This document shows, one piece after another, positions 1 to 64,000 of a DNA stretch of 64,000 nt; position 1 is the first letter of the stretch; the number at the start of each line of letters is the position of its first letter. Under the pieces are notes generated by a model, which saw only the letters and a list, made by a program, of their open reading frames with translations, searched no databases and was not told the DNA's origin. Where the stretch lies: positions 2,976,001-3,040,000 of the forward strand of contig OY101115.1 in NCBI GenBank assembly GCA_956465555.1. The letters run 5' to 3'. Both the position numbers and the translations under genes were made by a program. This stretch comes from Nitzschia sp. pyKryTriq1. Taxonomy: Eukaryota > Bacillariophyta > Bacillariophyceae > Bacillariales > Bacillariaceae.

Positions 1-1
1 T

Positions 2-151
2 GAGGATGATATTGACGACGACAATGATGAGGATGACAACGAAGAAGAAATCATTCTGCCCGATCCGAGTCCAGGCATTGCAGCTACTCCAGGAGAAGCA
101 TTCCTCAAAAGGAAAAATCTCTCATCATCGTCAGAGGAAGAATACTGCTAG
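2..151 (+). CDS. C-terminal end of an unidentified acidic protein (partial)
   Basis: The frame is open from the window edge and stops at TAG 149-151. It encodes about 49 residues with runs of Asp/Glu, then a Ser-rich acidic tail. Frame 1 is also open from about position 37 to a stop at 361-363 and encodes a Lys/Ser-rich segment that looks equally protein-like. Either the gene has a frameshift here or one of the two frames is spurious. I saw no clear GT-AG intron joining them. No family is recognisable from so short a piece. Confidence 0.35.
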   Translation, partial: EDDIDDDNDEDDNEEEIILPDPSPGIAATPGEAFLKRKNLSSSSEEEYC

Positions 152-404
152 CTTTCAACAGGGGGAAGAAGAACAATACCAGCAGCAAAACGAAAGAAGC
201 CTCATCCATCATTGAGCAGCTAGTACCGCCGGAGGGAATACCTACCACTGCTGACCGAATACGAGATCAAGCAAGCAAATGGCAGAGGAAGATGCCTATC
301 AAAAAGAAGAAGCCCGTCGTCTCAAGCAGGATAAACAAGCCACATAGTAGTAGTACTGTGTAGTGCCATCAGCGAGCAAGCTAGCGACTCTCTAGAATTA
401 TTTT

Positions 405-680
405 TAGTCAGTACTTGTAATATCGTAAAGCAGCCACAGAGTGTAGTAGTACTAGTACTTCGCTGCTTTACGATATAGTACTTAGTACTACTAGAGTGAC
501 AGTAGTTACTAAATTACCTCAGCTCTCTACTCTACTACTAGCTAGTCAGTACTTGTAATATCGTAAAGCAGCCACAGAGTGTAGTAGTACTAGTACTTCG
601 CTGCTTTACGATATAGTACTTAGTACTACTAGAGTGACAGTAGTTACTAAATTACCTCAGCTCTCTACTCTACTACTAGC
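405..680. repeat. 138-bp tandem duplication with internal hairpin
   Basis: Two copies (405-542 and 543-680) are identical as far as I can read. Each holds a perfect 15-bp inverted repeat, ATATCGTAAAGCAGC ... GCTGCTTTACGATAT (420-434 and 462-476 in copy 1), around a 27-nt spacer containing AGTACTAGTACT. The flanks are rich in CTAGTA/AGTACT. The segment is non-coding on both strands and resembles a small foldback element or structured intergenic repeat. Confidence 0.85.
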
Positions 681-1222
681 TAGTAGCTCTAGCTAGAGTA
701 GAGACGAGTACAAGTACAAGTAGTTGTACAAGTACTGCTACGAGATGCATCATAATACTAGCTACTGTTGTGTTTCGCGACTTGTTGACACCGCGTGCCC
801 ACCGTGTGCTTTCGGCTCTCCAACCGACTTGACGCATTTCGCGTCCAAAAGGGGTGAGAGCGCACCGACTTGTACGATTTCGGAGATGAGAACCCCGTGT
901 TATTGTTAGTAGATTTTATGGTAGATTATTTTTCGACTACATTCACAGTATTTTTCACCCCGAAGATATTTGTGGGGAACCCCCTTCTGTGCTTCGAAAA
1001 AGGGGACAGCGACAGCGAAGGTCATCGATCGCTTTGTCGCAACGACGTGCAACGGGCGGAAACCGGAAACTGCCGAGATTCTTCGATTCTTGCCGGCTTC
1101 TATTTTACTGTATTTCCACGCTTCTTCGTCAGAGAAGACAACAGACAACATAAAACAATTGAAGCCCTGCACCGTCATCGCATGCATCTAAAGATATTGA
1201 GGCATCTATCAAGAGCAGAATA
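681..1222. other. Intergenic, no gene seen
   Basis: Short open frames here overlap on both strands and show no protein-like composition. It probably holds the promoter and 5' leader of the gene starting at 1223. No tRNA or other RNA gene was recognised. Confidence 0.5.
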
Positions 1223-1717
1223 ATGACGATCGAAGAGGTTCAATCATCACAACGGAGGGAGACCGCTTCACCCAATGTTGTAAACATTGAAAATCTAGTA
1301 GACGAACCACCGCAAGCTGGTACTCGTACGGAGGAAGGTGATAGTCATGGGGGATCCGCAGATGAACATCATGGAGATGAAGACGACGACATGACGGTGA
1401 TTATTTTGGAACAAGGTATGGACAATGGGGACAATGGTCCAGCTGTGTGGGATCAGGATTCTCAAGAAATGGAAGAGCGCCGCCGCAATGTGTTGTTGCG
1501 GGAGTTACAGCGAGTCCAAAGAGCGAGTTTCATCCACTTTTTGATTCTTTGCTTGATTCCTACATCGCTGCTGTTCATCGTAATCGCTACTGTCCTTGGA
1601 GAAGAAGAAGACTGCGAATCCACAGCGACAACCTGCGAGAAAGAACCAAGAACTTTCATCAACGCCTTCACCACTCGATGTATCTGTGAAGCGATCACAG
1701 TTGTTCAGGACCCATAA
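1223..1717 (+). CDS. Small single-pass membrane protein, unknown function
   Basis: 164 aa, intronless. Residues 1-85 are acidic and low in complexity (Glu/Asp/Gly/His). A basic amphipathic stretch (about 85-102, ERRRNVLLRELQRVQR) leads into one hydrophobic segment at about 103-126. A short C-terminal domain with four Cys (131, 138, 153, 155) follows. The basic flank on the N-terminal side suggests the N-terminus is cytosolic and the Cys-rich tail lumenal or extracellular. I cannot assign a known family. The start is the first ATG of the frame. Confidence 0.65.
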   Translation: MTIEEVQSSQRRETASPNVVNIENLVDEPPQAGTRTEEGDSHGGSADEHHGDEDDDMTVIILEQGMDNGDNGPAVWDQDSQEMEERRRNVLLRELQRVQRASFIHFLILCLIPTSLLFIVIATVLGEEEDCESTATTCEKEPRTFINAFTTRCICEAITVVQDP

Positions 1718-2211
1718 ACCATTTGGGCCACCATTTTGCTCTTTCTCCACTTCACTCTAAGTGTTACCTGCCAACCCAAGGATTCGATTCACATACATAA
1801 ACTACTATCTACTACTGTAATATCCAATCTCAACAATTCATGTGATCGTGGGGCCTCTTACGCCCTCCGGAGTATTGTACTCGTATGTAGTTAGATTCCT
1901 GGCATTCAGTCTACTAAGAGTACAATACAGCCGGTAGACACTCAACAGTAAGGTTCATCATGAAAAGCTAAAAAATCCTTAGTCGAATCTACCCGGTACA
2001 GCTTTGGAAGCAACCGATAGGATCTGTATGATAGAAGAATGGAAAAATGCATGATACTAGCCATGCACTTCTTCTGCGCCTTGTTGAAATGTGCAAAGAG
2101 GATGGATTTCTGGATGGAGTATGTACATACGCATGGCGTGAGGATGAAAATGGGTAGACCTTCCCGGTATTTGCACTTGTACCTGTGCGGTAGCCACATT
2201 CACTGTCCCCA
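1718..2211. other. Intergenic between convergent genes, nothing seen
   Basis: The region lies between two convergent genes, so it should be mostly 3' UTR. Opposed short frames are present but none is protein-like. Confidence 0.5.
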
Positions 2212-3326
2212 TTACACAGTTGTAATTGGCGGCTCAAGGAGTAGCTGAATATCAAATTCAGGAATGTCATCGTTGAAGGACCGGTACGTCTTCATCTTCA
2301 CTGTGACAATAAATCCACTAAGCCCGTGCATGGAGGACAGGTAGAGATCTAGACTTGTCTGGACATTGCGAGGATACGCATTGGTTTGTACGCTATAGTG
2401 TCAAGACGTGAAGGCAGACGAGAAAGTGAGAAGGTGGATGCCTTGCTGGTCAAGACGGAAGGACTCCAATCGGTGCCAAAAAATACTTACGCTCGAACTT
2501 GTGCAATGTTCAGCCTATCATTATCCCCCGACTGATCCCACACGGAACCTTCCTTAGGAATCTTGACTTCTTGTCCAGGATTGACGTATATGCGGACAAG
2601 AGCCTCTCCCATGACTCCAGATCTCGAAGAGCTGAAAAGCGTCTTGTGAGAGCAGTAGTCAATCTTGACTCGGCAGTCGCTGTATTTGTGCAAAAGGCAG
2701 CTCTGATCGGAGATGACGTGCGACTTGACTACTAGATATGGAGTCACCTTGACTTTCAAGCCTAGCCCGTCGCCGAGGGTCGCAGAATCCATCCTTCCGG
2801 CCATGAACTCGAATGCAAGGGCGCGAGAGAGCAAAGATACTCGAATCGGCGGGTATCCTTCTTCCATTTCGCTGAATTCTTTCAGGAAAGGTTCAAGTTT
2901 CTTCGTATCAGCTTCCACCACCATCGTCTCGAGTGTGTGGAAGTATTGATATGCTTGTTCGATGGAAGCGGCGGTGAGGGCAGCGACGACGCGGCGTTTG
3001 TCCCCTTGGACTTCAAAGAGCAGCGCTACCTGGTCCAACACCTCCGTCAGTTCGATTCGGATAGAGGTGTCGACAGCCTTTCCCATAACGATATGGTGGC
3101 TGGTCTCTCTGACTCTGTCGCCAAATTGAGCCGCCTTCTTGAACAGATCCTGCAGCGCACACAACAATTCTGTCGGAACGCTTTCTTCCTCGAATCGCTG
3201 TAGAAGATTCTTGAGAGCTTCAGAACCAATTCCATCTTCTCCACGACTATCAATCTCCTCTGTCAAGGAGGAAAAGCTAGTCTGAAGTATTCCTAATCTG
3301 TAGTTGTCAAATCCAAAGGGTGGCAT
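2212..3326 (-). CDS. Two-exon protein of unknown function (338 aa)
   Basis: Exon 1 is 3326-2491 and exon 2 is 2392-2212. The intron (2490-2393, 98 bp) has a perfect GTAAGT donor and a TATAG acceptor. The joined frame is 1,017 nt ending in TAA and reads smoothly through the junction, whereas unspliced translation stops at the donor itself. The start is the Met of MPPFGFDNYRL; the frame extends upstream but the extra residues look like leader. The N-terminal half (about 15-150) is helical. The C-terminal half (about 170-338) is beta-rich, with alternating hydrophobic residues and Val/Lys-rich strands. I recognise no domain. Confidence 0.7.
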
Positions 3327-3965
3327 CTTGCAGATGATGATGATTTGTATTTTGTGTGCGCAGCAGCTGTCGGATCTTGTTGAGGTTGGTGGTCCCGTCT
3401 TTCCACTTTCCACGAGCGAGCTGAGCGACAAAAATGAAGAGTTGGCCCTTTCTCGTGTCGGCGCGTCGATGATTGAAGACGAAAAAAGGAATGCAAAGAC
3501 GAAAAAAATAGCTCGAAGAACAAAAACGGCACCTGCTTTTTACTGCGTAGAACTGTTCCGCTGTCCGTCTCGCAGACAAAGGCGTCGTGCAGTTCAGTAC
3601 GAACAGTACTCGTACCGGTATGTACCGGTACAGTACTCGTACGTAATGTACCGGTACGTGCTACTGGGTGTATTTCGAGCGAAAGTTAAACACTTTTGGA
3701 AAATGGATTCCTGATTCCTTCACCGAGACACGAGCGAAGTTCGCCCTTTTGTTTGGACTGACGCAAGCCCAAACACCATCATCTTTCTCTCAACACGACA
3801 GAACAACAAAAATGCCACGCAGACGAAGATGAAGTGGAGAAGGATGACCTCGTCGTCTCTTCTATCTCTTGACGACCGTTTGACACCACCACGACGACCA
3901 AGACATAATATTTGGATTTCACCTCCAGACGCCATTATTGCTAATTCGTAAACTATATTTGCAAC
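3327..3965. promoter_or_regulatory. Divergent intergenic region with a GTAC/ACCGGT palindrome tract
   Basis: This separates two divergently transcribed genes, so it should hold both promoters. At 3595-3662 there is a dense tract of GTAC, TACCGGTA and CGTACG palindromes of the type that recurs in other intergenic spaces of the window. No coding sequence is convincing. Confidence 0.4.
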
Positions 3966-4377
3966 ATGAGATCATCGATTGGAAGTATCGCAGCCTTGGT
4001 GGTTGCTGTCAGCTGCTTTGTTTCTACGACGGCATTTGCACCCCTGCCAGTTGTTTCCCACCAAAGCACCGTCACCTCGAACCGTGTTAGCACACATTTG
4101 AACGTCTTCGACGAAAAGGAACGGGCCGCTCTGACTCGGGATTCTGAACCCGATGACTATTTCCAAACGTAAGAAGAAACTCTCTGCTGGTATTGCTTAC
4201 ATTTGAATGGCTAGAAAACTTTTTTCTCACTAGATTGACCACGCTTCTTCATTTACTTGCAGCAACACGGACAAGATGAGCGACGAAGAGAAACTCCCCA
4301 TTGCCCTCGCCGGACTTGCTGGAATCTCGCTACCCTTCATTTTTGGTTTGATCGCTCTTTACGCCGCCAAGGGATAA
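3966..4377 (+). CDS. Small plastid-targeted membrane protein (105 aa), candidate thylakoid subunit
   Basis: Exons 3966-4168 and 4263-4377; the intron is 94 bp (GTAAGA donor, TTGCAG acceptor). Residues 1-24 form a signal peptide followed by AFAPLP, which fits the diatom ASA-F-A-P plastid import motif. A transit-like segment follows. The mature part is short: an acidic stretch (about 50-75), then one hydrophobic helix near the C-terminus (LPIALAGLAGISLPF onward) ending in YAAKG. Size, targeting and one C-terminal helix are typical of small photosystem or cytochrome b6f subunits, but I cannot match it to a named subunit. Confidence 0.75.
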
Positions 4378-5471
4378 ACGGTGGTTTTGGCATTGCTACT
4401 ACTATGAGGACTACTATGATAGTAGAAAATGCTGGCTAGTTTTCCATTTCGATGATTGATTTGAATCGATCAGACTGTCTGTTCGTTGCAAAAGTTTTCA
4501 TGGGCGATCCTTTCATTGTTATATTTTGGGCTACAAGATGGAGGACTTTGTGAAACTCAATGGAACAGCTACAAGAGGCAATTCTAAGGACCGCCTTTTA
4601 ATAGTGATTCCTTCTTCTCGTTTTGTTCAGCTTGATGCCTGCCTCCCCACGCCTCCGATTTTCATTTTCCTCGTGTCACCATCGTTACTGGTCAATGACA
4701 TTATCTTCGGTTAGCTTAGGATACAATATTTGATCTGTTCTTTGGAGTTCGACCAGTCTAGAAAGTCCCATGATTGTACTCTACCACACAATCAATATTC
4801 GCGTCCGAATAATCATGTTGGATAGAAACTCATAACCACATGATTTATTCATATCGACGAAGAGCAAATGATGTAAGTCTAGTAGAGCTAATGTATAGGG
4901 AAGATCTTCTACTACCGCAGGTACCGGTACCTCAAGTAGTAGTAGAACGACTGCTCTGTAGCTAGGGAGGCGACAACTCGAGAATGGCTCCTCTTCGCTC
5001 TCCTCTGGCTCCTTGTCGGACTCTGCTGCTTCTTGAGTAACGAGTCCACCACTGAGCTGTCAATCTCTGGACTGTCTGGCGTGGTGGCTACCGGTATTGT
5101 CGTTCCGGCGAAAGAGAGAGGATTCATTGCTTTCGAGCGTCAAGGTATGGAGTAGCTAAATTAGACTAGTAGACACAGAGGAGCACTTTTTCGCAGCTTT
5201 ATGATGCAGTAGCTGTAGTACTCTACTAAGCACTATTCATCAGGCCCTCCACGCGGCAAGTGGAGCAGCCTTACTACATTGCCAATACCACTAAAGCTCA
5301 CGCTTTGACAACACTCATCTACCTTCTCAACACATCACAGACTTGCCTGGTGAAGACGGATTCGAAAAGCCTCTTACTACAGAGGCGGTAGAGTAGTGGG
5401 AAGTTTTCCGGAGTTGTATTTTTGGTCGTCCCCGCTGCGCCGTAGGATTCCTACGGACCACCCCGTAGCTC
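4378..5471. other. Intergenic, holds one copy of a dispersed short motif
   Basis: No gene seen. At 5183-5202 is a motif reading GCACTTTTTCGCAGCTTTAT, closely matched at 40052-40071 and partly by the hairpin arm of the 138-bp repeats near 460. A TACCGGTACC palindrome lies at about 4921. The 3' part leads into the truncated retroelement. Confidence 0.4.
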
Positions 5472-6107
5472 ATGACGACCTCAAATACAATCCGACAATC
5501 TACATCAAATGGGAGCAAGGACATCCGCTTTGGAACGTACAACATTCAGAGTGGACGAAATGGTCGCCTGGAGACATGTCTTCGAGCGATGCAACAAATG
5601 GAGCTGGATTGGGGGATCTTAACGGAGACCAAGCTGACGAACGGTATACATACGCGGTTTTCCTCGGACTACAACGTATTTGCCACGGACGCAACCAATT
5701 CTAGCCAGGGAGGGGTAGCTGTATTCTTTCGGGAGTCCGAAACCTTCCAAATTGAGTCTCTGCGTAGACACGGTCCAAACGTCCTCAGCTTTGAGCTGGT
5801 AACGGGAGGACGGCGTCACCCGATCGTTGGGGTTTATATCCCGCCATCGGACACAGAACTCAATACCCTTGAGTATTTCTTAAAGGTCGTCGACGCCTGG
5901 CCCAATGGTCGTGAACCACTGATCCTAGGCGATTTGAACGCGGACCTCCGCTCCCCACGGACGGAATGGTCAGCGTCAATTTCGACAGAGATTTTATCTC
6001 GTGGCTACGAAGACCTACTCAGTCAATTTAGGCCGCGTCGTCTTGCATTTCCGCAAATTTCAACACAAATCAATCTGATGCCAGTGTCGTCTTTCCGTTG
6101 TACGTGA
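5472..6107 (+). pseudogene. Truncated LINE-type (non-LTR) retrotransposon endonuclease
   Basis: The frame opens at an ATG directly after a stop codon and encodes an endonuclease/exonuclease/phosphatase-type apurinic endonuclease domain. Visible motifs are FGTYNIQSG (N-terminal Asn), ILTETKL (catalytic Glu), GGVAVFF, IVGVYIPP and ILGDLNADL (Asp/Asn of the active site). The domain then ends: the last conserved block with the SDH motif and the whole reverse transcriptase are missing, and from about 6040 the translation loses similarity. This is a 5' fragment, not an intact element. No poly(A) or target-site duplication was identified. Confidence 0.8.
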
Positions 6108-6349
6108 ACAGACTTCGTCCTCATTTTCGAATTTGGATCGGGCGCACGCTCACAACGCCACGCGAGAAAAGAAGACAAAAGAAGAAAAGATTGACTTGAG
6201 ATTTTTGGGAGATGGGCAACATGCAACATGCAACATCTACGAACTTCTGCCAACTACTACAGTAACGTACCAGGTACCATACCATAACACTCACTTGATA
6301 AGCACATCTACAATACTCGTCGCAAGGATAAGAACTGGCATTTGCAAAC

Positions 6350-8176
6350 ATGATGGCCTCTGGATCAGAATCTTGGAGTTCGGTTTTGAAACGAGGCCGC
6401 TGTGCCCGGTTCGACGGTGATGACAACTTTTTCTATGAGTTCCAGGGTCCTATAGCCCACTGGGAGGTGCAAATATCCTCATACATTGACTATCTATCGA
6501 GTCCTCGCAAGCCCGGCCAACAGCTGAACGATGATGAGAAATATCTTATCGTCGAGACGAGAGCAGCCATTCGGTTTGGCCTCTGCTGCTTGTCGTGTGA
6601 CGACGAAGCAGAACGAAGGGATCTGCAGATTCGATTGGTCAAAAATCACCAGTGGCACTTTCCCCTGGCCACCTTGCTTTCCCAGGAGAGTGGCGATTCC
6701 AAGTGCCGCGTCTTTGCTGCCAAGCTATTCAGCAACATTGTGACTTCCAACGATGTGACGGCCACTGCAGTCTCTCGCGCAGTCAGACTCTCGCCATCGG
6801 CAGATAATATTTCGACTACGATACAAAAAAAGATATCGCCACCGCCGCCTCGTTCTGCTGATGACACTCAAGAAGAGGAATCTGGCTTACAAGAGGCAAA
6901 CTGGGTGAGCATGTTGGTTGCTGCTTCGCGGAGGAACGATCGAGAGGCATTGGCGGGTGTGACCGCCGCCCTCTACAATTGTATAGTTGCCCTCCCAACC
7001 ACACGTACACGTTCTACGAAAAGGACTGGTGACGACGACGACGATCAACAATTATCGTTTGTCAATAATCTAGCTTCTGATACAATGTTGATCAGCACAT
7101 TTCTGCGGCAATTCATCTCTGTCAACTTTATCAAAGCTTCTGTCATGGCGGCAACCACTACCACCACCGAAGATGACAGTCCTGCTGGCGAAGATTGGGA
7201 CGCTGCTACAGATTGGATTTTCTTGCTTGTGGTTCGATTGTTTGGTTTCGGCATGCTCCCAACAATGTACAAAGCGATATCTGGTGATAGTGAATCGTCG
7301 CCACCATCCGCCAAGGCATCGGTGCTACCTGAACACAATGTACTACTCCATTGTGCCGCTCAGGAAGCCCAATCGTTCATCGATAATGAGACCAAGATTC
7401 CAGGAGAGGGGAAGAACCCCTTTGGAGGAGAGATGGGGTGGAAGACATTAAAGACGAACTATGAGTTCTTGGCGAACTTGTTTTGTCGGCATTACCAAGG
7501 GTCCAACGACGCAGACAATGATGGTGATGGTGATGATGATGATGATGATGATGATGAAACTGATTCTCAGCTCGCTCGATCTGCCGCACTATCAAGTCTC
7601 GATATCATTTCAATCACACTTGGTCTTGACAATCCAGAGTGTACCAAGCTTCGGGAACATCTTGGTTCTCATACTGAATTGTTGGCAACGTCGTCGAAAT
7701 GTCTAGGCAGTATGGTAGACGAGTTGACAGAGCGAAGCGAGGGATTGAAGGCTCGCGATCTAAAGTTGTCATCTGAAGAACAGCAATGGATTGTTACTTT
7801 GGTTCGGCTCATTGGTAACATGTGTTACAACTCGCGATCAAATCAAGATCGAATCCGGATGACACGTGTGCCACCCTCCAAAGCGTTATCCACCACCAAC
7901 ACCGCGACCACTAACTCGGACGTTGCTCGTAATGCCCTCCATGTACTCATGTCATGCACTTCCTTTGCCACGTCTTGTTTCACACTTCGAGAATGGGGCG
8001 TTATTGCCATTCGAAATCTCCTGCAAGACAATGAGGAGAATCAAAAAGTGGTGGCTGCTTTGGATGCGCAAGATCCCATTCAAACAGCCGCATTGGATCA
8101 AGCAGGAGTGCGCGTCAAAATGGACAAGAATGGGCAGGTTTCCTTGACTACCTTGGATGAAAACAATGAAAGCTAA
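6350..8176 (+). CDS. ATXN10: Ataxin-10 domain protein
   Basis: 608 aa, no intron seen. The diagnostic block is near the C-terminus (about 545-575): LREWGVIAIRNLLQDNEENQ, the signature of the ataxin-10 C-terminal domain. It is preceded at about 480-500 by LVRLIGNMCYNS, which resembles the armadillo-like helical repeats of this family. The rest is helical. An Asp-only tract from a GAT microsatellite lies at about 387-402. Ataxin-10 homologues are solenoid proteins linked to cytokinesis and ciliary base assembly in other eukaryotes; the role in a diatom is unknown. Tandem ATGs at 6350 and 6353 make the exact start uncertain by one residue. Confidence 0.8.
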   Translation: MMASGSESWSSVLKRGRCARFDGDDNFFYEFQGPIAHWEVQISSYIDYLSSPRKPGQQLNDDEKYLIVETRAAIRFGLCCLSCDDEAERRDLQIRLVKNHQWHFPLATLLSQESGDSKCRVFAAKLFSNIVTSNDVTATAVSRAVRLSPSADNISTTIQKKISPPPPRSADDTQEEESGLQEANWVSMLVAASRRNDREALAGVTAALYNCIVALPTTRTRSTKRTGDDDDDQQLSFVNNLASDTMLISTFLRQFISVNFIKASVMAATTTTTEDDSPAGEDWDAATDWIFLLVVRLFGFGMLPTMYKAISGDSESSPPSAKASVLPEHNVLLHCAAQEAQSFIDNETKIPGEGKNPFGGEMGWKTLKTNYEFLANLFCRHYQGSNDADNDGDGDDDDDDDDETDSQLARSAALSSLDIISITLGLDNPECTKLREHLGSHTELLATSSKCLGSMVDELTERSEGLKARDLKLSSEEQQWIVTLVRLIGNMCYNSRSNQDRIRMTRVPPSKALSTTNTATTNSDVARNALHVLMSCTSFATSCFTLREWGVIAIRNLLQDNEENQKVVAALDAQDPIQTAALDQAGVRVKMDKNGQVSLTTLDENNES

Positions 8177-8327
8177 TACAGTACTACTATAGTGAACTAT
8201 ACTGCACTCGTTGCGAGTACTTAGTTAATTAGTTAGTTGCTTACTGGATTATTTATTTGTACAATCGACTAATCGAATACTGGAACTAGACTACGAGATG
8301 AGACGGGGTCTTCTAGGTACTTCCTCG

Positions 8328-9552
8328 CTACTTGCTTTCCGTCGCGAATCCCTGAGGGTTTTGCGACTGCCAGCTCCAAAGATCCCTGCACATTTCATCC
8401 AAAGTATACTTTGCCTCCCACCCCATTTCTGTCTTGGCTAGTGAAGCGTCAGCATAACAAGTGGCAATATCTCCTGGTCGACGATCTCCGATCTTGTACT
8501 TGACTTCATGGCCACACGCCTTGCTCATAGCTTTGACCATGTCCAAGACACTGCAGCCATTACCTGTACCCAAATTGAATGTAAAGATACCCGAGCCTTT
8601 CTTTCCAGGATACTGAATAGCTGACAAGTGTCCTTCCGCTAGATCCATGACATGAAGGTAATCTCGTACGCCCGTTCCGTCGGGGGTGGGGTAGTCCCCT
8701 CCAAAGACAGTCAAAAACTCGCGACGTCCGACCGCCACTTGTGCTACATACGGCATGAGATTGTTGGGGATTCCAAAGGGATCTTCTCCAATTTTTCCGC
8801 TCGGATGAGCTCCGATGGGATTAAAGTACCGAAGAATGACCACCGACCAGTCCGTCGTCGCACCGCCGAGCGTCTTGGATGCATAAAAGTCCCTCAAAAT
8901 TTCCTCAATCATGTACTTGGTGCGTCCATAGGCATTGGTAATTCCAGCTCCTACAGGAGTGTTCTCGGTAATGGGCATCTTTTCGGCCGCACCATACACC
9001 GTGGCGGATGATGAAAAGACAATCGAGTGGCAATTGAATTCGTCCATGAGTTCCAACAGGAAAAAAGTTCCCGTCAAGTTGTTGTGATAGTACTTTAATG
9101 GGATTTTGGTGCTTTCTCCGACAGCCTTTGGGGATTTAAAAAGTTAGTGAGAGCGAGGGTCAAATGAAGGTCAAGTGAAGTGACTTATTGGACGGCACGG
9201 GTATAGTATTGGTACAGTAAACTGCTCGTACTATACGAAATTCTTGTGCTGGTGCGGTACTGGTACCTACCTTGAGACCTGCAAAATGAATGCACGCTTG
9301 AAATTGGGGAGATGTTTCAAAGACCTTGCGAAGCGCCTCCTTGTCACAAATATCCACATGGTGGAAAATCAGCCGTTCCTTTCGTTCTTCTTCTGTCAAT
9401 CCAGTGATTTCCACGACACGATCCAAGGAAACGCTGCTCGCATTGACCAAGTTATCGACTACGACCACATTGTATCCTTGTCCCAACAAACATACGATGG
9501 TATGGGTACCGATGTATCCGCACCCTCCCGTAACAAGAATTGTAGTTGCCAT
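8328..9552 (-). CDS. galE: UDP-glucose 4-epimerase
   Basis: Exon 1 is 9552-9271 and exon 2 is 9125-8328; the 145-bp intron is phase 0 (GTAGGT donor, CCAAAG acceptor). The joined 359-aa protein reads FAGLK-AVGEST across the junction, the expected GalE sequence. It interconverts UDP-glucose and UDP-galactose with bound NAD+. The Rossmann motif GGCGYIG is at 9-15. The catalytic Ser block (FSSSATVYG, about 131-139) and Tyr160-x3-Lys164 (YGRTK) are present, as is the substrate-binding RYFNPIGAHPSG region. Length is normal for the family. It has no targeting presequence, so it is probably cytosolic. It faces away from the protease gene that starts at 10208. Confidence 0.95.
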
Positions 9553-10207
9553 GCTTGGACGCTATCTTGTAGTGTGGTACAGTCAGTATTGTTTTTGTGT
9601 ATGCGAACGAACAGCAATGATGAGATGGTGGATATGACGATGATTCTTCGCCTTCTTTTGTCTCCATCGTCGTCGTCGTCATCATCGTCACCTTCCATGC
9701 TATACATTATTTGCTTCTTATTTTCCGCATCTTTCTTGCATCATCTTCTCGCGTCTCGTCATTGCTCTGAACTGGAACGGTCGACGTACAGTACGCCATT
9801 AGGGTCGTGTGAGTCGTCTTCGTCACCGCCGCCGCCGCGCGATGCTGACCGAAGCTATTTTTTTCAACCGAGCCAGATCAATGCTTTCTTCAAATCCCAA
9901 TAAAAATGTATCCAATAGCATCCGAGGTGGCCATACCTTTCGGAGACAGCGTGCGAGCAGTACGCGTACGGTGTCGTTGGAAGGTTTTGGCAAAAAATAC
10001 GCGACGTTTTTCACGCATGCAATGGTGGCGAGGCCTTCCTTCTAACCTTCTACAGTACAGGTACTGGTACCGGTACCAGTTACCGATATGGTCTACTAAA
10101 ACATCATACAGTATAACCAAACGGTACCGTTACTTGAGTCTACTCTTGGTGTTTTTCCATTCTAATTCATCGCTCCCGGAGAATCACCATCATCTACTGT
10201 AACTGGT
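9553..10207. promoter_or_regulatory. Divergent promoter region between galE and a protease gene
   Basis: Lies between two genes transcribed outwards. It contains a CGT/CAT-rich microsatellite at about 9665-9690 and a GTAC/GGTACC/ACCGGT tract at about 10050-10134. Open frames here are antisense or low complexity. Confidence 0.4.
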
Positions 10208-13115
10208 ATGGCGGCGAGGGAAATGGCGGCAGCCCAAAAGGCGCTTCGAAAGACTGACTATGATGCGTCTTCGGAGGATGATGATGAGGAAGTGATCGAT
10301 TTGTTCTCGGACTTTTCTTCCTCGTCCGCAAACAACGTTCGTCAGCAGCAGCGTGGAGAGGATCATTCACTTTCTTCGTCCGCGTTTGATCCCTATTCTC
10401 CCACGTTTGACAACAACACTACCGGTAGTAGTAGTAGTGGTGCTTTCTTCGCTGGCGACCAAACGTCTAGTAGGGACTCTCCGAGCCGTGACATGTCGTT
10501 GTTGGACGATAGCTCGGTGCATACAGTGGAGACTGCTGCTTCGATCGATCAACAAGGACGTCAACAACACCACCCCACCATGACCTCCTCGGTACCTGGT
10601 GGAGCGGGATACTTGGAGATGGAAGAGGAACCGCCTCGAAAGAGTTATAATTTGGAACATGAACATGAATCCATCACTACTAGCTCGGGTCTCATGCTGA
10701 CTCATCGTCGCCCGAGTCCAATGGCACGAAAATCTGCTCCTGGTACCAGTACTGTGCAACAGCAGTACGAGTACTCGTCTTCCTCGTCTGCTACTACAGG
10801 TAGTACTACTAGTAGTACCATGAGTCGAGTGATACAGAGCAATGGCATGAATACAATTTTTGACAAGAGTGATCCTCATACGCGCAACAGTAGTAGTAAT
10901 GCTGCTGCTGCTACTGGATTCCGAAAGGTACAACGTGACTACTTTGAAGTCGAACACGGCTATTTCGGATACCGGTCGTCCGTGGCGGGCGGCGGCGACG
11001 ATGATTCGTTGCACGGAAACAAATCGCGACGTCACTCCATGCCCATGCTTCAAGCCCGCCGCTTTCTTTCGTTTGTTCGTATTTGGATGGTAATATCGGC
11101 AGCTTTTTTATTATTGGCGACAGGAGTTCTCTTTCATTCCTTTAGTCATCATCATTCTTCGGAGGTGGCAGAGACGGTGACTATCAAGGATGGAAAAACG
11201 AGCACTAGTAGCACGAGTGGAAGTGGAACTGGACAAGCAGCCGCAATCGCTGGAACTCACCAGTACAACAGTGCGGGTGATGTCACGAGCCAACAACTAA
11301 ACGGAGGAGCGAATCAAATCATCCTTGTTCCTGTTGAAAACATCTCGGATCTTTCGCACCGGCAACAGTTTGCTGCTCAACAGCAGCAGCAACAACAACA
11401 ACAGCAAATAATGCAGCAGCAGCAGCAGCAGTTCAAATTTCCTCCAAGTCAAATTGGATATCATACTCACCACTATCAACCTAAAAATACTCAGCAACAG
11501 CAGCAGAATGGGCATGGGGTACGTCGAGCATTGCACGAGCTTCGTCAAGAGTTTGAAGATTGGGTGGTGCATCACAGAAAGCAATATCATTCTGTAGATG
11601 AAAAAGAGAGTCGTTTCCAAATTTGGGTCGATAATCATCATCGGTAAGTCGTGAAATTAGGGTAGTGTGGCCGTTTTATGATAATGTTGCTTTGGCTGGC
11701 TGACAACCCATTCATCGTTTTTGCCTTTTAGAACCATTGAAAAAAATGAAAGGCACGGGCCTTGCAAGTTAACGAAGCAAGCAGTATTTGGATCTACTCA
11801 TTTTAAAGATTTATCCCCAGAGGAATTCAAAGCGCAATACCTCACAGGCTACAATCCCGTCAAGCAAGACGAGTTGGACGCCAAACATCGAAAGATGAAT
11901 CCAAAGATGCGCAAACTAGGTCGACAAATGGGCAAGACGCTCAAACCAGGAATCCATCATTCCAAGATGCACGAGTCGATTAAGCAACGAATGTTGCAAG
12001 AGCACGGAGATCGAATCCTCAAGCAGCAGCAACAGAATTCGAACTATGGCATGAGAAATGCCTACTGTAAGTGGTACGATGTTGCGTGTATGCTACGGTG
12101 GGTCTGGAATGAAGCGGGTATTCAGTTTGGATCCATTGTTGGAACGATGGAGCCAAAGTACGACTCGAATGCCTTTCCTAATGCCATCGACTGGCGAGAT
12201 TATGGAGTTGTTACATCCGTCCGATCGCAAGGCAACTGCGGTGCATGTTGGGCTATCACAGCGGTAGAAACAGTCGAGTCGGCTCACGCCATTGCTACAG
12301 GTAATCTTTACGATCTATCAGAGGCAGAAATCATCACCTGCGACGATTCTTGTGATATGTGTAGCGGCGGGTGGCCTCAAAATGCATTTGACTACGTTAT
12401 GGAGCACGGTGGTCTTCCCCTTTACAACAGCTTTGGATACGACGCCGATACATTACTCAGTATGACGTATGGTATCGAAGGATCAAGTTCTTCGTGGACC
12501 GAAGATTCTGTTAAGGAGTACAGACAACAAGTTTGTCCGGCCGAAGGTGGGGGTGGTGACTCTCATGACAGCGGAGACTCTTCCTCCTACTGGGAAAATG
12601 GTGGGGAGAACGGAAATTACGGCGACTACTCCGACCAAGGCAGGTATGGAAACATCAAGGGCTATGGTTATGCAACGGATCGTTGTATCTGTTATTCCGA
12701 TGGCTCTGGTTGCGACTGTGCGAACCAAGACGAAGCGCTGGCGGTAGCGAACGTTGCCTCCCATGGTCCTGCGGTGGTGTGCCTCGACGCGGCTCTCTGG
12801 CAAGATTACTCTGGTGGAATCATGACATCGGACATAGGTTGCGGATCCGAATTCTTGGATGTCAATCACTGTGTCCAAGTTGTAGGATATGCGTTTACCG
12901 ACGGCTCGAACGGAGAGGATCAGGACGAGGGCGATGAAGACGAACACCACAGCGGAAGCGGAAGCAGAGATTCCTCTTCTGGCAAAAGGGAAGGATATTG
13001 GATCGTGCGCAATCAGTGGGGTTATTGGAGCTGGGGGATGTCAGGGTACGCGTACGTTGCGATGGGAGAGAACACCTGCGGAATCTTGAACGACATGACT
13101 CAAGCCTACCTCTAA
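10208..13115 (+). CDS. Membrane-anchored papain-family cysteine protease
   Basis: Exons 10208-11643 and 11732-13115 (88-bp intron, GTAAGT donor, TTTTAG acceptor); 939 aa. Residues 1-285 are a long Ser/Gln/Asp-rich region followed by one transmembrane helix (about 291-311) with basic residues before it, giving a type II topology with the protease lumenal or extracellular. After a poly-Gln stretch (about 390-410) comes an I29-type inhibitory prodomain (about 445-530), then the C1A catalytic domain from about 630. Catalytic residues are intact: Gln645, Cys651 (GNCGACW), His858 (VNHCVQ) and Asn906 (NQWG, where NSWG is usual). Acidic Gly/Ser-rich loops (about 740-800 and 865-895) are inserted compared with papain. 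A vacuolar or secretory pathway role is inferred. Confidence 0.9.
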
Positions 13116-13202
13116 TGCACTAAACATGAAATGCTATCAATAGTTCTCCTTCATTTTAATCACTATGCTTTTTAAGATCACTTCAATGCTCTAGCAAAGT
13201 AA

Positions 13203-14294
13203 TCAATGCGTTGAGGTTCTTGGAACGTTGCCAGCAAAATTTCTTGGAACGAGAAGTTTGTCGTTGGCTATTTGAGAAATGATTTCACCAGCTGCTACAA
13301 ACCCACAAGCACCCGTCACAAAGCAGGCTGTACCGAGTGCCCCATCACATCGCCGAAGCGAGGATGAACCACCTCCATTTGGCAATGATTTCTGAGGCTC
13401 GGTAGAGCAAACAGCCTTGATATTCCATTTGCGAATAGGTTTCTGGGCTTTGTTCTCTTGAAAGCTTTTCCCTTGTTCGAATCCATAGGATTGTCTCATA
13501 TCTTTCCGGCAGGCAGCCAGCAATGGGTCTCCTTGTACTCTCGTCAGATCATCGCACACAAATTTCGTTGGATCTGTTCTGCCTGCAGATCCACCGCAAG
13601 TCACCATGGGGATGCCATATCGAGCGCAGGCGGTGATTAGGGACGTCTTCGCCTTTGCCCCATCAATAGCATCTAGACACGCAGTAATATTTGGAAGACT
13701 TTTGAGGATATCATCAATATTGTCTGGAGAGACAAAATCATGAATAAGTTGTATTCGACAGTCCGGATTGATATCCTGCAACCTCTGTTTCATTTCGTCA
13801 ATCTTCATTCGGCCAATCGTACTCGACAGAGCGTGTAGTTGACGGTTCGTATTGGATATACAAATATCGTCCAAATCAATCAAGACTAGACTTCCGACAC
13901 CACTGCGGCATATTGCTTCGGCTGCCCAAGATCCGACTCCCCCCAGTCCCACGACAAGCACAGTGGCTCGGGACAATCGTTCGACCACCTGGAGGTGTCG
14001 ATCTTCCTCGACTATAGAAAAATCCTTTGTTGTCGTGTACAGCCGACCCACTCCTGCAAACCTTAAATTCCGTCGTTCTATCAAAAGATCTCGTTCAGAA
14101 GACTGTTCTTCTTCTTCTATCGTCGCTGCAATTTTCCAACCACGACGAAGACTGAATTCTTCCGTCATCTTTCGACCACTACTCGGATAAGTAATTCGAT
14201 TGCCATTTCGATGTGAAATGAACGATGATACGAAAAAACTCTGAAGTGTGCCTATGGTAGACAGAAGGAAGAGCGATCTACTGGACTTCATCAT
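13203..14294 (-). CDS. tcdA: TcdA/CsdL-type tRNA threonylcarbamoyladenosine dehydratase (ThiF/E1-like)
   Basis: 363 aa when started at the double Met at 14294/14291. An upstream extension of the frame reads as a Cys-rich leader and is probably not translated. Residues 1-25 are a hydrophobic signal-like segment, suggesting plastid, mitochondrial or ER targeting. The adenylating fold shows VLVVGLGGVGSWAAEA (nucleotide-binding Gly motif, about 112-127), LIDLDDICISNTNRQ (Asp/Arg of the ATP site), then DAIDGAKAKTSLI and GGSAGRTDPT. Members of this family use ATP to cyclise the t6A modification of tRNA to ct6A. An expected Cys-containing C-terminal part (ACFVTGACGFVAA) is present. Family membership is secure; substrate is by homology. 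Confidence 0.88.
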   Translation of the reverse strand: MMKSSRSLFLLSTIGTLQSFFVSSFISHRNGNRITYPSSGRKMTEEFSLRRGWKIAATIEEEEQSSERDLLIERRNLRFAGVGRLYTTTKDFSIVEEDRHLQVVERLSRATVLVVGLGGVGSWAAEAICRSGVGSLVLIDLDDICISNTNRQLHALSSTIGRMKIDEMKQRLQDINPDCRIQLIHDFVSPDNIDDILKSLPNITACLDAIDGAKAKTSLITACARYGIPMVTCGGSAGRTDPTKFVCDDLTRVQGDPLLAACRKDMRQSYGFEQGKSFQENKAQKPIRKWNIKAVCSTEPQKSLPNGGGSSSLRRCDGALGTACFVTGACGFVAAGEIISQIANDKLLVPRNFAGNVPRTSTH

Positions 14295-14544
14295 TCGATT
14301 GGGCAATATACTACAGGAGAGCCCTCGACATGTTGTATGACAACAACAACATCTCTTTTCATTCAAAGAAGAACAAAAAACACACATACTGTGTACCAGT
14401 GTACCAGTAAACGACGACCAGATGAGAGGTGATGGGTGCGTGGTTCGTTGGTCGCATCGGCATTTCAGGCTCAAGTCTCGCCAGCAACCTTACGCGTGGA
14501 GGCTCATTGTAAACGACTAGTACGATTGAATATTTTAGCATCAT

Positions 14545-14735
14545 TGGCGCAGGCGCCAACAAACCCTCAACTCTCTCGGACACTGTAGACCGATGGTATA
14601 GTACTGTTAGTGAAATAATTCGTTGGCCTATGCCCCTGATCGATTCCGATTTGCGTAGCAGGATCGTCCTCTCTCGGGGATACCCTTGGGTACATCTCCT
14701 TGCCTCGTCCTTGTCAAGGTGTGAAGGGATGGCGG
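14545..14735. repeat. Direct repeat A, copy 1
   Basis: About 191 bp, repeated at 14902-15092 (offset 357) with only about one base difference (CCTCGTCC versus CCTTGTCC). It is part of an A-B-A'-C-B' mosaic between the TcdA gene and the four-TM protein gene. Confidence 0.85.
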
Positions 14736-14742
14736 ACGGGTT

Positions 14743-14901
14743 TTTAAAGCTAATTAATCTAGAATTCCGAAGTTGGGATTTGCGATACCGAGGTTGACTC
14801 GATGATCTTATGAGGTTCATCGGTCGTCTCTCTTGGTATCGGTTTCGGGTTTGGGTGTTCGTTCGACTTCTTGTCTGTCCTTCGTTCGTTGGGGGTAGCC
14901 A
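14743..14901. repeat. Direct repeat B, copy 1
   Basis: About 159 bp, repeated at 15375-15533 (offset 632), identical by eye. Copy 1 directly abuts repeat A copy 2. On the minus strand it is open and encodes an Arg/Ser-rich stretch (RSRTNTQTRNRYQERRP). Confidence 0.85.
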
Positions 14902-15092
14902 TGGCGCAGGCGCCAACAAACCCTCAACTCTCTCGGACACTGTAGACCGATGGTATAGTACTGTTAGTGAAATAATTCGTTGGCCTATGCCCCTGATCGA
15001 TTCCGATTTGCGTAGCAGGATCGTCCTCTCTCGGGGATACCCTTGGGTACATCTCCTTGCCTTGTCCTTGTCAAGGTGTGAAGGGATGGCGG
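14902..15092. repeat. Direct repeat A, copy 2
   Basis: Second copy of the 191-bp unit at 14545-14735. It is followed directly by the unique segment that encodes the tyrosine-recombinase-like fragment on the minus strand. Confidence 0.85.
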
Positions 15093-15104
15093 GTGGCCAT
15101 TGAA

Positions 15105-15548
15105 CTAGAAATCCAGCCTCATCTCGTCGCCTTGGTTGTTCGCGTCGGTTCCTGAAAGGTCGACCATGTCCTCAGCGAGGTTGCTTGTGAGTTCGATGAT
15201 CTGGGGTCTGATGTACGCCATGAATGCGTTGGATCTCCACCGCCCCAAAATCATGATCTTCATTTCTGAGTAGTTCCGTTGGCTAAGTGCTAGGGCCATG
15301 TTGGATCCGCTCCTGGAGGAAATCCTTCCACTTCGGGTTACTAGGTTGCGCCATTGAATGGTTTGAAAGTTGCTTTTAAAGCTAATTAATCTAGAATTCC
15401 GAAGTTGGGATTTGCGATACCGAGGTTGACTCGATGATCTTATGAGGTTCATCGGTCGTCTCTCTTGGTATCGGTTTCGGGTTTGGGTGTTCGTTCGACT
15501 TCTTGTCTGTCCTTCGTTCGTTGGGGGTAGCCACGAAGACCCTCTCAA
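15105..15548 (-). pseudogene. Tyrosine-recombinase C-terminal fragment (DIRS/Crypton-like element remnant)
   Basis: The open frame runs from repeat B copy 2 into the unique segment between the repeats. Its second half contains MKIMILGRWRSNAFMAYIRP, which fits the C-terminal region of tyrosine recombinases: a GRW block followed by the nucleophile Tyr in FMAYIR. The upstream catalytic Arg and Lys regions are not visible, so this is only the tail of such an enzyme, fused by rearrangement to repeat B. Tyrosine recombinases of this form occur in DIRS retroelements and Cryptons; I cannot decide between them. Confidence 0.6.
15375..15533. repeat. Direct repeat B, copy 2
   Basis: Second copy of the 159-bp unit. 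On the minus strand its frame continues directly into the recombinase-like fragment, so it may be part of the same former element. Confidence 0.85.
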
Positions 15549-15765
15549 ACTCTCTCATGGTAGTTCTGTTCTGTTCTGTCTTTACTCCAGAGATCTACCG
15601 TAAATAATGTCTAGAGTGTAACCCGTACAACGTCATTCATTTGTCCTCTTTAGTAGAGAGAGAGAAGAATTATGCTGTGTTCCTCCTGCTTCAACCAAAA
15701 TAAAGGTTGCCCGTCGTTAGAAAAAAATCCAGTACCACTGTACTACGAACTGTCTGTAGCTCTCT

Positions 15766-16572
15766 CTAGACGCTGAGTACGTTCGGAGTCTGCAAAGGAT
15801 GCGACGCATTGGGTGGTGCCTCCGACTGAACATCCGGGACGTTATTGTAACCTCCACTGGCATAACTCCCTTGTTGCTGCTGTTGTCGTTGTGCAAATGC
15901 GGGTGCCTGTTGTTGTTGTTGTTGATGTTGACCGCCTTGATATTGATTTTGGTTGTAAGATTGTTGTTGTCCCCCACTCCCCATCATGGACGGATCATCT
16001 GTATCGAGACTCTGATATTGTTGGGTAGTAGATTGCGAGGAAATATCACCGTGGCCCAAGGCCAACAAGAAGCAACAAATCAAATCAAGCCAAAAGATAC
16101 AGGAACTCCACCACCAAACACCGTTGAGGCTTCCCGCACGCCAACCACAAGAGTCGGGTCCTTCGGTATGATGGGCACAATATGCGTGGATCCGTCCGAA
16201 AGTGAGACATACGAAAAAGGAAAGAATAGTCCCCCCAATCGTGATTCCCAAGCACACGCCCAGCATGAACTCGGTGGGAGCAAATAGTCTGGGCGCCAGT
16301 TGCTGGCCCTGTGGCGTTGCCGCCAATAGGATGCTAACATTTTGCACCGACAACAAAAGGCACGCCAGAAAAGTCAAGAAGGAAACCGAGAGCGATGATA
16401 GCAGAAGGAAGAAATTACAGACAACCATGAGCACCAGTGTATGCGTCAAGAATTTCGGAACCGTGTCCATGTGCGTGTTGGCATAACGCATGCAACCACT
16501 GGGTAACAACGATAGGCATGAACTGTAGACGTTCCGCAAGAACATTGGATTGAAAACATCTCCCAGAGCCAT
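15766..16572 (-). CDS. Four-transmembrane protein with Gln-rich tail
   Basis: 268 aa from the ATG at 16572 (MALGDVFNPM); the frame extends upstream only with non-ATG codons. Four hydrophobic segments are visible at about 40-60, 62-85, 100-125 and 155-175, in a MARVEL-like arrangement (short N-terminus, paired helices, a Cys-containing loop with CGWRAGS between helices 3 and 4). The last 90 residues are a cytosolic tail rich in Gln, Tyr, Gly and Ser. MARVEL-type proteins act in vesicle membranes, but this assignment rests on topology only. Confidence 0.7.
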   Translation of the reverse strand: MALGDVFNPMFLRNVYSSCLSLLPSGCMRYANTHMDTVPKFLTHTLVLMVVCNFFLLLSSLSVSFLTFLACLLLSVQNVSILLAATPQGQQLAPRLFAPTEFMLGVCLGITIGGTILSFFVCLTFGRIHAYCAHHTEGPDSCGWRAGSLNGVWWWSSCIFWLDLICCFLLALGHGDISSQSTTQQYQSLDTDDPSMMGSGGQQQSYNQNQYQGGQHQQQQQQAPAFAQRQQQQQGSYASGGYNNVPDVQSEAPPNASHPLQTPNVLSV

Positions 16573-17103
16573 CTTGTACGGGTACGAAATCTCAAGTCCA
16601 AACAACTGTTATTTGCTTGCTTTACTTTATGTATGTTGTTGGGGGTTGGGGATTGTGTCAATGGCGGGAGGACGATGAGAAGAGGGTGGCCACACGAGCA
16701 AAAAGCATCGTTGTCACGCACGAGAAAGAAAAAATAATCTTTGTCGCGCTTCCGCTTCTTCGAGGAGATAGAAGGGGAGGAGCGAGGGGGTGTCCGTTGT
16801 CGTCCGTTTGATGTCACTTCCGATGATGCGCATCATCGCCTACACGTAGCGTGCGTAGAGCGAGCGCATGCACGAGTTTGGGAGTCCAATTAGTCGACCA
16901 AATTAATAAATTCAACGCACGAGACCACGCGCAACAACGCGGCTTAGGACGATGAAACAAGAACAAAATCAAAACGGAACGAAATTGGAAACTGCCTCGT
17001 GTCAAGAATATTTATGCGGTAGAGACGACGACTCACTCCTCCTCCTCTTTCCATCGGCCCTCTTATCATTATTTACTTATTCATTGAAAAATCTGAAAAG
17101 AAA
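16573..17103. promoter_or_regulatory. Divergent promoter region
   Basis: Between the four-TM gene (minus) and the PSI-domain gene (plus). It has purine-rich stretches and GCATGCGC/CGCATG sequences around 16830-16870. No credible coding frame was found. Confidence 0.35.
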
Positions 17104-18780
17104 ATGCTGCTGCTGCTCCAGAACTTTAAAGTGTTGCTGTGGTTGGCGGTGTCGATCGCTTGGATGACGACTCCCACTTTGTCATCTGCCGCACGAGTAC
17201 GAGTAGAACAACCACCCGACTTTTTGATCGATGGTGTTGCCGCCGCCGCCGCCGCCAAGCACAGTAATATGACATTACTGATTGACGACGAAGACGAAGC
17301 CGAGCTTGGAAATGCATGTGTTTCCATCAACGACTGTTACAATTGCTCCAATACGTACACTTGTCACTGGTGCTCGTTTGACGAGCAGTGTCACGCCAGG
17401 GGCAGCGTTCACGGCTGCGCCTGGGGCGCCGCTTGCGATCATCCCAAGCCACCACCCAAGCCAAAGGAAAACACTACTTGCTCTTCCCATGCAACTTGTT
17501 CCGAGTGCGCCCTCTCTTCACACCTCTGTCACTGGTGCGAACATGACAATGCCTGTCATGCGATTGGAAGCCCCTATGGTTGTACTACGGGAGTCGATTG
17601 CTACTCCAATGATCGCTGTCGTCGTGAAGAACCTGAGCCCTTTCATCGCTGGCTCATCTTGGATGTCCCAAGAGTCGCAATCATCTCGATCCTGGTGGTC
17701 GGCGCTCTGTTGGTCGCTTGCTTGTCGTGCTGCCACTTTTGTTTCTTCAATGTCAAGGGAGCCTACGATGATCTGGCGACGATTTCCATGGCGGCTTCCA
17801 GACCTCCGTCGGTGATTGGAGGTACTTTCATGACTAGTCCTAATCACACAGAGCAGTTTTACAACACGCTCGAGACTCATGAAGAGGTAGAAAACGAAGA
17901 TGCTGCTAGTGAGAGTGCGGAGAATACTCCTCCCACTCAGCAGCAGGCCAATACCGATGAAGAATCTCCTGTTGCTCCCACGACAACTCATCATCATGCT
18001 GATCCTCCTGGTGATGGTCCAGCAACAATGTCACGAAGCAGAGGCGAGGAGCACCATCGTCCATTGGAACTCGAATCGGATCCTAATGACTTGCTCAATA
18101 TCACGAATGATGACGGCCCTATGACGCCACTTCTCCCGTCGTCGTCTGCGAGATCCTTCAACGGAATTCCCGGAATGGAAGAGCCACGTCATATGAAGGC
18201 TTTGTACCGATTGTGCTCTTGCCTTTACTGCACGAGTGTCCTGCTGGTTTTGTCTCTGGTAGGTGTGTTGCTCTTTTTCTTTCCAAAGCCCCCCGTTTAT
18301 AATGTGTGCAACGATTCTGTGGCCTGGAAGAAGATCATTGAGGAAATGGTCGCCCTCAAACTCGATGCCAGTTTCGAGATTCTGGTATCGGTCAGCAATC
18401 CCAACCATTTGACAGTGGTTTTGGAGAAGGCTTCGGGCAGCTTTTCGTTTGATGGACAGCCGATTGGAACCTACCAAATGCCAGAGGCAACCGCTGAAGG
18501 CATGGCGATTACGGATATGATGCTCATTGCCAAGGTCACGCCTGATAAATATCAAATAGTTCAGCTCGCCGAGGCGTACTATCGCGGCAATTTGGTGCTG
18601 AACGCCGATTTCAATGCCAAATTGCGAGCACCGGCCTTGTTTGATGTTACCTACGATGTACACATGAAAGATATTGATGTTTATGTCAACGAATTGGGAC
18701 CCCGGGATCTCTGCCACTGTCCTTCCTGGGATGACGCTCCTCATACAAATTCCGCCACGGGCCTGGCATTTTTCAACTAA
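17104..18780 (+). CDS. PSI-domain membrane protein with LEA2-like C-terminal domain
   Basis: 558 aa, no intron seen. An N-terminal signal peptide (about 1-29) precedes two Cys-rich plexin-semaphorin-integrin (PSI) modules at about 72-111 and 126-166, each with the CHWC core. A transmembrane helix follows at about 191-214. The middle (215-370) is an acidic, Ser/Thr/Pro-rich cytosolic region. A second helix (about 376-393) returns the chain to the lumenal or outer side, where a beta-rich domain (about 400-558) resembles late-embryogenesis-abundant group 2 / NDR1-like domains. PSI modules usually support extracellular receptors. The domain pairing is unusual; function is unknown. Confidence 0.7.
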   Translation: MLLLLQNFKVLLWLAVSIAWMTTPTLSSAARVRVEQPPDFLIDGVAAAAAAKHSNMTLLIDDEDEAELGNACVSINDCYNCSNTYTCHWCSFDEQCHARGSVHGCAWGAACDHPKPPPKPKENTTCSSHATCSECALSSHLCHWCEHDNACHAIGSPYGCTTGVDCYSNDRCRREEPEPFHRWLILDVPRVAIISILVVGALLVACLSCCHFCFFNVKGAYDDLATISMAASRPPSVIGGTFMTSPNHTEQFYNTLETHEEVENEDAASESAENTPPTQQQANTDEESPVAPTTTHHHADPPGDGPATMSRSRGEEHHRPLELESDPNDLLNITNDDGPMTPLLPSSSARSFNGIPGMEEPRHMKALYRLCSCLYCTSVLLVLSLVGVLLFFFPKPPVYNVCNDSVAWKKIIEEMVALKLDASFEILVSVSNPNHLTVVLEKASGSFSFDGQPIGTYQMPEATAEGMAITDMMLIAKVTPDKYQIVQLAEAYYRGNLVLNADFNAKLRAPALFDVTYDVHMKDIDVYVNELGPRDLCHCPSWDDAPHTNSATGLAFFN

Positions 18781-18897
18781 ATTACAGTAATGAGGAATTT
18801 TAATTTTTAAATCAATCGTATCATTAAAAAGTCCAAAATAGGGTTTATTTGCCAGCTACCAGCACGACCGATACGATACAATACAGGTGCCGCAGCT

Positions 18898-20542
18898 TCA
18901 CCACTCGTGATCAACCTGTTCGACATCCAGTTCATGGTGCACGTCACTCAAAGCCCGAAGCAAATCACCAGAAACGCAAGGCGATACACGAATACAAACC
19001 TCACACCAGCCGGTGGTCTTACAAACCAAACTACCAGTCTGCCGCGAGGGAACAATAAGACCACAACGAGCGCAACACTCATCGGATGCCGAACGGAGAT
19101 AGCCTGCCGCCTCACTCGTATCCAATTTCTTGCGAGGTAACAAGCTCTGTGTTGCCACATACTTGAGCAGCCATTCATCGCCAAACTCCAACAACGAAGT
19201 TTTCTTGAGACGAACAATAATGCTTTCAATCTCAGCAGAGGTTGGAACCATTTGCATTTGGCGTTCCAAACGACGTTTCAAATGGTGATATCGATTCTTG
19301 ATTCCATTGTCTGTTCGACCTCTCAAGACCTTGGACATCATTGACCACTTGGAACCATCTGTGAGATATAGACGGAATAGGGTTGCATCTTCCACTGGTG
19401 ACCAATTCTTCAGTTTGATATTGGGTGTCAGATGATTGAGATAGCGTTCCCGACACTGTTTGCCACTACGACCAGGGACCACCTTTGCGACATTCGACCA
19501 TTTCAAAGTAGACCTGGAATGGGAGGTAATTGCTCTCAACAGAATCTCATCCTCCTGCCAGCAAAACAGTTGTGAGATCTTGTAACTTGGACAATGGCGA
19601 GTGAAGCGAAGGAGTCCTGTTGAGAAATACTCCATACATACCTCGGGAGTCCAGAGCTTCTGGCTGTACTTCGGCGAAGTCGACGAGATTTCGCTTCCTT
19701 TGCGCCTAGATGAGGTCTTGCTAGGAGTTGTAAATGGCGAGTTTCCGGGAGATCGGTCGTCATCTACAATCATGCTGTCATCTAGCGTGGTGACAGAGAG
19801 CGAGGACGCCACGCTTGTACCAGATAGAGGCGCTAAATTACCAGCCATCTTGTCCTGACGCTGGTGACTCGGAGAGCGTACTGGAAGTACACTATGTGGC
19901 GATGACACCAACTTGACGAGCGTTTGATCCATCAAAGAATCGTCGACTTTGGTATCGGCTCCGAAAAACTTGTCCAGACGCCGTGGTGTGCTAGGACGGT
20001 GGAACTCATCGAAGGAGTCGGAGTCGTCGCCAATATCCGTCTGCTCATCGCAATTACCAAACGAACCGACTTCTCCATAGTATACTGGGGATGGGGCTAG
20101 TACCGAAGAGCTTTTGAAATGCTGAATGTATTGATCATAGGCCGTAGCCTCCACAGTTGCCCATTCACATTGACTATCCATGAACCTGAGAAAATGCTGA
20201 CCAGCATTGAATGCGTTTCCACTATGCGGTTCATCAATGCTACCATCCCAAAAAGCTCGTTCCACCGTCCCAAATTCCCAGGTCTCAGTAGACGGCCGAA
20301 CCACTGGGACCGTGGCACCAACTAGGCAAGAACTGCACACCCAGATGGAGCAGGGGCCATGGTCCCGTATTGGACTATAAAATAACAGAACAGCAGGAAG
20401 AGTGAGGACACTTTGAGAGAGTTTATACTTCGTATGTTATACCGTCAATCACTCATTCATACCTATCCCATCCTGGAAAAATCTCGAAAAGTGTTTCAGT
20501 CGTCACTGCATCGCACTTAGAACAGTTTCTGTCAAAGGTCAT
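18898..20542 (-). CDS. R2R3-type Myb protein with Cys clusters at both ends
   Basis: Exon 1 is 20542-20463 (26 codons plus 2 nt) and exon 2 is 20374-18898. The 88-bp intron has a GTATGA donor and a TTATAG acceptor. I added exon 1 because the long frame otherwise begins with GTG; splicing restores an ATG and keeps frame, giving 518 aa. Two Myb repeats at about 299-390 carry the Trp spacing and the helices KQCRERYLNHL and NGIKNRYHHLKRR. The N-terminus has CSKC (7-10) and CSIWVCSSC (35-43). The C-terminus has ECCARCGLIV and CKTTGWCEVC (about 460-487). Both could bind zinc. A nuclear DNA-binding role is inferred from the Myb repeats. Confidence 0.8.
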
Positions 20543-21243
20543 TGTCGTCGGAGGAACGAGCCGTTTCAAATAAATGAACTATAGAAACGGCTCCATCGTG
20601 AACGTTTCTCTCACCAACTCCATATCTGTCAATCCATTCAACGCGTAGAGTATGCGATCATGGGCGTGGGAAAACATGATGTCCAACTATCTCAAAAAGA
20701 TACCCTCGGAAAAGTTCGTAGAAAGTTTGAGCCTTGAGGGATTTCTATAATCCCGAGCGTGACCTCTAAGCGTGACATTCGTCTTCCGTTGACCCAACGT
20801 GGGTGCTTTTTATCTCTTTGAATAAGGAATAGAGAGCGACTTTGATCATCGGCAGCACTTGGACAACGTGGACGATGGACATGCATTGCCTATTGTGTCT
20901 CCATTCGGAGATCTTTCATTTTTTCCCGTCCACCCGCGGCCTATCGCGCGCGTTTTTGACGATGATCGACTCAGTGGACTCACATGGGTCGAAGGGTTCG
21001 TTCTCCCCCTTTTTACTTTTACTTTCACTTTTCCATCCCCCTCATCTTCACAGCGCAACATCAGCAAACGCAGTTTTGCTTTTCTACCGTAATGATGGCG
21101 GAGCCGCAGTGATGGTGTTGCACCCGCAAGTAAATATCCCAAACGCAAGCGCAAAGCCCTGGGTTTCCCATATTGTCATCGCAGCTGGATGGTAGATCAT
21201 AGATTGGATTTTATCTGTCTAAGAGTAAACCCCAGGTACAAAA
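20543..21243. promoter_or_regulatory. Divergent promoter region between Myb and PEX19 genes
   Basis: About 700 bp between outward-facing genes. No credible coding frame; a pyrimidine-rich stretch (about 21000-21050) lies within 250 bp of the PEX19 start. Confidence 0.35.
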
Positions 21244-22283
21244 ATGGGGGATAATATGATGGATGCCATTCTCGATCAGGCGTTGGACGATCTCGAGAAC
21301 ATTGAAACAGGAGCTACAGAAGAAGAAGAAGAAGAAATATCATCCGATGCCATTTCCAATGATCCTACAGAAGCAGAGAAAAGTCAACGGAGCGATACCC
21401 AAGGGCAGCCTCAGCTTGATGGACAGGCAGAGGAACCCTTGGACCCGAAGGATTTTTTCAAATTCTTGATAGAGGGAGGTGACGACGATCTGGGGGAGGA
21501 GGTCCGAGAAGCCAAGCTGGATGAATTCATGAAAAATATCCAAAGCAAACTCCAGAGAGAAGTAGACGACTCCTCTGACTCTGGTGCCAAGAAATCTAGC
21601 AAAGATAAAGCTGGCAGAGATGAGGACGACGACGATGATGAAGTCGCAGCCACTCTGGCGTCCATTTTGGAACAAATGACAACCATCGAGAAGGATGACT
21701 CATTCGCTCCAGAAGGTGACTTTGCAGCTGGGAATTTTAACCCTGATGATATAGTGGACGGAATGATGGAACAACTGTTGTCCAAAGATCTCATGTATGA
21801 GCCAATGAAGCAAGTGGCGGATCGATACCCGGCGTGGTTAGCAGCAAACCAGGATAGTCTCGCCGAGACGGAGCTCGAAAAGTACGTACGTTTGCTTGTA
21901 TCCCAACGAAAAATCCACGGTGACACACTGACTGTTCAAACTAAACCATCTCCCAATGGCTTCCAGGTATCGTAAGCAATTCAATTGTTTCAAGGAACTT
22001 GTTCATCAGTATGAAACTGATCCCGGAGACATGAAATTGCTAATGAAATTGATGCAGGAAGTTCAAGAGTAAGTATTACGTTGTTCTGGGATTTATCATT
22101 GGGTTTATCGCCTTCGTCCCTCTAACACCCATCATTTCCGGTATTGGAAGGTTTGGTCAGCCGCCCCAGGATATCATCAACGAGATCGCTCCTGGACTAG
22201 AGCTAGACGACGATGGAATGCCAAAGATGAATCCTCTAGAAGCATTGGGAGCTGGTGGTGACGGCGAATGTGCGCTGATGTGA
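21244..22283 (+). CDS. PEX19: Peroxin-19 (peroxisomal membrane protein import receptor)
   Basis: Three exons: 21244-21881, 21967-22068 and 22151-22283 (introns of 85 and 82 bp, donors GTACGT and GTAAGT). The joined protein has 290 aa. It shows the acidic N-terminus with DALDDLEN-type helix (PEX3-binding region), a middle helix FFKFLIEGG, and the conserved C-terminal domain with MMEQLLSKDLMYEPMKQ and the block YPAWLAANQDSL. Splicing restores LEKYRKQ and VQEFGQPP. The last residues are CALM, a CaaX farnesylation box, a hallmark of PEX19. It chaperones peroxisomal membrane proteins from the cytosol to PEX3. Confidence 0.95.
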
Positions 22284-23117
22284 TCTTGGTATGCTCTTTT
22301 CCAGTTGAGATGACTCCGTTCGGATACAGCCAAATATCGGTGAACAGGAACCCAATGTGAACAACGAGATCGGAACCAGTCGCGTCGCTAGCTGCTAGTT
22401 CCAGCTCGACATGTGCATTCCAGGATGCAAACGCGAGACCTTGCAATGGCCATGAGATATCTGATTTACGATTACTTTCGAGACAAATCACTACTACGAT
22501 CACAAGAGATAGAATATTGGTCTCCTTGTCACACCAATCACATCAGGCTTTTCATCGTCGTCTGCCATGCATGTGTCGTCGGGGTGTCGGCGGCGAAACA
22601 GGAAAACTATGGGAAGGTGTAGTGCAGTTTATTCCAATATTCAAGGAAGACCTCCTCTTCTTCAAAGCATGGTTGCAGAGATAGGGAGTAGTGCAGGCAT
22701 TCCAGATTGAGTGAGCAGGCATGGACATGAGACATAATAGTTCATCGCCCCAAAACGTTGGCTGGCGAGCTTTCGCGGAAAAAAAACATAGATTAGTAAT
22801 TAGTACATTTCAGTCGGTGAAGTCGACTATTTGTTTCCCGCCTTATTATTCGCGAGTTTTGTTTGGGTACGCAGTATCCATACTGCCCTCTACGTAAAAA
22901 ATGAGCGGCCCTCAACGGAGTCTCATTCCACATTCCTCATTCCTGATCTCTTTCCCAAGGCACGCCATTGAAGAAAACTAGAGTACTCGTACTCACTCCA
23001 CAATTCAATTCAGCAGCAACTTGATATCAACGTATAGCGCTTGCAAATCGTCGTCATCGTAATCAAGGAAATATTATATATGTAGCTGGGAAGAGGAACG
23101 AAAAAATCAGAAGAAAA
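22284..23117. other. Intergenic; contains a small decayed coding-like relic
   Basis: Mostly featureless. On the minus strand at about 22625-22700 a stretch reads TPYL then, after a frameshift, PCFEEEEVFLEYW. It resembles a stretch at about 48430-48505 (TPYLYMPCFEGQEIFKEL, minus strand), suggesting two decayed copies of one sequence. No intact gene. Confidence 0.35.
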
Positions 23118-25560
23118 ATGTCGGAGATTATTTCACCATCCAGCATCGACGAGAATGACAACTCCTCCGCCGTCCAGACCGAGACGAAACCAATGGTGGA
23201 TATCACGGATTTATTTCGCGGGGCTGCTAGTTCTCTATCGGTGAAAGATCCCATGTTGTGCAACGATGATAGCTTCAATTTACAAGACGCCATGGCTGCC
23301 CTGGAAATATTGGATGCAAAGATGGACTGCTGTGAAATACCGGCCTCGCAAGTGGCTCCTTTCGGTCGCCCCATAACGAAGGACGAGAACGATAAGGAAC
23401 GTATGGTATTTCCAAGACCATCACCCATTGGATTGGATGACATTATAGACCCTCTTCCTTGGAATGAATTGAGCATAGAAGATGCAGCCTACATTTCGCT
23501 GGAATGCTTGGTTCGACTGGAATCGTTGTTGGGTGGAGCATCTGTGGTGGAGAGCACTTTTACTTGTCTCTACGCTCACCAACCAGTAGTGGCTGACATG
23601 AAGGCAAGGCTAGATGATTCATCGGCCTGTACTTTGACAGAACAAATGAAGCGTATGGGAGTCGACGAACATGTGAGAACCCCAGCGCAACGAGCCGTCT
23701 ACGCGTCTGTGCTGCTCCTCTTGGACCTGACCGACGTGATACGAGGGATCATTCTCAATGCCGATATTTTTGAGGAGGAAGATTTCACTGTCAGTACCTA
23801 CGGAATCTCTGTATTTGAAAATCGAGACGAGAATTATGCTATCCATGCTAGCAAAGTCGCTCTGGAAAGTCTGACAAAGGTGGAAGGGAAGGACGACTCG
23901 GATGCGGTCAAGGCCATTTCTTTGATGCTGGGCTTTGAACTGGATCTATTGTCCATATGCAGCTCTATGGCGAGGCTATCGGGGAAACAAGTGACAAAAC
24001 AGGTAGAGCTATCTCAAAAGATGGCCAAAGCGACCACCTCGAAGTTGGAGGATTTATCCCAAATCGTCACACGGCTGAAGGGAAATGAGACCGACAAGAT
24101 CAAAGCCCTCATCAAAAAGACTTTTGACTCCTACGTCACTCGGCCGTTGGTTGGCAATGCACCCGTTCGCAAAGTTTTCTTCTCCGACGCGGTAGAATCA
24201 CTTTCCTCTTTGATAAAGATGACAAAGGAACTAGATTGGGCGTTGTGCCGCACGATCTTACTGGGGAGTTCACTCGGACGAATACGGCGGATGCTTTCTC
24301 GACTTTCCACCTCATCGGTCAACATTCTTATCAGATCGCTCCTCGTACTGAATCTGTACTTTGATGACAAGCTCTTCGGCCAACACATCCTGCCAGACAT
24401 GATTATCCGGCACATGCAACAATTATCTCATATTCCCGACGAAGTCTTTCAGAATACGGCATCCAAAACATTTTTGAATCGTCTCGCCAAGCCTATTTAT
24501 GATGTCCTCAAGGTGATGCTCCTGAATCGAAACCGACAACGAGCATACATTGAGGCAGTCATGTTTCCAGATTGGGCGGCGTTGAGCCAAGAGGCGGGTA
24601 TTATGGACATTACTTTGAAAAAAGACCCACGACTCGGACCCGAATTCCCGCCGCATTTCAGTATCTATACGCTTTATCTTACCATCGACTCTATGGATCA
24701 CTATGTGGCGCTCGCAGTCGAGCTCAATCTAATATGCGGGGACTATGAACTAGCGGCTGCCTATTGGTACAGAGACTTTTTGTTGTCCGCGCTCATCAAT
24801 CAGTTGTCGACCATGCGGAAAGCCAAATCAGAAGCAAAGCAAACACAACAGCTGCATCAACATGCTGCTGCGGCTGCCAATGCCAAGCGTGGAAAGAAAA
24901 AGGGAGGCAAAAACCACAAAAAGATTCAAACGAATGGAAGCAACCGGGTGGATCCAGAAGATGCGGAAGACGACTTTGAGTTTTTGGCAGCCAACTTGAA
25001 GCGTGTCCTTTGTCGGGGCCTTGTTCGAGTGAGTATACTTGGGTCGCTTTGTCGTTCAAATATCACGGGGGAAGTGCTGATCGTCTCACATAATTTTTTG
25101 TTTCCTGGCATACTAGTTCTTTGCAAGTATAAATCAGGCAGGTTTGATTCCAGAAAAGATATTTGAGTTCACGTCCCAGGAGCGAATATTTGAAAAGCGA
25201 TTCGAGGCCTTTGAGTCCATTCCACAGCCACCACCACTTTGTTACGCAGACTATGTTGCAGGATCGGACTTTTCCAAGGTCCCACCCAAAGAACTGATTG
25301 AATCCACGGCCGAATGCTTCCAAGCCGCCAAGGCATATATTGATCGACTCACTTCGCAAAGCCAACCCATTTCGGCCGAGTTTCTTGGCCTGCATGAAGA
25401 TGAGCTCAAACGGTTGACCAAGGTCATTGTTGGGAATTCCGTTTATGCACAAAAGTTACGACAGAAAGTCCATTCCGATACCACGGGAGTCAAGGATGGT
25501 GAACGGATAGAGTGTGACCTGGAGACACACCGTCAATTCTGTACGATCAAGATACCCTAG
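23118..25560 (+). CDS. NAA35: NatC N-terminal acetyltransferase auxiliary subunit (Mak10)
   Basis: Exons 23118-25028 and 25117-25560; the intron is 88 bp, phase 0 (GTGAGT donor, ACTAG acceptor). 784 aa. The N-terminal signature FNLQDAMAALEILDAKMD (about 54-71) is the Mak10 domain hallmark. The long helical body includes blocks such as LPWNELSIEDAAYISLECL and TLYLTIDSMDHYVALAVELNL. A Lys-rich segment (KRGKKKGGKNHKK, about 595-610) may contact the ribosome. NAA35 anchors NAA30 and NAA38 to ribosomes, where NatC acetylates N-terminal Met before hydrophobic residues. The C-terminal exon continues the family sequence. Confidence 0.93.
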
Positions 25561-25999
25561 CTCTAGACGCAGCAGCGTCAAGTTCTAACCGTCCTGTTTG
25601 CATGGCGCGAAACATAGCGTGTACTGAGCAGAGGACAAAGGACGAGACGAACGATGAATTCTTCGGTCGGGATCAAGACGTTGTTCGAAGTACAATTTTA
25701 GATTGAAAGGACGAGACGAACGATGAATTCTTCGGTCGGGATCAAGACGTTGTTCGAAGTACAATTTTAGATTGAAGAATCAAACATCGTTTCACGTGCG
25801 TAGTTTCACTAGGAATGACTCAGAAAAGATGCCACATGGCTATACGTATCCAAAAGTTGCTTATTAGGTTAGCTTGAAACAATCGGTATGGAAAAGAATA
25901 TCAAGATATGGATCATTTGAACATGGGACCGGTCAAATTTCAGAAAGGGTTTCGACGAAAACAGTACCGCTTTGTCCTCGGAAGCAAGTTCAGCATTAT
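25561..25999. other. 3' intergenic region between convergent genes
   Basis: Apart from the 69-bp tandem duplication listed separately, nothing gene-like is seen. It should contain the 3' UTRs of NAA35 and of the 2Fe-2S protein gene. Confidence 0.4.
25637..25774. repeat. 69-bp tandem duplication
   Basis: Two adjacent copies (25637-25705, 25706-25774), identical by eye, beginning AAAGGACGAGACGAACGATG and ending TTTTAGATTG. They lie about 75 bp after the NAA35 stop codon, probably in its 3' UTR or just beyond. The exact identity points to a recent duplication. Confidence 0.9.
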
Positions 26000-26419
26000 T
26001 TACAACGTTTGGATGTTGCACTTTCCAGATCCCAAAGCCGTTTGGCAAGCCTTCACCTTTCGTCCATTCATGTTGACCATGCAAGTTCCACAATCTCCTT
26101 TTTGGCAATTCACCGGGATCTTGACCCGAGCACGACCCGCGACCACAGTAAGTTTCTGACCTACGACGGCTCCTTGCACTGCTTTTCCATTGACAGTGAC
26201 ATTGTCGTTATAATTTGGGCCACCACTGAGTCCCTCATTCTTACGTTTTCCCAGGGATTCATCGTTTCCAAAGGCGCCTTTCAAAGCATCACCGAAAAGG
26301 CCAAGGCTTGTGTCCCCCTGACGAGGGCTCGTTCGTGGGGACACGACGGAAAACCCGCTGACCGAGGAACTGGCAAGGAGAGCAACAGCGATGATGGATC
26401 TGAAAGTAGCACGGACCAT
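26000..26419 (-). CDS. Plastid-targeted 2Fe-2S ferredoxin-like protein
   Basis: 139 aa. An N-terminal signal peptide (about 1-22) ends in VSGFS, which fits a diatom plastid bipartite presequence. The C-terminal domain holds four ordered Cys: 105, 110, 113 and 125 (CQKGDCGTC ... ACQ). The spacing C-x4-C-x2-C-x11-C binds a [2Fe-2S] cluster. The last interval is far shorter than in plant-type ferredoxins (about 29) and matches the N-terminal domain of xanthine dehydrogenase/CO dehydrogenase small-subunit-type proteins. A further Cys (134) lies near the C-terminus. Electron transfer in the plastid is inferred; partners are unknown. Confidence 0.82.
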   Translation of the reverse strand: MVRATFRSIIAVALLASSSVSGFSVVSPRTSPRQGDTSLGLFGDALKGAFGNDESLGKRKNEGLSGGPNYNDNVTVNGKAVQGAVVGQKLTVVAGRARVKIPVNCQKGDCGTCMVNMNGRKVKACQTALGSGKCNIQTL

Positions 26420-27303
26420 GGTGGAAATGTTGATGGAATACTTTGATATTATGTTTTATGACGATATCGAGCGAAGGATTGTCAAAGGGACAAGAGAGGA
26501 GCGAAGGAAGCGACAATAGACGTCGTTGCGAGAATACGAATACAGTACGAATAACGACGATCGAAAATAACACATCATCCACTGCAGGCCCATTTTTAGT
26601 GACACGAAATCGATGCGTCAGTGCAGTACGTCTCGCACTGAGTCACGAATTATTGCAAACCATGACACGTCTTGCCGCATTCCGCTTACAAAAGTGACGA
26701 TCGCCTTTCCGTCGACCGTTTCGATGATGATGGATGCACGTGAATTTCAATTGTGACGTGCAGCTAGCGCACATCACACAGCGCGACAGTGTCATCAAGC
26801 CAACCAAACGTCACGATGGTGCACGAGAAGTGTACCGTACCAGGTACCGGTAACCGCGGTACCTGGTACCAGGTACCAGGTACTGTCCCAGTACTTTTTA
26901 GCCGCTGCTTGTTGCCCATCGCTGATGGATGGACTCACTCCACAACTTCTTGAACGGTACCAGCAGTCTTAAATCACTATATTAGTAGAACTCACTACTT
27001 CATACTGGTAGAAGCTAGAGGGGCACCTAGAAGGAGCAAGGGTTGACACCTGGAAGCATCGACACATATATTTCGCTGTAATAGGAACTTGTTGCCACAA
27101 TCTTAGAAGATCGAGTACGAGTATCAGTGAGAGCAATCAAAGAACTGTCCTTTGCGACGACGTAGGGGAACTTGATAGCGTTGGTTTTGTTTGCGAGCGA
27201 CGTGCTGGAATTGCTTTCATTGGTTTCGCGTGGACGGAATTTCATCACTATTATATCCATCGCTATCACTGCACCCACCACACCAACCCAATAATATACA
27301 ATC
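26420..27303. promoter_or_regulatory. Divergent intergenic region with GGTACC palindrome tract
   Basis: Separates the 2Fe-2S gene and the ZIP transporter gene. At 26832-26892 there is a dense run of GTACC/GGTACC units (GGTACCTGGTACCAGGTACC). No coding frame is convincing. Confidence 0.4.
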
Positions 27304-28340
27304 ATGGTTGACAAACGGCCAAACGAAACGAGCAACGGAGAGACTTCCTCAGACAAAAATGAAGCTAAGAAGAGACACCCAACTCCCACTTGGGCGTACT
27401 TAGCATTTGCGGCTATTGTGATTGTGAGCTATGTCACGCTGCCAAGCCCGCTCCAGCCACAACACGGAGAGGAACCTTCAATACAGCACGTTTTCTACTA
27501 CGGATGGCTCACGGCTGTGAGTACAGGGCTTGGTGCTGTGCCACTGGCGTTTGCACCGAATTTATCCACTTACTGGGTCGGTGTTTCAAATGGTGAGCTT
27601 GGCAGGAACTCTTGCTTGACATTTATGTGAATGGTTTCCTTCTGACCTTTTCTTTCTACTCTGTGTTACAATCAGCTATCGCTGCTGGCATGATGCTCAT
27701 GGCGAGTTACTCATTGTTTTACGAGGGCTGCTATTTTGACGATCCTGGCGACACCTCCACAATCCCAAGTATGTATCGAACGGCCATAGGTGCACTGGTA
27801 GGCCTTTTATTTATCAATGTTACAGAGAAATTCATTTCCAATCACGAGGATCTGACCGTAGGCGGGTTGGGTGGAGCCGATGCCAGGAGGGCGCTCTTGA
27901 TTTTCTTCGTCATGACGCTCCATTCGTTTTCGGAAGGTGTGGGTATTGGTGTTAGCTTTGGTGGCGTACATGGCAGTGAATTAGGAGTTTTCATCTCGGC
28001 GAGTCTTGCAGTACACAACATTCCCGAGGGCCTCGCCATGGCTGTTACGATGATGCCTCGGGGGACCAGTTTGCTGACAGCGATGGTTTGGGCGATTCTG
28101 TCGAGTGTTCCTCAACCACTTATGGCAGTGCCTGCATACGAGTTTGTTCACCATTTCATTCCTATCCTTCCCGTAGGGTTAGGTTTTGCTGGAGGTGCCA
28201 TGGCCTGGGTTGCCATTTTCGAGCTTTTGATGGAAGCCATTGAAGACTCGGGCCTTGTAACAACAGCTGTGGTGTCGTCGCTATCACTGGGAGGAATGCA
28301 CTTTTTGCAAGAAGCAATCGATGCTGGAGCAAGGTCGTAA
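27304..28340 (+). CDS. ZIP-family metal transporter
   Basis: Exons 27304-27592 and 27676-28340; the intron is 83 bp (GTGAGC donor, CAATCAG acceptor). 317 aa with about eight hydrophobic segments. The family signatures are present: HSFSEGVGIGVSF (TM4, His-x3-Glu metal site) and HNIPEGLAMAV (TM5, His-Asn-x2-Glu-Gly). The final part GGMHFLQEAI fits the last helices. ZIP proteins move zinc, iron or other divalent metals into the cytosol. The short N-terminal cytosolic region is Lys/Glu-rich, with no clear plastid presequence. Metal and membrane cannot be told from sequence. Confidence 0.9.
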
Positions 28341-28654
28341 TGATTTTGATTTTCGATTACCGAACTAGTCATGATGATTTCTCTTCTACTGTGCCACGAA
28401 CACTATAATATTAGTACTCAACCACAATAGAGAAACTCTTTTCGCCATCTTGCCGCGCCTCTAGAAACTACAGTACCGGTGCATACGAGTACTCCTCGAA
28501 TGACCTACAGTATCGTCGTGAAAATTTAAAACTCTTGAACACGTTATTTTTTTAAAACTTGAACCGAACATCCCTACTAGCAGGCGGTCCAGTCCAGCAA
28601 CCCATAGATGGTCCATTCATTCATTCACTCATCCATCCATGTCTCTCGTCAGTT
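28341..28654. other. Short intergenic region between convergent genes
   Basis: AT-rich with a CAGTACCGGTG-type motif near 28470 and ATTCATTCATTC/CATCCATCCAT short repeats near 28610-28640. No gene seen. Confidence 0.4.
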
Positions 28655-29280
28655 TTATCTCTTGAGTAGCATGCTGGCAATACCAATGACAGCACCAGCT
28701 GCCACTGCAACTACGGCTCCTCCAACAGCGGCATCCTTGACTGCCTTGGCATCCTTTTGCTCTTTCGATTCGATGCTAGCTAGGTGCATTTCCGCGGCCA
28801 ATCGACTTTCCGGGTTGGATCGTAGAATTTGTTCACATCGATTCTGTAGAAAGCAAAAAGCGGATAGGACGAAGAAGACACGACGCAAGAGTGAGCTGCC
28901 ATATGTCCTACAAAGCCACACACACGGCAAGCACTCAACCACGAAAGGGTTTGAAATGCACAAACACACGATCGACTTACTCTCGATTTTTCGTATTCTC
29001 CTAGCAAATACAAAGCACACGCGGACCCATACATACAGTCCACTTGATGATCATAGCCTTCCTTGACCAATCCATCCAAAATGGAAACAGCATACCGGAG
29101 TTCAGAGGGTTCGGTAGATTTGGAGAGACAGAATGCGTATTGAAAGGTGTTGTCAGGACTCGGGTCTTTCGCACAGGCGACCGCCAAGTCTTCGAGAATT
29201 TGTCGATCGGGCGCGGCCAATTTGAGCTTGTGATCCAATTCCGCTTTGGTCACTTTCTGTGTATTTTTGGTTTCTCCCAT
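28655..29280 (-). CDS. FIS1: Mitochondrial fission 1 protein
   Basis: Exon 1 is 29280-28981 and exon 2 is 28843-28655; the intron is 137 bp, phase 0 (GTAAGT donor, CTACAG acceptor). 162 aa, the normal Fis1 length. It shows the TPR-like bundle (FQYAFCLSKSTEPSELRYAV, LYLLGEYEKSR, CEQILRSNPESRLA) and a C-terminal tail anchor (GGAVVAVAAGAVIGIASML followed by LKR). Fis1 sits on the outer membrane of mitochondria and peroxisomes and recruits the dynamin fission machinery. The context (a PEX19 gene 7 kb away) is probably chance. Confidence 0.93.
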
Positions 29281-29765
29281 GGTGATGTGATACGGATGTG
29301 ATACGGATGTGATATAGTTGGTCTCTAATGAATGTGTCGGATAGAAGAAGTTGTTGCTAAAGGTGTTGTTGTTCGTTGCTTTCTTTTATTGTGTCGGAGA
29401 AGAGAAAATTCCGTATGGGACTACACGAACGCATTGTGCCGCTTTCTTTGGGCTTCTTCCCGCGCGCTTCCGCGACGTTGCTTGGTGTTCAAAAATCGCG
29501 GGATTAACCACGAGTGAAAGCCGACTCCTTTGACTAACGGACATTATTCAGACCGATATTTTGACCGACTCTTACGAACTCCGACCGAACTAACACCGAA
29601 CTACAACCTCAAAACTCAAAACCGCTCCAGCGCAAGAAAGAATAAGCGCGGGCGGCCGGCAGCCAAGAATAAGCACGAAGGACGAAGGCAAAAACACATA
29701 AAAACCGCATTGCTTCCTCATCATCATGGAAGATTGTATTGTACTTTTGAAACTACTAGACCACC
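29281..29765. promoter_or_regulatory. Divergent promoter region
   Basis: Between FIS1 (minus) and the gene at 29766 (plus). A short tandem GTGATACGGAT repeat lies just upstream of FIS1 at about 29282-29312. No credible gene. Confidence 0.35.
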
Positions 29766-30839
29766 ATGAACGATTCCAAACGACACGCCGAGGAGAACGA
29801 AGATGGAATGATGATGACGATGAGACCAGCAGCCAAACGAGCCCGTTTCGAAATAATGGAAGGACCAACGGCAGCAGCAGTGCAAACCAAGACAAATTTC
29901 ATTCCGACGACGACGACGACGTCGATGATTCGCTCCAACGGTCATCGATTTCTACGTCTGCATTTGAAACTCCTAAAGGCAATGTATTTTCAAGAGACTG
30001 AAGAATCTGCTGAAAGCAAGGAAAATGATTATAACACTGGACTACCAGAGCAGGATGGGCCCATGGAGGAAGAGCTCTGCCAGGCGATTGAACGATTTTT
30101 GTGCGATCGGGGAAGCGTTCGAGCATTGGATGCCAAAGTTCAACACTACGAAGGATTATATGAAGAAGCTATTGATTTTATAGAAGAAGAGGAAAGAATG
30201 GAAGGATCGAATATTGGTGGTGGTGGTGGTGCTCTTGCTGCCAAATTTTCCAGCATGTCGCCTTGGAGCCTGCTGACGCCAGCAGCAGGAGCACAAGGCA
30301 ACCCCAATGGCGGACGGTCGTCTCGTGCTGGAAATTTTGCATTTGGGAATGGTCTTCGACCCACTACGTCTCTCTTGTTTGGAGGAGGAAGTCAGCAGTC
30401 TCCTTTTGTGCCGGGTATGTATGCGCATGGTCTGCTCTCGTCCCATACGGCACCCTCAGCAGCGAATCCGTTTGGGTTGGTAGCCGGACTCTTGCAAGCC
30501 AAGTTTCACGCTGCCCTGGGGGACCTTCAACGAACCACAAATCCATTTGAACCACTGGTTGCTGAAGTGGGCCGACGAATCGAAATACTGGAGAAGTTAG
30601 CGACAGGTCCTGGTGCTGAGGAGCCATCGCCGTCGGCCACGACGACGACCGTCGGTGATGATGATCCAGCACCAGCGGAAAGCAACTGTCAACACGATAC
30701 TGCTGCTGGAGTTTCCTGTGTGCTTCTAGAGCAGCGCAGACATGCTCTAAGCGAAGAAGCTAAGGAAGAATGGTTAGCGAGAGTTGAGACCAAACTACGG
30801 CTTTGGAGAATGCTTCATTCGGATCTCGTGAATCAGTGA
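29766..30839 (+). CDS. Unknown protein, possibly nuclear (357 aa)
   Basis: The start is in good context (CCACCATGA). The N-terminus has a basic stretch AAKRARF (about 22-28) that could be a nuclear localisation signal. A helical, acidic part (about 95-150) precedes a Gly/Ser/Phe-rich linker (about 150-250), then two helical C-terminal blocks (about 255-275 and 325-357, EEWLARVETKLRLWRML). The first 75 residues overlap another open frame starting at 29726 that is equally acidic, so the true N-terminus or a missed intron is uncertain. No family recognised. Confidence 0.55.
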   Translation: MNDSKRHAEENEDGMMMTMRPAAKRARFEIMEGPTAAAVQTKTNFIPTTTTTSMIRSNGHRFLRLHLKLLKAMYFQETEESAESKENDYNTGLPEQDGPMEEELCQAIERFLCDRGSVRALDAKVQHYEGLYEEAIDFIEEEERMEGSNIGGGGGALAAKFSSMSPWSLLTPAAGAQGNPNGGRSSRAGNFAFGNGLRPTTSLLFGGGSQQSPFVPGMYAHGLLSSHTAPSAANPFGLVAGLLQAKFHAALGDLQRTTNPFEPLVAEVGRRIEILEKLATGPGAEEPSPSATTTTVGDDDPAPAESNCQHDTAAGVSCVLLEQRRHALSEEAKEEWLARVETKLRLWRMLHSDLVNQ

Positions 30840-31290
30840 TGATCATCTAGTTACTACCGGTAGTAGAGATTAGATAGCAGACGCGGGACACGTACCTGTA
30901 CGGTCGCTGCGGTAGTCTATGCACTGACTGTACTGTACCGGTAGTGATTTTGATCTCATTTTTGTGCCTACATATGGTTGTTTTAGTCATCTTTTTCTAG
31001 CGAGCGTAGACTACTCGGGTAGACCGAAAAAGTGGTGTGTGAAAAGTCGGGGACCTTCACGGTTACTGTACACGTGTAGTTGTTCAGTTTGGAGTTTGGA
31101 TCCACATACGTATCGCAGTACAGACCGCCAACAAAGTCCCGCCATTATTTCGACGAATGGCCGTTGTTTCGTCCCTCCCCATCACGCACCCGCAATGACT
31201 AGTACAATGACAATGACAATATGACAATGACACATTCACATCATTCATCAAGCAAAATGAAATGCCGATACTCGAATTGGCAGGTACAAC
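30840..31290. other. Intergenic, nothing seen
   Basis: Contains short TACCGGTA motifs near 30855 and 30935 and a CAATGACAATGACAATATG run at about 31203-31228. It should include the promoter of the downstream gene. Confidence 0.4.
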
Positions 31291-32337
31291 ATGCTTCCTT
31301 CTTCCACTCCTCAGACCAATCAGGTGCAATCACGGCGCTATCGCAGACGAACAGTTCCACAAGAGCGCCGGAGGCCAACAGAAATCACTGCAAAGAACAA
31401 CACCAACACCAACACCAACAACGACGACGGTGCCAAGGAGGGTCCATCGGCAAAACGAAAGCGACAATCCCACTCCTTTGGCGTGACACGCTTGGAACCT
31501 CTATTCATCCCACTTCAATTGGATAAAGTATGGATTGTAAAGACTGCGACATCAGTGCTAGTGGATCATTTGCTGTTCACAAGAGGTCTGTTTCCAATCA
31601 CTGTCGCAGAACTCTTGACTCAGAAGAACAATGAGGGCAATTCTGCTTTGATGACCACAGAAGCTCCCAGTACAAGCTTTTCTTCCTCATCTACCCGTCG
31701 AAAACTACGCCAAGCCCAGAATCAATGGCAACAATTTACGCAAGCTTGGACTAGTTCTAAATCATCGTCGTTCATACGAAGAGCCTCGTATATCTTGATC
31801 ACTTTGGGGCCCAGTTTTGGCAGAGGACGGGAATCCTATTTGGTGGAAATTCGGGAATTAGCTTCGTCGTCGAAGCGGCATTTGAAGCCACTTCCTCCTT
31901 CCGCCGTCTTGGCGAGACGGTTACTTCCTCGTGTGATGGAATCCGATGCTAGTGCAGAGCTACCCTCTTCTGCTGCTTCGTTGCGTCTTTTTGTGAGTCT
32001 CTGGCTGCAGAAGGATGAACTGGAAGGGTACTGGAGAGAAGTCAATGAGGGGTCTTCTGCCGATGATTCCAGAACATTTGGTACCACTAGCACCAGTTGG
32101 ATTCCTCGCACGGGACGAGTCCTTCCCAAGACTGCAGAACTTCACTCTCTGAGTGTTTCCAAGAGGCCGAAAAAGCGACTAGTTTCAATGGCTCTGAAGC
32201 CCAAAACGGAAGCGAGTACTAGTAGTACGGTCATGGAAACACATGAAAGCGACGACGATATTCTGAGCCTGGGCGGTGTAGAAAGCGATGGACAATGGTT
32301 TACTCTACCCCAAGTAATCAAAGGGTTTCGAATGTAG
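31291..32337 (+). CDS. MAD2L1BP: p31comet / MAD2L1-binding protein homologue
   Basis: 348 aa. After a basic, Asn-rich N-terminus (1-60, AKRKRQ may be an NLS) it follows the layout of p31comet. There is a helix with LVDHLLFTRGLFPITVAELL, a block RRKLRQAQNQWQQF before an IRRASYILITLGPSF strand region, a SLRLFVSLWLQKDEL helix, and a C-terminal WFTLPQVIKGFRM that matches the conserved end of the animal protein (tryptophan-phenylalanine ... lysine-glycine-phenylalanine-arginine). p31comet is a HORMA-fold adaptor that brings MAD2 to TRIP13 to silence the spindle checkpoint. Assignment is by remembered family pattern and needs a profile search. Confidence 0.72.
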   Translation: MLPSSTPQTNQVQSRRYRRRTVPQERRRPTEITAKNNTNTNTNNDDGAKEGPSAKRKRQSHSFGVTRLEPLFIPLQLDKVWIVKTATSVLVDHLLFTRGLFPITVAELLTQKNNEGNSALMTTEAPSTSFSSSSTRRKLRQAQNQWQQFTQAWTSSKSSSFIRRASYILITLGPSFGRGRESYLVEIRELASSSKRHLKPLPPSAVLARRLLPRVMESDASAELPSSAASLRLFVSLWLQKDELEGYWREVNEGSSADDSRTFGTTSTSWIPRTGRVLPKTAELHSLSVSKRPKKRLVSMALKPKTEASTSSTVMETHESDDDILSLGGVESDGQWFTLPQVIKGFRM

Positions 32338-33428
32338 TGAGACCAACTTGTAGTAGCTGGGTTTCAATATTATTTGGCTCTCGCGACATATAGTCTAGAG
32401 AGTACGAAGTAGAGAATATGGAGTGAAAGGAACGGCGGAGTATCAATGAATACATTCAATATGGCGGAAGAGGTTATCTGTTTGTATAGTGTCTATCTCT
32501 CTCCTAGAGACCTACTGGTATAAGAGAGGTGAATAACTCTACGTTCCGAGTGCACCGTGTGCTCTACGCAAAATGGACTTCAAACTCAGGAAAACTTGTT
32601 CTCTGTACACGTACTAGCTAGTAGCTACTACTACTCTCAACTAGTAGAGAACACTGAGGAGGAGGAGGAGTCTACTATCGATAGAGAGGAACTGCACGTC
32701 GTGCTCGTACTGCTGTACTACCGGTACCGGTATGGTCTATGTGGGCTTGCGATTCGTACCGGTATAGAGCATTGAGTAGTCTATGATATCCGTTCGTTCA
32801 AGGAGGACGCGGTCGCACCCAGCATTATGAAAATACTGTACCAGTGCTTGGTACCTGGTACCGTACCAGAGGTACTGGTACTGGGTACTGTAGACTGTTC
32901 GTACCTGTTACAGTGTAGAGGTACCTGTTACCTCTACTCTAGTAGTAGAGTAGTACTGCCGGTAGTCGGTACTGTAGATAGATTGGACCCCTAAACAAGA
33001 ATAAGGCGCGAAATAAATTTCTTCATACGAGTCGTTCACTGTTCGGAACGCTGAACAGAAGATTTACTTAAGGTTGGTGCGACACACGAACGACTGAAAC
33101 ATGTTAAGTATAAACGAGCAGGCCAGGTCGTATTATAGCTGCCATTTTTTCATCACAACGGAAGCAAAAAATCGGCATGGGATCACTAACAAGGATCATT
33201 CTACAAGTGAGTTCGAATGCGATGCGAGTATGTTTTGTGTTTGGTTGGTCAGATTGATTCTTGACTCTTGCAGAGAGGAGACAAATAGTCCCACTCCGTT
33301 TCAGAAGAAACTCCCAAAAATCCCGAGTTTCATTTTCATTGTCGGACCCACTCATTCCGTCTAAAACAGAAATTATACCTCTGTTCCATTCCACTACGTT
33401 GTAGAGCACAAGATACTCCTGGTCGACC
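32338..33428. other. 1.1-kb intergenic region rich in GTAC/ACCGGT palindromes
   Basis: Two dense palindrome tracts: 32715-32765 (TACCGGTACCGGTATGG) and 32838-32970 (GGTACCTGGTACCGTACC, repeated GAGGTACCTGTTACC). No coding frame is convincing. Confidence 0.45.
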
Positions 33429-34466
33429 ATGGTTTATTCTACGGTGCCAGTGCGCATAGATTGCTCAATTAAAAACTTATCGATAGACGATGATTCCCTT
33501 TCTTGCGGGAGATCCGAAAGAAGTGTGTCTACAATTGCAGGTCAGCAATATGTTAAAACCTGGAGTAGCGGATACGAAGTTGTCGACCACCCAAATGCTG
33601 TCGTCGTTGCAAATCAAATCTACCCTCTTGATCTCGTCAGAGTGCCCGAATCAACTGTAGTTCTACCGGCACTAAAAGACCTGTACCCAGAAGAGGATGC
33701 TTCGACAAGCAAAGAAAAGGCTGTGCGTGGTGTGGCCTGCCGTTCACCTTGCATCTCTACCTTGTCGAAACTGTTTCCTCGAGCACGAGTTAACACGCGA
33801 GCTCGTGTGGAAATGCTCCAGCATCAGCTGACAAAACCCTTCAGGGCCGGAAAGAAAATCGTAACACGGACGGGTGCGATGCAGTGCTTCAAAGAAAAAG
33901 AAATCGACAATATGCAAAACACTTCTGGGGAAGTTTCCAGTACCGAAGAGGATGTCAGCAGTAACGACGATTTCCCACAAATAGCCGGCCGAAGTCGACG
34001 GAATAATTATTCTACTAGTGCTCGTCAAGGAGGCGTAGATGGAAAAACAGACGAGTATGAAGTCAAAGTTTTGGGGGGTGAGGATGAAGAGGGTACGGCA
34101 CAAGAATTTGGAGCAAGGGATCGGCACAGCCTTTACTCCTGCAGCTTATGGCCAGACAATAGTGATACTGTTAAGGATCCTCCTGGGCATTTCTACAACA
34201 CAAAAAAGGAAGAGAAGATTCATTTTTACAATGAAATTTCTGTAGAAAAGCTGAGCCTCAAAGAAAAGGAAACTTACTTGGAAGATATCCGAGCTCCTCT
34301 ACCTACCGTACTCCCGTCTAAACCACCGGAATATTCTCCCAGTTATTTGGAAGATGCCACTGACGACACACTGCCCAAAGAACGACTGTTCATCACACGA
34401 AATAGATCCAACGACACAAGCGACTCAGACCGCAGCGTCTTTGTTCTTGAGGACGGCCTAGATTGA
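33429..34466 (+). CDS. Unknown acidic protein (345 aa)
   Basis: The ATG lies in CCATGG context. The protein has no signal peptide and no transmembrane helix. It is rich in Ser, Asp, Glu and Arg. A compact region (about 35-90) with hydrophobic strands is followed by a basic stretch (about 110-150, RARVNTRARVEML) and a long acidic, probably disordered C-terminus. I recognise no domain. Expression is not evident from sequence alone, and the gene is flanked by palindrome-rich DNA. Confidence 0.5.
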   Translation: MVYSTVPVRIDCSIKNLSIDDDSLSCGRSERSVSTIAGQQYVKTWSSGYEVVDHPNAVVVANQIYPLDLVRVPESTVVLPALKDLYPEEDASTSKEKAVRGVACRSPCISTLSKLFPRARVNTRARVEMLQHQLTKPFRAGKKIVTRTGAMQCFKEKEIDNMQNTSGEVSSTEEDVSSNDDFPQIAGRSRRNNYSTSARQGGVDGKTDEYEVKVLGGEDEEGTAQEFGARDRHSLYSCSLWPDNSDTVKDPPGHFYNTKKEEKIHFYNEISVEKLSLKEKETYLEDIRAPLPTVLPSKPPEYSPSYLEDATDDTLPKERLFITRNRSNDTSDSDRSVFVLEDGLD

Positions 34467-34911
34467 TAATATCGGTACGTCATTGTACCATGAAATCTAC
34501 TGTAGATTATTTTGCCAGCGTCATTAGTCTGCAGGTCCTAGAGACCAAAACGAAGGAGAATCGGATCCATTGTAAGGAAGGTAGTGCTTTGTTGCAAACA
34601 CTGCACGCAAGTGCGCAATGCAAACAAGAATAATCCTATGAACACGAAAGCCAAAGGTGAGAACGACGGTGGGGAGTTCCAAAATCTATTCTAGCGATAA
34701 TAGGGGGAGGGCCCAGGGATGGAGCACCGATCGACTGCATCCGTGGATCAAACGGGCAAGAGAAAACTGATGTGAGATACAATGCACAGCAATTTGCTTT
34801 GATGATAAAGGATCGTTCCGAATGAATTCCGTCGTTTAGTTTTAAAACCTTACGTTTGGCTGCCGCTTCTTTGAGTGCAGGCATTTGATTGGAATCATAT
34901 TTAAAAACAGT
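34467..34911. other. Intergenic between convergent genes
   Basis: Should hold the 3' UTRs of the gene at 33429 and of SF3B1. An 82-codon minus-strand frame (34884-34636) has no supporting features. Confidence 0.4.
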
Positions 34912-37900
34912 CTAGATGAAAAGTTCGAGGCTGGTGCGCTCGTAGGTGTTTTCGCCTTCATTTTCCACGACTGGATAGCCAGCAACGAGGGCATCCGAGT
35001 TATAGATATACAAAGTATTGAAGACGCGCCAGTACACTTCCCTGACCTTGCGTGCAGGATGGTACAGTCCTTGTATCGTGTATTGCAAGATGACGTTGGG
35101 ACCAAGCGCCACCATGAGACCTTGGACAGCATCAAAGACGGCCTGGATGACATGAGGACTTTCTTCGAAGATGTTTGGCCACACAAAGTTAAGAAGATGG
35201 AGTAGTGCATCTTCGCAGCCATGCCCTGCGACGCCAAGGGCCAGGTGCTTCACAGCAGCACAGCCAGTCTGGCGATGCACCGGGTCTCGGTCCATCAAGG
35301 CATCTTCGAGCAGAGGAGCGACTGCATAAACATAGTCTTTACCCATGTCTCCAATGTATTCAAACATGAAACTCATTGCCTTGAGGACACCATTTTGGAT
35401 GTTGATCTCGGGTACACGGTACTCATTCATAAGAGCTGGAAGAACGGTAAAGGGTCCACACGTCTCAGCGACGATTGCTATGGCGACAGTAGTGCAGACA
35501 CGCATCTGGCGGTCTTGTACCTTGAGATTGTTCAACAAAGTGTGCAGAACATCTTGAGGGCCGATTGCCTTCGCGATGAAGCCAAAAGTACTGACAGCAG
35601 CCCGTTGTATGGCCTTCTTGTGAGCTTTTAGCATTTCAAGCAGCTCGAAGCAGATTCGCATCCATTCTTTTGCCGACACAAATTCTGCCCCCCTATCAGC
35701 GATTCTTCCGACTAAATCGATGCAGTTTTCTTGAACTTTCTCGTGACGGTTTCGAAGAATGGGGGTTAAACGAGGCAACAGGTCGCGGACTGGGGGTGTC
35801 ATTTTGGTCATTCCAATGACATTTACAATAGCTCGCAATGCTCCGAGGATTGAGCCAAGGACTTCCGGGTATTCTTCGCCAAGGTATTCGTAAAGCACAA
35901 CGCCAAGGTGTCCCATCAACTGATCTTCGTTACAGGCTTTCATTACGACAGCGATGCGTCCAACCAAGTCTGCGGCCTGCATCCGGACAGATGCAGCCTT
36001 GTTATTAAGACGCCACTTAACAGTTCCAGCAATCTGCTTCAGGTAGGGTTTGCACCTTTCACCAAGGGCAACGACAACGGCGCCAAATCCATCGAGCATG
36101 ATCTGGCCATCACGTCCAAGGTTGCTTGATCCGGTGGCGCTCACGTCAACTGCTTGTTCCTGGAAGGCGTAGAGAATGCCGTCGATCAAACGCTCCTCCA
36201 GTCTTTCGTCAATGTCCCCTGCGCCGAGATTCTCGAGAACTCTCTTAACTGTTTCCATTACCATACGACGGTAAGGTTCGGAGTCGTCCTTGAGATCGTC
36301 GACGATACGACCAATCACGTCGGAACAACCGACCTTGTTAGCGAGTTCTTCGGTTGTCTCAATAACCTGGTTGTAATTTCTTCGGTCAAGCGCCATTCTT
36401 CGGATCCAAAAGTTTCGGAAAAATTCGGGCAAGATCTCGTTGCGAATATATTCTGGCTCAACCCCAGCCGTTGCAACGCACTGCTGGATAACCTTCAAGA
36501 CAATTCGTTTCATTTCTTCGTCGGGGGAGTGGAATTCTCGAAGAAGAATTGGCATTACTAATCTTGTGTAGTGACTGGCATAGCTCTCTTCCATCAAAGG
36601 AATGATGAAGCCAACGGCCTTCAAGAAAGCTGCGAGAGCTTTCCCGTGGTGTTCCAACGCTCCCTTCCAAAGCGGACGAATGACGGAATCAAAACTCTCA
36701 ATTCCATATGGATGCGCCGCTTCAGCCAGGGCGGCGCAAGTCAAGGCCGTAATGATGCGCACCTTTTGCATATCATCCACCAACCCATGACTCACGATTT
36801 CAACAAGTTCGCGCAAGTACGGAAGTACGGCAACGCCCATGAGAAGAGCAATCTGCTGAACGATTTTGATTCCAGTGTGACGAGCCTGCCAAGATTTTCT
36901 GGACTGGCATACGGCCTTGAGGAAAGGAAGCAACGACGGGATGCCCAAAGCACTGGCTACAACTGCAACAGCTCGAGAGGTGGTATTCCGAACATACTCG
37001 TCTGGGCTGTCAATGTCGGGACGCATGGTGGCAATCATAGTTGCCAACCCGGCAGCTTTGGCAAGGTTGCTAATGATTTCACGCCCTTCGACACGCGCAT
37101 AATAGTCCTCGTCAATCAACAATGGCTCAATGACAGCAAGGATCCTGTGCACGTAGGGGCGAACGAGATCATCTAGTTTGTAGAGGACACGATCAATGAC
37201 CTTCACGAGCAAGTGACGCTCCTGATCCTCAAGGGTAGGACTCATCAGCAAAGGCAGAATTTGGTTGAACAGCGGGCCAGGGCCAAATGATCTCGCCTTG
37301 TCAGTGATTTGCCGCATTGCAGTCTTCCTTTGCGGTGGTGTTCCATTCTTGATTTTCAGGAGTAGCGTCATGATGCGCCGTTCGTTCAGCTCTTCTTTGC
37401 TTAGTTTTTCCTCGTCGCCTTCCTCCATGAGTCTACCAAAATATTGCATATCTTCTGGTTTGATATAGGGCAACGATCCCGCGTCACCAGTTTCTCCCGT
37501 CGTCGGTGCTAGAGGGACGCCATACGCTTCTCTGATATCTTGAATGCTTGAATCTTGGCGCTGTTCTACAGGAATTTCCATTTGAAAACCTTGAGGGGTC
37601 ATTGCCATGGGAGTGGGAGTAGCTAAGAGTTTGCGACCTGGAGTCCTCAATGGAACATAACTCTGGGGCGGTGGAAGGATGATGTAACCCTCGGTTGGAA
37701 GCAAGGTATCGAGCGCCGCGTCTGTCCAAGGTCGATTTCGGGACTCCATTTCTTTTTCTAGTGAAAGCGCCTTTGCTAGATTGCCCGTGACAAGGGGGTC
37801 GCTTGGCGTTTGCGAAACCACCGGTGTAGCTTCCCAGCGGTTCCGGACCACACCGGCAGCAGGAGTATCCGCCACACCAGCCCCAGAGGTGACCATGGGC

Positions 37901-38850
37901 GTCTCGTCCCATTTACTCGTAGAAGTGACCATTGGTGTCGCCATGCTAGATAATACCAGTGGGGTGGCTGCCCCATTGGACGACGCAACCGGCGTCTCAT
38001 CCCAGCGTTTTCTCCTTCTGGAAGATGGAGCAGCTCCCTTGCTATCATCATCCCAATCTGATTTTCTTTGAGAAGCAACAGACTCAGCATCGGAGACCAT
38101 GGGTGTTTCTGCCCCCGTCGTAGTCGTAGGTGCGCTTTCGCCATTGCCTTGGTCCCAACGCCTCTTGCGCCGTCTAGTGGATGATTCGGAGGACGTACCG
38201 GTAGTTGCTTCGGCTTTGGATGCAGCTTCCTGGTCAGCGGCCTCTTCCATGTCCTTCTTGGCCTCACGAATCAATTCATCTTTTTCTTTCTCGATATTCG
38301 CTTGCTGCATCGCCTCTTTAAAGCTAAGACCGTCTTCTCTCATCAAACGATCCGCTCTACGCTTATGATAGTCAGTCTCCCGATCTGCTATTCTGGTGTT
38401 CACCAATCCAGAACCTCCAGTAGCGTTAGCAAAGGGATCCTCATCCTCTCCGTTGTCTTCCTTCTGAAAAACGAAGTGAGAAAGAGAAGAAAAGTTAAAT
38501 GTGAGATTCAAATTGGATGAACGAGGAATGCCGCCGTGTTCGTGTTCCCGTTCAGAGCAGTTCGCACGTACCTTTCCGCCGGCTTTAGTGGACGCCAGAG
38601 TGCTCGGGTGATTGCTCGCTCTACCCTCATCGAGCTCTTCTATGTCTTGTCGAGCCCGAGATCCTTCCGCAAACATACGCTTTTCTTCGTCGAGTGTTGG
38701 GAGCTCCGATACATACTCGCTATCGTCACCGCCACCGGCATACACATCATCGTAGCCAACCCCCGTTCCTAGCTTTACCCCGCGATCGTCTTTCTGCTCC
38801 TCTTCTTCTCTGGTGCCTCGTCCTTTGGAGGAAGCTCTTGTACTGGGCAT
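34912..38850 (-). CDS. SF3B1: Splicing factor 3B subunit 1 (SF3b155)
   Basis: Exon 1 is 38850-38572 and exon 2 is 38463-34912. The 108-bp intron (GTACGT donor, TTTTTCAG acceptor) is a multiple of three without stop codons, so unspliced translation also stays open. The spliced protein is 1,276 aa, close to the animal length. The N-terminal third holds U2AF-ligand-like Trp motifs (RRWDQG, KWDETPM, KRWDETP) and many TP/SP phosphorylation sites. The rest is the HEAT-repeat solenoid, including [52 protein letters not shown] and [17 protein letters not shown]. It is the U2 snRNP subunit that clamps the branch-point duplex. The Lys of the MQKVR loop, a cancer hotspot in humans, is conserved. Confidence 0.97.
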
Positions 38851-39715
38851 GGTTCTTCGTTAGGAATACCGTATGTATTCTTTTTTACTTTGATAGCAGC
38901 GTTGTCTTATAGATATAACAAGACGCTTTCATACTATAACCCCATTGTGGACGACTACCGGTATTGTACATGATATTCCCTCTGTTCTACTGCTGGCTAT
39001 TGTACCAGTAACTGGTACGCTGTACGATACTGTACAGTGCAGTACTACTGGTACTGGATGGTACCGTACAAACTTGTACATACCTCGTACGCAGCAGTAC
39101 TCGTACGAGTACTCGTATGTACGAGCACAATACTTAGTCGTACCGTACCGGTACCTGGTACCGTACGCATACGCGAAACCTGCGGTCAGAGGAAGGATGG
39201 AAGGACAGGCGTCCGGGCGTCCAGGCTACCGGTGTCCAAAAGTGAGGCCGTTTTTTCGCTGTGCGCGTAAAAGCACGCGGGGTTTCCTGACTTGTACGAT
39301 TATAGACCCACATACAGCTTTTGTTGTTAGCTACTGTAGAGTAGTGATGTACTAGCTATGAACAGGACAACAACGGCATAGGTCATGTAGATTACGAGAC
39401 ATAATTATCATTTGACAGCAACCTAAAGTATCAGTTACGACTTGGTACCGCCACAACTACTGGTACAGCAGTTAGTAGTAGTGAGTTTCTCTACTAAACA
39501 GGTCTTGCTGGCAATATTTACTAGCTAAATTTACACGCGGATTTTCACGCAGTACCTACCCAGCACAACATAGATCGGTGAGATTCAGGTCAAAAATCGA
39601 TCATGTGAAAAATCCAACACAACACAATATTTCTTCATACACCAGCAATGAACAAGAATATTGTTATAATTGGCTTACCTTCATTTCATGGTCTAGTTGT
39701 TGAGATATCCCAATG

Positions 39716-39802
39716 ATTCCTTATCTTCCGATTTTGGAAGATAAGGAATTTTAGTCATCCGAGTTGGCTCTTCTTATCTTCCGAGGAAATCGGAAGATAA
39801 GG
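39716..39802. repeat. Two tandem hairpins sharing one stem sequence
   Basis: Hairpin 1 has perfect 14-bp arms (39716-39729 and 39736-39749, ATTCCTTATCTTCC / GGAAGATAAGGAAT) around a 6-nt loop. Hairpin 2 has 12-bp arms (39773-39784 and 39790-39801, CTTATCTTCCGA / TCGGAAGATAAG) around a 5-nt loop. Both use the same CTTATCTTCC stem, so four copies alternate in orientation within 87 bp. Confidence 0.88.
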
Positions 39803-40051
39803 ACCTCCTCTTCAACCCATCATTTCGATTGGACAACTCTCAGAATTCTCTTTGACGACGTGTGTGGTGACTCTTCGTAAGCAATCTAATGGACAGCTGG
39901 CGTTAGTTGTGGCCTTTTGTCATAGTAGTGTCATCCTTTGCTTGGTGGTCTTACTACTTGTGGTTGGTATCGCGATGTGTTGTTTGTGTTCATTATTTTT
40001 TGTTTATGTGCGCGCGCACGCGCACCCTCGTACCTCACTAAATTAGACTGG

Positions 40052-40071
40052 GCACTTTTTCGCTGCTTTAG
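40052..40071 (+). repeat. Dispersed short motif, copy at 40 kb
   Basis: GCACTTTTTCGCTGCTTTAG, preceded by CTAAATTAGACT. The copy at 5183-5202 reads GCACTTTTTCGCAGCTTTAT and is also preceded by TAAATTAGACT, 19 bp further upstream. The 138-bp repeats carry CGCTGCTTTACGATA. Confidence 0.55.
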
Positions 40072-40446
40072 GATAGTACTCGCGCGCATGATGCCTCGCT
40101 GGGCCGCGCCGGCCGGGGCCGGGGTGCCAACCTGGTACTTTACCGGTACCGTACTCGTACAAGTGCCTGTACTCGCATACTGCAGACAGTACCGGTATGC
40201 CGCAGGAGACACCTCATTTATGGTATAATACCCCGTAGGATCTTTGCGTAGGATTCTACGTTCTATCATGATGGCAGAAGAATAATCACAACAAAACGAG
40301 AAGACCCCATCATGCATCCTCAAAGATTAAACTTTGTTCCTCCTTCCACTTCACGGCCTTGGCCTTGGATACCCGATCCCGACGAACTTGCTTCCATAAA
40401 AGCTACGCCTACGACACACGACGCATTTCTCACCTTGACAACAACA

Positions 40447-40936
40447 ATGACCAAAATCTTTTCTCTTTTGTTTCTTCTTCCCTTTGCTCATGGATGGATC
40501 GAGCGTCGAATGCTCCCATCCAACTACCGAGTGCCCACTACCAGCCTATCTGCGAAAGAAGGGGCAAAGGCAACGGCTAACAATCCTTGCTGGCAAGATA
40601 TCTACGATGAAGACTGCTCCATGGACAACGCTTATGCGGCGAGCTTTGTTGCTAGCGAATGGTTGAAGAAGATGCCATGCGGTGAAGGTATCGAGGTATG
40701 TGCTTCGTAATATCATGTGTTGTTCTATGAGGAGGGAATGGCTTGCATGTTGGTCTTTTTCTCATTGTTTGGTGTTACTTTTCTTTGCACAGGACTGTGA
40801 CATGCCGGAAAATTTAAAAGTACCTGGAAATCGACAAGAAGGCGGTGTAGAAGACGTCGATGTTATGGACTTTTTGAACCTCAAACGCGCACCCTCCGTG
40901 AAGAAAGCAGGAAGCGAGGGAGGCGTGGCGCCCTAA
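40447..40936 (+). CDS. Small secreted or plastid-targeted protein (130 aa), paralogue of the 42.1-kb gene
   Basis: Exons 40447-40695 and 40793-40936; the intron is 97 bp (GTATGT donor, TTGCACAG acceptor). The start chosen (MTKIFSLLFLLPFAHGW) gives a clear signal peptide; the frame is open further upstream but that part has no such feature. The mature protein has a Cys-containing region (NPCWQDIYDEDC, MPCG, EDCDMPENL) and a C-terminal tail VMDFLNLKRAPSVKK. The tail and the EDC motif recur in the gene at 42132. No known domain. Confidence 0.72.
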
Positions 40937-42131
40937 AAACTGGAGAGGGTGAAGACAACAGATGAGTCGAATGATGTGATGCGATAGTGTACTTTTAGCC
41001 GCAGTGGGGCAGTGGATCCTGCTGAAGTTTTTGCAATGGCGAGGCCAGAATGAAGGTTGTTTTATTGAAACAGCGCACCTGGTACGGTATTGGGGAGTTG
41101 TCCAGGGCAATTCATAAGCGAGAGTTCACCACCATGAAAAAGCTAGCCAATGTAACAAATAGTTGAATCTTTCCATGGATTCTCCCAATGATAGTTGTAC
41201 AGTCTGTGCGAGTACGTCAAAGACGGAAATTCTTATGAGTCAGTCGACAAAGGGCCCAAATGGACGACTATGAGTATGTTTTATATCGATATCAAAATCC
41301 AGGGAAAATAGTGTGCTCATAGTACGTAGTACATTGCTCGTACTCCGAGCAATATTTTGTTCTACCAGACTAGAGAAAGTCTAGTCTCCTCACAGAATAT
41401 CTACTGTACCGCTCCAGGCTTTCTCGACTGACGACGACTAAGCATCGGTAGTCGGTAGCAGTAGAAGGGCACAAGTATTGTTCGTACTTAGTGCATTGGT
41501 CGCTACCGGTACATACTGTAGATCTAAACAGATACCATATCGCAGGGAAAATTAGGCTACCACTGGCTACTACTGTACTAGTAGAAGCAGAGAGACGATA
41601 CTTTCTGCAGTAGCTCTCTCTCTCTACCGGTAGAAGAGTGTCTACTAGCCAGAGAGGAAGCAAGTTGTGGAAATTGGAAATCCTTATACTGCAGTGCTGG
41701 GTACTGTACTAGCTAGTAGAGAGATGATGATGATTCTTCTTCTTCTTGGAAGTTCTGAGCTCCGTGCATGACTATCATCTTTCGAACACGCCAAAAAGTG
41801 ACATCTGAGCGTGCTGAGGTGGCGTTCTTCATATGTTCGTCATGACGTGTTTCGACCAATCAAAACGCCAAAGTTGTCTTGCGTTGTGTTCTCCGGTGTC
41901 AAAAGCTGCGAAATTCTCGGGCAGCAGAAGGCAAAGACACGACACGCAGGCGATGCAAGGAGACCTTGGGCGATGCACCGCAACACAACCAACAACCAAG
42001 CGCGCGAGAAAAGAGAGAAAGGAGTGCTTTCCTGCCGCTGGCCGCTGCGCTGCCGGCAATAGAACAATCAAGTTGCACTTGTTCCTTACCCCCCACAACT
42101 ACTCTAGACCTGCTCTAAAGATCCCTCGACA
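40937..42131. other. Intergenic between the two paralogues
   Basis: Contains ACCGGTAC and CTAGTA-rich stretches (41270-41730), a small inverted repeat GACTAG/CTAGTC near 41370-41390 and a GATGATGATGATTCTTCTTCTTC run (about 41725) that recurs near 44635. Several overlapping frames at 41811-42160 on both strands cancel each other as evidence. Confidence 0.4.
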
Positions 42132-42572
42132 ATGCCCAATACTATACTACCCCTATTAGTGCTACTTTGCTTTTCGGTATCAGCCTGCCTTGGATGGGGT
42201 ACTCGCTACGAAATTGGAAATGGAAGAAGATTTGGTAGCAGACCCGCCATGGTTGCAAATGAGAATCATGATCACAGCGAGGAGCCGATGACGATTGAGA
42301 CTTCCATTCTAATCCAAGACTTTATTCATGTCGATACCGCTAATCCGCATGAACTACTGGATCTAGTGAGAGATAGAGCCGACGAGCTTGCATGGGAGAC
42401 GTTTGCTGGGCACACGAAAGAACCCGCGTGCAGCGGTGAAGATTGCGAACAGGAGTGCCTGATACCCGAAGAGTGGACGCTATCTGCTGGTGATATGGAC
42501 TCCACCCAGGTGATGAATTTCCTTGGTATTCGAAGAGCTCAGCCCGTACGACGCTCGGCGGACTGGGAATGA
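42132..42572 (+). CDS. Small secreted or plastid-targeted protein (146 aa), paralogue of the 40.4-kb gene
   Basis: Single exon. A signal peptide (about 1-22, LLVLLCFSVSACLGWG) is followed by a mature region with a His/Glu-rich part, a helical stretch (DFIHVDTANPHELLDLVRDR) and a Cys cluster (ACSGEDCEQEC). The C-terminus VMNFLGIRRAQPVRR aligns with VMDFLNLKRAPSVKK of the gene 1.2 kb upstream, and both share a Cys-Gly/Ser ... Glu-Asp-Cys motif. Same orientation and similar size indicate an old tandem duplication. Function unknown. Confidence 0.68.
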   Translation: MPNTILPLLVLLCFSVSACLGWGTRYEIGNGRRFGSRPAMVANENHDHSEEPMTIETSILIQDFIHVDTANPHELLDLVRDRADELAWETFAGHTKEPACSGEDCEQECLIPEEWTLSAGDMDSTQVMNFLGIRRAQPVRRSADWE

Positions 42573-43497
42573 GCAGTGGTTGGGTGCTCTGTACTCGACC
42601 AGTACATTTACTACAACTCTCAATCCTCGGACAGGCGTATTTCAGAGGACCATTTCCTAGTATCACTATAATATCATACTTCCCCTGCGCCGTGCACAGT
42701 GGAACAAGAAGACTGCACTAAGACCATGCCAAAAGATGGGTGTGATTTTTTATGCTGGCACTGCATGCCATTCAAAGATGGCTTGTGGCTAAGGAAGATA
42801 CACATTTTTTGAAGAGAACCAACCAACACAAAATCACTATCTGGTTAGAGGGACGGCTGGAACGACCATCCCATACACATAATATAAACATGATACCCTA
42901 GCGAACACCATTCAATATGCTGATTATGATCACATCTAGAAATAGTGAAACGGGGTCTACGCCTAGCTCTACTACTTCTAAAGAGGGTATCAACAAAATA
43001 ACCTTGCTTTCAAAGCCCCGCAAAATAGTCGTTGAGTAGGAATTCGATACGGATCTACTGCCATCTCATTTCCACTTCTGATCATTGTTTCTCATCTAAA
43101 GTGGGGAGGAAGGTATTGCACGCACTGGTATTTCGAAGAAATAATAGTCTCTCTCGTATCCGTAGATAGAGAGGGAGTGTCGTCGACTCTCTGTAATCTA
43201 CTAAAAATGGAGAGCTCTACCGGTGATTATGTAGAACGGAGAGCAGCCTCAAGTCCCGAGAGTGATCGGTCGTGGATGTAGTTGAATCCTTCGAACCAAA
43301 AGTCCCGCAAGCAATGCTCATCATCGCGAGAACGTCCTGTAGAACCCCCCCCCCCCCGACGAGACAAGAGAGGACGACTGCCTCGAGAAACGTGATCCTC
43401 AATCCTCAATTCCTGCCATTAGCAGAACAACATATCTCACCTCTGCAACCAACAGCAGACAAAGACAATTGAATTGTTGTAAGGTCCCAATAGATAC
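42573..43497. other. Intergenic, nothing gene-like
   Basis: About 925 bp. Contains a run of 13 C at 43345-43357 and GA/CT-rich stretches at about 43140-43200. Short frames near the C run have no protein features. Confidence 0.4.
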
Positions 43498-44161
43498 ATG
43501 TTCGCGTCAGCCGCGTTGAGATCCTGCCGACTGGCCAGTACTGGGATTTCCCGGCGCCCAACATTTCCCGTTCAGCAATACCGGTATGAGTGCAATACAT
43601 TTGCGAGGCGACTGCTTACATCGAACTCGAAAACAGGGTCTCCCGTGAAGGAAGGTCTGAAGAAAGAAGTGAGCAATGAAACGAATGAATCATCTGGATT
43701 GACTCAGATGTGGAATCGCTTTATCGGGCCGAAGGAAATGCCCCCGAGATGGACTGCTGCTTGGTACCGTGAAATGGTGCTCGTCTGTACTGTATTTGCC
43801 ATTACTGGATCGTCGACAATGGTTTTGGTGAGTTGATGTTCCAAGCTCTGTGGATTTAGTCTTTGGGATGAATTTGGAGCTGATATGCACGTTTGTTTTT
43901 GGTCTCCAGGTTCGGCCAGCAGTCAGCAATGGGTTGGGCTTGCAAGGAAGCTTGAAGGACGGTCCGTGGTCATATCGAATCTGCTCCATTGTTATCATGA
44001 CTCCGATTTATGCCTCCCTTCTAGTGATTGTCGGAACTATCTTTGGTCGGCATCAGTACTTCCGACATTTTAGCGTCAAGATGTGGTCTCGATTTGGTAT
44101 CCCCCCAGAAATGATAGACGCTTCGTATCATCAAACAAAAAAGCACTTTCGAAAGTGGTAG
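43498..44161 (+). CDS. Mitochondrial-type two-TM protein (resembles DUF6787)
   Basis: Exons 43498-43827 and 43910-44161; the intron is 82 bp, phase 0 (GTGAGT donor, TCTCCAG acceptor). 193 aa. The N-terminus (1-45) is Arg/Ser-rich without acidic residues, typical of a mitochondrial presequence. Two hydrophobic segments follow: about 92-112 (VLVCTVFAITGSSTMVLV-RP) and about 135-155 (ICSIVIMTPIYASLLVIVGTIFG). The blocks FAITGSS, GSLKDGPWSYR and FGRHQYF look like the small conserved family DUF6787, as far as I remember it. Function is unknown. Confidence 0.7.
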
Positions 44162-45014
44162 ATAGGCAGCAAAGTATCGCACTACTGTATTAGGTGGTCT
44201 GAAAATATCGGCAAGTGACTATTTGAATATATTGGCACGTGACTGTTGGAGTCGCAAAACGGTTCCCTCGACTTTGTTTGGATTTCGATAGTGGCAACAC
44301 AGAAAAAAAGGAATAGTATGTAGCCAACGGTGGCGAACGGTAATTCAGTAACGCGACTTGGTCTACGGTAGTCTAGAGCCGCTGAGCAGTAATGCAAGAA
44401 AAGTTTCCGTAGACTACTAGAGCAAGTACTACCATATTCTTTTAGCTCAAATGGTCTATAGTGACGAGTAAAAAGGGACTGAGAAACAATGATTCTTCTC
44501 TAGACTTTCTATGATGCGAGACGGTCTCATATTGTCAGGTCTCGAAGAAAAGACTCCACCATCTAGCATGCTACTAGAGGAGAGAGTGGACTAGACTAAT
44601 CCTGTCGAAGAAATAAATATATTATGGTGATGATGATGATGATTCTTCTTCTTCATTCTGCTTCGAGAGAGGAGGTGCGTGCGTGCATCCAATGCTGAGT
44701 CAACAATCGAATCATGATCCTTCCCTCCGACACGTCATCCTTCAAACCAATCCGCGCCGGTCGGCCCGCGTTGAGACGGGATGAACGAAAAGCTTGCGAA
44801 ACCAAATAAAGAACTAAGTACTTCCGGCATCGGCATCGGCCGGCCATGATGTTGTACCGGTACCGGTACCAGGTACCGGTAGAGCAAGAGTTTACTGTTT
44901 ACTCGTACTCGTAGAGTTTAGAAGAAGTGTTAGTGTTGACTGGTCTGCGCCTACCGTATTACCTCACCCATTGCGATTGGCGCAAGAGGACGTGGATTGT
45001 CGGTCTAGCTAGTA
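44162..45014. other. Intergenic, with a short GGTACC palindrome cluster
   Basis: A near-duplicate pair of segments (AATATCGGCAAGTGACT / ATATTGGCACGTGACT) lies at about 44206-44243. A palindrome cluster TACCGGTACCGGTACC lies at 44855-44880. A GATGATGATGATTCTTCTTCTTC run is at about 44634. No gene seen. Confidence 0.4.
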
Positions 45015-46157
45015 ATGCTCATTGGCAGATCGGCGCTATTGGAAGGTTTCAACAATAGCAGTAGATTATTCAAGTCAACTTCGACAATGCGGGCGAAGAG
45101 CTTTGCGGCAACGAGCATCCTCACGACATTTGCCTCTCACGCTTGGATTTGTGCGGCGAGCCATAACAGAAAAGGGGGTCGGGAAGCCTTTCTGGAACCT
45201 GTAATAATCGGCAAGCATCACCGATCACTGTCTAAAGAATTGTTTCGCAGTTCACTTCATTGCGATATTCAAAGACGAATGGTTTCGACGTTTCCAGGCA
45301 ATGAGGACGCATTTGCTATAGAGGGCGAGGAATGGACGGATGTCCTGCCTTTTGAGAAGAGCGCCCACAATTCAGCAACGATCGTCGTCCCGGAAGAGCC
45401 AAGTTCTCTTTTCGATCGAGATTCTTTTCGAAATCGGCTAGAAGCCACTTGCGAAGTCCTGAGAGAAATGAATAAGTGCAGCGTTTGGGTCGAAATTCCA
45501 ATGTCACGTGCCAGCCTGATCGAAGAGATGTCAAGTTTGGGTTTCGAGTATCACCATGCGCAGGGATCCACTGCGAAGTTGAATCTATGGCTCCTTGATA
45601 GCGAGTCGAAGGTGCCCGAGTACGCAACTCATCATCTAGGGGTGGGGGCGGTGGTAATCAATAGCCGCGATGAAATTTTGTGCGTCCGAGAACTACGACA
45701 GAATTACATGCCCTGGAAAATTCCTGGTGGTCTTTCGGAGCTAGGAGAGAGCATTTCGGATGCAGCAGAAAGAGAAGTTCTGGAGGAAACTGGAATTCCT
45801 ACGAAATTCCGCTCGGTGCTGAGCTTTCGCCACACTCATGGTCTAGCTAACGGCAGGTCGGACTTGTACTTTGTATGTCGGTTAGACCCTATCGAAGAGG
45901 TCGATGAGGCTGGAAATGTTATTATTCCAAAGCCATGTGCACAAGAATGTGAAATCGAGGCCACGGCGTGGGTTCCTTTGAGCGAATATAGAGACATGGT
46001 GAATGGAGCAAACGGTGGGCCCGGGCACCCAATGATGAGCAACATTATGAAAGTTTTCGATGAGGGCATTCGTATCAAGCAAAAGGTAATCAAGAGTATT
46101 GTTCCTGGAAGAAAGCCCAACCCACTATATATCCCTACATTGACAGACTCGGAGTAA
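45015..46157 (+). CDS. NUDT6-like Nudix hydrolase
   Basis: 380 aa, single exon. The Nudix box at 239-261 is perfect: G239, E245, R253-E254, E257-E258 and G260, all needed for Mg2+ and diphosphate hydrolysis. The preceding domain (about 133-195: FRNRLEATCEVLREMNKCSVWV ... LGFEYHHAQGSTAKLNLWL, quoted in part) is the pre-Nudix domain of the NUDT6/plant NUDT2-type branch. The N-terminus may be a presequence; a second Met at residue 25 starts a better signal peptide (MRAKSFAATSILTTFAS), so that start is possible. The substrate is not predictable; ADP-ribose or NADH-type compounds are usual in this branch. Confidence 0.87.
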   Translation: MLIGRSALLEGFNNSSRLFKSTSTMRAKSFAATSILTTFASHAWICAASHNRKGGREAFLEPVIIGKHHRSLSKELFRSSLHCDIQRRMVSTFPGNEDAFAIEGEEWTDVLPFEKSAHNSATIVVPEEPSSLFDRDSFRNRLEATCEVLREMNKCSVWVEIPMSRASLIEEMSSLGFEYHHAQGSTAKLNLWLLDSESKVPEYATHHLGVGAVVINSRDEILCVRELRQNYMPWKIPGGLSELGESISDAAEREVLEETGIPTKFRSVLSFRHTHGLANGRSDLYFVCRLDPIEEVDEAGNVIIPKPCAQECEIEATAWVPLSEYRDMVNGANGGPGHPMMSNIMKVFDEGIRIKQKVIKSIVPGRKPNPLYIPTLTDSE

Positions 46158-46558
46158 GCGTACCCATCCTCTAGCCAGCAGCAGAGGGTAGAGCTGTTTG
46201 TTCCATGGACGGCGCACTGTCCATCTTTTTGATTCTTAGATAAACGCAATGGTAACGTAGAATTTTTCATAGAGCCATTAGACTTCTGCCGCACTAAGTT
46301 GCTCAAAACGAGCGGCGGGGAGAAAATACCCACCCGTCCGTTCTGTCACGGTGGGAATGGGCAGATTGTGGTTAGACAAGTTGGAGGCCACTCAGACGTT
46401 AGTATACTACTAGGAGTACGAACTACAAAAACAAGTTGAAAAACAAATGTATGCTATAATACGCCTTCTACAGACACTTATTCTCCAAGGGCGAGTGGAA
46501 TCATATCCCCTGCTCCCATTGATCTGCAAACCACCCTCCAACGCCAGCAATAACATGC
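46158..46558. other. Intergenic between convergent genes
   Basis: Should hold 3' UTRs. A small inverted arrangement AAGAATCAAAAAGATGG / CCATCTTTTTGATTCTT is implied near 46220-46240 when read on both strands, but I could not confirm a hairpin. No gene seen. Confidence 0.35.
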
Positions 46559-46846
46559 TTATTTCGCACGTTGTCGCATCTTTCTTCGCTTGCGTCGAAG
46601 ACGTCGCATTCGCTTCTTGCGCCACTTCTTACGCATACCAGCGACGACGGCCATCCTCATTTGGAGGGTGTCCTCCTCTTCGACACCGTTGGCCTCGAGG
46701 GAACCTTCCTCCAAGGCATCGGCGCCGTTCAAAAGGCAAATTTGGTGGGAAGGGACGAACTCTGCGTTCTCGATCATGAGCTTGAGGCTCTCGACCGAGG
46801 TGGCAGCGTCCACTTCGTAAGCAGTAGAGTTGACAAAGATCTTCAT
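46559..46846 (-). CDS. RPL41: Ubiquitin-like protein fused to ribosomal protein eL41
   Basis: 95 aa from the ATG at 46846 (context ACGATGA). Residues 1-70 form a ubiquitin-like fold: MKIFVNSTAYEVDAATSVES (beta hairpin), a helix SLKLMIENAE, and LLNGADALEEGSLEANGV, ending in AVVAG. Residues 71-95 (starting MRKKWRKKRMRRL) match the 25-residue ribosomal protein eL41 almost exactly, including its own initiator Met and C-terminal MRQRAK. By analogy with ubiquitin-eL40, ubiquitin-eS31 and FUBI-eS30, the leader would be cut off after Gly70 to release eL41. Only one Gly precedes the junction. A 212-bp leader intron (47085-46874, GTAAGT ... CCTCAG) lies upstream. Confidence 0.88.
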   Translation of the reverse strand: MKIFVNSTAYEVDAATSVESLKLMIENAEFVPSHQICLLNGADALEEGSLEANGVEEEDTLQMRMAVVAGMRKKWRKKRMRRLRRKRRKMRQRAK

Positions 46847-47645
46847 CGTTTTGGACAGTACGGTTGCTCGAACCTGAGGAAAGAAGGGCAGAGTGAGTAC
46901 GGAGACTTGACACAACTTATCGCAAACACGAACCCCGGCCCTCTCCGTCATCCAGTTTTTCCAGCCATCAAATCCTCCTGGATTGTTGGACCGATACTAC
47001 ATTGTTCGTTGCCTCTCGTGGGTCATGAAGACAGAGGAGGAAACAATACTCTACTAGAGTAGTAGGGCTACAAGGCAAGACTTACAAGTTGGACTTGGAA
47101 CAGACAGCGATACTATGGCCATGGTCTCGTGCTTGCTGCTCGGCTCGAGGCCTTCAGTTCCTCACTTCCTCGTTGCTGGTGGCTGTCAGCGACACAACCC
47201 ACAACACGACCAAACGAATGATGCAGTAGGAAACTACGTATGTAGCAAATGTACTGGGTTTTACGTCTGACATCTGCAGTAAGGAAGGGACAGAAGTAAT
47301 ATTATGCGCGTGCAACGCGCATCATCATCATCATCATGACGACTCCTAGCTCTGTCTTTACTGTATGTTCTCTCTAGAGAGAGGGACAGCCGGGTCCCCA
47401 TAAAGATCCCCCAAAGGTCTCCCGGTCTGTACGTCCACCGATAGCTAAAGATCGTCGTGGTCGTCGTGGAAAAGCCAGCACAGAGCACAGAAGAGCACAG
47501 AACTTATTTCGAATTTCGACTTTCGCCTCTGTCTCGCATCTCGCCTCTTCATTCTTTATTCTTTGTGACTACAAGTAAGGTCTCGAAATCACAGGGTCCG
47601 TCCCCATAGTTTGTTGTGCAAGTCAAATTCACCACGGATTTGAAA
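46847..47645. promoter_or_regulatory. Divergent region with the eL41 leader exon, its intron and promoters
   Basis: On the minus strand a 5' leader exon ends at 47086 and is spliced (intron 47085-46874) to a 27-nt leader before the eL41 fusion start. That leader exon contains an ATG in strong context (ACCATGG, 47122-47120). Once spliced, it opens a frame that overlaps the fusion gene in another reading frame. On the plus side the region contains the promoter of the J-domain gene. A CATCATCATCATCATCAT run is at about 47318-47337. Confidence 0.5.
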
Positions 47646-48257
47646 ATGAGCACCGGGTCGAGAGCATTTCGAGCAGCTTCCTCGCAGAAAGTGAAAACCG
47701 AAGTAGTGAGGCTGCTTTTCGGGCACAAATATTCTCGCAAGGGCCCTGAAGCGCACCGCAAGCTGGATGCATCTATTTACTCATACTCGGATTTGAAGAA
47801 AGCCTATTTGGGACGCATTCAAGAAATTCATCCCGACAAAATACGAAATGAAACTACAGGGACAGAAGAACTCAAGCTTTCCTTCCAAGAACTTCAGGAA
47901 GCATGGAAGCAATACGAGGACTTGGCAAAATCCATGAGGTCGGTGGGAAATGGCGAGGAAGATGCAAATTTTACCTTGTTTGGAGTAGGATGCTCATTTT
48001 CTGACACGGAAGAAGAAAGAGCCCTCCGAAACGAGATCACCGATCAGGCGTGCAGGGGTTGGTTTTCGTCTGGGTTGCTATCCGAGTCCTCAACTACAAA
48101 TGGACGTAGCTCAAATCATTCAATGAGAATCAAACAAGTGTCTCTTGCTGACGATGAACTGTTTACCGACGTTTCAAAAGGCACAGACGAAAGTCACACT
48201 GATAGCAATAAAAGTACCAAGCCGAGACGGAAACATCTCATACCTGGTCTACGCTGA
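47646..48257 (+). CDS. J-domain (DnaJ-like) co-chaperone
   Basis: 203 aa from the first ATG (MSTGSRAFRA); the frame extends upstream only through non-ATG codons. The J domain spans about 44-105: YSYSDLKKAYLGRIQEIHPD has helix II and the essential His-Pro-Asp (62-64), followed by helix III (LSFQELQEAWKQYEDL). The N-terminus is basic (about 1-45) and could target mitochondria. The C-terminus is Ser/Lys-rich and disordered, with no zinc finger or client-binding domain, so it is a type III J protein. J domains stimulate Hsp70 ATPase activity. The partner is unknown. Confidence 0.82.
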   Translation: MSTGSRAFRAASSQKVKTEVVRLLFGHKYSRKGPEAHRKLDASIYSYSDLKKAYLGRIQEIHPDKIRNETTGTEELKLSFQELQEAWKQYEDLAKSMRSVGNGEEDANFTLFGVGCSFSDTEEERALRNEITDQACRGWFSSGLLSESSTTNGRSSNHSMRIKQVSLADDELFTDVSKGTDESHTDSNKSTKPRRKHLIPGLR

Positions 48258-48553
48258 AAATGATAACTCCGATTTCCGATTTTGGGACACGGCCACATTT
48301 CCTTTCGAGGCTGATTTGAAGGATGAGACTTCCTGAGACTGTCTGTCGGCCTGCCACGCTGTATGGACGATTACTTCTCGAGAAGCAGTGATCTATTTGT
48401 TCCGGTGTTCCCTGTCATAATTATCCCGAAGTTCTTTGAAGATCTCCTGTCCTTCAAAGCACGGCATGTAGAGATAGGGAGTATAAATGCCATCGATTTC
48501 ATTGTCGAATGGAGCTCGAGGCCTTCTTCATGTTCCCGGAGGCGCAATGCGAT
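48258..48553. other. Intergenic with a decayed coding-like stretch
   Basis: On the minus strand at about 48400-48515 an open stretch reads IDGIYTPYLYMPCFEGQEIF, then a Lys/Glu/Arg-rich helix and a stop. It is related to the relic near 22.6 kb and may belong to the damaged gene immediately upstream on the same strand (48554-48977). Confidence 0.35.
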
Positions 48554-48977
48554 TTAATTGATTTGGTCACGACTCTCGGAGAAGTACGCAAGGGATTCCA
48601 AGGAAGGAAGATCATCAAGACCATACAAATCCCTTTCCCATCTTGATCTCGTCTCATGGTCCCCAAACATGTTTCCCCAGAAACGACAGTAGCTCTGCGC
48701 GTTCTTCAGCAGTCGATGGTTCAGGAACAGCATAAAAATCGAACCAAGGATGTTCCACACTTTTTTTAATTCTTGTCTCACGGTCGTCCAAAGCATATTC
48801 CCCCAGAAACGACAATAGCTCTGCGAAATCATCAGGAGTCGATGATTCAGTAACCCTGTAGACTCCGATGTTTGAAACAGCATCCATCACATAGTTGTAG
48901 TGCTTGTCTATAGCATACTCGTACCCATCCTCGAACTCTGGAGTGGTATCGTCATCAATGCGCTGCCAAGTATCCAT
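48554..48977 (-). pseudogene. Damaged gene with an internal duplication
   Basis: The frame starts at ATG 48977 (MDTWQRIDDDTTPEFEDGYE) and contains a module read twice: TPDDFAELLSFLGEYALDDR and then TAEERAELLSFLGKHVWG. In the second copy two nucleotides are missing relative to the first, and the frame stops at a TGA (GP-stop, 48654). In the next frame the sequence continues as DHETRSRWERDLYG to a stop at 48554, parallel to DRETRIKK in copy 1. This indicates a frameshift after duplication, though sequencing error cannot be excluded. No family recognised. Confidence 0.5.
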
Positions 48978-49442
48978 GTAGATGATTTCACATACCAAGA
49001 AGTCCCTGAAAGCTTCGTCGGCCGGTTATTGATAATATCCACTGTCCAGGTAAATATCCGCTTGCTCTGTGATCGACTGACGAAAAACTTTTAGAGAACA
49101 TAGTTCTGTAGAGGATAAAGAGATCCTTTCTTAGGAGGAAGCCTGGGAAAGAGAAATAATAGTAGAGAGAACAACTACATACCGGTATGATGGTCAACAA
49201 TCAACACGGGACCAGCGCATACGTCATTCGTGATTCACCGTCCGAGCAAGCAATAAAGCGAAGCAGAGAAACACTATTACCGGTACAATATTGAGTATTG
49301 AGTATTCGTAATGGGCAAGAGCGCAAACAGCAGCAAGTGCCAAAGCCAGTATCGTCTTCACCTATCTGTGCTCTGAACCCTTGGTAGACCACAAAAGACA
49401 TCAGACTAAACATTATTTTGATCCTGTCCATCTTAACGAATC
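48978..49442. other. Intergenic, nothing seen
   Basis: AT-rich; contains TACCGGTA motifs near 49182 and 49280. It should contain the promoter of the downstream DUF1995 gene. Confidence 0.4.
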
Positions 49443-50261
49443 ATGCGACTCTTCCTTTTTAGTATTGTGGGAACTTATTGTGGCTTGGGATCTGCCCTCA
49501 TTCCTGCGACTCCACAGGAGCAGACAAGACGTGCAATTCGAAGCCTATCCAATGCAATTGAGGATGCCAAAGGCAAGGGGAAACCCCCTCGCTTTTATGT
49601 CGACTATCTTATTCCCTTGCCTCCTGAAACGCAAGCTGAGGACATCGACCCGTGGCCTGGTGGTCTAGCACAGATGTATCCTTACGCCAGTGAGATCTTG
49701 GAAACAATATTGAAAGGAATAACTGAAAAGCCGTCCAGCACATGCTCCTCGCAAGTCATCAGTGCGCCCGACTGCTCCGGGTTCTTCATTCAAGAATCCC
49801 TCGAATCTGCTAAGAATGATGTTGCAGCAATTCTGTTCCCAGGTGTCGACCAGTTGGACAATATCGATCAAATTGACAAGATGGTCGGTGACGAAAGAAC
49901 TCTGATCCTTTTCAACAAGCAGTTCCAGAGACCTGCAGATTTTGGCTTTGGCAAGAAGGATAAATGCCAACAAATTGTGTTCGATCGCTTCTCCTTTGGT
50001 TTTGCCTTCCAGGAGTTCGCGTGCCGGGGAGAGGACACAAAGCTGACTTTTGAGTTTCCAAATTGGCAGACTTGTGTGATATGCGATGACGATGTAGACC
50101 TGGGACAACGTGAGATCGCCCTACTAGAACCAAGACCAGACCGACCAGCCTACGAAGAACTTGAAAAGAAGATCAATGAGGTACTACCAGAGCCTCTATG
50201 GATGAGGAAGATGAATGAAGCCGAATCTAAGGGTTTCAAATTCCAACGCGGTGGAAAGTAG
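49443..50261 (+). CDS. DUF1995-domain protein, probably plastid
   Basis: 272 aa. A signal-like N-terminus (MRLFLFSIVGTYCGLGSALIP, about 1-20) precedes a DUF1995 domain (about 25-240): RFYVDYLIPLPPET, then DPWPGGLAQMYPYASEILET, a central FPGVDQLDNIDQIDKMV, and LILFNKQFQ ... FGF. DUF1995 occurs in plastid proteins of plants and algae, including a photosystem II assembly factor (LPA3) and the C-terminal half of plastid adenylate kinase 5. The next gene, 130 bp away and convergent, is a plastid-type adenylate kinase. The role here is unknown. Confidence 0.82.
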   Translation: MRLFLFSIVGTYCGLGSALIPATPQEQTRRAIRSLSNAIEDAKGKGKPPRFYVDYLIPLPPETQAEDIDPWPGGLAQMYPYASEILETILKGITEKPSSTCSSQVISAPDCSGFFIQESLESAKNDVAAILFPGVDQLDNIDQIDKMVGDERTLILFNKQFQRPADFGFGKKDKCQQIVFDRFSFGFAFQEFACRGEDTKLTFEFPNWQTCVICDDDVDLGQREIALLEPRPDRPAYEELEKKINEVLPEPLWMRKMNEAESKGFKFQRGGK

Positions 50262-50391
50262 TTAATACATTCACACCCGGGCGGCGATGACACGCTAAAC
50301 AACTCCCTGAAAGAGTCTCAAACTACAGTAGTCAATTTTTCAAATGCTATGCCACTATATCAGTTGTTGTGATCCTGGGAAGCACCTTATT

Positions 50392-51426
50392 CTACGCCTT
50401 GGCTCTTCGTTTCTTTGTCTTGTTATCAATAATTTTTGCCATGCTCTTGGAAACTATACTCGGAGACCTTGTTCCATCAACTTCTACGATAGCATCGCCA
50501 AGGTATGCCCGGATTTCAGAGAGATTTGAGTGAAAGTGCTCGAGCCGACGTTCAGCCTTCTCAGCCGTATCGTCGCTTCTTTGTTCAAGGCGATCTATTA
50601 TGTCCGTTGGTGGGGGACAAAACGAGAGGTGATATATCTTCCCAGTCTGTGGATCTAGTCGACGACCAGTGACTCGTTCGATCAGGAGGTCATCGGGTAC
50701 ATCAAGAAATAGGATCAAGTCTGGCACAATGCCAAGATCATGCAAATGAGCCGCTTGCACTTTGGTTCTTGGAAATCCGTCCAGGAGCCAGCCTTGCTGT
50801 TGACAATCCTCCTGGTCAAGACGCTCGCCCACAATATTGATCATCACATTGTCAGGAACAAGTTCTCCACGATCCATAAACTCTTTCGCAACCTTTCCAA
50901 TAGCTGTTCCACTTCTCACGGCTTCTCTTAGCATATCACCAGTAGAGAGATGCACCACGCCGTATCGTTCAGCTATGTATTCGCACTGGGTCCCCTTTCC
51001 TGAAGCTGGCCCACCAATGATAATGATTCGCGGAGGGTCGGGCGACCTTGATGAATGTTTCCGGTTGCTGTTGGTTTTCTGATTTGATGTTCGATTTATT
51101 CTGCTGTGGGAATCCTTGGCAAGGTTGGTGATAATCCGAAGTTTCGACAAGGGGGGTCTCCCGTCAGCAGGGATGCGGTCAACGGCCACGCTCTCCAAAC
51201 CAAAGCGTTGTTTACTCGTGCCAGGTGATGTGAAGGCCACACGACGTCTGAACCCAAATAAGCGAGGAATTATCCCATCATTGAGTGCATACACCCGGAC
51301 ACTGCAGGCGAAGAAAGCTAGAAGAAAGATGAGAAGAAACCTGGTGACGGAAGACTTCCCTTTCTCTTTCTTCGACAGTCCTCGATGGAAAGGTCTGGTG
51401 AGCAGACTGATATTTCGTAATGCCAT
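50392..51426 (-). CDS. Adenylate kinase, probably plastid
   Basis: 344 aa. A hydrophobic segment at about 29-47 after a basic start suggests a signal-anchor or plastid presequence, and residues 50-130 are a long basic linker. The kinase domain starts at about 132 with IIIIGGPASGKGTQ (P-loop, 138-146), then STGDMLREAV (AMP-binding), GWLLDGFPRT, LILFLDVPDD, and a LID region TGRRLDPQTGKIYHL ending in an extended Pro-rich loop; this LID lacks the four zinc Cys. It interconverts ATP + AMP and 2 ADP. It converges with the DUF1995 gene. Confidence 0.92.
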   Translation of the reverse strand: MALRNISLLTRPFHRGLSKKEKGKSSVTRFLLIFLLAFFACSVRVYALNDGIIPRLFGFRRRVAFTSPGTSKQRFGLESVAVDRIPADGRPPLSKLRIITNLAKDSHSRINRTSNQKTNSNRKHSSRSPDPPRIIIIGGPASGKGTQCEYIAERYGVVHLSTGDMLREAVRSGTAIGKVAKEFMDRGELVPDNVMINIVGERLDQEDCQQQGWLLDGFPRTKVQAAHLHDLGIVPDLILFLDVPDDLLIERVTGRRLDPQTGKIYHLSFCPPPTDIIDRLEQRSDDTAEKAERRLEHFHSNLSEIRAYLGDAIVEVDGTRSPSIVSKSMAKIIDNKTKKRRAKA

Positions 51427-51949
51427 TGGCGATTATAGTGTACTGTAATCTTTGCCTTCACAACGACTCTTTTAGACGTAGATGGCCGATGGAGAAGGTC
51501 GATCTTCCAAGAAAAGATAGAAAATTCATAAAATAATGAGGGTTCACAGCAGTATAGGTTTGGGTTTGGGTTCTTGCTTCTTGCAAAAGAAGCAGGCAGA
51601 GAACCATGAGATCCACGACTGCGTCTCCGCGCCAGAGCGAAATAATCTTCACGGCATGAGCGTTGAGAAGATTTAGCAGTACTAAACTTACTTGCGGAAT
51701 TAGTAGGATCGACAGTTCTAGGTTTCCAAACTTGGGAAGTTCGTCGAATTCGTGAATGAATCATCAGAAGAAAGGAGGCCGACCTGCCTGACGCCTGACG
51801 GTACCGGTATGAGTAGAATAGTACTTGCACTGTACCGGTACAGTACTCTAGAGTACAGTACCGGTATACCGGTACCTGTACTGTATACTGAGAGCCGGGG
51901 GGCGAACGAACGCAAGAGAGATGCGTCAGTCGGTTGACCTCATGCATGA
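51427..51949. other. Intergenic with GTAC/ACCGGT tract
   Basis: A palindrome tract at 51800-51885 includes TACCGGTACAGTACTCTAG and ACCGGTATACCGGTACC. No gene seen beyond the adjacent retroelement relic. Confidence 0.4.
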
Positions 51950-52255
51950 CGCAGCACCACCCAGCCGAACTCGCAACTTTCTGTGGTTGATGCTTCGTGC
52001 ACCCATCAGCGATGCACTCCAAAGATTTGCAAAATTTTGGAATCACAGATCCGTCGATATATAAGTCACGAACGAACATGAATCGCACTTCCATGTGCTT
52101 GGTTCTTCCTCCCGCCTTCTGATTCTTGATAAGATAAATCGACCCAACGTTGTCGATAAAAATGATTGATGCCTTCTTTTCCATCAGTACCTCAAGCAAC
52201 ACATGATACCACTCGTGACTCGTCACGTGTCTCAACTCAATATCTCCGCTCAGAT
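51950..52255 (-). pseudogene. Ty1/copia RNase H fragment (degenerate)
   Basis: About 95 residues of the C-terminal RNase H region of a copia polyprotein: FIDNVGSIYLIKNQ (the D-N-x-G/A block), RTKHMEVRFMFVRDLYIDG, and CIADGCTKH in place of the usual ADILTK. Stops lie on the upstream side, the canonical residues have drifted, and no LTR is visible nearby. It is not closely similar to the copia copy at 62.3-63.0 kb, so it is a different, older family. Confidence 0.75.
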
Positions 52256-52939
52256 ATACTTATACCTGTTACTACTACTGTGTGATCAAATACAGCAGGC
52301 ACAATCCAGAATACGCTCGTCAGTATATCCCTTTTCGAATTGTGAGCTAAAGCAAATTAATTCTATTCTACCTTTTGTCGTTTCATCCTGACTTCACGAA
52401 TAGAATAAGATCATCCAAGACTAACTTGTCATAGATCTTCAGTTCACTTTATCTCCTTTCCCATATATCTCTCCAACACATATCGTCGATCTGATCTTAC
52501 TTTGTTTTCAATCCGGTCTTACTTTTGTATTCCAAGATCACAATCAGTTTAGTTCATATATCTTGATCATAGCATCCGAATCGATTAAATCAGTAGATTC
52601 AATTCCCGAGTGAATCTCCAGTATATTGTATGACTCGTTTCATACGCCCGGTCGGATGCCATCCGACCTCGCTCATTGTCTAATCATACATCAATCCGAA
52701 CTTCGCCCATCTCGCGTTAGGACCAATCAATTCATTTAGATGAGTTCGCGAGTAGTGCCCGTATACTTCAAGTTGGCATTTTGTTTCCGTTATCGAACCG
52801 TTTCTCATCGTCTGCACTTCATCCGTCGGGTCTCTCCGTGTTTGACTCTTCCGACATAAGTGCATCTTCAACAACCGTACAGTAGGGGATATGGGATCCA
52901 GACAGCAATACGAAGTAGGGCATGGGGCGCTGGTGATGA
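52256..52939. other. AT-rich intergenic region, possible retroelement debris
   Basis: More AT-rich than the rest of the window, with many ATC/GAT stretches. A minus-strand frame at 52874-52680 ends LNELIGPNARWAKFGLMYD and looks coding-like, but I cannot place it. It may be further debris of the adjacent copia element. Confidence 0.35.
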
Positions 52940-53991
52940 ATGCGATCTTTGGCCATACGTATCATCGCCAGTGAGTATCTGGAAAAAATGTTTTCCCGTG
53001 GAGCTTCCGCCTTGATTAGAAACAATAATGGGCGTCGAAGTTTGTTCTTCTCTTCCCAAGCTTCGTCTGTGCTGAGCATTTTGGAACAGGTGCAAAATGG
53101 GCAACTCAAACCTTCGGAAGCACAATCTTTACTTGTCTACGCTTCGGAGCCATCGCCAGAAGACGCCATCAAGGCTTTTGCAAACCTTGATCATACAAGA
53201 TGCTCGCGTACGGGATTTCCCGAGGCTATCTTTGCAGCTGGGAAAACTCCCGAACAAGTTGCTCGGATTCTCGATGACATGGCACGGAGTCTTAATGAGG
53301 AAATTGCGAAGGGAGACATTCCCGATTCTCAACGAGCAATTCTGGCTACGAGGTGAGATGGACTTTTTGAATGTTGACATAATATTTTGATTTGACAGTT
53401 TTGTTTCTAAAACTTGTATGCCCCGATCAAAGAGTTACACCCGAACAATACGAGGCTATCACTAAGTTCCCGATGAATCATGGGACTATCGAATTTCACG
53501 ACACGGCGAGAATAATTAAAATGGCTGCGTCTGGGTTGAAAGATGTGCTGCCTTCGAAAAGAGACATTACAAAGCAAATGAAACGTGTGGTTGTCGCAAC
53601 TGCCGGAACGACTGATCTACCTGTAGCAGAAGAAGCTGCAGTGACACTTGAGGCTGCAGGATGCGAGGTAGAGAGAATCACAGATGTCGGTGTTGCCGGT
53701 CTTCATAGAATCATTAAAGCACTACCCAGGCTACAAGATCCAAATGTGGGATGCGTGATTGTGTGTGCAGGCATGGATGGGGCTCTTCCAAGCGTCGTTG
53801 GCGGTTTGTCGAAAGTTCCTGTCATCGCTGTTCCGACCAGTATTGGCTATGGAGTCTCCCTTGGTGGTATCAGTGCAATGCTGACGATGCTCAACAGCTG
53901 TGCACCAGGCGTTGGAGTCGTGAACATTGACAATGGATTCGGGGCTGCGGCACTAGCATATAAATGCGTGCTTCCAACGAAAAGGGAGTAG
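52940..53991 (+). CDS. larB: LarB-type pyridinium-3,5-biscarboxylate mononucleotide synthase
   Basis: Exons 52940-53352 and 53433-53991; the intron is 80 bp (GTGAGA donor; acceptor ATCAAAG chosen because it alone keeps the frame and gives ILATRVTPEQY). 323 aa. An Arg/Ser-rich N-terminus ([13 protein letters not shown] from the second Met) fits mitochondrial import. The body shows the LarB pattern: [17 protein letters not shown], then a PurE/AIR-carboxylase-like domain with [46 protein letters not shown], and [17 protein letters not shown] with the conserved Cys. In bacteria LarB carboxylates and hydrolyses nicotinic acid adenine dinucleotide in the first step of nickel-pincer cofactor synthesis. 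Confidence 0.88.
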
Positions 53992-54737
53992 GGGCAGGGA
54001 CGAATCCAGTATTTCCATCCAGACCTGTAGATAAATACCCAATCAAAGACGGGGGGCTTCCAAATGTTTTATCGGTGTCGGTTGCCACGCGAAATCTTGA
54101 GGGTTGCCTCCCGTCAAAAGTCCTCCTTGCATTCATCCGTGGAATTGTGCATCATCATAAACTAACAACTGTGCATACGACTACTCTACTTGAGACTGCT
54201 GTTGCCATCTAAATTTCAGAATTCTATCAGGGAGCTATTCCTTTGCTGCTGTTTGTACTTCTCTTTCTCCCTCCCCCTCTCTCTTAATAGTAGAAGTGTA
54301 GTACAGTAGACCTACTCATACCGGTACCTACTATTACCTGTGTACTCGTACACAGTACCGAACGGTACAACCTGTGGTATGAGTACAGGTACTGTAGACT
54401 ACCGGTACTTGTATCTCTCTCTAGAGCTAGTAGAGCACCGCACCGTAGCAGCATGATGAGAGGGAAGGACGTCATCGGGTTTGGTCGTATGGGTCAAACT
54501 TTCATTTTTTGCACAGCCGCCCTGAAAACACGTCATCGTTGCTCGGCATCAGATCCTGACTCCTGACTCCTGACAACCTCGCCCACTTTTACGACGGTGG
54601 TGCGGTGTCTGAATCACCGAAAGACATCATCATCAACGCACAACAAGATAACACACTTCGCTCAAAGCCCATTTTACTGAGATAAGCACACCCACCACAA
54701 TAAATCGTTGAGTAAGTAGCAGATACGTACAAGCAAA
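53992..54737. other. Intergenic with GTAC/ACCGGT tract
   Basis: A palindrome tract at about 54305-54410 (ACCGGTACC, GTACTCGTACAC, TACCGGTACTTG). The last 100 bp should hold the FKBP promoter. No further gene was recognised. Confidence 0.4.
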
Positions 54738-55304
54738 ATGAAATCCACTGCTTTAGCATCAATTGCCCTCTTCCTTGCTTCGGTGGCCGCACCCTGCCAT
54801 GCCTTTTCCCTATCTATGGTATCGGAGAACCCATCACGTCGATCCTTCATGACCTCTGCGGCTTCATCGGCGGCAGCTGTGATCGGTTCTTCGGTCGTCC
54901 AGAGGATCGAGCCTGCCAATGCTGCTCCTACAATCTACAAACTTGACTCAGGCATCAAATATGCCGTCATCAAGGACAGCACAAAGGGGTACCCGCAACC
55001 AGGTGACATTGTTGCCATTGAATACACAGGGTACCTGACCAACGGTGCCATCTTCGACGCAACACACGGCGAAGGCAAACAAAATGCTCTTCTCTTCAAG
55101 CTTGGTACTACAGCGGTCATTCCTGGAATTAATCAAATGGTTTCTGAAATGAAGGTCGGGCAAAAAGTTCAGGCCATTATTCCACCCGAGTTAGCATTTG
55201 GTGACAAGGGAATTTGTTTGGATGGTGGCGAATGCCTGGTGAAACCTGGCTCGACGCTTGTCTACGATATTTCTTTGAAAAAGAGCTCTATCCCCCCTCC
55301 TTAA
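54738..55304 (+). CDS. Thylakoid-lumen FKBP-type peptidyl-prolyl isomerase
   Basis: 188 aa. Targeting is tripartite: a signal peptide ending HAFSL (about 1-25, diatom plastid motif), a short transit part, then a twin-arginine lumenal signal (SRRSFMTSAASSAAAVIG, about 33-51) ending in ANA|AP (about 61-64). The FKBP domain (about 75-183) has GDIVAIEYTGYLTNGAIFDA, FKLGTTAVIPGINQMVSEMKVGQ (quoted in part), IIPPELAFGDKG and STLVYDISL. These proteins isomerise Xaa-Pro bonds. Use of the Tat route suggests import in the folded state. Confidence 0.93.
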   Translation: MKSTALASIALFLASVAAPCHAFSLSMVSENPSRRSFMTSAASSAAAVIGSSVVQRIEPANAAPTIYKLDSGIKYAVIKDSTKGYPQPGDIVAIEYTGYLTNGAIFDATHGEGKQNALLFKLGTTAVIPGINQMVSEMKVGQKVQAIIPPELAFGDKGICLDGGECLVKPGSTLVYDISLKKSSIPPP

Positions 55305-55423
55305 TCGCACAAAAAGATTGATCGAGGATTCATTCATTGATTCATTCATCCTTTAGGCCAAATTTCGAGTCAACGCTGGCAATAAACTTTGAGCATTATA
55401 TTATTATAGCATCATCTGTAAGA

Positions 55424-57907
55424 CTACCAACTGCCGTTTTCCATGCTTTGAGATCGCGGACGTTTTAGAGTTGCGGCCCACGCCTCTTTTTGTTGCTCCT
55501 TTCTTTTCAAGATTTCATTGGATGAAGCATCATCATCGTCGCTTTCACTGTCGCTATCCTCGTCCTTCGTTTCTTGGTCCGAGACAACGACTGGGGCATC
55601 GTCTTCGTCATCTGATTCGTCGTCTGGGTGCTCGTCTTCATCATCCATTTCAAACGCCTGGCCATTATCATCATCGGGCGCTTCGTCAATTACCAACACA
55701 TCCTCCTCCTCGACGGGACCTTGCCAGTGTTTGTAAAATGGCTCGATGAAAGCGTGTGATCGTCTTAGAAGCAGCGGGTCAAACGGGAAAAAGGACTTGA
55801 GCGGGTTGGAACCTCGTCCAAGACCTCCGACGCCGCCCTTTCGACGTTGCTTTTCTAGTGTGACTGCAGTCTTGATTGTGGAGGCCGCCTTTTTGTTCAC
55901 TCTTCCCGTCGACATGCGCTTGGCATCAACGACCAGCTTTTCCAAGATTTGTTCTTCAACTAGCTCGTAGGCATGCGCAACGTGAAGGAACTCACTCCGG
56001 ACACTTTCAAGACAAAATCGAAGTGGCTGCAATTCATGATTGCAGATTTTGGACCATCGCGTCGATCCAAGGTCAATATCGTTTGGATCTGGAAAAAGTA
56101 TTTTTTCTTCGGTAGCGTCCGATTCCTTCGTGTTGTATTGTGTGACAGCTTCACGGTAAAACTCAATGGCGTCCACACCACGAAAGCACATGATATAAAA
56201 GGCTGCCTGGCAAACAGTGTAAAAGAGCGAGTGCAATTCGCTCTGCGCCCTTGAATCAGCGGCACGAATCGAGTTGGAGTCGAGGCTATCCAAATAGGCC
56301 TCGGCCCATCGTAATAGTGCAGATATGGACTCACAAACCGTCTCTGCTTCGACGTAGGATGCTCTGCTGACAAACGATGCTAAATAGCAGGCCGCGCTCT
56401 GCCGGGTGAGTGTAGCACGGTATGGGTCCATGATGAGTTCCAGTAGCTTGGCAGCAAAATCTCGATGGAGAATAGAATGCTCTTGATCGGGTTTGGCACT
56501 AGTATTCGTGGCTGGGTTGACCGAATTCGACGAATTATTGGCTGAGGATCCCATTCGTTGCGACTCCAGTCCGCAGAGAAAAAACATACAGTACTGCACG
56601 AATTTGGACTTGTGTGTTGTAATGATTGTTGATTCAAAGACGGGCAGAACCTCGTAGTAAAGTTCTCGTGTCCCCTGACCATCCTCGGAACCCTCCCCAA
56701 GCGTTCTCAAAAGCAACGCTAGAAGAGAGTCCAGCGTGTCCGACAATATGTCCACATTCTCTCCGACAGCATCCTCGTGAACCGGCCCCTCCAGTTCCTC
56801 CGCTTGATCTATGCCACCGTCGTTGTTGTCGTTGTTGCCGTCGTCGTCTTTTTGTTCCGCTTCAATTGAAACTTCGCCATTGTCCTTAATCTTGATGTTG
56901 ACATCAATCTCGAGACACTTATCAATCACCAATTCCAAAAGTTGTTTTCGGATATAAGGCAGATAATCTAAAACTCGAAACGACTGTAAACAATACCATT
57001 TGAGTATCCGCTTTTCTGCCTTCCAAAATGGAAATCGTGATGCTATGATTGGAAAGAAATCGGATCGAGCTTTCGGTACCAATCGCATCATTGTGCACAG
57101 CATAGAATGTAAGCGATGTTGGCTGTAGAAGTACAGTAAGTCAGTTGGAGCATGCAGGAGACAGAAGTAGTATTTTGTCAGTGGCTGGGCAGTGAAATTA
57201 AGAAAAGGATCCCGTTAGGAAGAACTTTTGTGAACTTACAAGCTTTCCGACAATTCCACATTTTCGTATAGCATCTTCCATACTGCGGTAAGTGCCGGTA
57301 TGAGATTGACGGTCCGAGCAGAGACCATGGCCAGAATAAGATGCAAATGGGCATCTAGCAAGCTTCCATCATAGAATACCGCACAGAGCTGTTCATTTTT
57401 CTCATCACTTGGAATCTTTGGCCTCAAAGTGGGATTGAATCGAAAAAGCCAATGGATCAGTTGCGCGTGAATGCTCGCATGGGTTGTCAGCAGGTTCAAG
57501 GCCGTTCCGTTCCCAGCTGTTCGTAAGGAAATCAAGACCATTCGGAGCATGGGAGGATCAACTGGGCGTTTCAATGCATCAATAATAGCTCGATAGCCTT
57601 GAGTGTGTGAAGGGTCCGGTTCGTCGGTGTGTTTCGACTGAATGGCATTCACAACGAAAGTCTCAATGGGCTGGAGTTCCGACTGCGGCGGCATGGCGCA
57701 TCTTGGAAGTTTGTAGTCACTCGTGATGTTTGATGGTGCCAACCCCGCTCTACTAGCAAGTGCTTGATCTGGTGTGAGCATGACTGTAGGTGATTTTGCG
57801 GTTCTCCCGGCGCTGTCGAGACTTGCTCTTGCACCTTCTTGTTCCATCTTTTCGCGACCAGGACTCGACAGAGACGAAGCAGCTGCTTCCAACGATGCAG
57901 TCATCAT
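55424..57907 (-). CDS. RRN3: RNA polymerase I initiation factor RRN3 (TIF-IA)
   Basis: Exon 1 is 57907-57240 and exon 2 is 57122-55424; the intron is 117 bp (GTAAGT donor, TTCTACAG acceptor). 788 aa. The HEAT-like body shows LHLILAMVSARTVNLIPAL, then across the junction HRLHSMLCTMMRLVPKA, and YIRKQLLELVIDKCLEIDV. The hallmark FFPFDPLLLRRSHAFIEPFY (about 625-645) is present, followed by YKHW and a long acidic C-terminus. RRN3 binds Pol I and the core factor to start rRNA transcription. It is longer than animal RRN3 because of acidic insertions (about 260-300 and the C-terminal tail). Confidence 0.92.
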
Positions 57908-58330
57908 GGTTTTGGGTGGTGGTACCAGCCTATTCCAACCACACTTGCAGCAGGCTGACGACTGACACTGGCTACAGTACAGGCTTTCTGCAGACTTAGT
58001 ATACTCCGTTCAGCTGGAATGAATGAAGAATGAAACCCCAATAAGTCGCTGCTCCTCTGTTTGTTGTTGTTTCTTCTTTTCGTCAAAAAGACGGCGGAAT
58101 AGTTTGAAGTTCTTGGTCGGATTTTCGTGGCTGTGCGTGGGGCGGGGGCGGGGGGGGGGGGGGAGCGATGAGGCGGGCGTGGGGGTCATTAGCGTACTGG
58201 TACAAGTACTCTCGAGCACGGGCACAATCTCCCCTAAATTAGAGTGTGTGTATGTACGAATGTATGTAGATAGACGATCTGTAGAACAACGTGTATGTAC
58301 ATACATACCCAAAATGAAAAACTAAACAAG
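57908..58330. other. Intergenic with a 14-G run
   Basis: Holds an uninterrupted run of 14 G at 58150-58163 within a GC-rich segment, and GTATGTA-type repeats (about 58246-58310). No credible gene. Confidence 0.4.
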
Positions 58331-58836
58331 ATGGAAGTCCCTGAGCTACAGATTTCCACTGACCATCCTGGATTCTTGATTCTTCGTCTCCCAATTGCCG
58401 TCATCAACAAAGGAGAACAAGTCTTCCAAATCTGATACTTTGAAGATCTATATTGGAATGCCACGCGCCATGCGCAGCCCTGTGCCAGCCAATTCATTCT
58501 GATCTCTTTGATGATCCCAAGAGCATGACCTCGGAGCAAAAAAACTCTCATGTGAGAGTTGTTCACTGCAATAGTCTCCTTGAAGATATGGAGCCTGTAG
58601 TTGGTACCACCATCTGGTGGACTGCCACTATCAGGTTGCCCTGCAAAATTGCAACTAGCAAATTTGACAGGGCCAAACTCAAAGAAGGTAAGTTAAATGC
58701 AAAATTGCTTTGCATTGACATGCTAGTTGAGCATGCCAAGACCAAGGCTGCAAGCAATAAGAGGGTCTTTGAGGTCATGGATGACTCCTCTGATGAGGAG
58801 TCCTTTGCTGGTGCTAGTGCAACTACCACCAACTAA
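58331..58836 (+). pseudogene. Gene relic, unknown family, with frameshift or internal stop
   Basis: A coding-like stretch starts at ATG 58331 (MEVPELQISTDHPGFLILRL) and is interrupted by TGA at about 58432-58434. From 58453 another frame is open to TAA 58834-58836, with protein-like composition: SHVRVVHCNSLLEDMEPVV, TIWWTATIRLPCKIATSKF, and an acidic Ser-rich C-terminus (DDSSDEESF). No GT-AG intron of normal size joins the two. It is either a decayed gene or two exons of one I could not reconstruct. No family recognised. Confidence 0.45.
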
Positions 58837-58849
58837 ATGTTGGAATGAA

Positions 58850-59317
58850 AAATGGTAAATGTTTTGGAGGACCGCGGGTGGTACTACCGGCGGTGCTCCA
58901 GGATTGCACATGGACATCTCGGATGAAGGCGAAGCCATACTACAAAGACATCTGAGTTTGGCTACCCGATGTTCAGTACGGTGTTGTCCCGCCGATGCAT
59001 TTGTCATGATTGCAACTACCGCTTTCGTAGCTGGAACCCTGCTTGCTAGCCGCAACATCTCGTACGGAGCAACAAGGTGTCCTAGCTTCTCAACCTTTGC
59101 AGCAACTTCCTTTAGAAAGTGTGTTGACGGGAGAATTGTCTCCATACGGCACTTACCAAACCACTCTAACTCAATACCCCGCAGAATTTCTATGGCTTCG
59201 TAGTTGAGTTTGGCGCCCGTAAGATCCATCTTACAAAATACATTAAAGGGACTGTAAATCTTCCGGAATTCTGAGCGAACCTTGTCAATGTTGAAACAAT
59301 AAAGAAACCCCTCATTT
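58850..59317 (-). pseudogene. Gene fragment, unknown family
   Basis: The minus strand is open from a TAA at about 59318 down past 58850 and reads like real protein: FLYCFNIDKVRSEFRKIYSP, FCKMDLTGAKLNYEAIEIL, LEWFGKCRMETILPSTHFL, then VEKLGHLVAPYEMLRLASRV. The 5' end abuts an AG after an AT-rich stretch, so it may be an internal exon. The 3' end is unclear because the frame runs into the antisense of the plus-strand relic. No domain recognised; it may be a displaced exon or a fragment of a transposon-carried gene. Confidence 0.45.
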
Positions 59318-59904
59318 TAATTATGGGGAAAGCTGGAGAATCATCGTGAATATTATCCGTTCTGTGTGGGATCTTACTCAGGGGTCTCTGACGAAGTCAA
59401 AAATCCAGAATGTCACCAACCAATAAAAGCTGGTATGTCATCATAGAAGTTCGATGACGAAGTACTTTCTGAACACTGCCCGTAGGTCAGATACAAGCTA
59501 TTCATGTAGTGGTGACATTCTAGAGAGGAAAGATTATACTTAGTAAAATCAGTCGCGCCTGCCAAATTTGTCAGTTATGTTGTCATACGAGAATTCGTGT
59601 AGAATATTGTTACTCGAGGCTGGCAGGCGTTTCCAAATTTTGAACGTTTCCTACGACATGGACACGTCATGTTGGGACATGGCCCTCCAGCACTGGTATT
59701 GCAAAAAATATTTTGTGTCGCGCGGGCCACCGTAGAAACTCGTGGGGTTTGTACGTGCCGCGACAAGCACCTGGTACCCTACTTCAACCCATACCCTTTT
59801 AGAAAAAGTAATGATGAGACAACAACATGAGATGCATGACAGCCTGCTGCTCATCCAAACAACTAACGGTATACAAGTGAGAGGATTCGTCGTCGATTAC
59901 GAAT
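59318..59904. other. Intergenic, nothing seen
   Basis: About 590 bp with overlapping weak frames on the minus strand. It should include the promoter of the HA-repeat gene. Confidence 0.4.
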
Positions 59905-61698
59905 ATGAGTAAAAAGTCTCTGCTCGTCGGAAAGGAGTACGCCTCGCGCTGTTTGCGTCGATCGCGGGTCCATGATTATTCCTTGGGGTCGTCGCCATCA
60001 TCATCACAATCATCATGTTCCCACAATAATCAGCGGCAATTTTCGTTGGTCCCTGCGGCTGGCTGGTATGGGCGACCACCCAAACGGTTCGATGACGTGC
60101 CAACGGTTGGCAATATCGGTATGATGATGATGATGATGATGCCTCGATCCACTCCATTGCAGGGGCAGATTTTACGGCGGCAGTGGCAGGAAGGAAGAAC
60201 CATCATCCTCAACGCATCGCCAGTATTATTCTCCAGGGCGTCTTTTAGTAGTGACAGTCAGAGGAGTAGTCGTCTGTCTTCCACGGAGCAGCATCAACTT
60301 TCGGATGAATTTTCGTTGGAGAAATTGAGTGCAAAAGACGAACGGATGATCAATCACCTGATTGCATACAAAGAAATTCACGGGGATTGTCATGTTCCAA
60401 CCAGCAAACGAAAGTTTATAGAAGAAGAACGTCAGCGACTCGGAATATCTGACGAATTGGTGGAATGGGTATCTCAGAAACGACGACAATACATGAGCTG
60501 GCAGACGGGAAAGGTGAAAAACAAAAATATTCCAGAAAGCGATCAGGTTCAGATTTTGATACTGGAATCGATGGGATTTATGTGGTCGGAACGTGAAGCT
60601 CAATGGCAACGATACTTTAATCGTTTGGAGGCACACAAGGCTCGACATGGCACCCTACACGTAGCCAAGGAGAAGGATCCCCAGCTGTGGTTGTGGGCTG
60701 ATATGCAACGCAAAACGTACCAGAAGGAAAAGATGCCGGAAGCCCGAGTGAATCTATTGGAGGAAATTGGATTTGCTTTTGACTTGCAAGAAGCAGCATG
60801 GCGACAAAGCTATGAGAAATTAGCCGACTATGCCAAGGAACATGGCACTGCCAATTTTCCGACACAGAGTGAAGAGGATCCGTCATTGGGTGGTTGGGTT
60901 GCACGACAACGTCGGCATTACCACATGAATGAGCTTTCCGAGGAACGTATTCGGGAATTGGAATCCATTGGATTTTCATGGGATATTCATGGAGAAAAGT
61001 GGGAAGAGTTCTATAATGAGCTTGTGACCTTTCATTCCGATCACGGTCACACTCGTGTTCCAGTAACGGCGGGGCCGCTTTGGGCATGGGTTGATCGGCA
61101 ACGACGAATATTGCGCCAACAAGCCAGCGACGAAGACGGATTCTCCGCCGAAAGCAATGACAAGATTGCTGCTTTGAATAGAATCAACTTTGATTGGTCA
61201 ATTGCAAAGGATGATGAAGAAGGTCGAACCAAACGTTTAATGGAATTGATGTTTAGCGTCGCTGTGCAAGACGAACGATGGGTCGAGAACTACAAGAAAC
61301 TATGTGCTTTCAAGGAACGTTTTGGTCACTTTTCTATTCCACCCAACCGCCCCGAATATCGAGAACTGTCTACTTGGATGAAGCGCCAGCGATTTCTATA
61401 CAAACGCGATCGACTTCCAGAGGAACGGATTGCTGCCTTGGATGAGATCGGCTTTGCGTGGACAGGGCAAGCGGCTCGATGGGACATACTCTACGAACAG
61501 TTGGTGCGATTCCAGGCCGAGCATGGCCACACACGCGTTCCTACCAAAAGTCGAGAATTGTATCGATGGACCAATCAGCAGCGTAAAGCTCTACGAGATC
61601 TGGCCGAGAAAAACCAAACGAAAGCTCCAGGTGCTCGGGCAGAGAGTAAGCCCGATCCTCGTTTGCTAGCGCTGGGAAAGATCCTTGCGGATGACTAG
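59905..61698 (+). CDS. Tandem Helicase-Associated (HA) domain protein
   Basis: 597 aa, single exon. After an N-terminal region (1-130) rich in Ser, Arg and His that could be a mitochondrial or plastid presequence (it includes a Met-only run from an ATG microsatellite), five or six HA repeats follow from about 150 to 580. Each repeat has the pattern W-x3-Y/F ... L ... F/Y-x2-x-HGH/HGD/HGT ... VP ... L-W-x-Q-R ... L-x2-IGF-x-W. Examples are AYKEIHGDCHVP, AHKARHGTLHV, EHGTANFP, DHGHTRVP and EHGHTRVPTKSREL. HA domains are nucleic-acid-binding and very abundant in diatom proteins. No helicase core is present. Organelle nucleic-acid binding is a guess. Confidence 0.88.
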   Translation: MSKKSLLVGKEYASRCLRRSRVHDYSLGSSPSSSQSSCSHNNQRQFSLVPAAGWYGRPPKRFDDVPTVGNIGMMMMMMMPRSTPLQGQILRRQWQEGRTIILNASPVLFSRASFSSDSQRSSRLSSTEQHQLSDEFSLEKLSAKDERMINHLIAYKEIHGDCHVPTSKRKFIEEERQRLGISDELVEWVSQKRRQYMSWQTGKVKNKNIPESDQVQILILESMGFMWSEREAQWQRYFNRLEAHKARHGTLHVAKEKDPQLWLWADMQRKTYQKEKMPEARVNLLEEIGFAFDLQEAAWRQSYEKLADYAKEHGTANFPTQSEEDPSLGGWVARQRRHYHMNELSEERIRELESIGFSWDIHGEKWEEFYNELVTFHSDHGHTRVPVTAGPLWAWVDRQRRILRQQASDEDGFSAESNDKIAALNRINFDWSIAKDDEEGRTKRLMELMFSVAVQDERWVENYKKLCAFKERFGHFSIPPNRPEYRELSTWMKRQRFLYKRDRLPEERIAALDEIGFAWTGQAARWDILYEQLVRFQAEHGHTRVPTKSRELYRWTNQQRKALRDLAEKNQTKAPGARAESKPDPRLLALGKILADD

Positions 61699-61986
61699 CA
61701 AGAAGTACACATACAGTAGCCGATAGTGCAGAAGCCTAATAAAAGAAATCTCCTCCTCCTCCTCCTCCTCTCTCTAGCTAGAGTAGATTTCGGTAGACGT
61801 CTAGAAAGTAGTTCCAGTCTACTCGAAGATCGGGACTTGTTCGAAACCATAACCATGAACCAAGCGAAGCGCGGTGGAGCTGCGGTCTGTCCGTCGTCTC
61901 GGTTGTCAACCGCCCGCCCGCATCAAACCGCGCAATAATATAAAAGATGCGATGTTTATTTGTGTTGCTTTTGCGATCATGACACG
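61699..61986. other. Short intergenic region before the copia element
   Basis: Contains a CTC microsatellite (about 61753-61772) and CTAGCTAGAGTAGA-type sequences. No gene seen. Confidence 0.4.
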
Positions 61987-61992
61987 CACACT

Positions 61993-62298
61993 TGTTAAAA
62001 TACTGAGGTAATGAGCCTAGTATTTGGGCGAATAGTGTTTTAACGTTTCCTAAAATGGAATTATTAAAATTGTGAGCTTTTCGTTATGGGTATTCTGAGG
62101 GGAATGGATTCTTTTTATTCTCCCATGGATCTCCTCCGATATTCTTCGAGCCTCTTTTCATAACGAAGGGGTTCTTCGAAAGCCTCCGAAGAGTTCTCCA
62201 AACGTGCACCATTCGTATTCGGAATACTCCGGTTAATCCCACTCGGAGTCGTGAGAGTGACTCGAATCCTCAGAGCCCATTACCTGATTATTCTTACA
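61993..62298 (-). repeat. Copia 3' LTR
   Basis: 306 bp with TG...CA termini, preceded (minus strand) by the polypurine tract at 62309-62299. Its first 20 bp recur at 62980-62999, which marks the truncated 5' LTR. Confidence 0.8.
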
Positions 62299-62331
62299 CT
62301 CCCTCTTTCGGGTTGCTCGAGTCGGCTCAGG

Positions 62332-62979
62332 CTACCATCCCATGATCTCCTTTCGATGTCGAACTAGGAGCTCTTCATTCAATGGTTTCGTCAGAATGTC
62401 GGCAGGCTGATCTTCAGTCGCAATTTTGTGGATTGTGATCTGTGGATCCTTTCCATCGGTGTACGAACGGAAGAAGTGCAGACGGTTGTTCAAATGTTTG
62501 GTTCTTGGTCGGAACTTTGGGACTTTAGCGATCTCGATGGCGCCGGTATTGTCCTCAAACACTTTACATCTCATCTTCGACGTCGTCGTCACGATAGGAT
62601 AGCCTATTTCCTTCATTTCCTTGAAAAGTTCCATGACGGGAATTGCATCCCGAAGTGCGTAGCTGATTCCCGTAAATTCGCTCTCCGTTGAGGATAGTGC
62701 AATCTCAGTTTGTAGCTGGGATTTCCATAGTAGCGGTGCTCCTGCATAAGTAATGATGTATCCGTGTCTCGATCTTGCGGTGTCACGGTCCCAATGTTCG
62801 TTGGGGTCCCAGTTACCTGCGAAGTCGGCGTCGACAAATACTTCTAGATCCCGACCTTCTGCTGGTCGCAGAATCGTTCCCTTGTCACGAGTTCCCTTCA
62901 AATATCTACCAAGCCACTTCACGGCTTCTCCGTGTTCTTTCTTCGGGCAAGTTGAGAATCGCGCACATTGATGCGTTAT
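62332..62979 (-). pseudogene. Ty1/copia pol fragment (end of reverse transcriptase and RNase H)
   Basis: Open on the minus strand from directly after the 5' LTR remnant to TAG at 62332. Motifs: HQCARFSTCPKKEHGEAVKW, WLGRYLKGT, LEVFVDADFAGNWD (RNase H Asp), ALSSTESEFTGIS, KVFEDNTGAIEIAK, PRTKHLNNRLHFFRSY and DQPADILTKPL. The reading frame is intact over this part, so loss is by deletion rather than decay, and the copy may be fairly young. Confidence 0.88.
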
Positions 62980-63133
62980 GTTACCTGATTATTCTTACAC
63001 ACACTTCGTCTCGTTTTCATTCATCTTGCCAGCAAGCAGACTATACAAGATATGTTGAATTTGTAAGCAGCTATAGCACTGACTGCCTTGACCCTGGCTA
63101 TTGTTTCGATACCGGTAGAGGAAGTCTTCCGAA

Positions 63134-64000
63134 ATGCCCAACGAAGCCGAGAGTACTGGTAGTACAACGAGTGTCCCTGTGGCACCCAAAACAGTGGATC
63201 GATCGACAGTTCCGTGGCAAGTTGATTGGAAAAATCCCACTTGGAAAGAATATTCTACCCCGGCTCCTTCCACCCCCAGACGACGAAAGCAAAATGACCG
63301 CAGTGAAACCATTGTAGGAGTTTCCACCGCCCAGGTGCAAGCTCGTGAAATCGCCGCCGAATCTCCTTCTGTCTGGCAATTGTTGTCATCGGCCACTGAC
63401 AATACTCACAACGATCAAGACGAGGACGACCACTGGTTGCTGACAGTCACTTTGTTGGATCCTTCGGGAGAATCCTTCATTAGCAGCAGTACTGGTAATG
63501 CGAGGAATACCCAAGTTGCGACAGATATTCTGTTGGAATTGATGCATTGTGAAACGCAAGAAATCCTTCATTCGCGACGATTAGTGTGGCCCGAGACCAT
63601 GGGTAGCGCCACCAAACAAAGAAAAGCGGCAATGAAACGAAGTCTTTGGATGGAGTTTGGAGACGTATTTTTGCCATGGCTGAAACTGGATCCGGTGGAT
63701 GAAAATACAGCAGACGATGATAAAGTCGGCACGGTTACGAGTACTTGCTTTCCTTCCGATACTGGTGTGGTGGCAGCTACCCTTTGTCGTCAACCGTTAA
63801 CGAATCATCGAGCGAAGCGAGAGGAAGCTTTGGAAGTGATTTCGTCCATGCTAGTAGGATTGGGGCCTTCGACGACAGCAGCAACTGCCGGTGAAGAAAT
63901 CAGTGTAGAAGGGAGAAGCCGTACCGGTATTGTTGCAGACAACGAAGAAACTACGAGAAGTGGCCAAGAGCAGGGGGGCGTCGAAGAATCATCATCATCG
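63134..64000 (+). CDS. Protein of unknown function, truncated by the window edge
   Basis: The first ATG follows an in-frame TAG (about 63117-63119), and the frame stays open for 289 codons to the last base of the window. The predicted protein starts MPNEAESTGSTTSVPVAPKT. It has a basic patch (PRRRKQNDR), then an ordered region (about 80-200: WLLTVTLLDPSGESF, VATDILLELMHCETQEILH, SRRLVWPETMG, RSLWMEFGDVFLPWLKLDP). The end is acidic. No domain recognised. The long open frame with sensible composition supports a real gene. Confidence 0.65.
   Translation, partial: MPNEAESTGSTTSVPVAPKTVDRSTVPWQVDWKNPTWKEYSTPAPSTPRRRKQNDRSETIVGVSTAQVQAREIAAESPSVWQLLSSATDNTHNDQDEDDHWLLTVTLLDPSGESFISSSTGNARNTQVATDILLELMHCETQEILHSRRLVWPETMGSATKQRKAAMKRSLWMEFGDVFLPWLKLDPVDENTADDDKVGTVTSTCFPSDTGVVAATLCRQPLTNHRAKREEALEVISSMLVGLGPSTTAATAGEEISVEGRSRTGIVADNEETTRSGQEQGGVEESSSS

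Follow-up and report, generated by a model that had tools for sequence, protein, structure and literature searches.

How is a ribosomal protein of 25 residues, 18 of them basic and none acidic, produced when its coding sequence lies directly behind that of a ubiquitin-like domain? The question is raised by a reading frame in the window, by which we mean the whole 64,000-nucleotide stretch of Nitzschia sp. pyKryTriq1 DNA analysed here. A single minus-strand frame running from 46846 to 46559 joins a ubiquitin-like (Ubl) leader and eL41 in one 95-residue coding sequence, as the preliminary description had claimed. The leader opens with MKIFV (MQIFV in ubiquitin) and closes with AVVAG, the eL41 methionine follows without a gap, and residues 71-95 constitute a complete eL41. 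The features of the gene are as follows:

46559..46846, minus strand: complete frame encoding Ubl and eL41 as a fusion, 95 amino acids, TAA stop codon included
46637..46846, minus strand: ubiquitin-like (Ubl) leader, 70 residues, net charge -10, tail AVVAG
46562..46636, minus strand: ribosomal protein eL41 (eS32), 25 residues with its own Met, net charge +18, recognised by PF05162 and by solved eL41 chains
46874..47085, minus strand: putative intron of 212 nt within the 5′ leader, GTAAGT ... CTTTCCTCAG, from sequence inspection with coordinates assigned by script
46847..46873, minus strand: predicted 5′ untranslated part of exon 2, placed from the splice acceptor; start context AAAACG ATG AAG
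46652..46654, minus strand: Met65, internal in-frame ATG, context ATGAGG ATG GCC, candidate start of a 31-residue form of eL41

The intron is predicted from a donor at 47085 (GTAAGT, a strong one) and an acceptor (CTTTCCTCAG, ending at 46874), both apparent on inspection of the sequence. This arrangement suggests that the 5′ leader is interrupted by 212 nt and that the start codon lies after 27 nt of exon 2, in which case the locus would be transcribed as a two-exon gene. If it is part of the transcript and splicing proceeds as predicted, an ATG at 47122 on the same strand (GAGACC ATG GCC) would open a separate 93-residue frame that spans the whole Ubl out of frame and whose TAA overlaps the eL41 ATG; this frame remains open across the Ubl stretch in just 1.6% of 5000 synonymous recodings.

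The identity of the distal part is clear from its profile match, as PF05162 scores 31.8 bits, above the curated cut-off, with 25/25 positions matched, and the segment also matches solved eL41 chains; the earlier claim of a complete eL41 with its own Met thus holds. This is the single PF05162 match in the 40.65 Mb genome. Because an intron-blind search could miss a split eL41 gene, two exact degenerate patterns, one for an N-terminal and one for a C-terminal piece, were added to the genome scan. The N-terminal pattern occurs at the fusion site alone and the C-terminal pattern at three sites, the other two of which lie in unrelated context, such that neither the scan nor the patterns yielded a second eL41 gene in the assembly. 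Since no other eL41 emerges from the one PF05162 match and the pattern sites, the fusion is apparently the only eL41 source, as far as exact patterns and the assembly can show.

Relatives of the fusion were sought in two collections, viral_contigs and genome_contigs, which hold viral, bacterial and archaeal DNA. A peptide pattern for the 95-residue fusion matched 30 stretches in the former and 224 in the latter, none of which was confirmed by tblastn, and an exact degenerate eL41 DNA pattern had no match in either. Given the composition of these collections, absence from them says little about diatoms. That the organism is a diatom, as the preliminary description assumed, is supported by its light-harvesting proteins, three of which were compared with PDB: L056 matches the fucoxanthin chlorophyll a/c proteins FCPI-7 (6ly5, 275 bits) and Lhcr11 (6l4u, 274 bits), both of a Chaetoceros diatom, L054 gave less specific matches to chlorophyll a/c proteins from several groups, and L055 had none at E 1e-40. 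For T. pseudonana, the available text of a paper on the rpL41 promoter mentions no Ubl (PMC5561644). Among deposited eL41 chains, those of 34 residues carry nine extra N-terminal residues, others are 37, 39 or 41 residues long, and the longest N-terminal extension among the chains compared is 16 residues. The Gly-Gly-Met or Gly-Met preceding the core in some 34-residue chains (7ase, 8a3w and 6zj3, which we take to be of trypanosomatid and Euglena origin) prompted the idea that their extensions might be Ubl remnants. A profile search led us to reject it, as the leaders MGTISRPGG, MGTVSRPRG and SISRPRG (the last from the third residue) are unlike a Ubl tail.

Is the segment in front of eL41 a genuine ubiquitin-like domain? 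When aligned with the genome's own ubiquitin, it shares 19 identities over 70 residues, is six residues shorter, and has A, V and V in place of R72, L73 and R74. The leader is therefore not ubiquitin itself. Its PF00240 score falls below the cut-off, the fusion site is absent from the listing of the genome PF00240 scan, and no close Ubl paralogue was found in the genome, the best other match to the leader having an E value of 0.015. The preliminary description had suggested predicting the structure of the leader; two AlphaFold2 runs made without an alignment were poor across this region and gave no confident ubiquitin-like fold, and Foldseek found no match at E 0.001 or better for a model of the Ubl alone. 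We regard the leader as a diverged ubiquitin-like domain that probably adopts the corresponding fold. The sub-threshold Pfam score, the missing listing and the low-confidence models would also suit an open frame that arose by chance before eL41 and encodes no real protein domain, an explanation to which we attach very little probability.

Codon usage bears directly on whether the leader is translated. Synonymous choices were scored against a reference of seven coding stretches whose genes are presumed to be strongly expressed (polyubiquitin, Ub-eL40, Ub-eS31, Ub-NiSOD, eS30 and two tubulins), with a background of 224 windows of 70 codons drawn from 19 non-overlapping ORFs of at least 250 residues in the window, these being mechanical ORFs rather than proven genes. 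For the Ubl, the score towards this reference is 0.345 bits per codon, which no background window out of 224 attains (maximum 0.094). Removing every ubiquitin from the reference gives 0.365 and again 0/224; including a low-scoring gamma-tubulin-like gene likewise leaves 0/224, and the strand's two other frames are negative. The reference is mixed: when its members are left out in turn they score from -0.08 (eS30) to 0.44 (polyubiquitin), and three of the seven, eS30, Ub-eL40 (0.07) and Ub-NiSOD (0.08), fall under the background maximum. The signal is located in the Ubl and not in the eL41 part, which offers only 21 informative codons and scores -0.01 and 0.06. The codon usage of the leader is thus like that of expressed genes, which points to heavy translation of the Ubl frame.

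This result also weighs against the proposal that eL41 is mostly made alone, by internal initiation at Met65 or Met71, by leaky scanning or from a transcript beginning within the frame, with the Ubl a by-product or a second protein. For such a route it can be said that the context of Met65 includes A at -3 as well as G at +4, that eL41 has retained its own Met, and that the 47122 frame, if included in the transcript, would terminate at the eL41 ATG. However, the first ATG of the fusion itself has A at -3, and a ribosome scanning from there to the eL41 ATG would meet three ATGs in frame and, at 46719, one out of frame. We consider separate production of eL41 improbable.

The two halves of the fusion differ sharply in charge. 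The Ubl has a net charge of -10, a pI of 4.05 and two lysines, as compared with -8 and one lysine for human FUBI and 0 for ubiquitin; eS30, the partner behind FUBI, has +17 in this genome. Among 25 further Ubl domains encoded in the genome, the most acidic reaches -6, in a survey that drew these domains from 122 PF00240 matches, some cut at the match ends, and that left out five loci corresponding to copies in two polyubiquitin arrays. The suggestion that the leader helps a very basic 25-mer to be made gains support as a plausible role from the opposition of -10 and +18.

On balance, we favor a scheme in which eL41 is produced as a precursor with the 70-residue Ubl in front. Residues 1-70 would fold as a diverged ubiquitin-like domain and act in cis as an acidic chaperone or solubility leader for the +18 eL41, and the Ubl would be cut off after Gly70, before or during 40S assembly, by a ubiquitin or Ubl protease tolerating an Ala-Gly tail, leaving eL41 with its normal Met N-terminus. 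The scheme, which we judge probable, would parallel those of Ub-eL40, Ub-eS31 and FUBI-eS30. N-terminal ubiquitin has been proposed to chaperone eL40 and eS31 in cis (PMC8122580, PMC8354635), and cleavage of FUBI-eS30, carried out by USP36 with USP16 contributing, is reported to be required for 40S maturation (PMC8354635, PMC10611586). eL41 is described as bound more strongly to the small than to the large subunit; the structure of an archaeal 30S subunit shows the N-terminal extension of eL41 lying buried among h27, h44 and h45, next to the P site (PMC7005279). Removal of the Ubl is expected, since a folded domain joined to Met1 should not fit this buried site, and a cut exactly before Met71 would match the N-terminus of 25-residue eL41 chains.

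The weak point of the cleavage proposal is the junction, AVVAG|M, in which Ala-Gly stands in place of Gly-Gly; the preliminary description was correct in reading a single glycine here. ATG8, ATG12 and UFM1, too, terminate in one Gly and are served by proteases or pathways of their own, which means that the lack of a second Gly does not on its own disqualify the junction. FUBI-eS30 mutants with Ala-Ala or Gly-Val at the junction remain uncleaved, and Ala-Gly is not among the mutants in the parts of that report available to us (PMC8354635). A diverged, non-GG tail could instead mean that the leader stays on as part of the ribosome, forming a lineage-specific extension of eL41, in keeping with the short extensions of deposited chains and with the report that Giardia Ub-eS31 is uncleaved, presumably through an altered junction (PMC8122580). 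Those extensions include no domain, however, uncleaved FUBI-eS30 impairs 40S maturation (PMC8354635), and burial of the N-terminal part in the archaeal subunit (PMC7005279) makes retention, which the preliminary description had allowed for, the less likely outcome; we think it doubtful.

The preliminary description knew of no eL41 fusion, and this has to be corrected: according to a 2021 survey (Martin-Villanueva et al. 2021, PMC8122580, Table S2), ubiquitin is in rare cases joined to eS8, eS19, uL1 or eL41, and eL41 reappears in this role in a 2024 review (PMC11354881). Literature searches under hyphenated names such as Ub-eL41 found nothing. The listed protein resembles ours in combining a ubiquitin-family domain with eL41; it could come from this lineage or another, and its ubiquitin part could be true ubiquitin. 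Ub-eL40 and Ub-eS31 (UBA52 and RPS27A; yeast Ubi1-3) likewise place an N-terminal ubiquitin fold, without a spacer, in frame with a small basic ribosomal protein, but their leader is true ubiquitin ending in RLRGG, whereas that of eL41 is diverged, shorter and acidic, with 19 of 70 residues identical to ubiquitin and no Gly-Gly at the junction.

In its proposed working the fusion is like FUBI-eS30 (FAU), which also pairs a diverged, acidic, lysine-poor Ubl with a highly basic protein of the small subunit located close to the decoding centre, yet it falls outside the FUBI family. Its partner is eL41 rather than eS30, and for the FUBI hallmarks RXLGG, Pro47, Val40 and His11, as given in PMC10611586, it has AVVAG, Asp, Ile and a gap. 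The Ub-NiSOD, Ub-P1 and Ub-actin proteins of algae are comparable as lineage-specific ubiquitin fusions (PMC6332867) and differ in that their leader is true ubiquitin and their partners are others. Ribosomal proteins with an N-terminal leader of the ubiquitin family are a well-known kind, of which Ubl-eL41 is an uncommon twist; what appears to be new is the combination of a diverged, strongly acidic, non-GG Ubl with eL41 in the only eL41 gene found.

Why certain ribosomal proteins bear ubiquitin-type leaders has been called enigmatic (PMC8122580). Both eS30 and eL41 reach the decoding region (PMC5693986), both are very basic, and, in different lineages, each appears with an acidic Ubl that has diverged. 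Repeated invention, if this is what the pattern represents, would point to chaperoning by charge neutralisation as the function under selection, possibly coupled to a cleavage checkpoint, and away from the supply of ubiquitin. Quite tentatively, a new Ubl might have arisen in the algal lineage from a ubiquitin-eL41 fusion, apart from FUBI and by the same logic, in which an acidic, lysine-poor Ubl neutralises a tiny basic decoding-region protein. Its drifted Ala-Gly tail would then need its own protease, release of eL41 would gate 40S maturation, and the freed Ubl might serve as a non-GG modifier. The non-GG junction also predicts a protease of unusual specificity.

The genome contains further ubiquitin-type loci. 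Ub-eL40 (L007), Ub-eS31 (L010), Ub-NiSOD (L009) and polyubiquitin (L003) are all present with RLRGG tails; at L009 (G000 C9:1074508), ubiquitin is in frame with a partner that looks, by eye, like nickel superoxide dismutase, and diatoms are reported to have such a fusion (PMC6332867). Six matches to eS30 (L033-L038, on G000 C17, C12, C3 and C7) were found, and a check of the six open frames as such showed no Ubl in any. L033 starts at an ATG, a short way downstream of an in-frame stop, and the other five copies have Arg at the position of the start Met. Near-identical opposite-strand frames on the same stretch as these copies suggest that they arose recently by duplication or retrocopying. On G000 C4, C6, C7, C14 and C16 there are very long open frames, of 701 to 2652 aa, that contain numerous divergent ubiquitin-like repeats in tandem. 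Another locus (L011, G000 C2:1998404-1998847, minus strand) encodes a signal-peptide-like leader, two tandem divergent ubiquitins and a C-terminal extension, and we presume that it could be a plastid-envelope (SELMA) ubiquitin of secondary algae.
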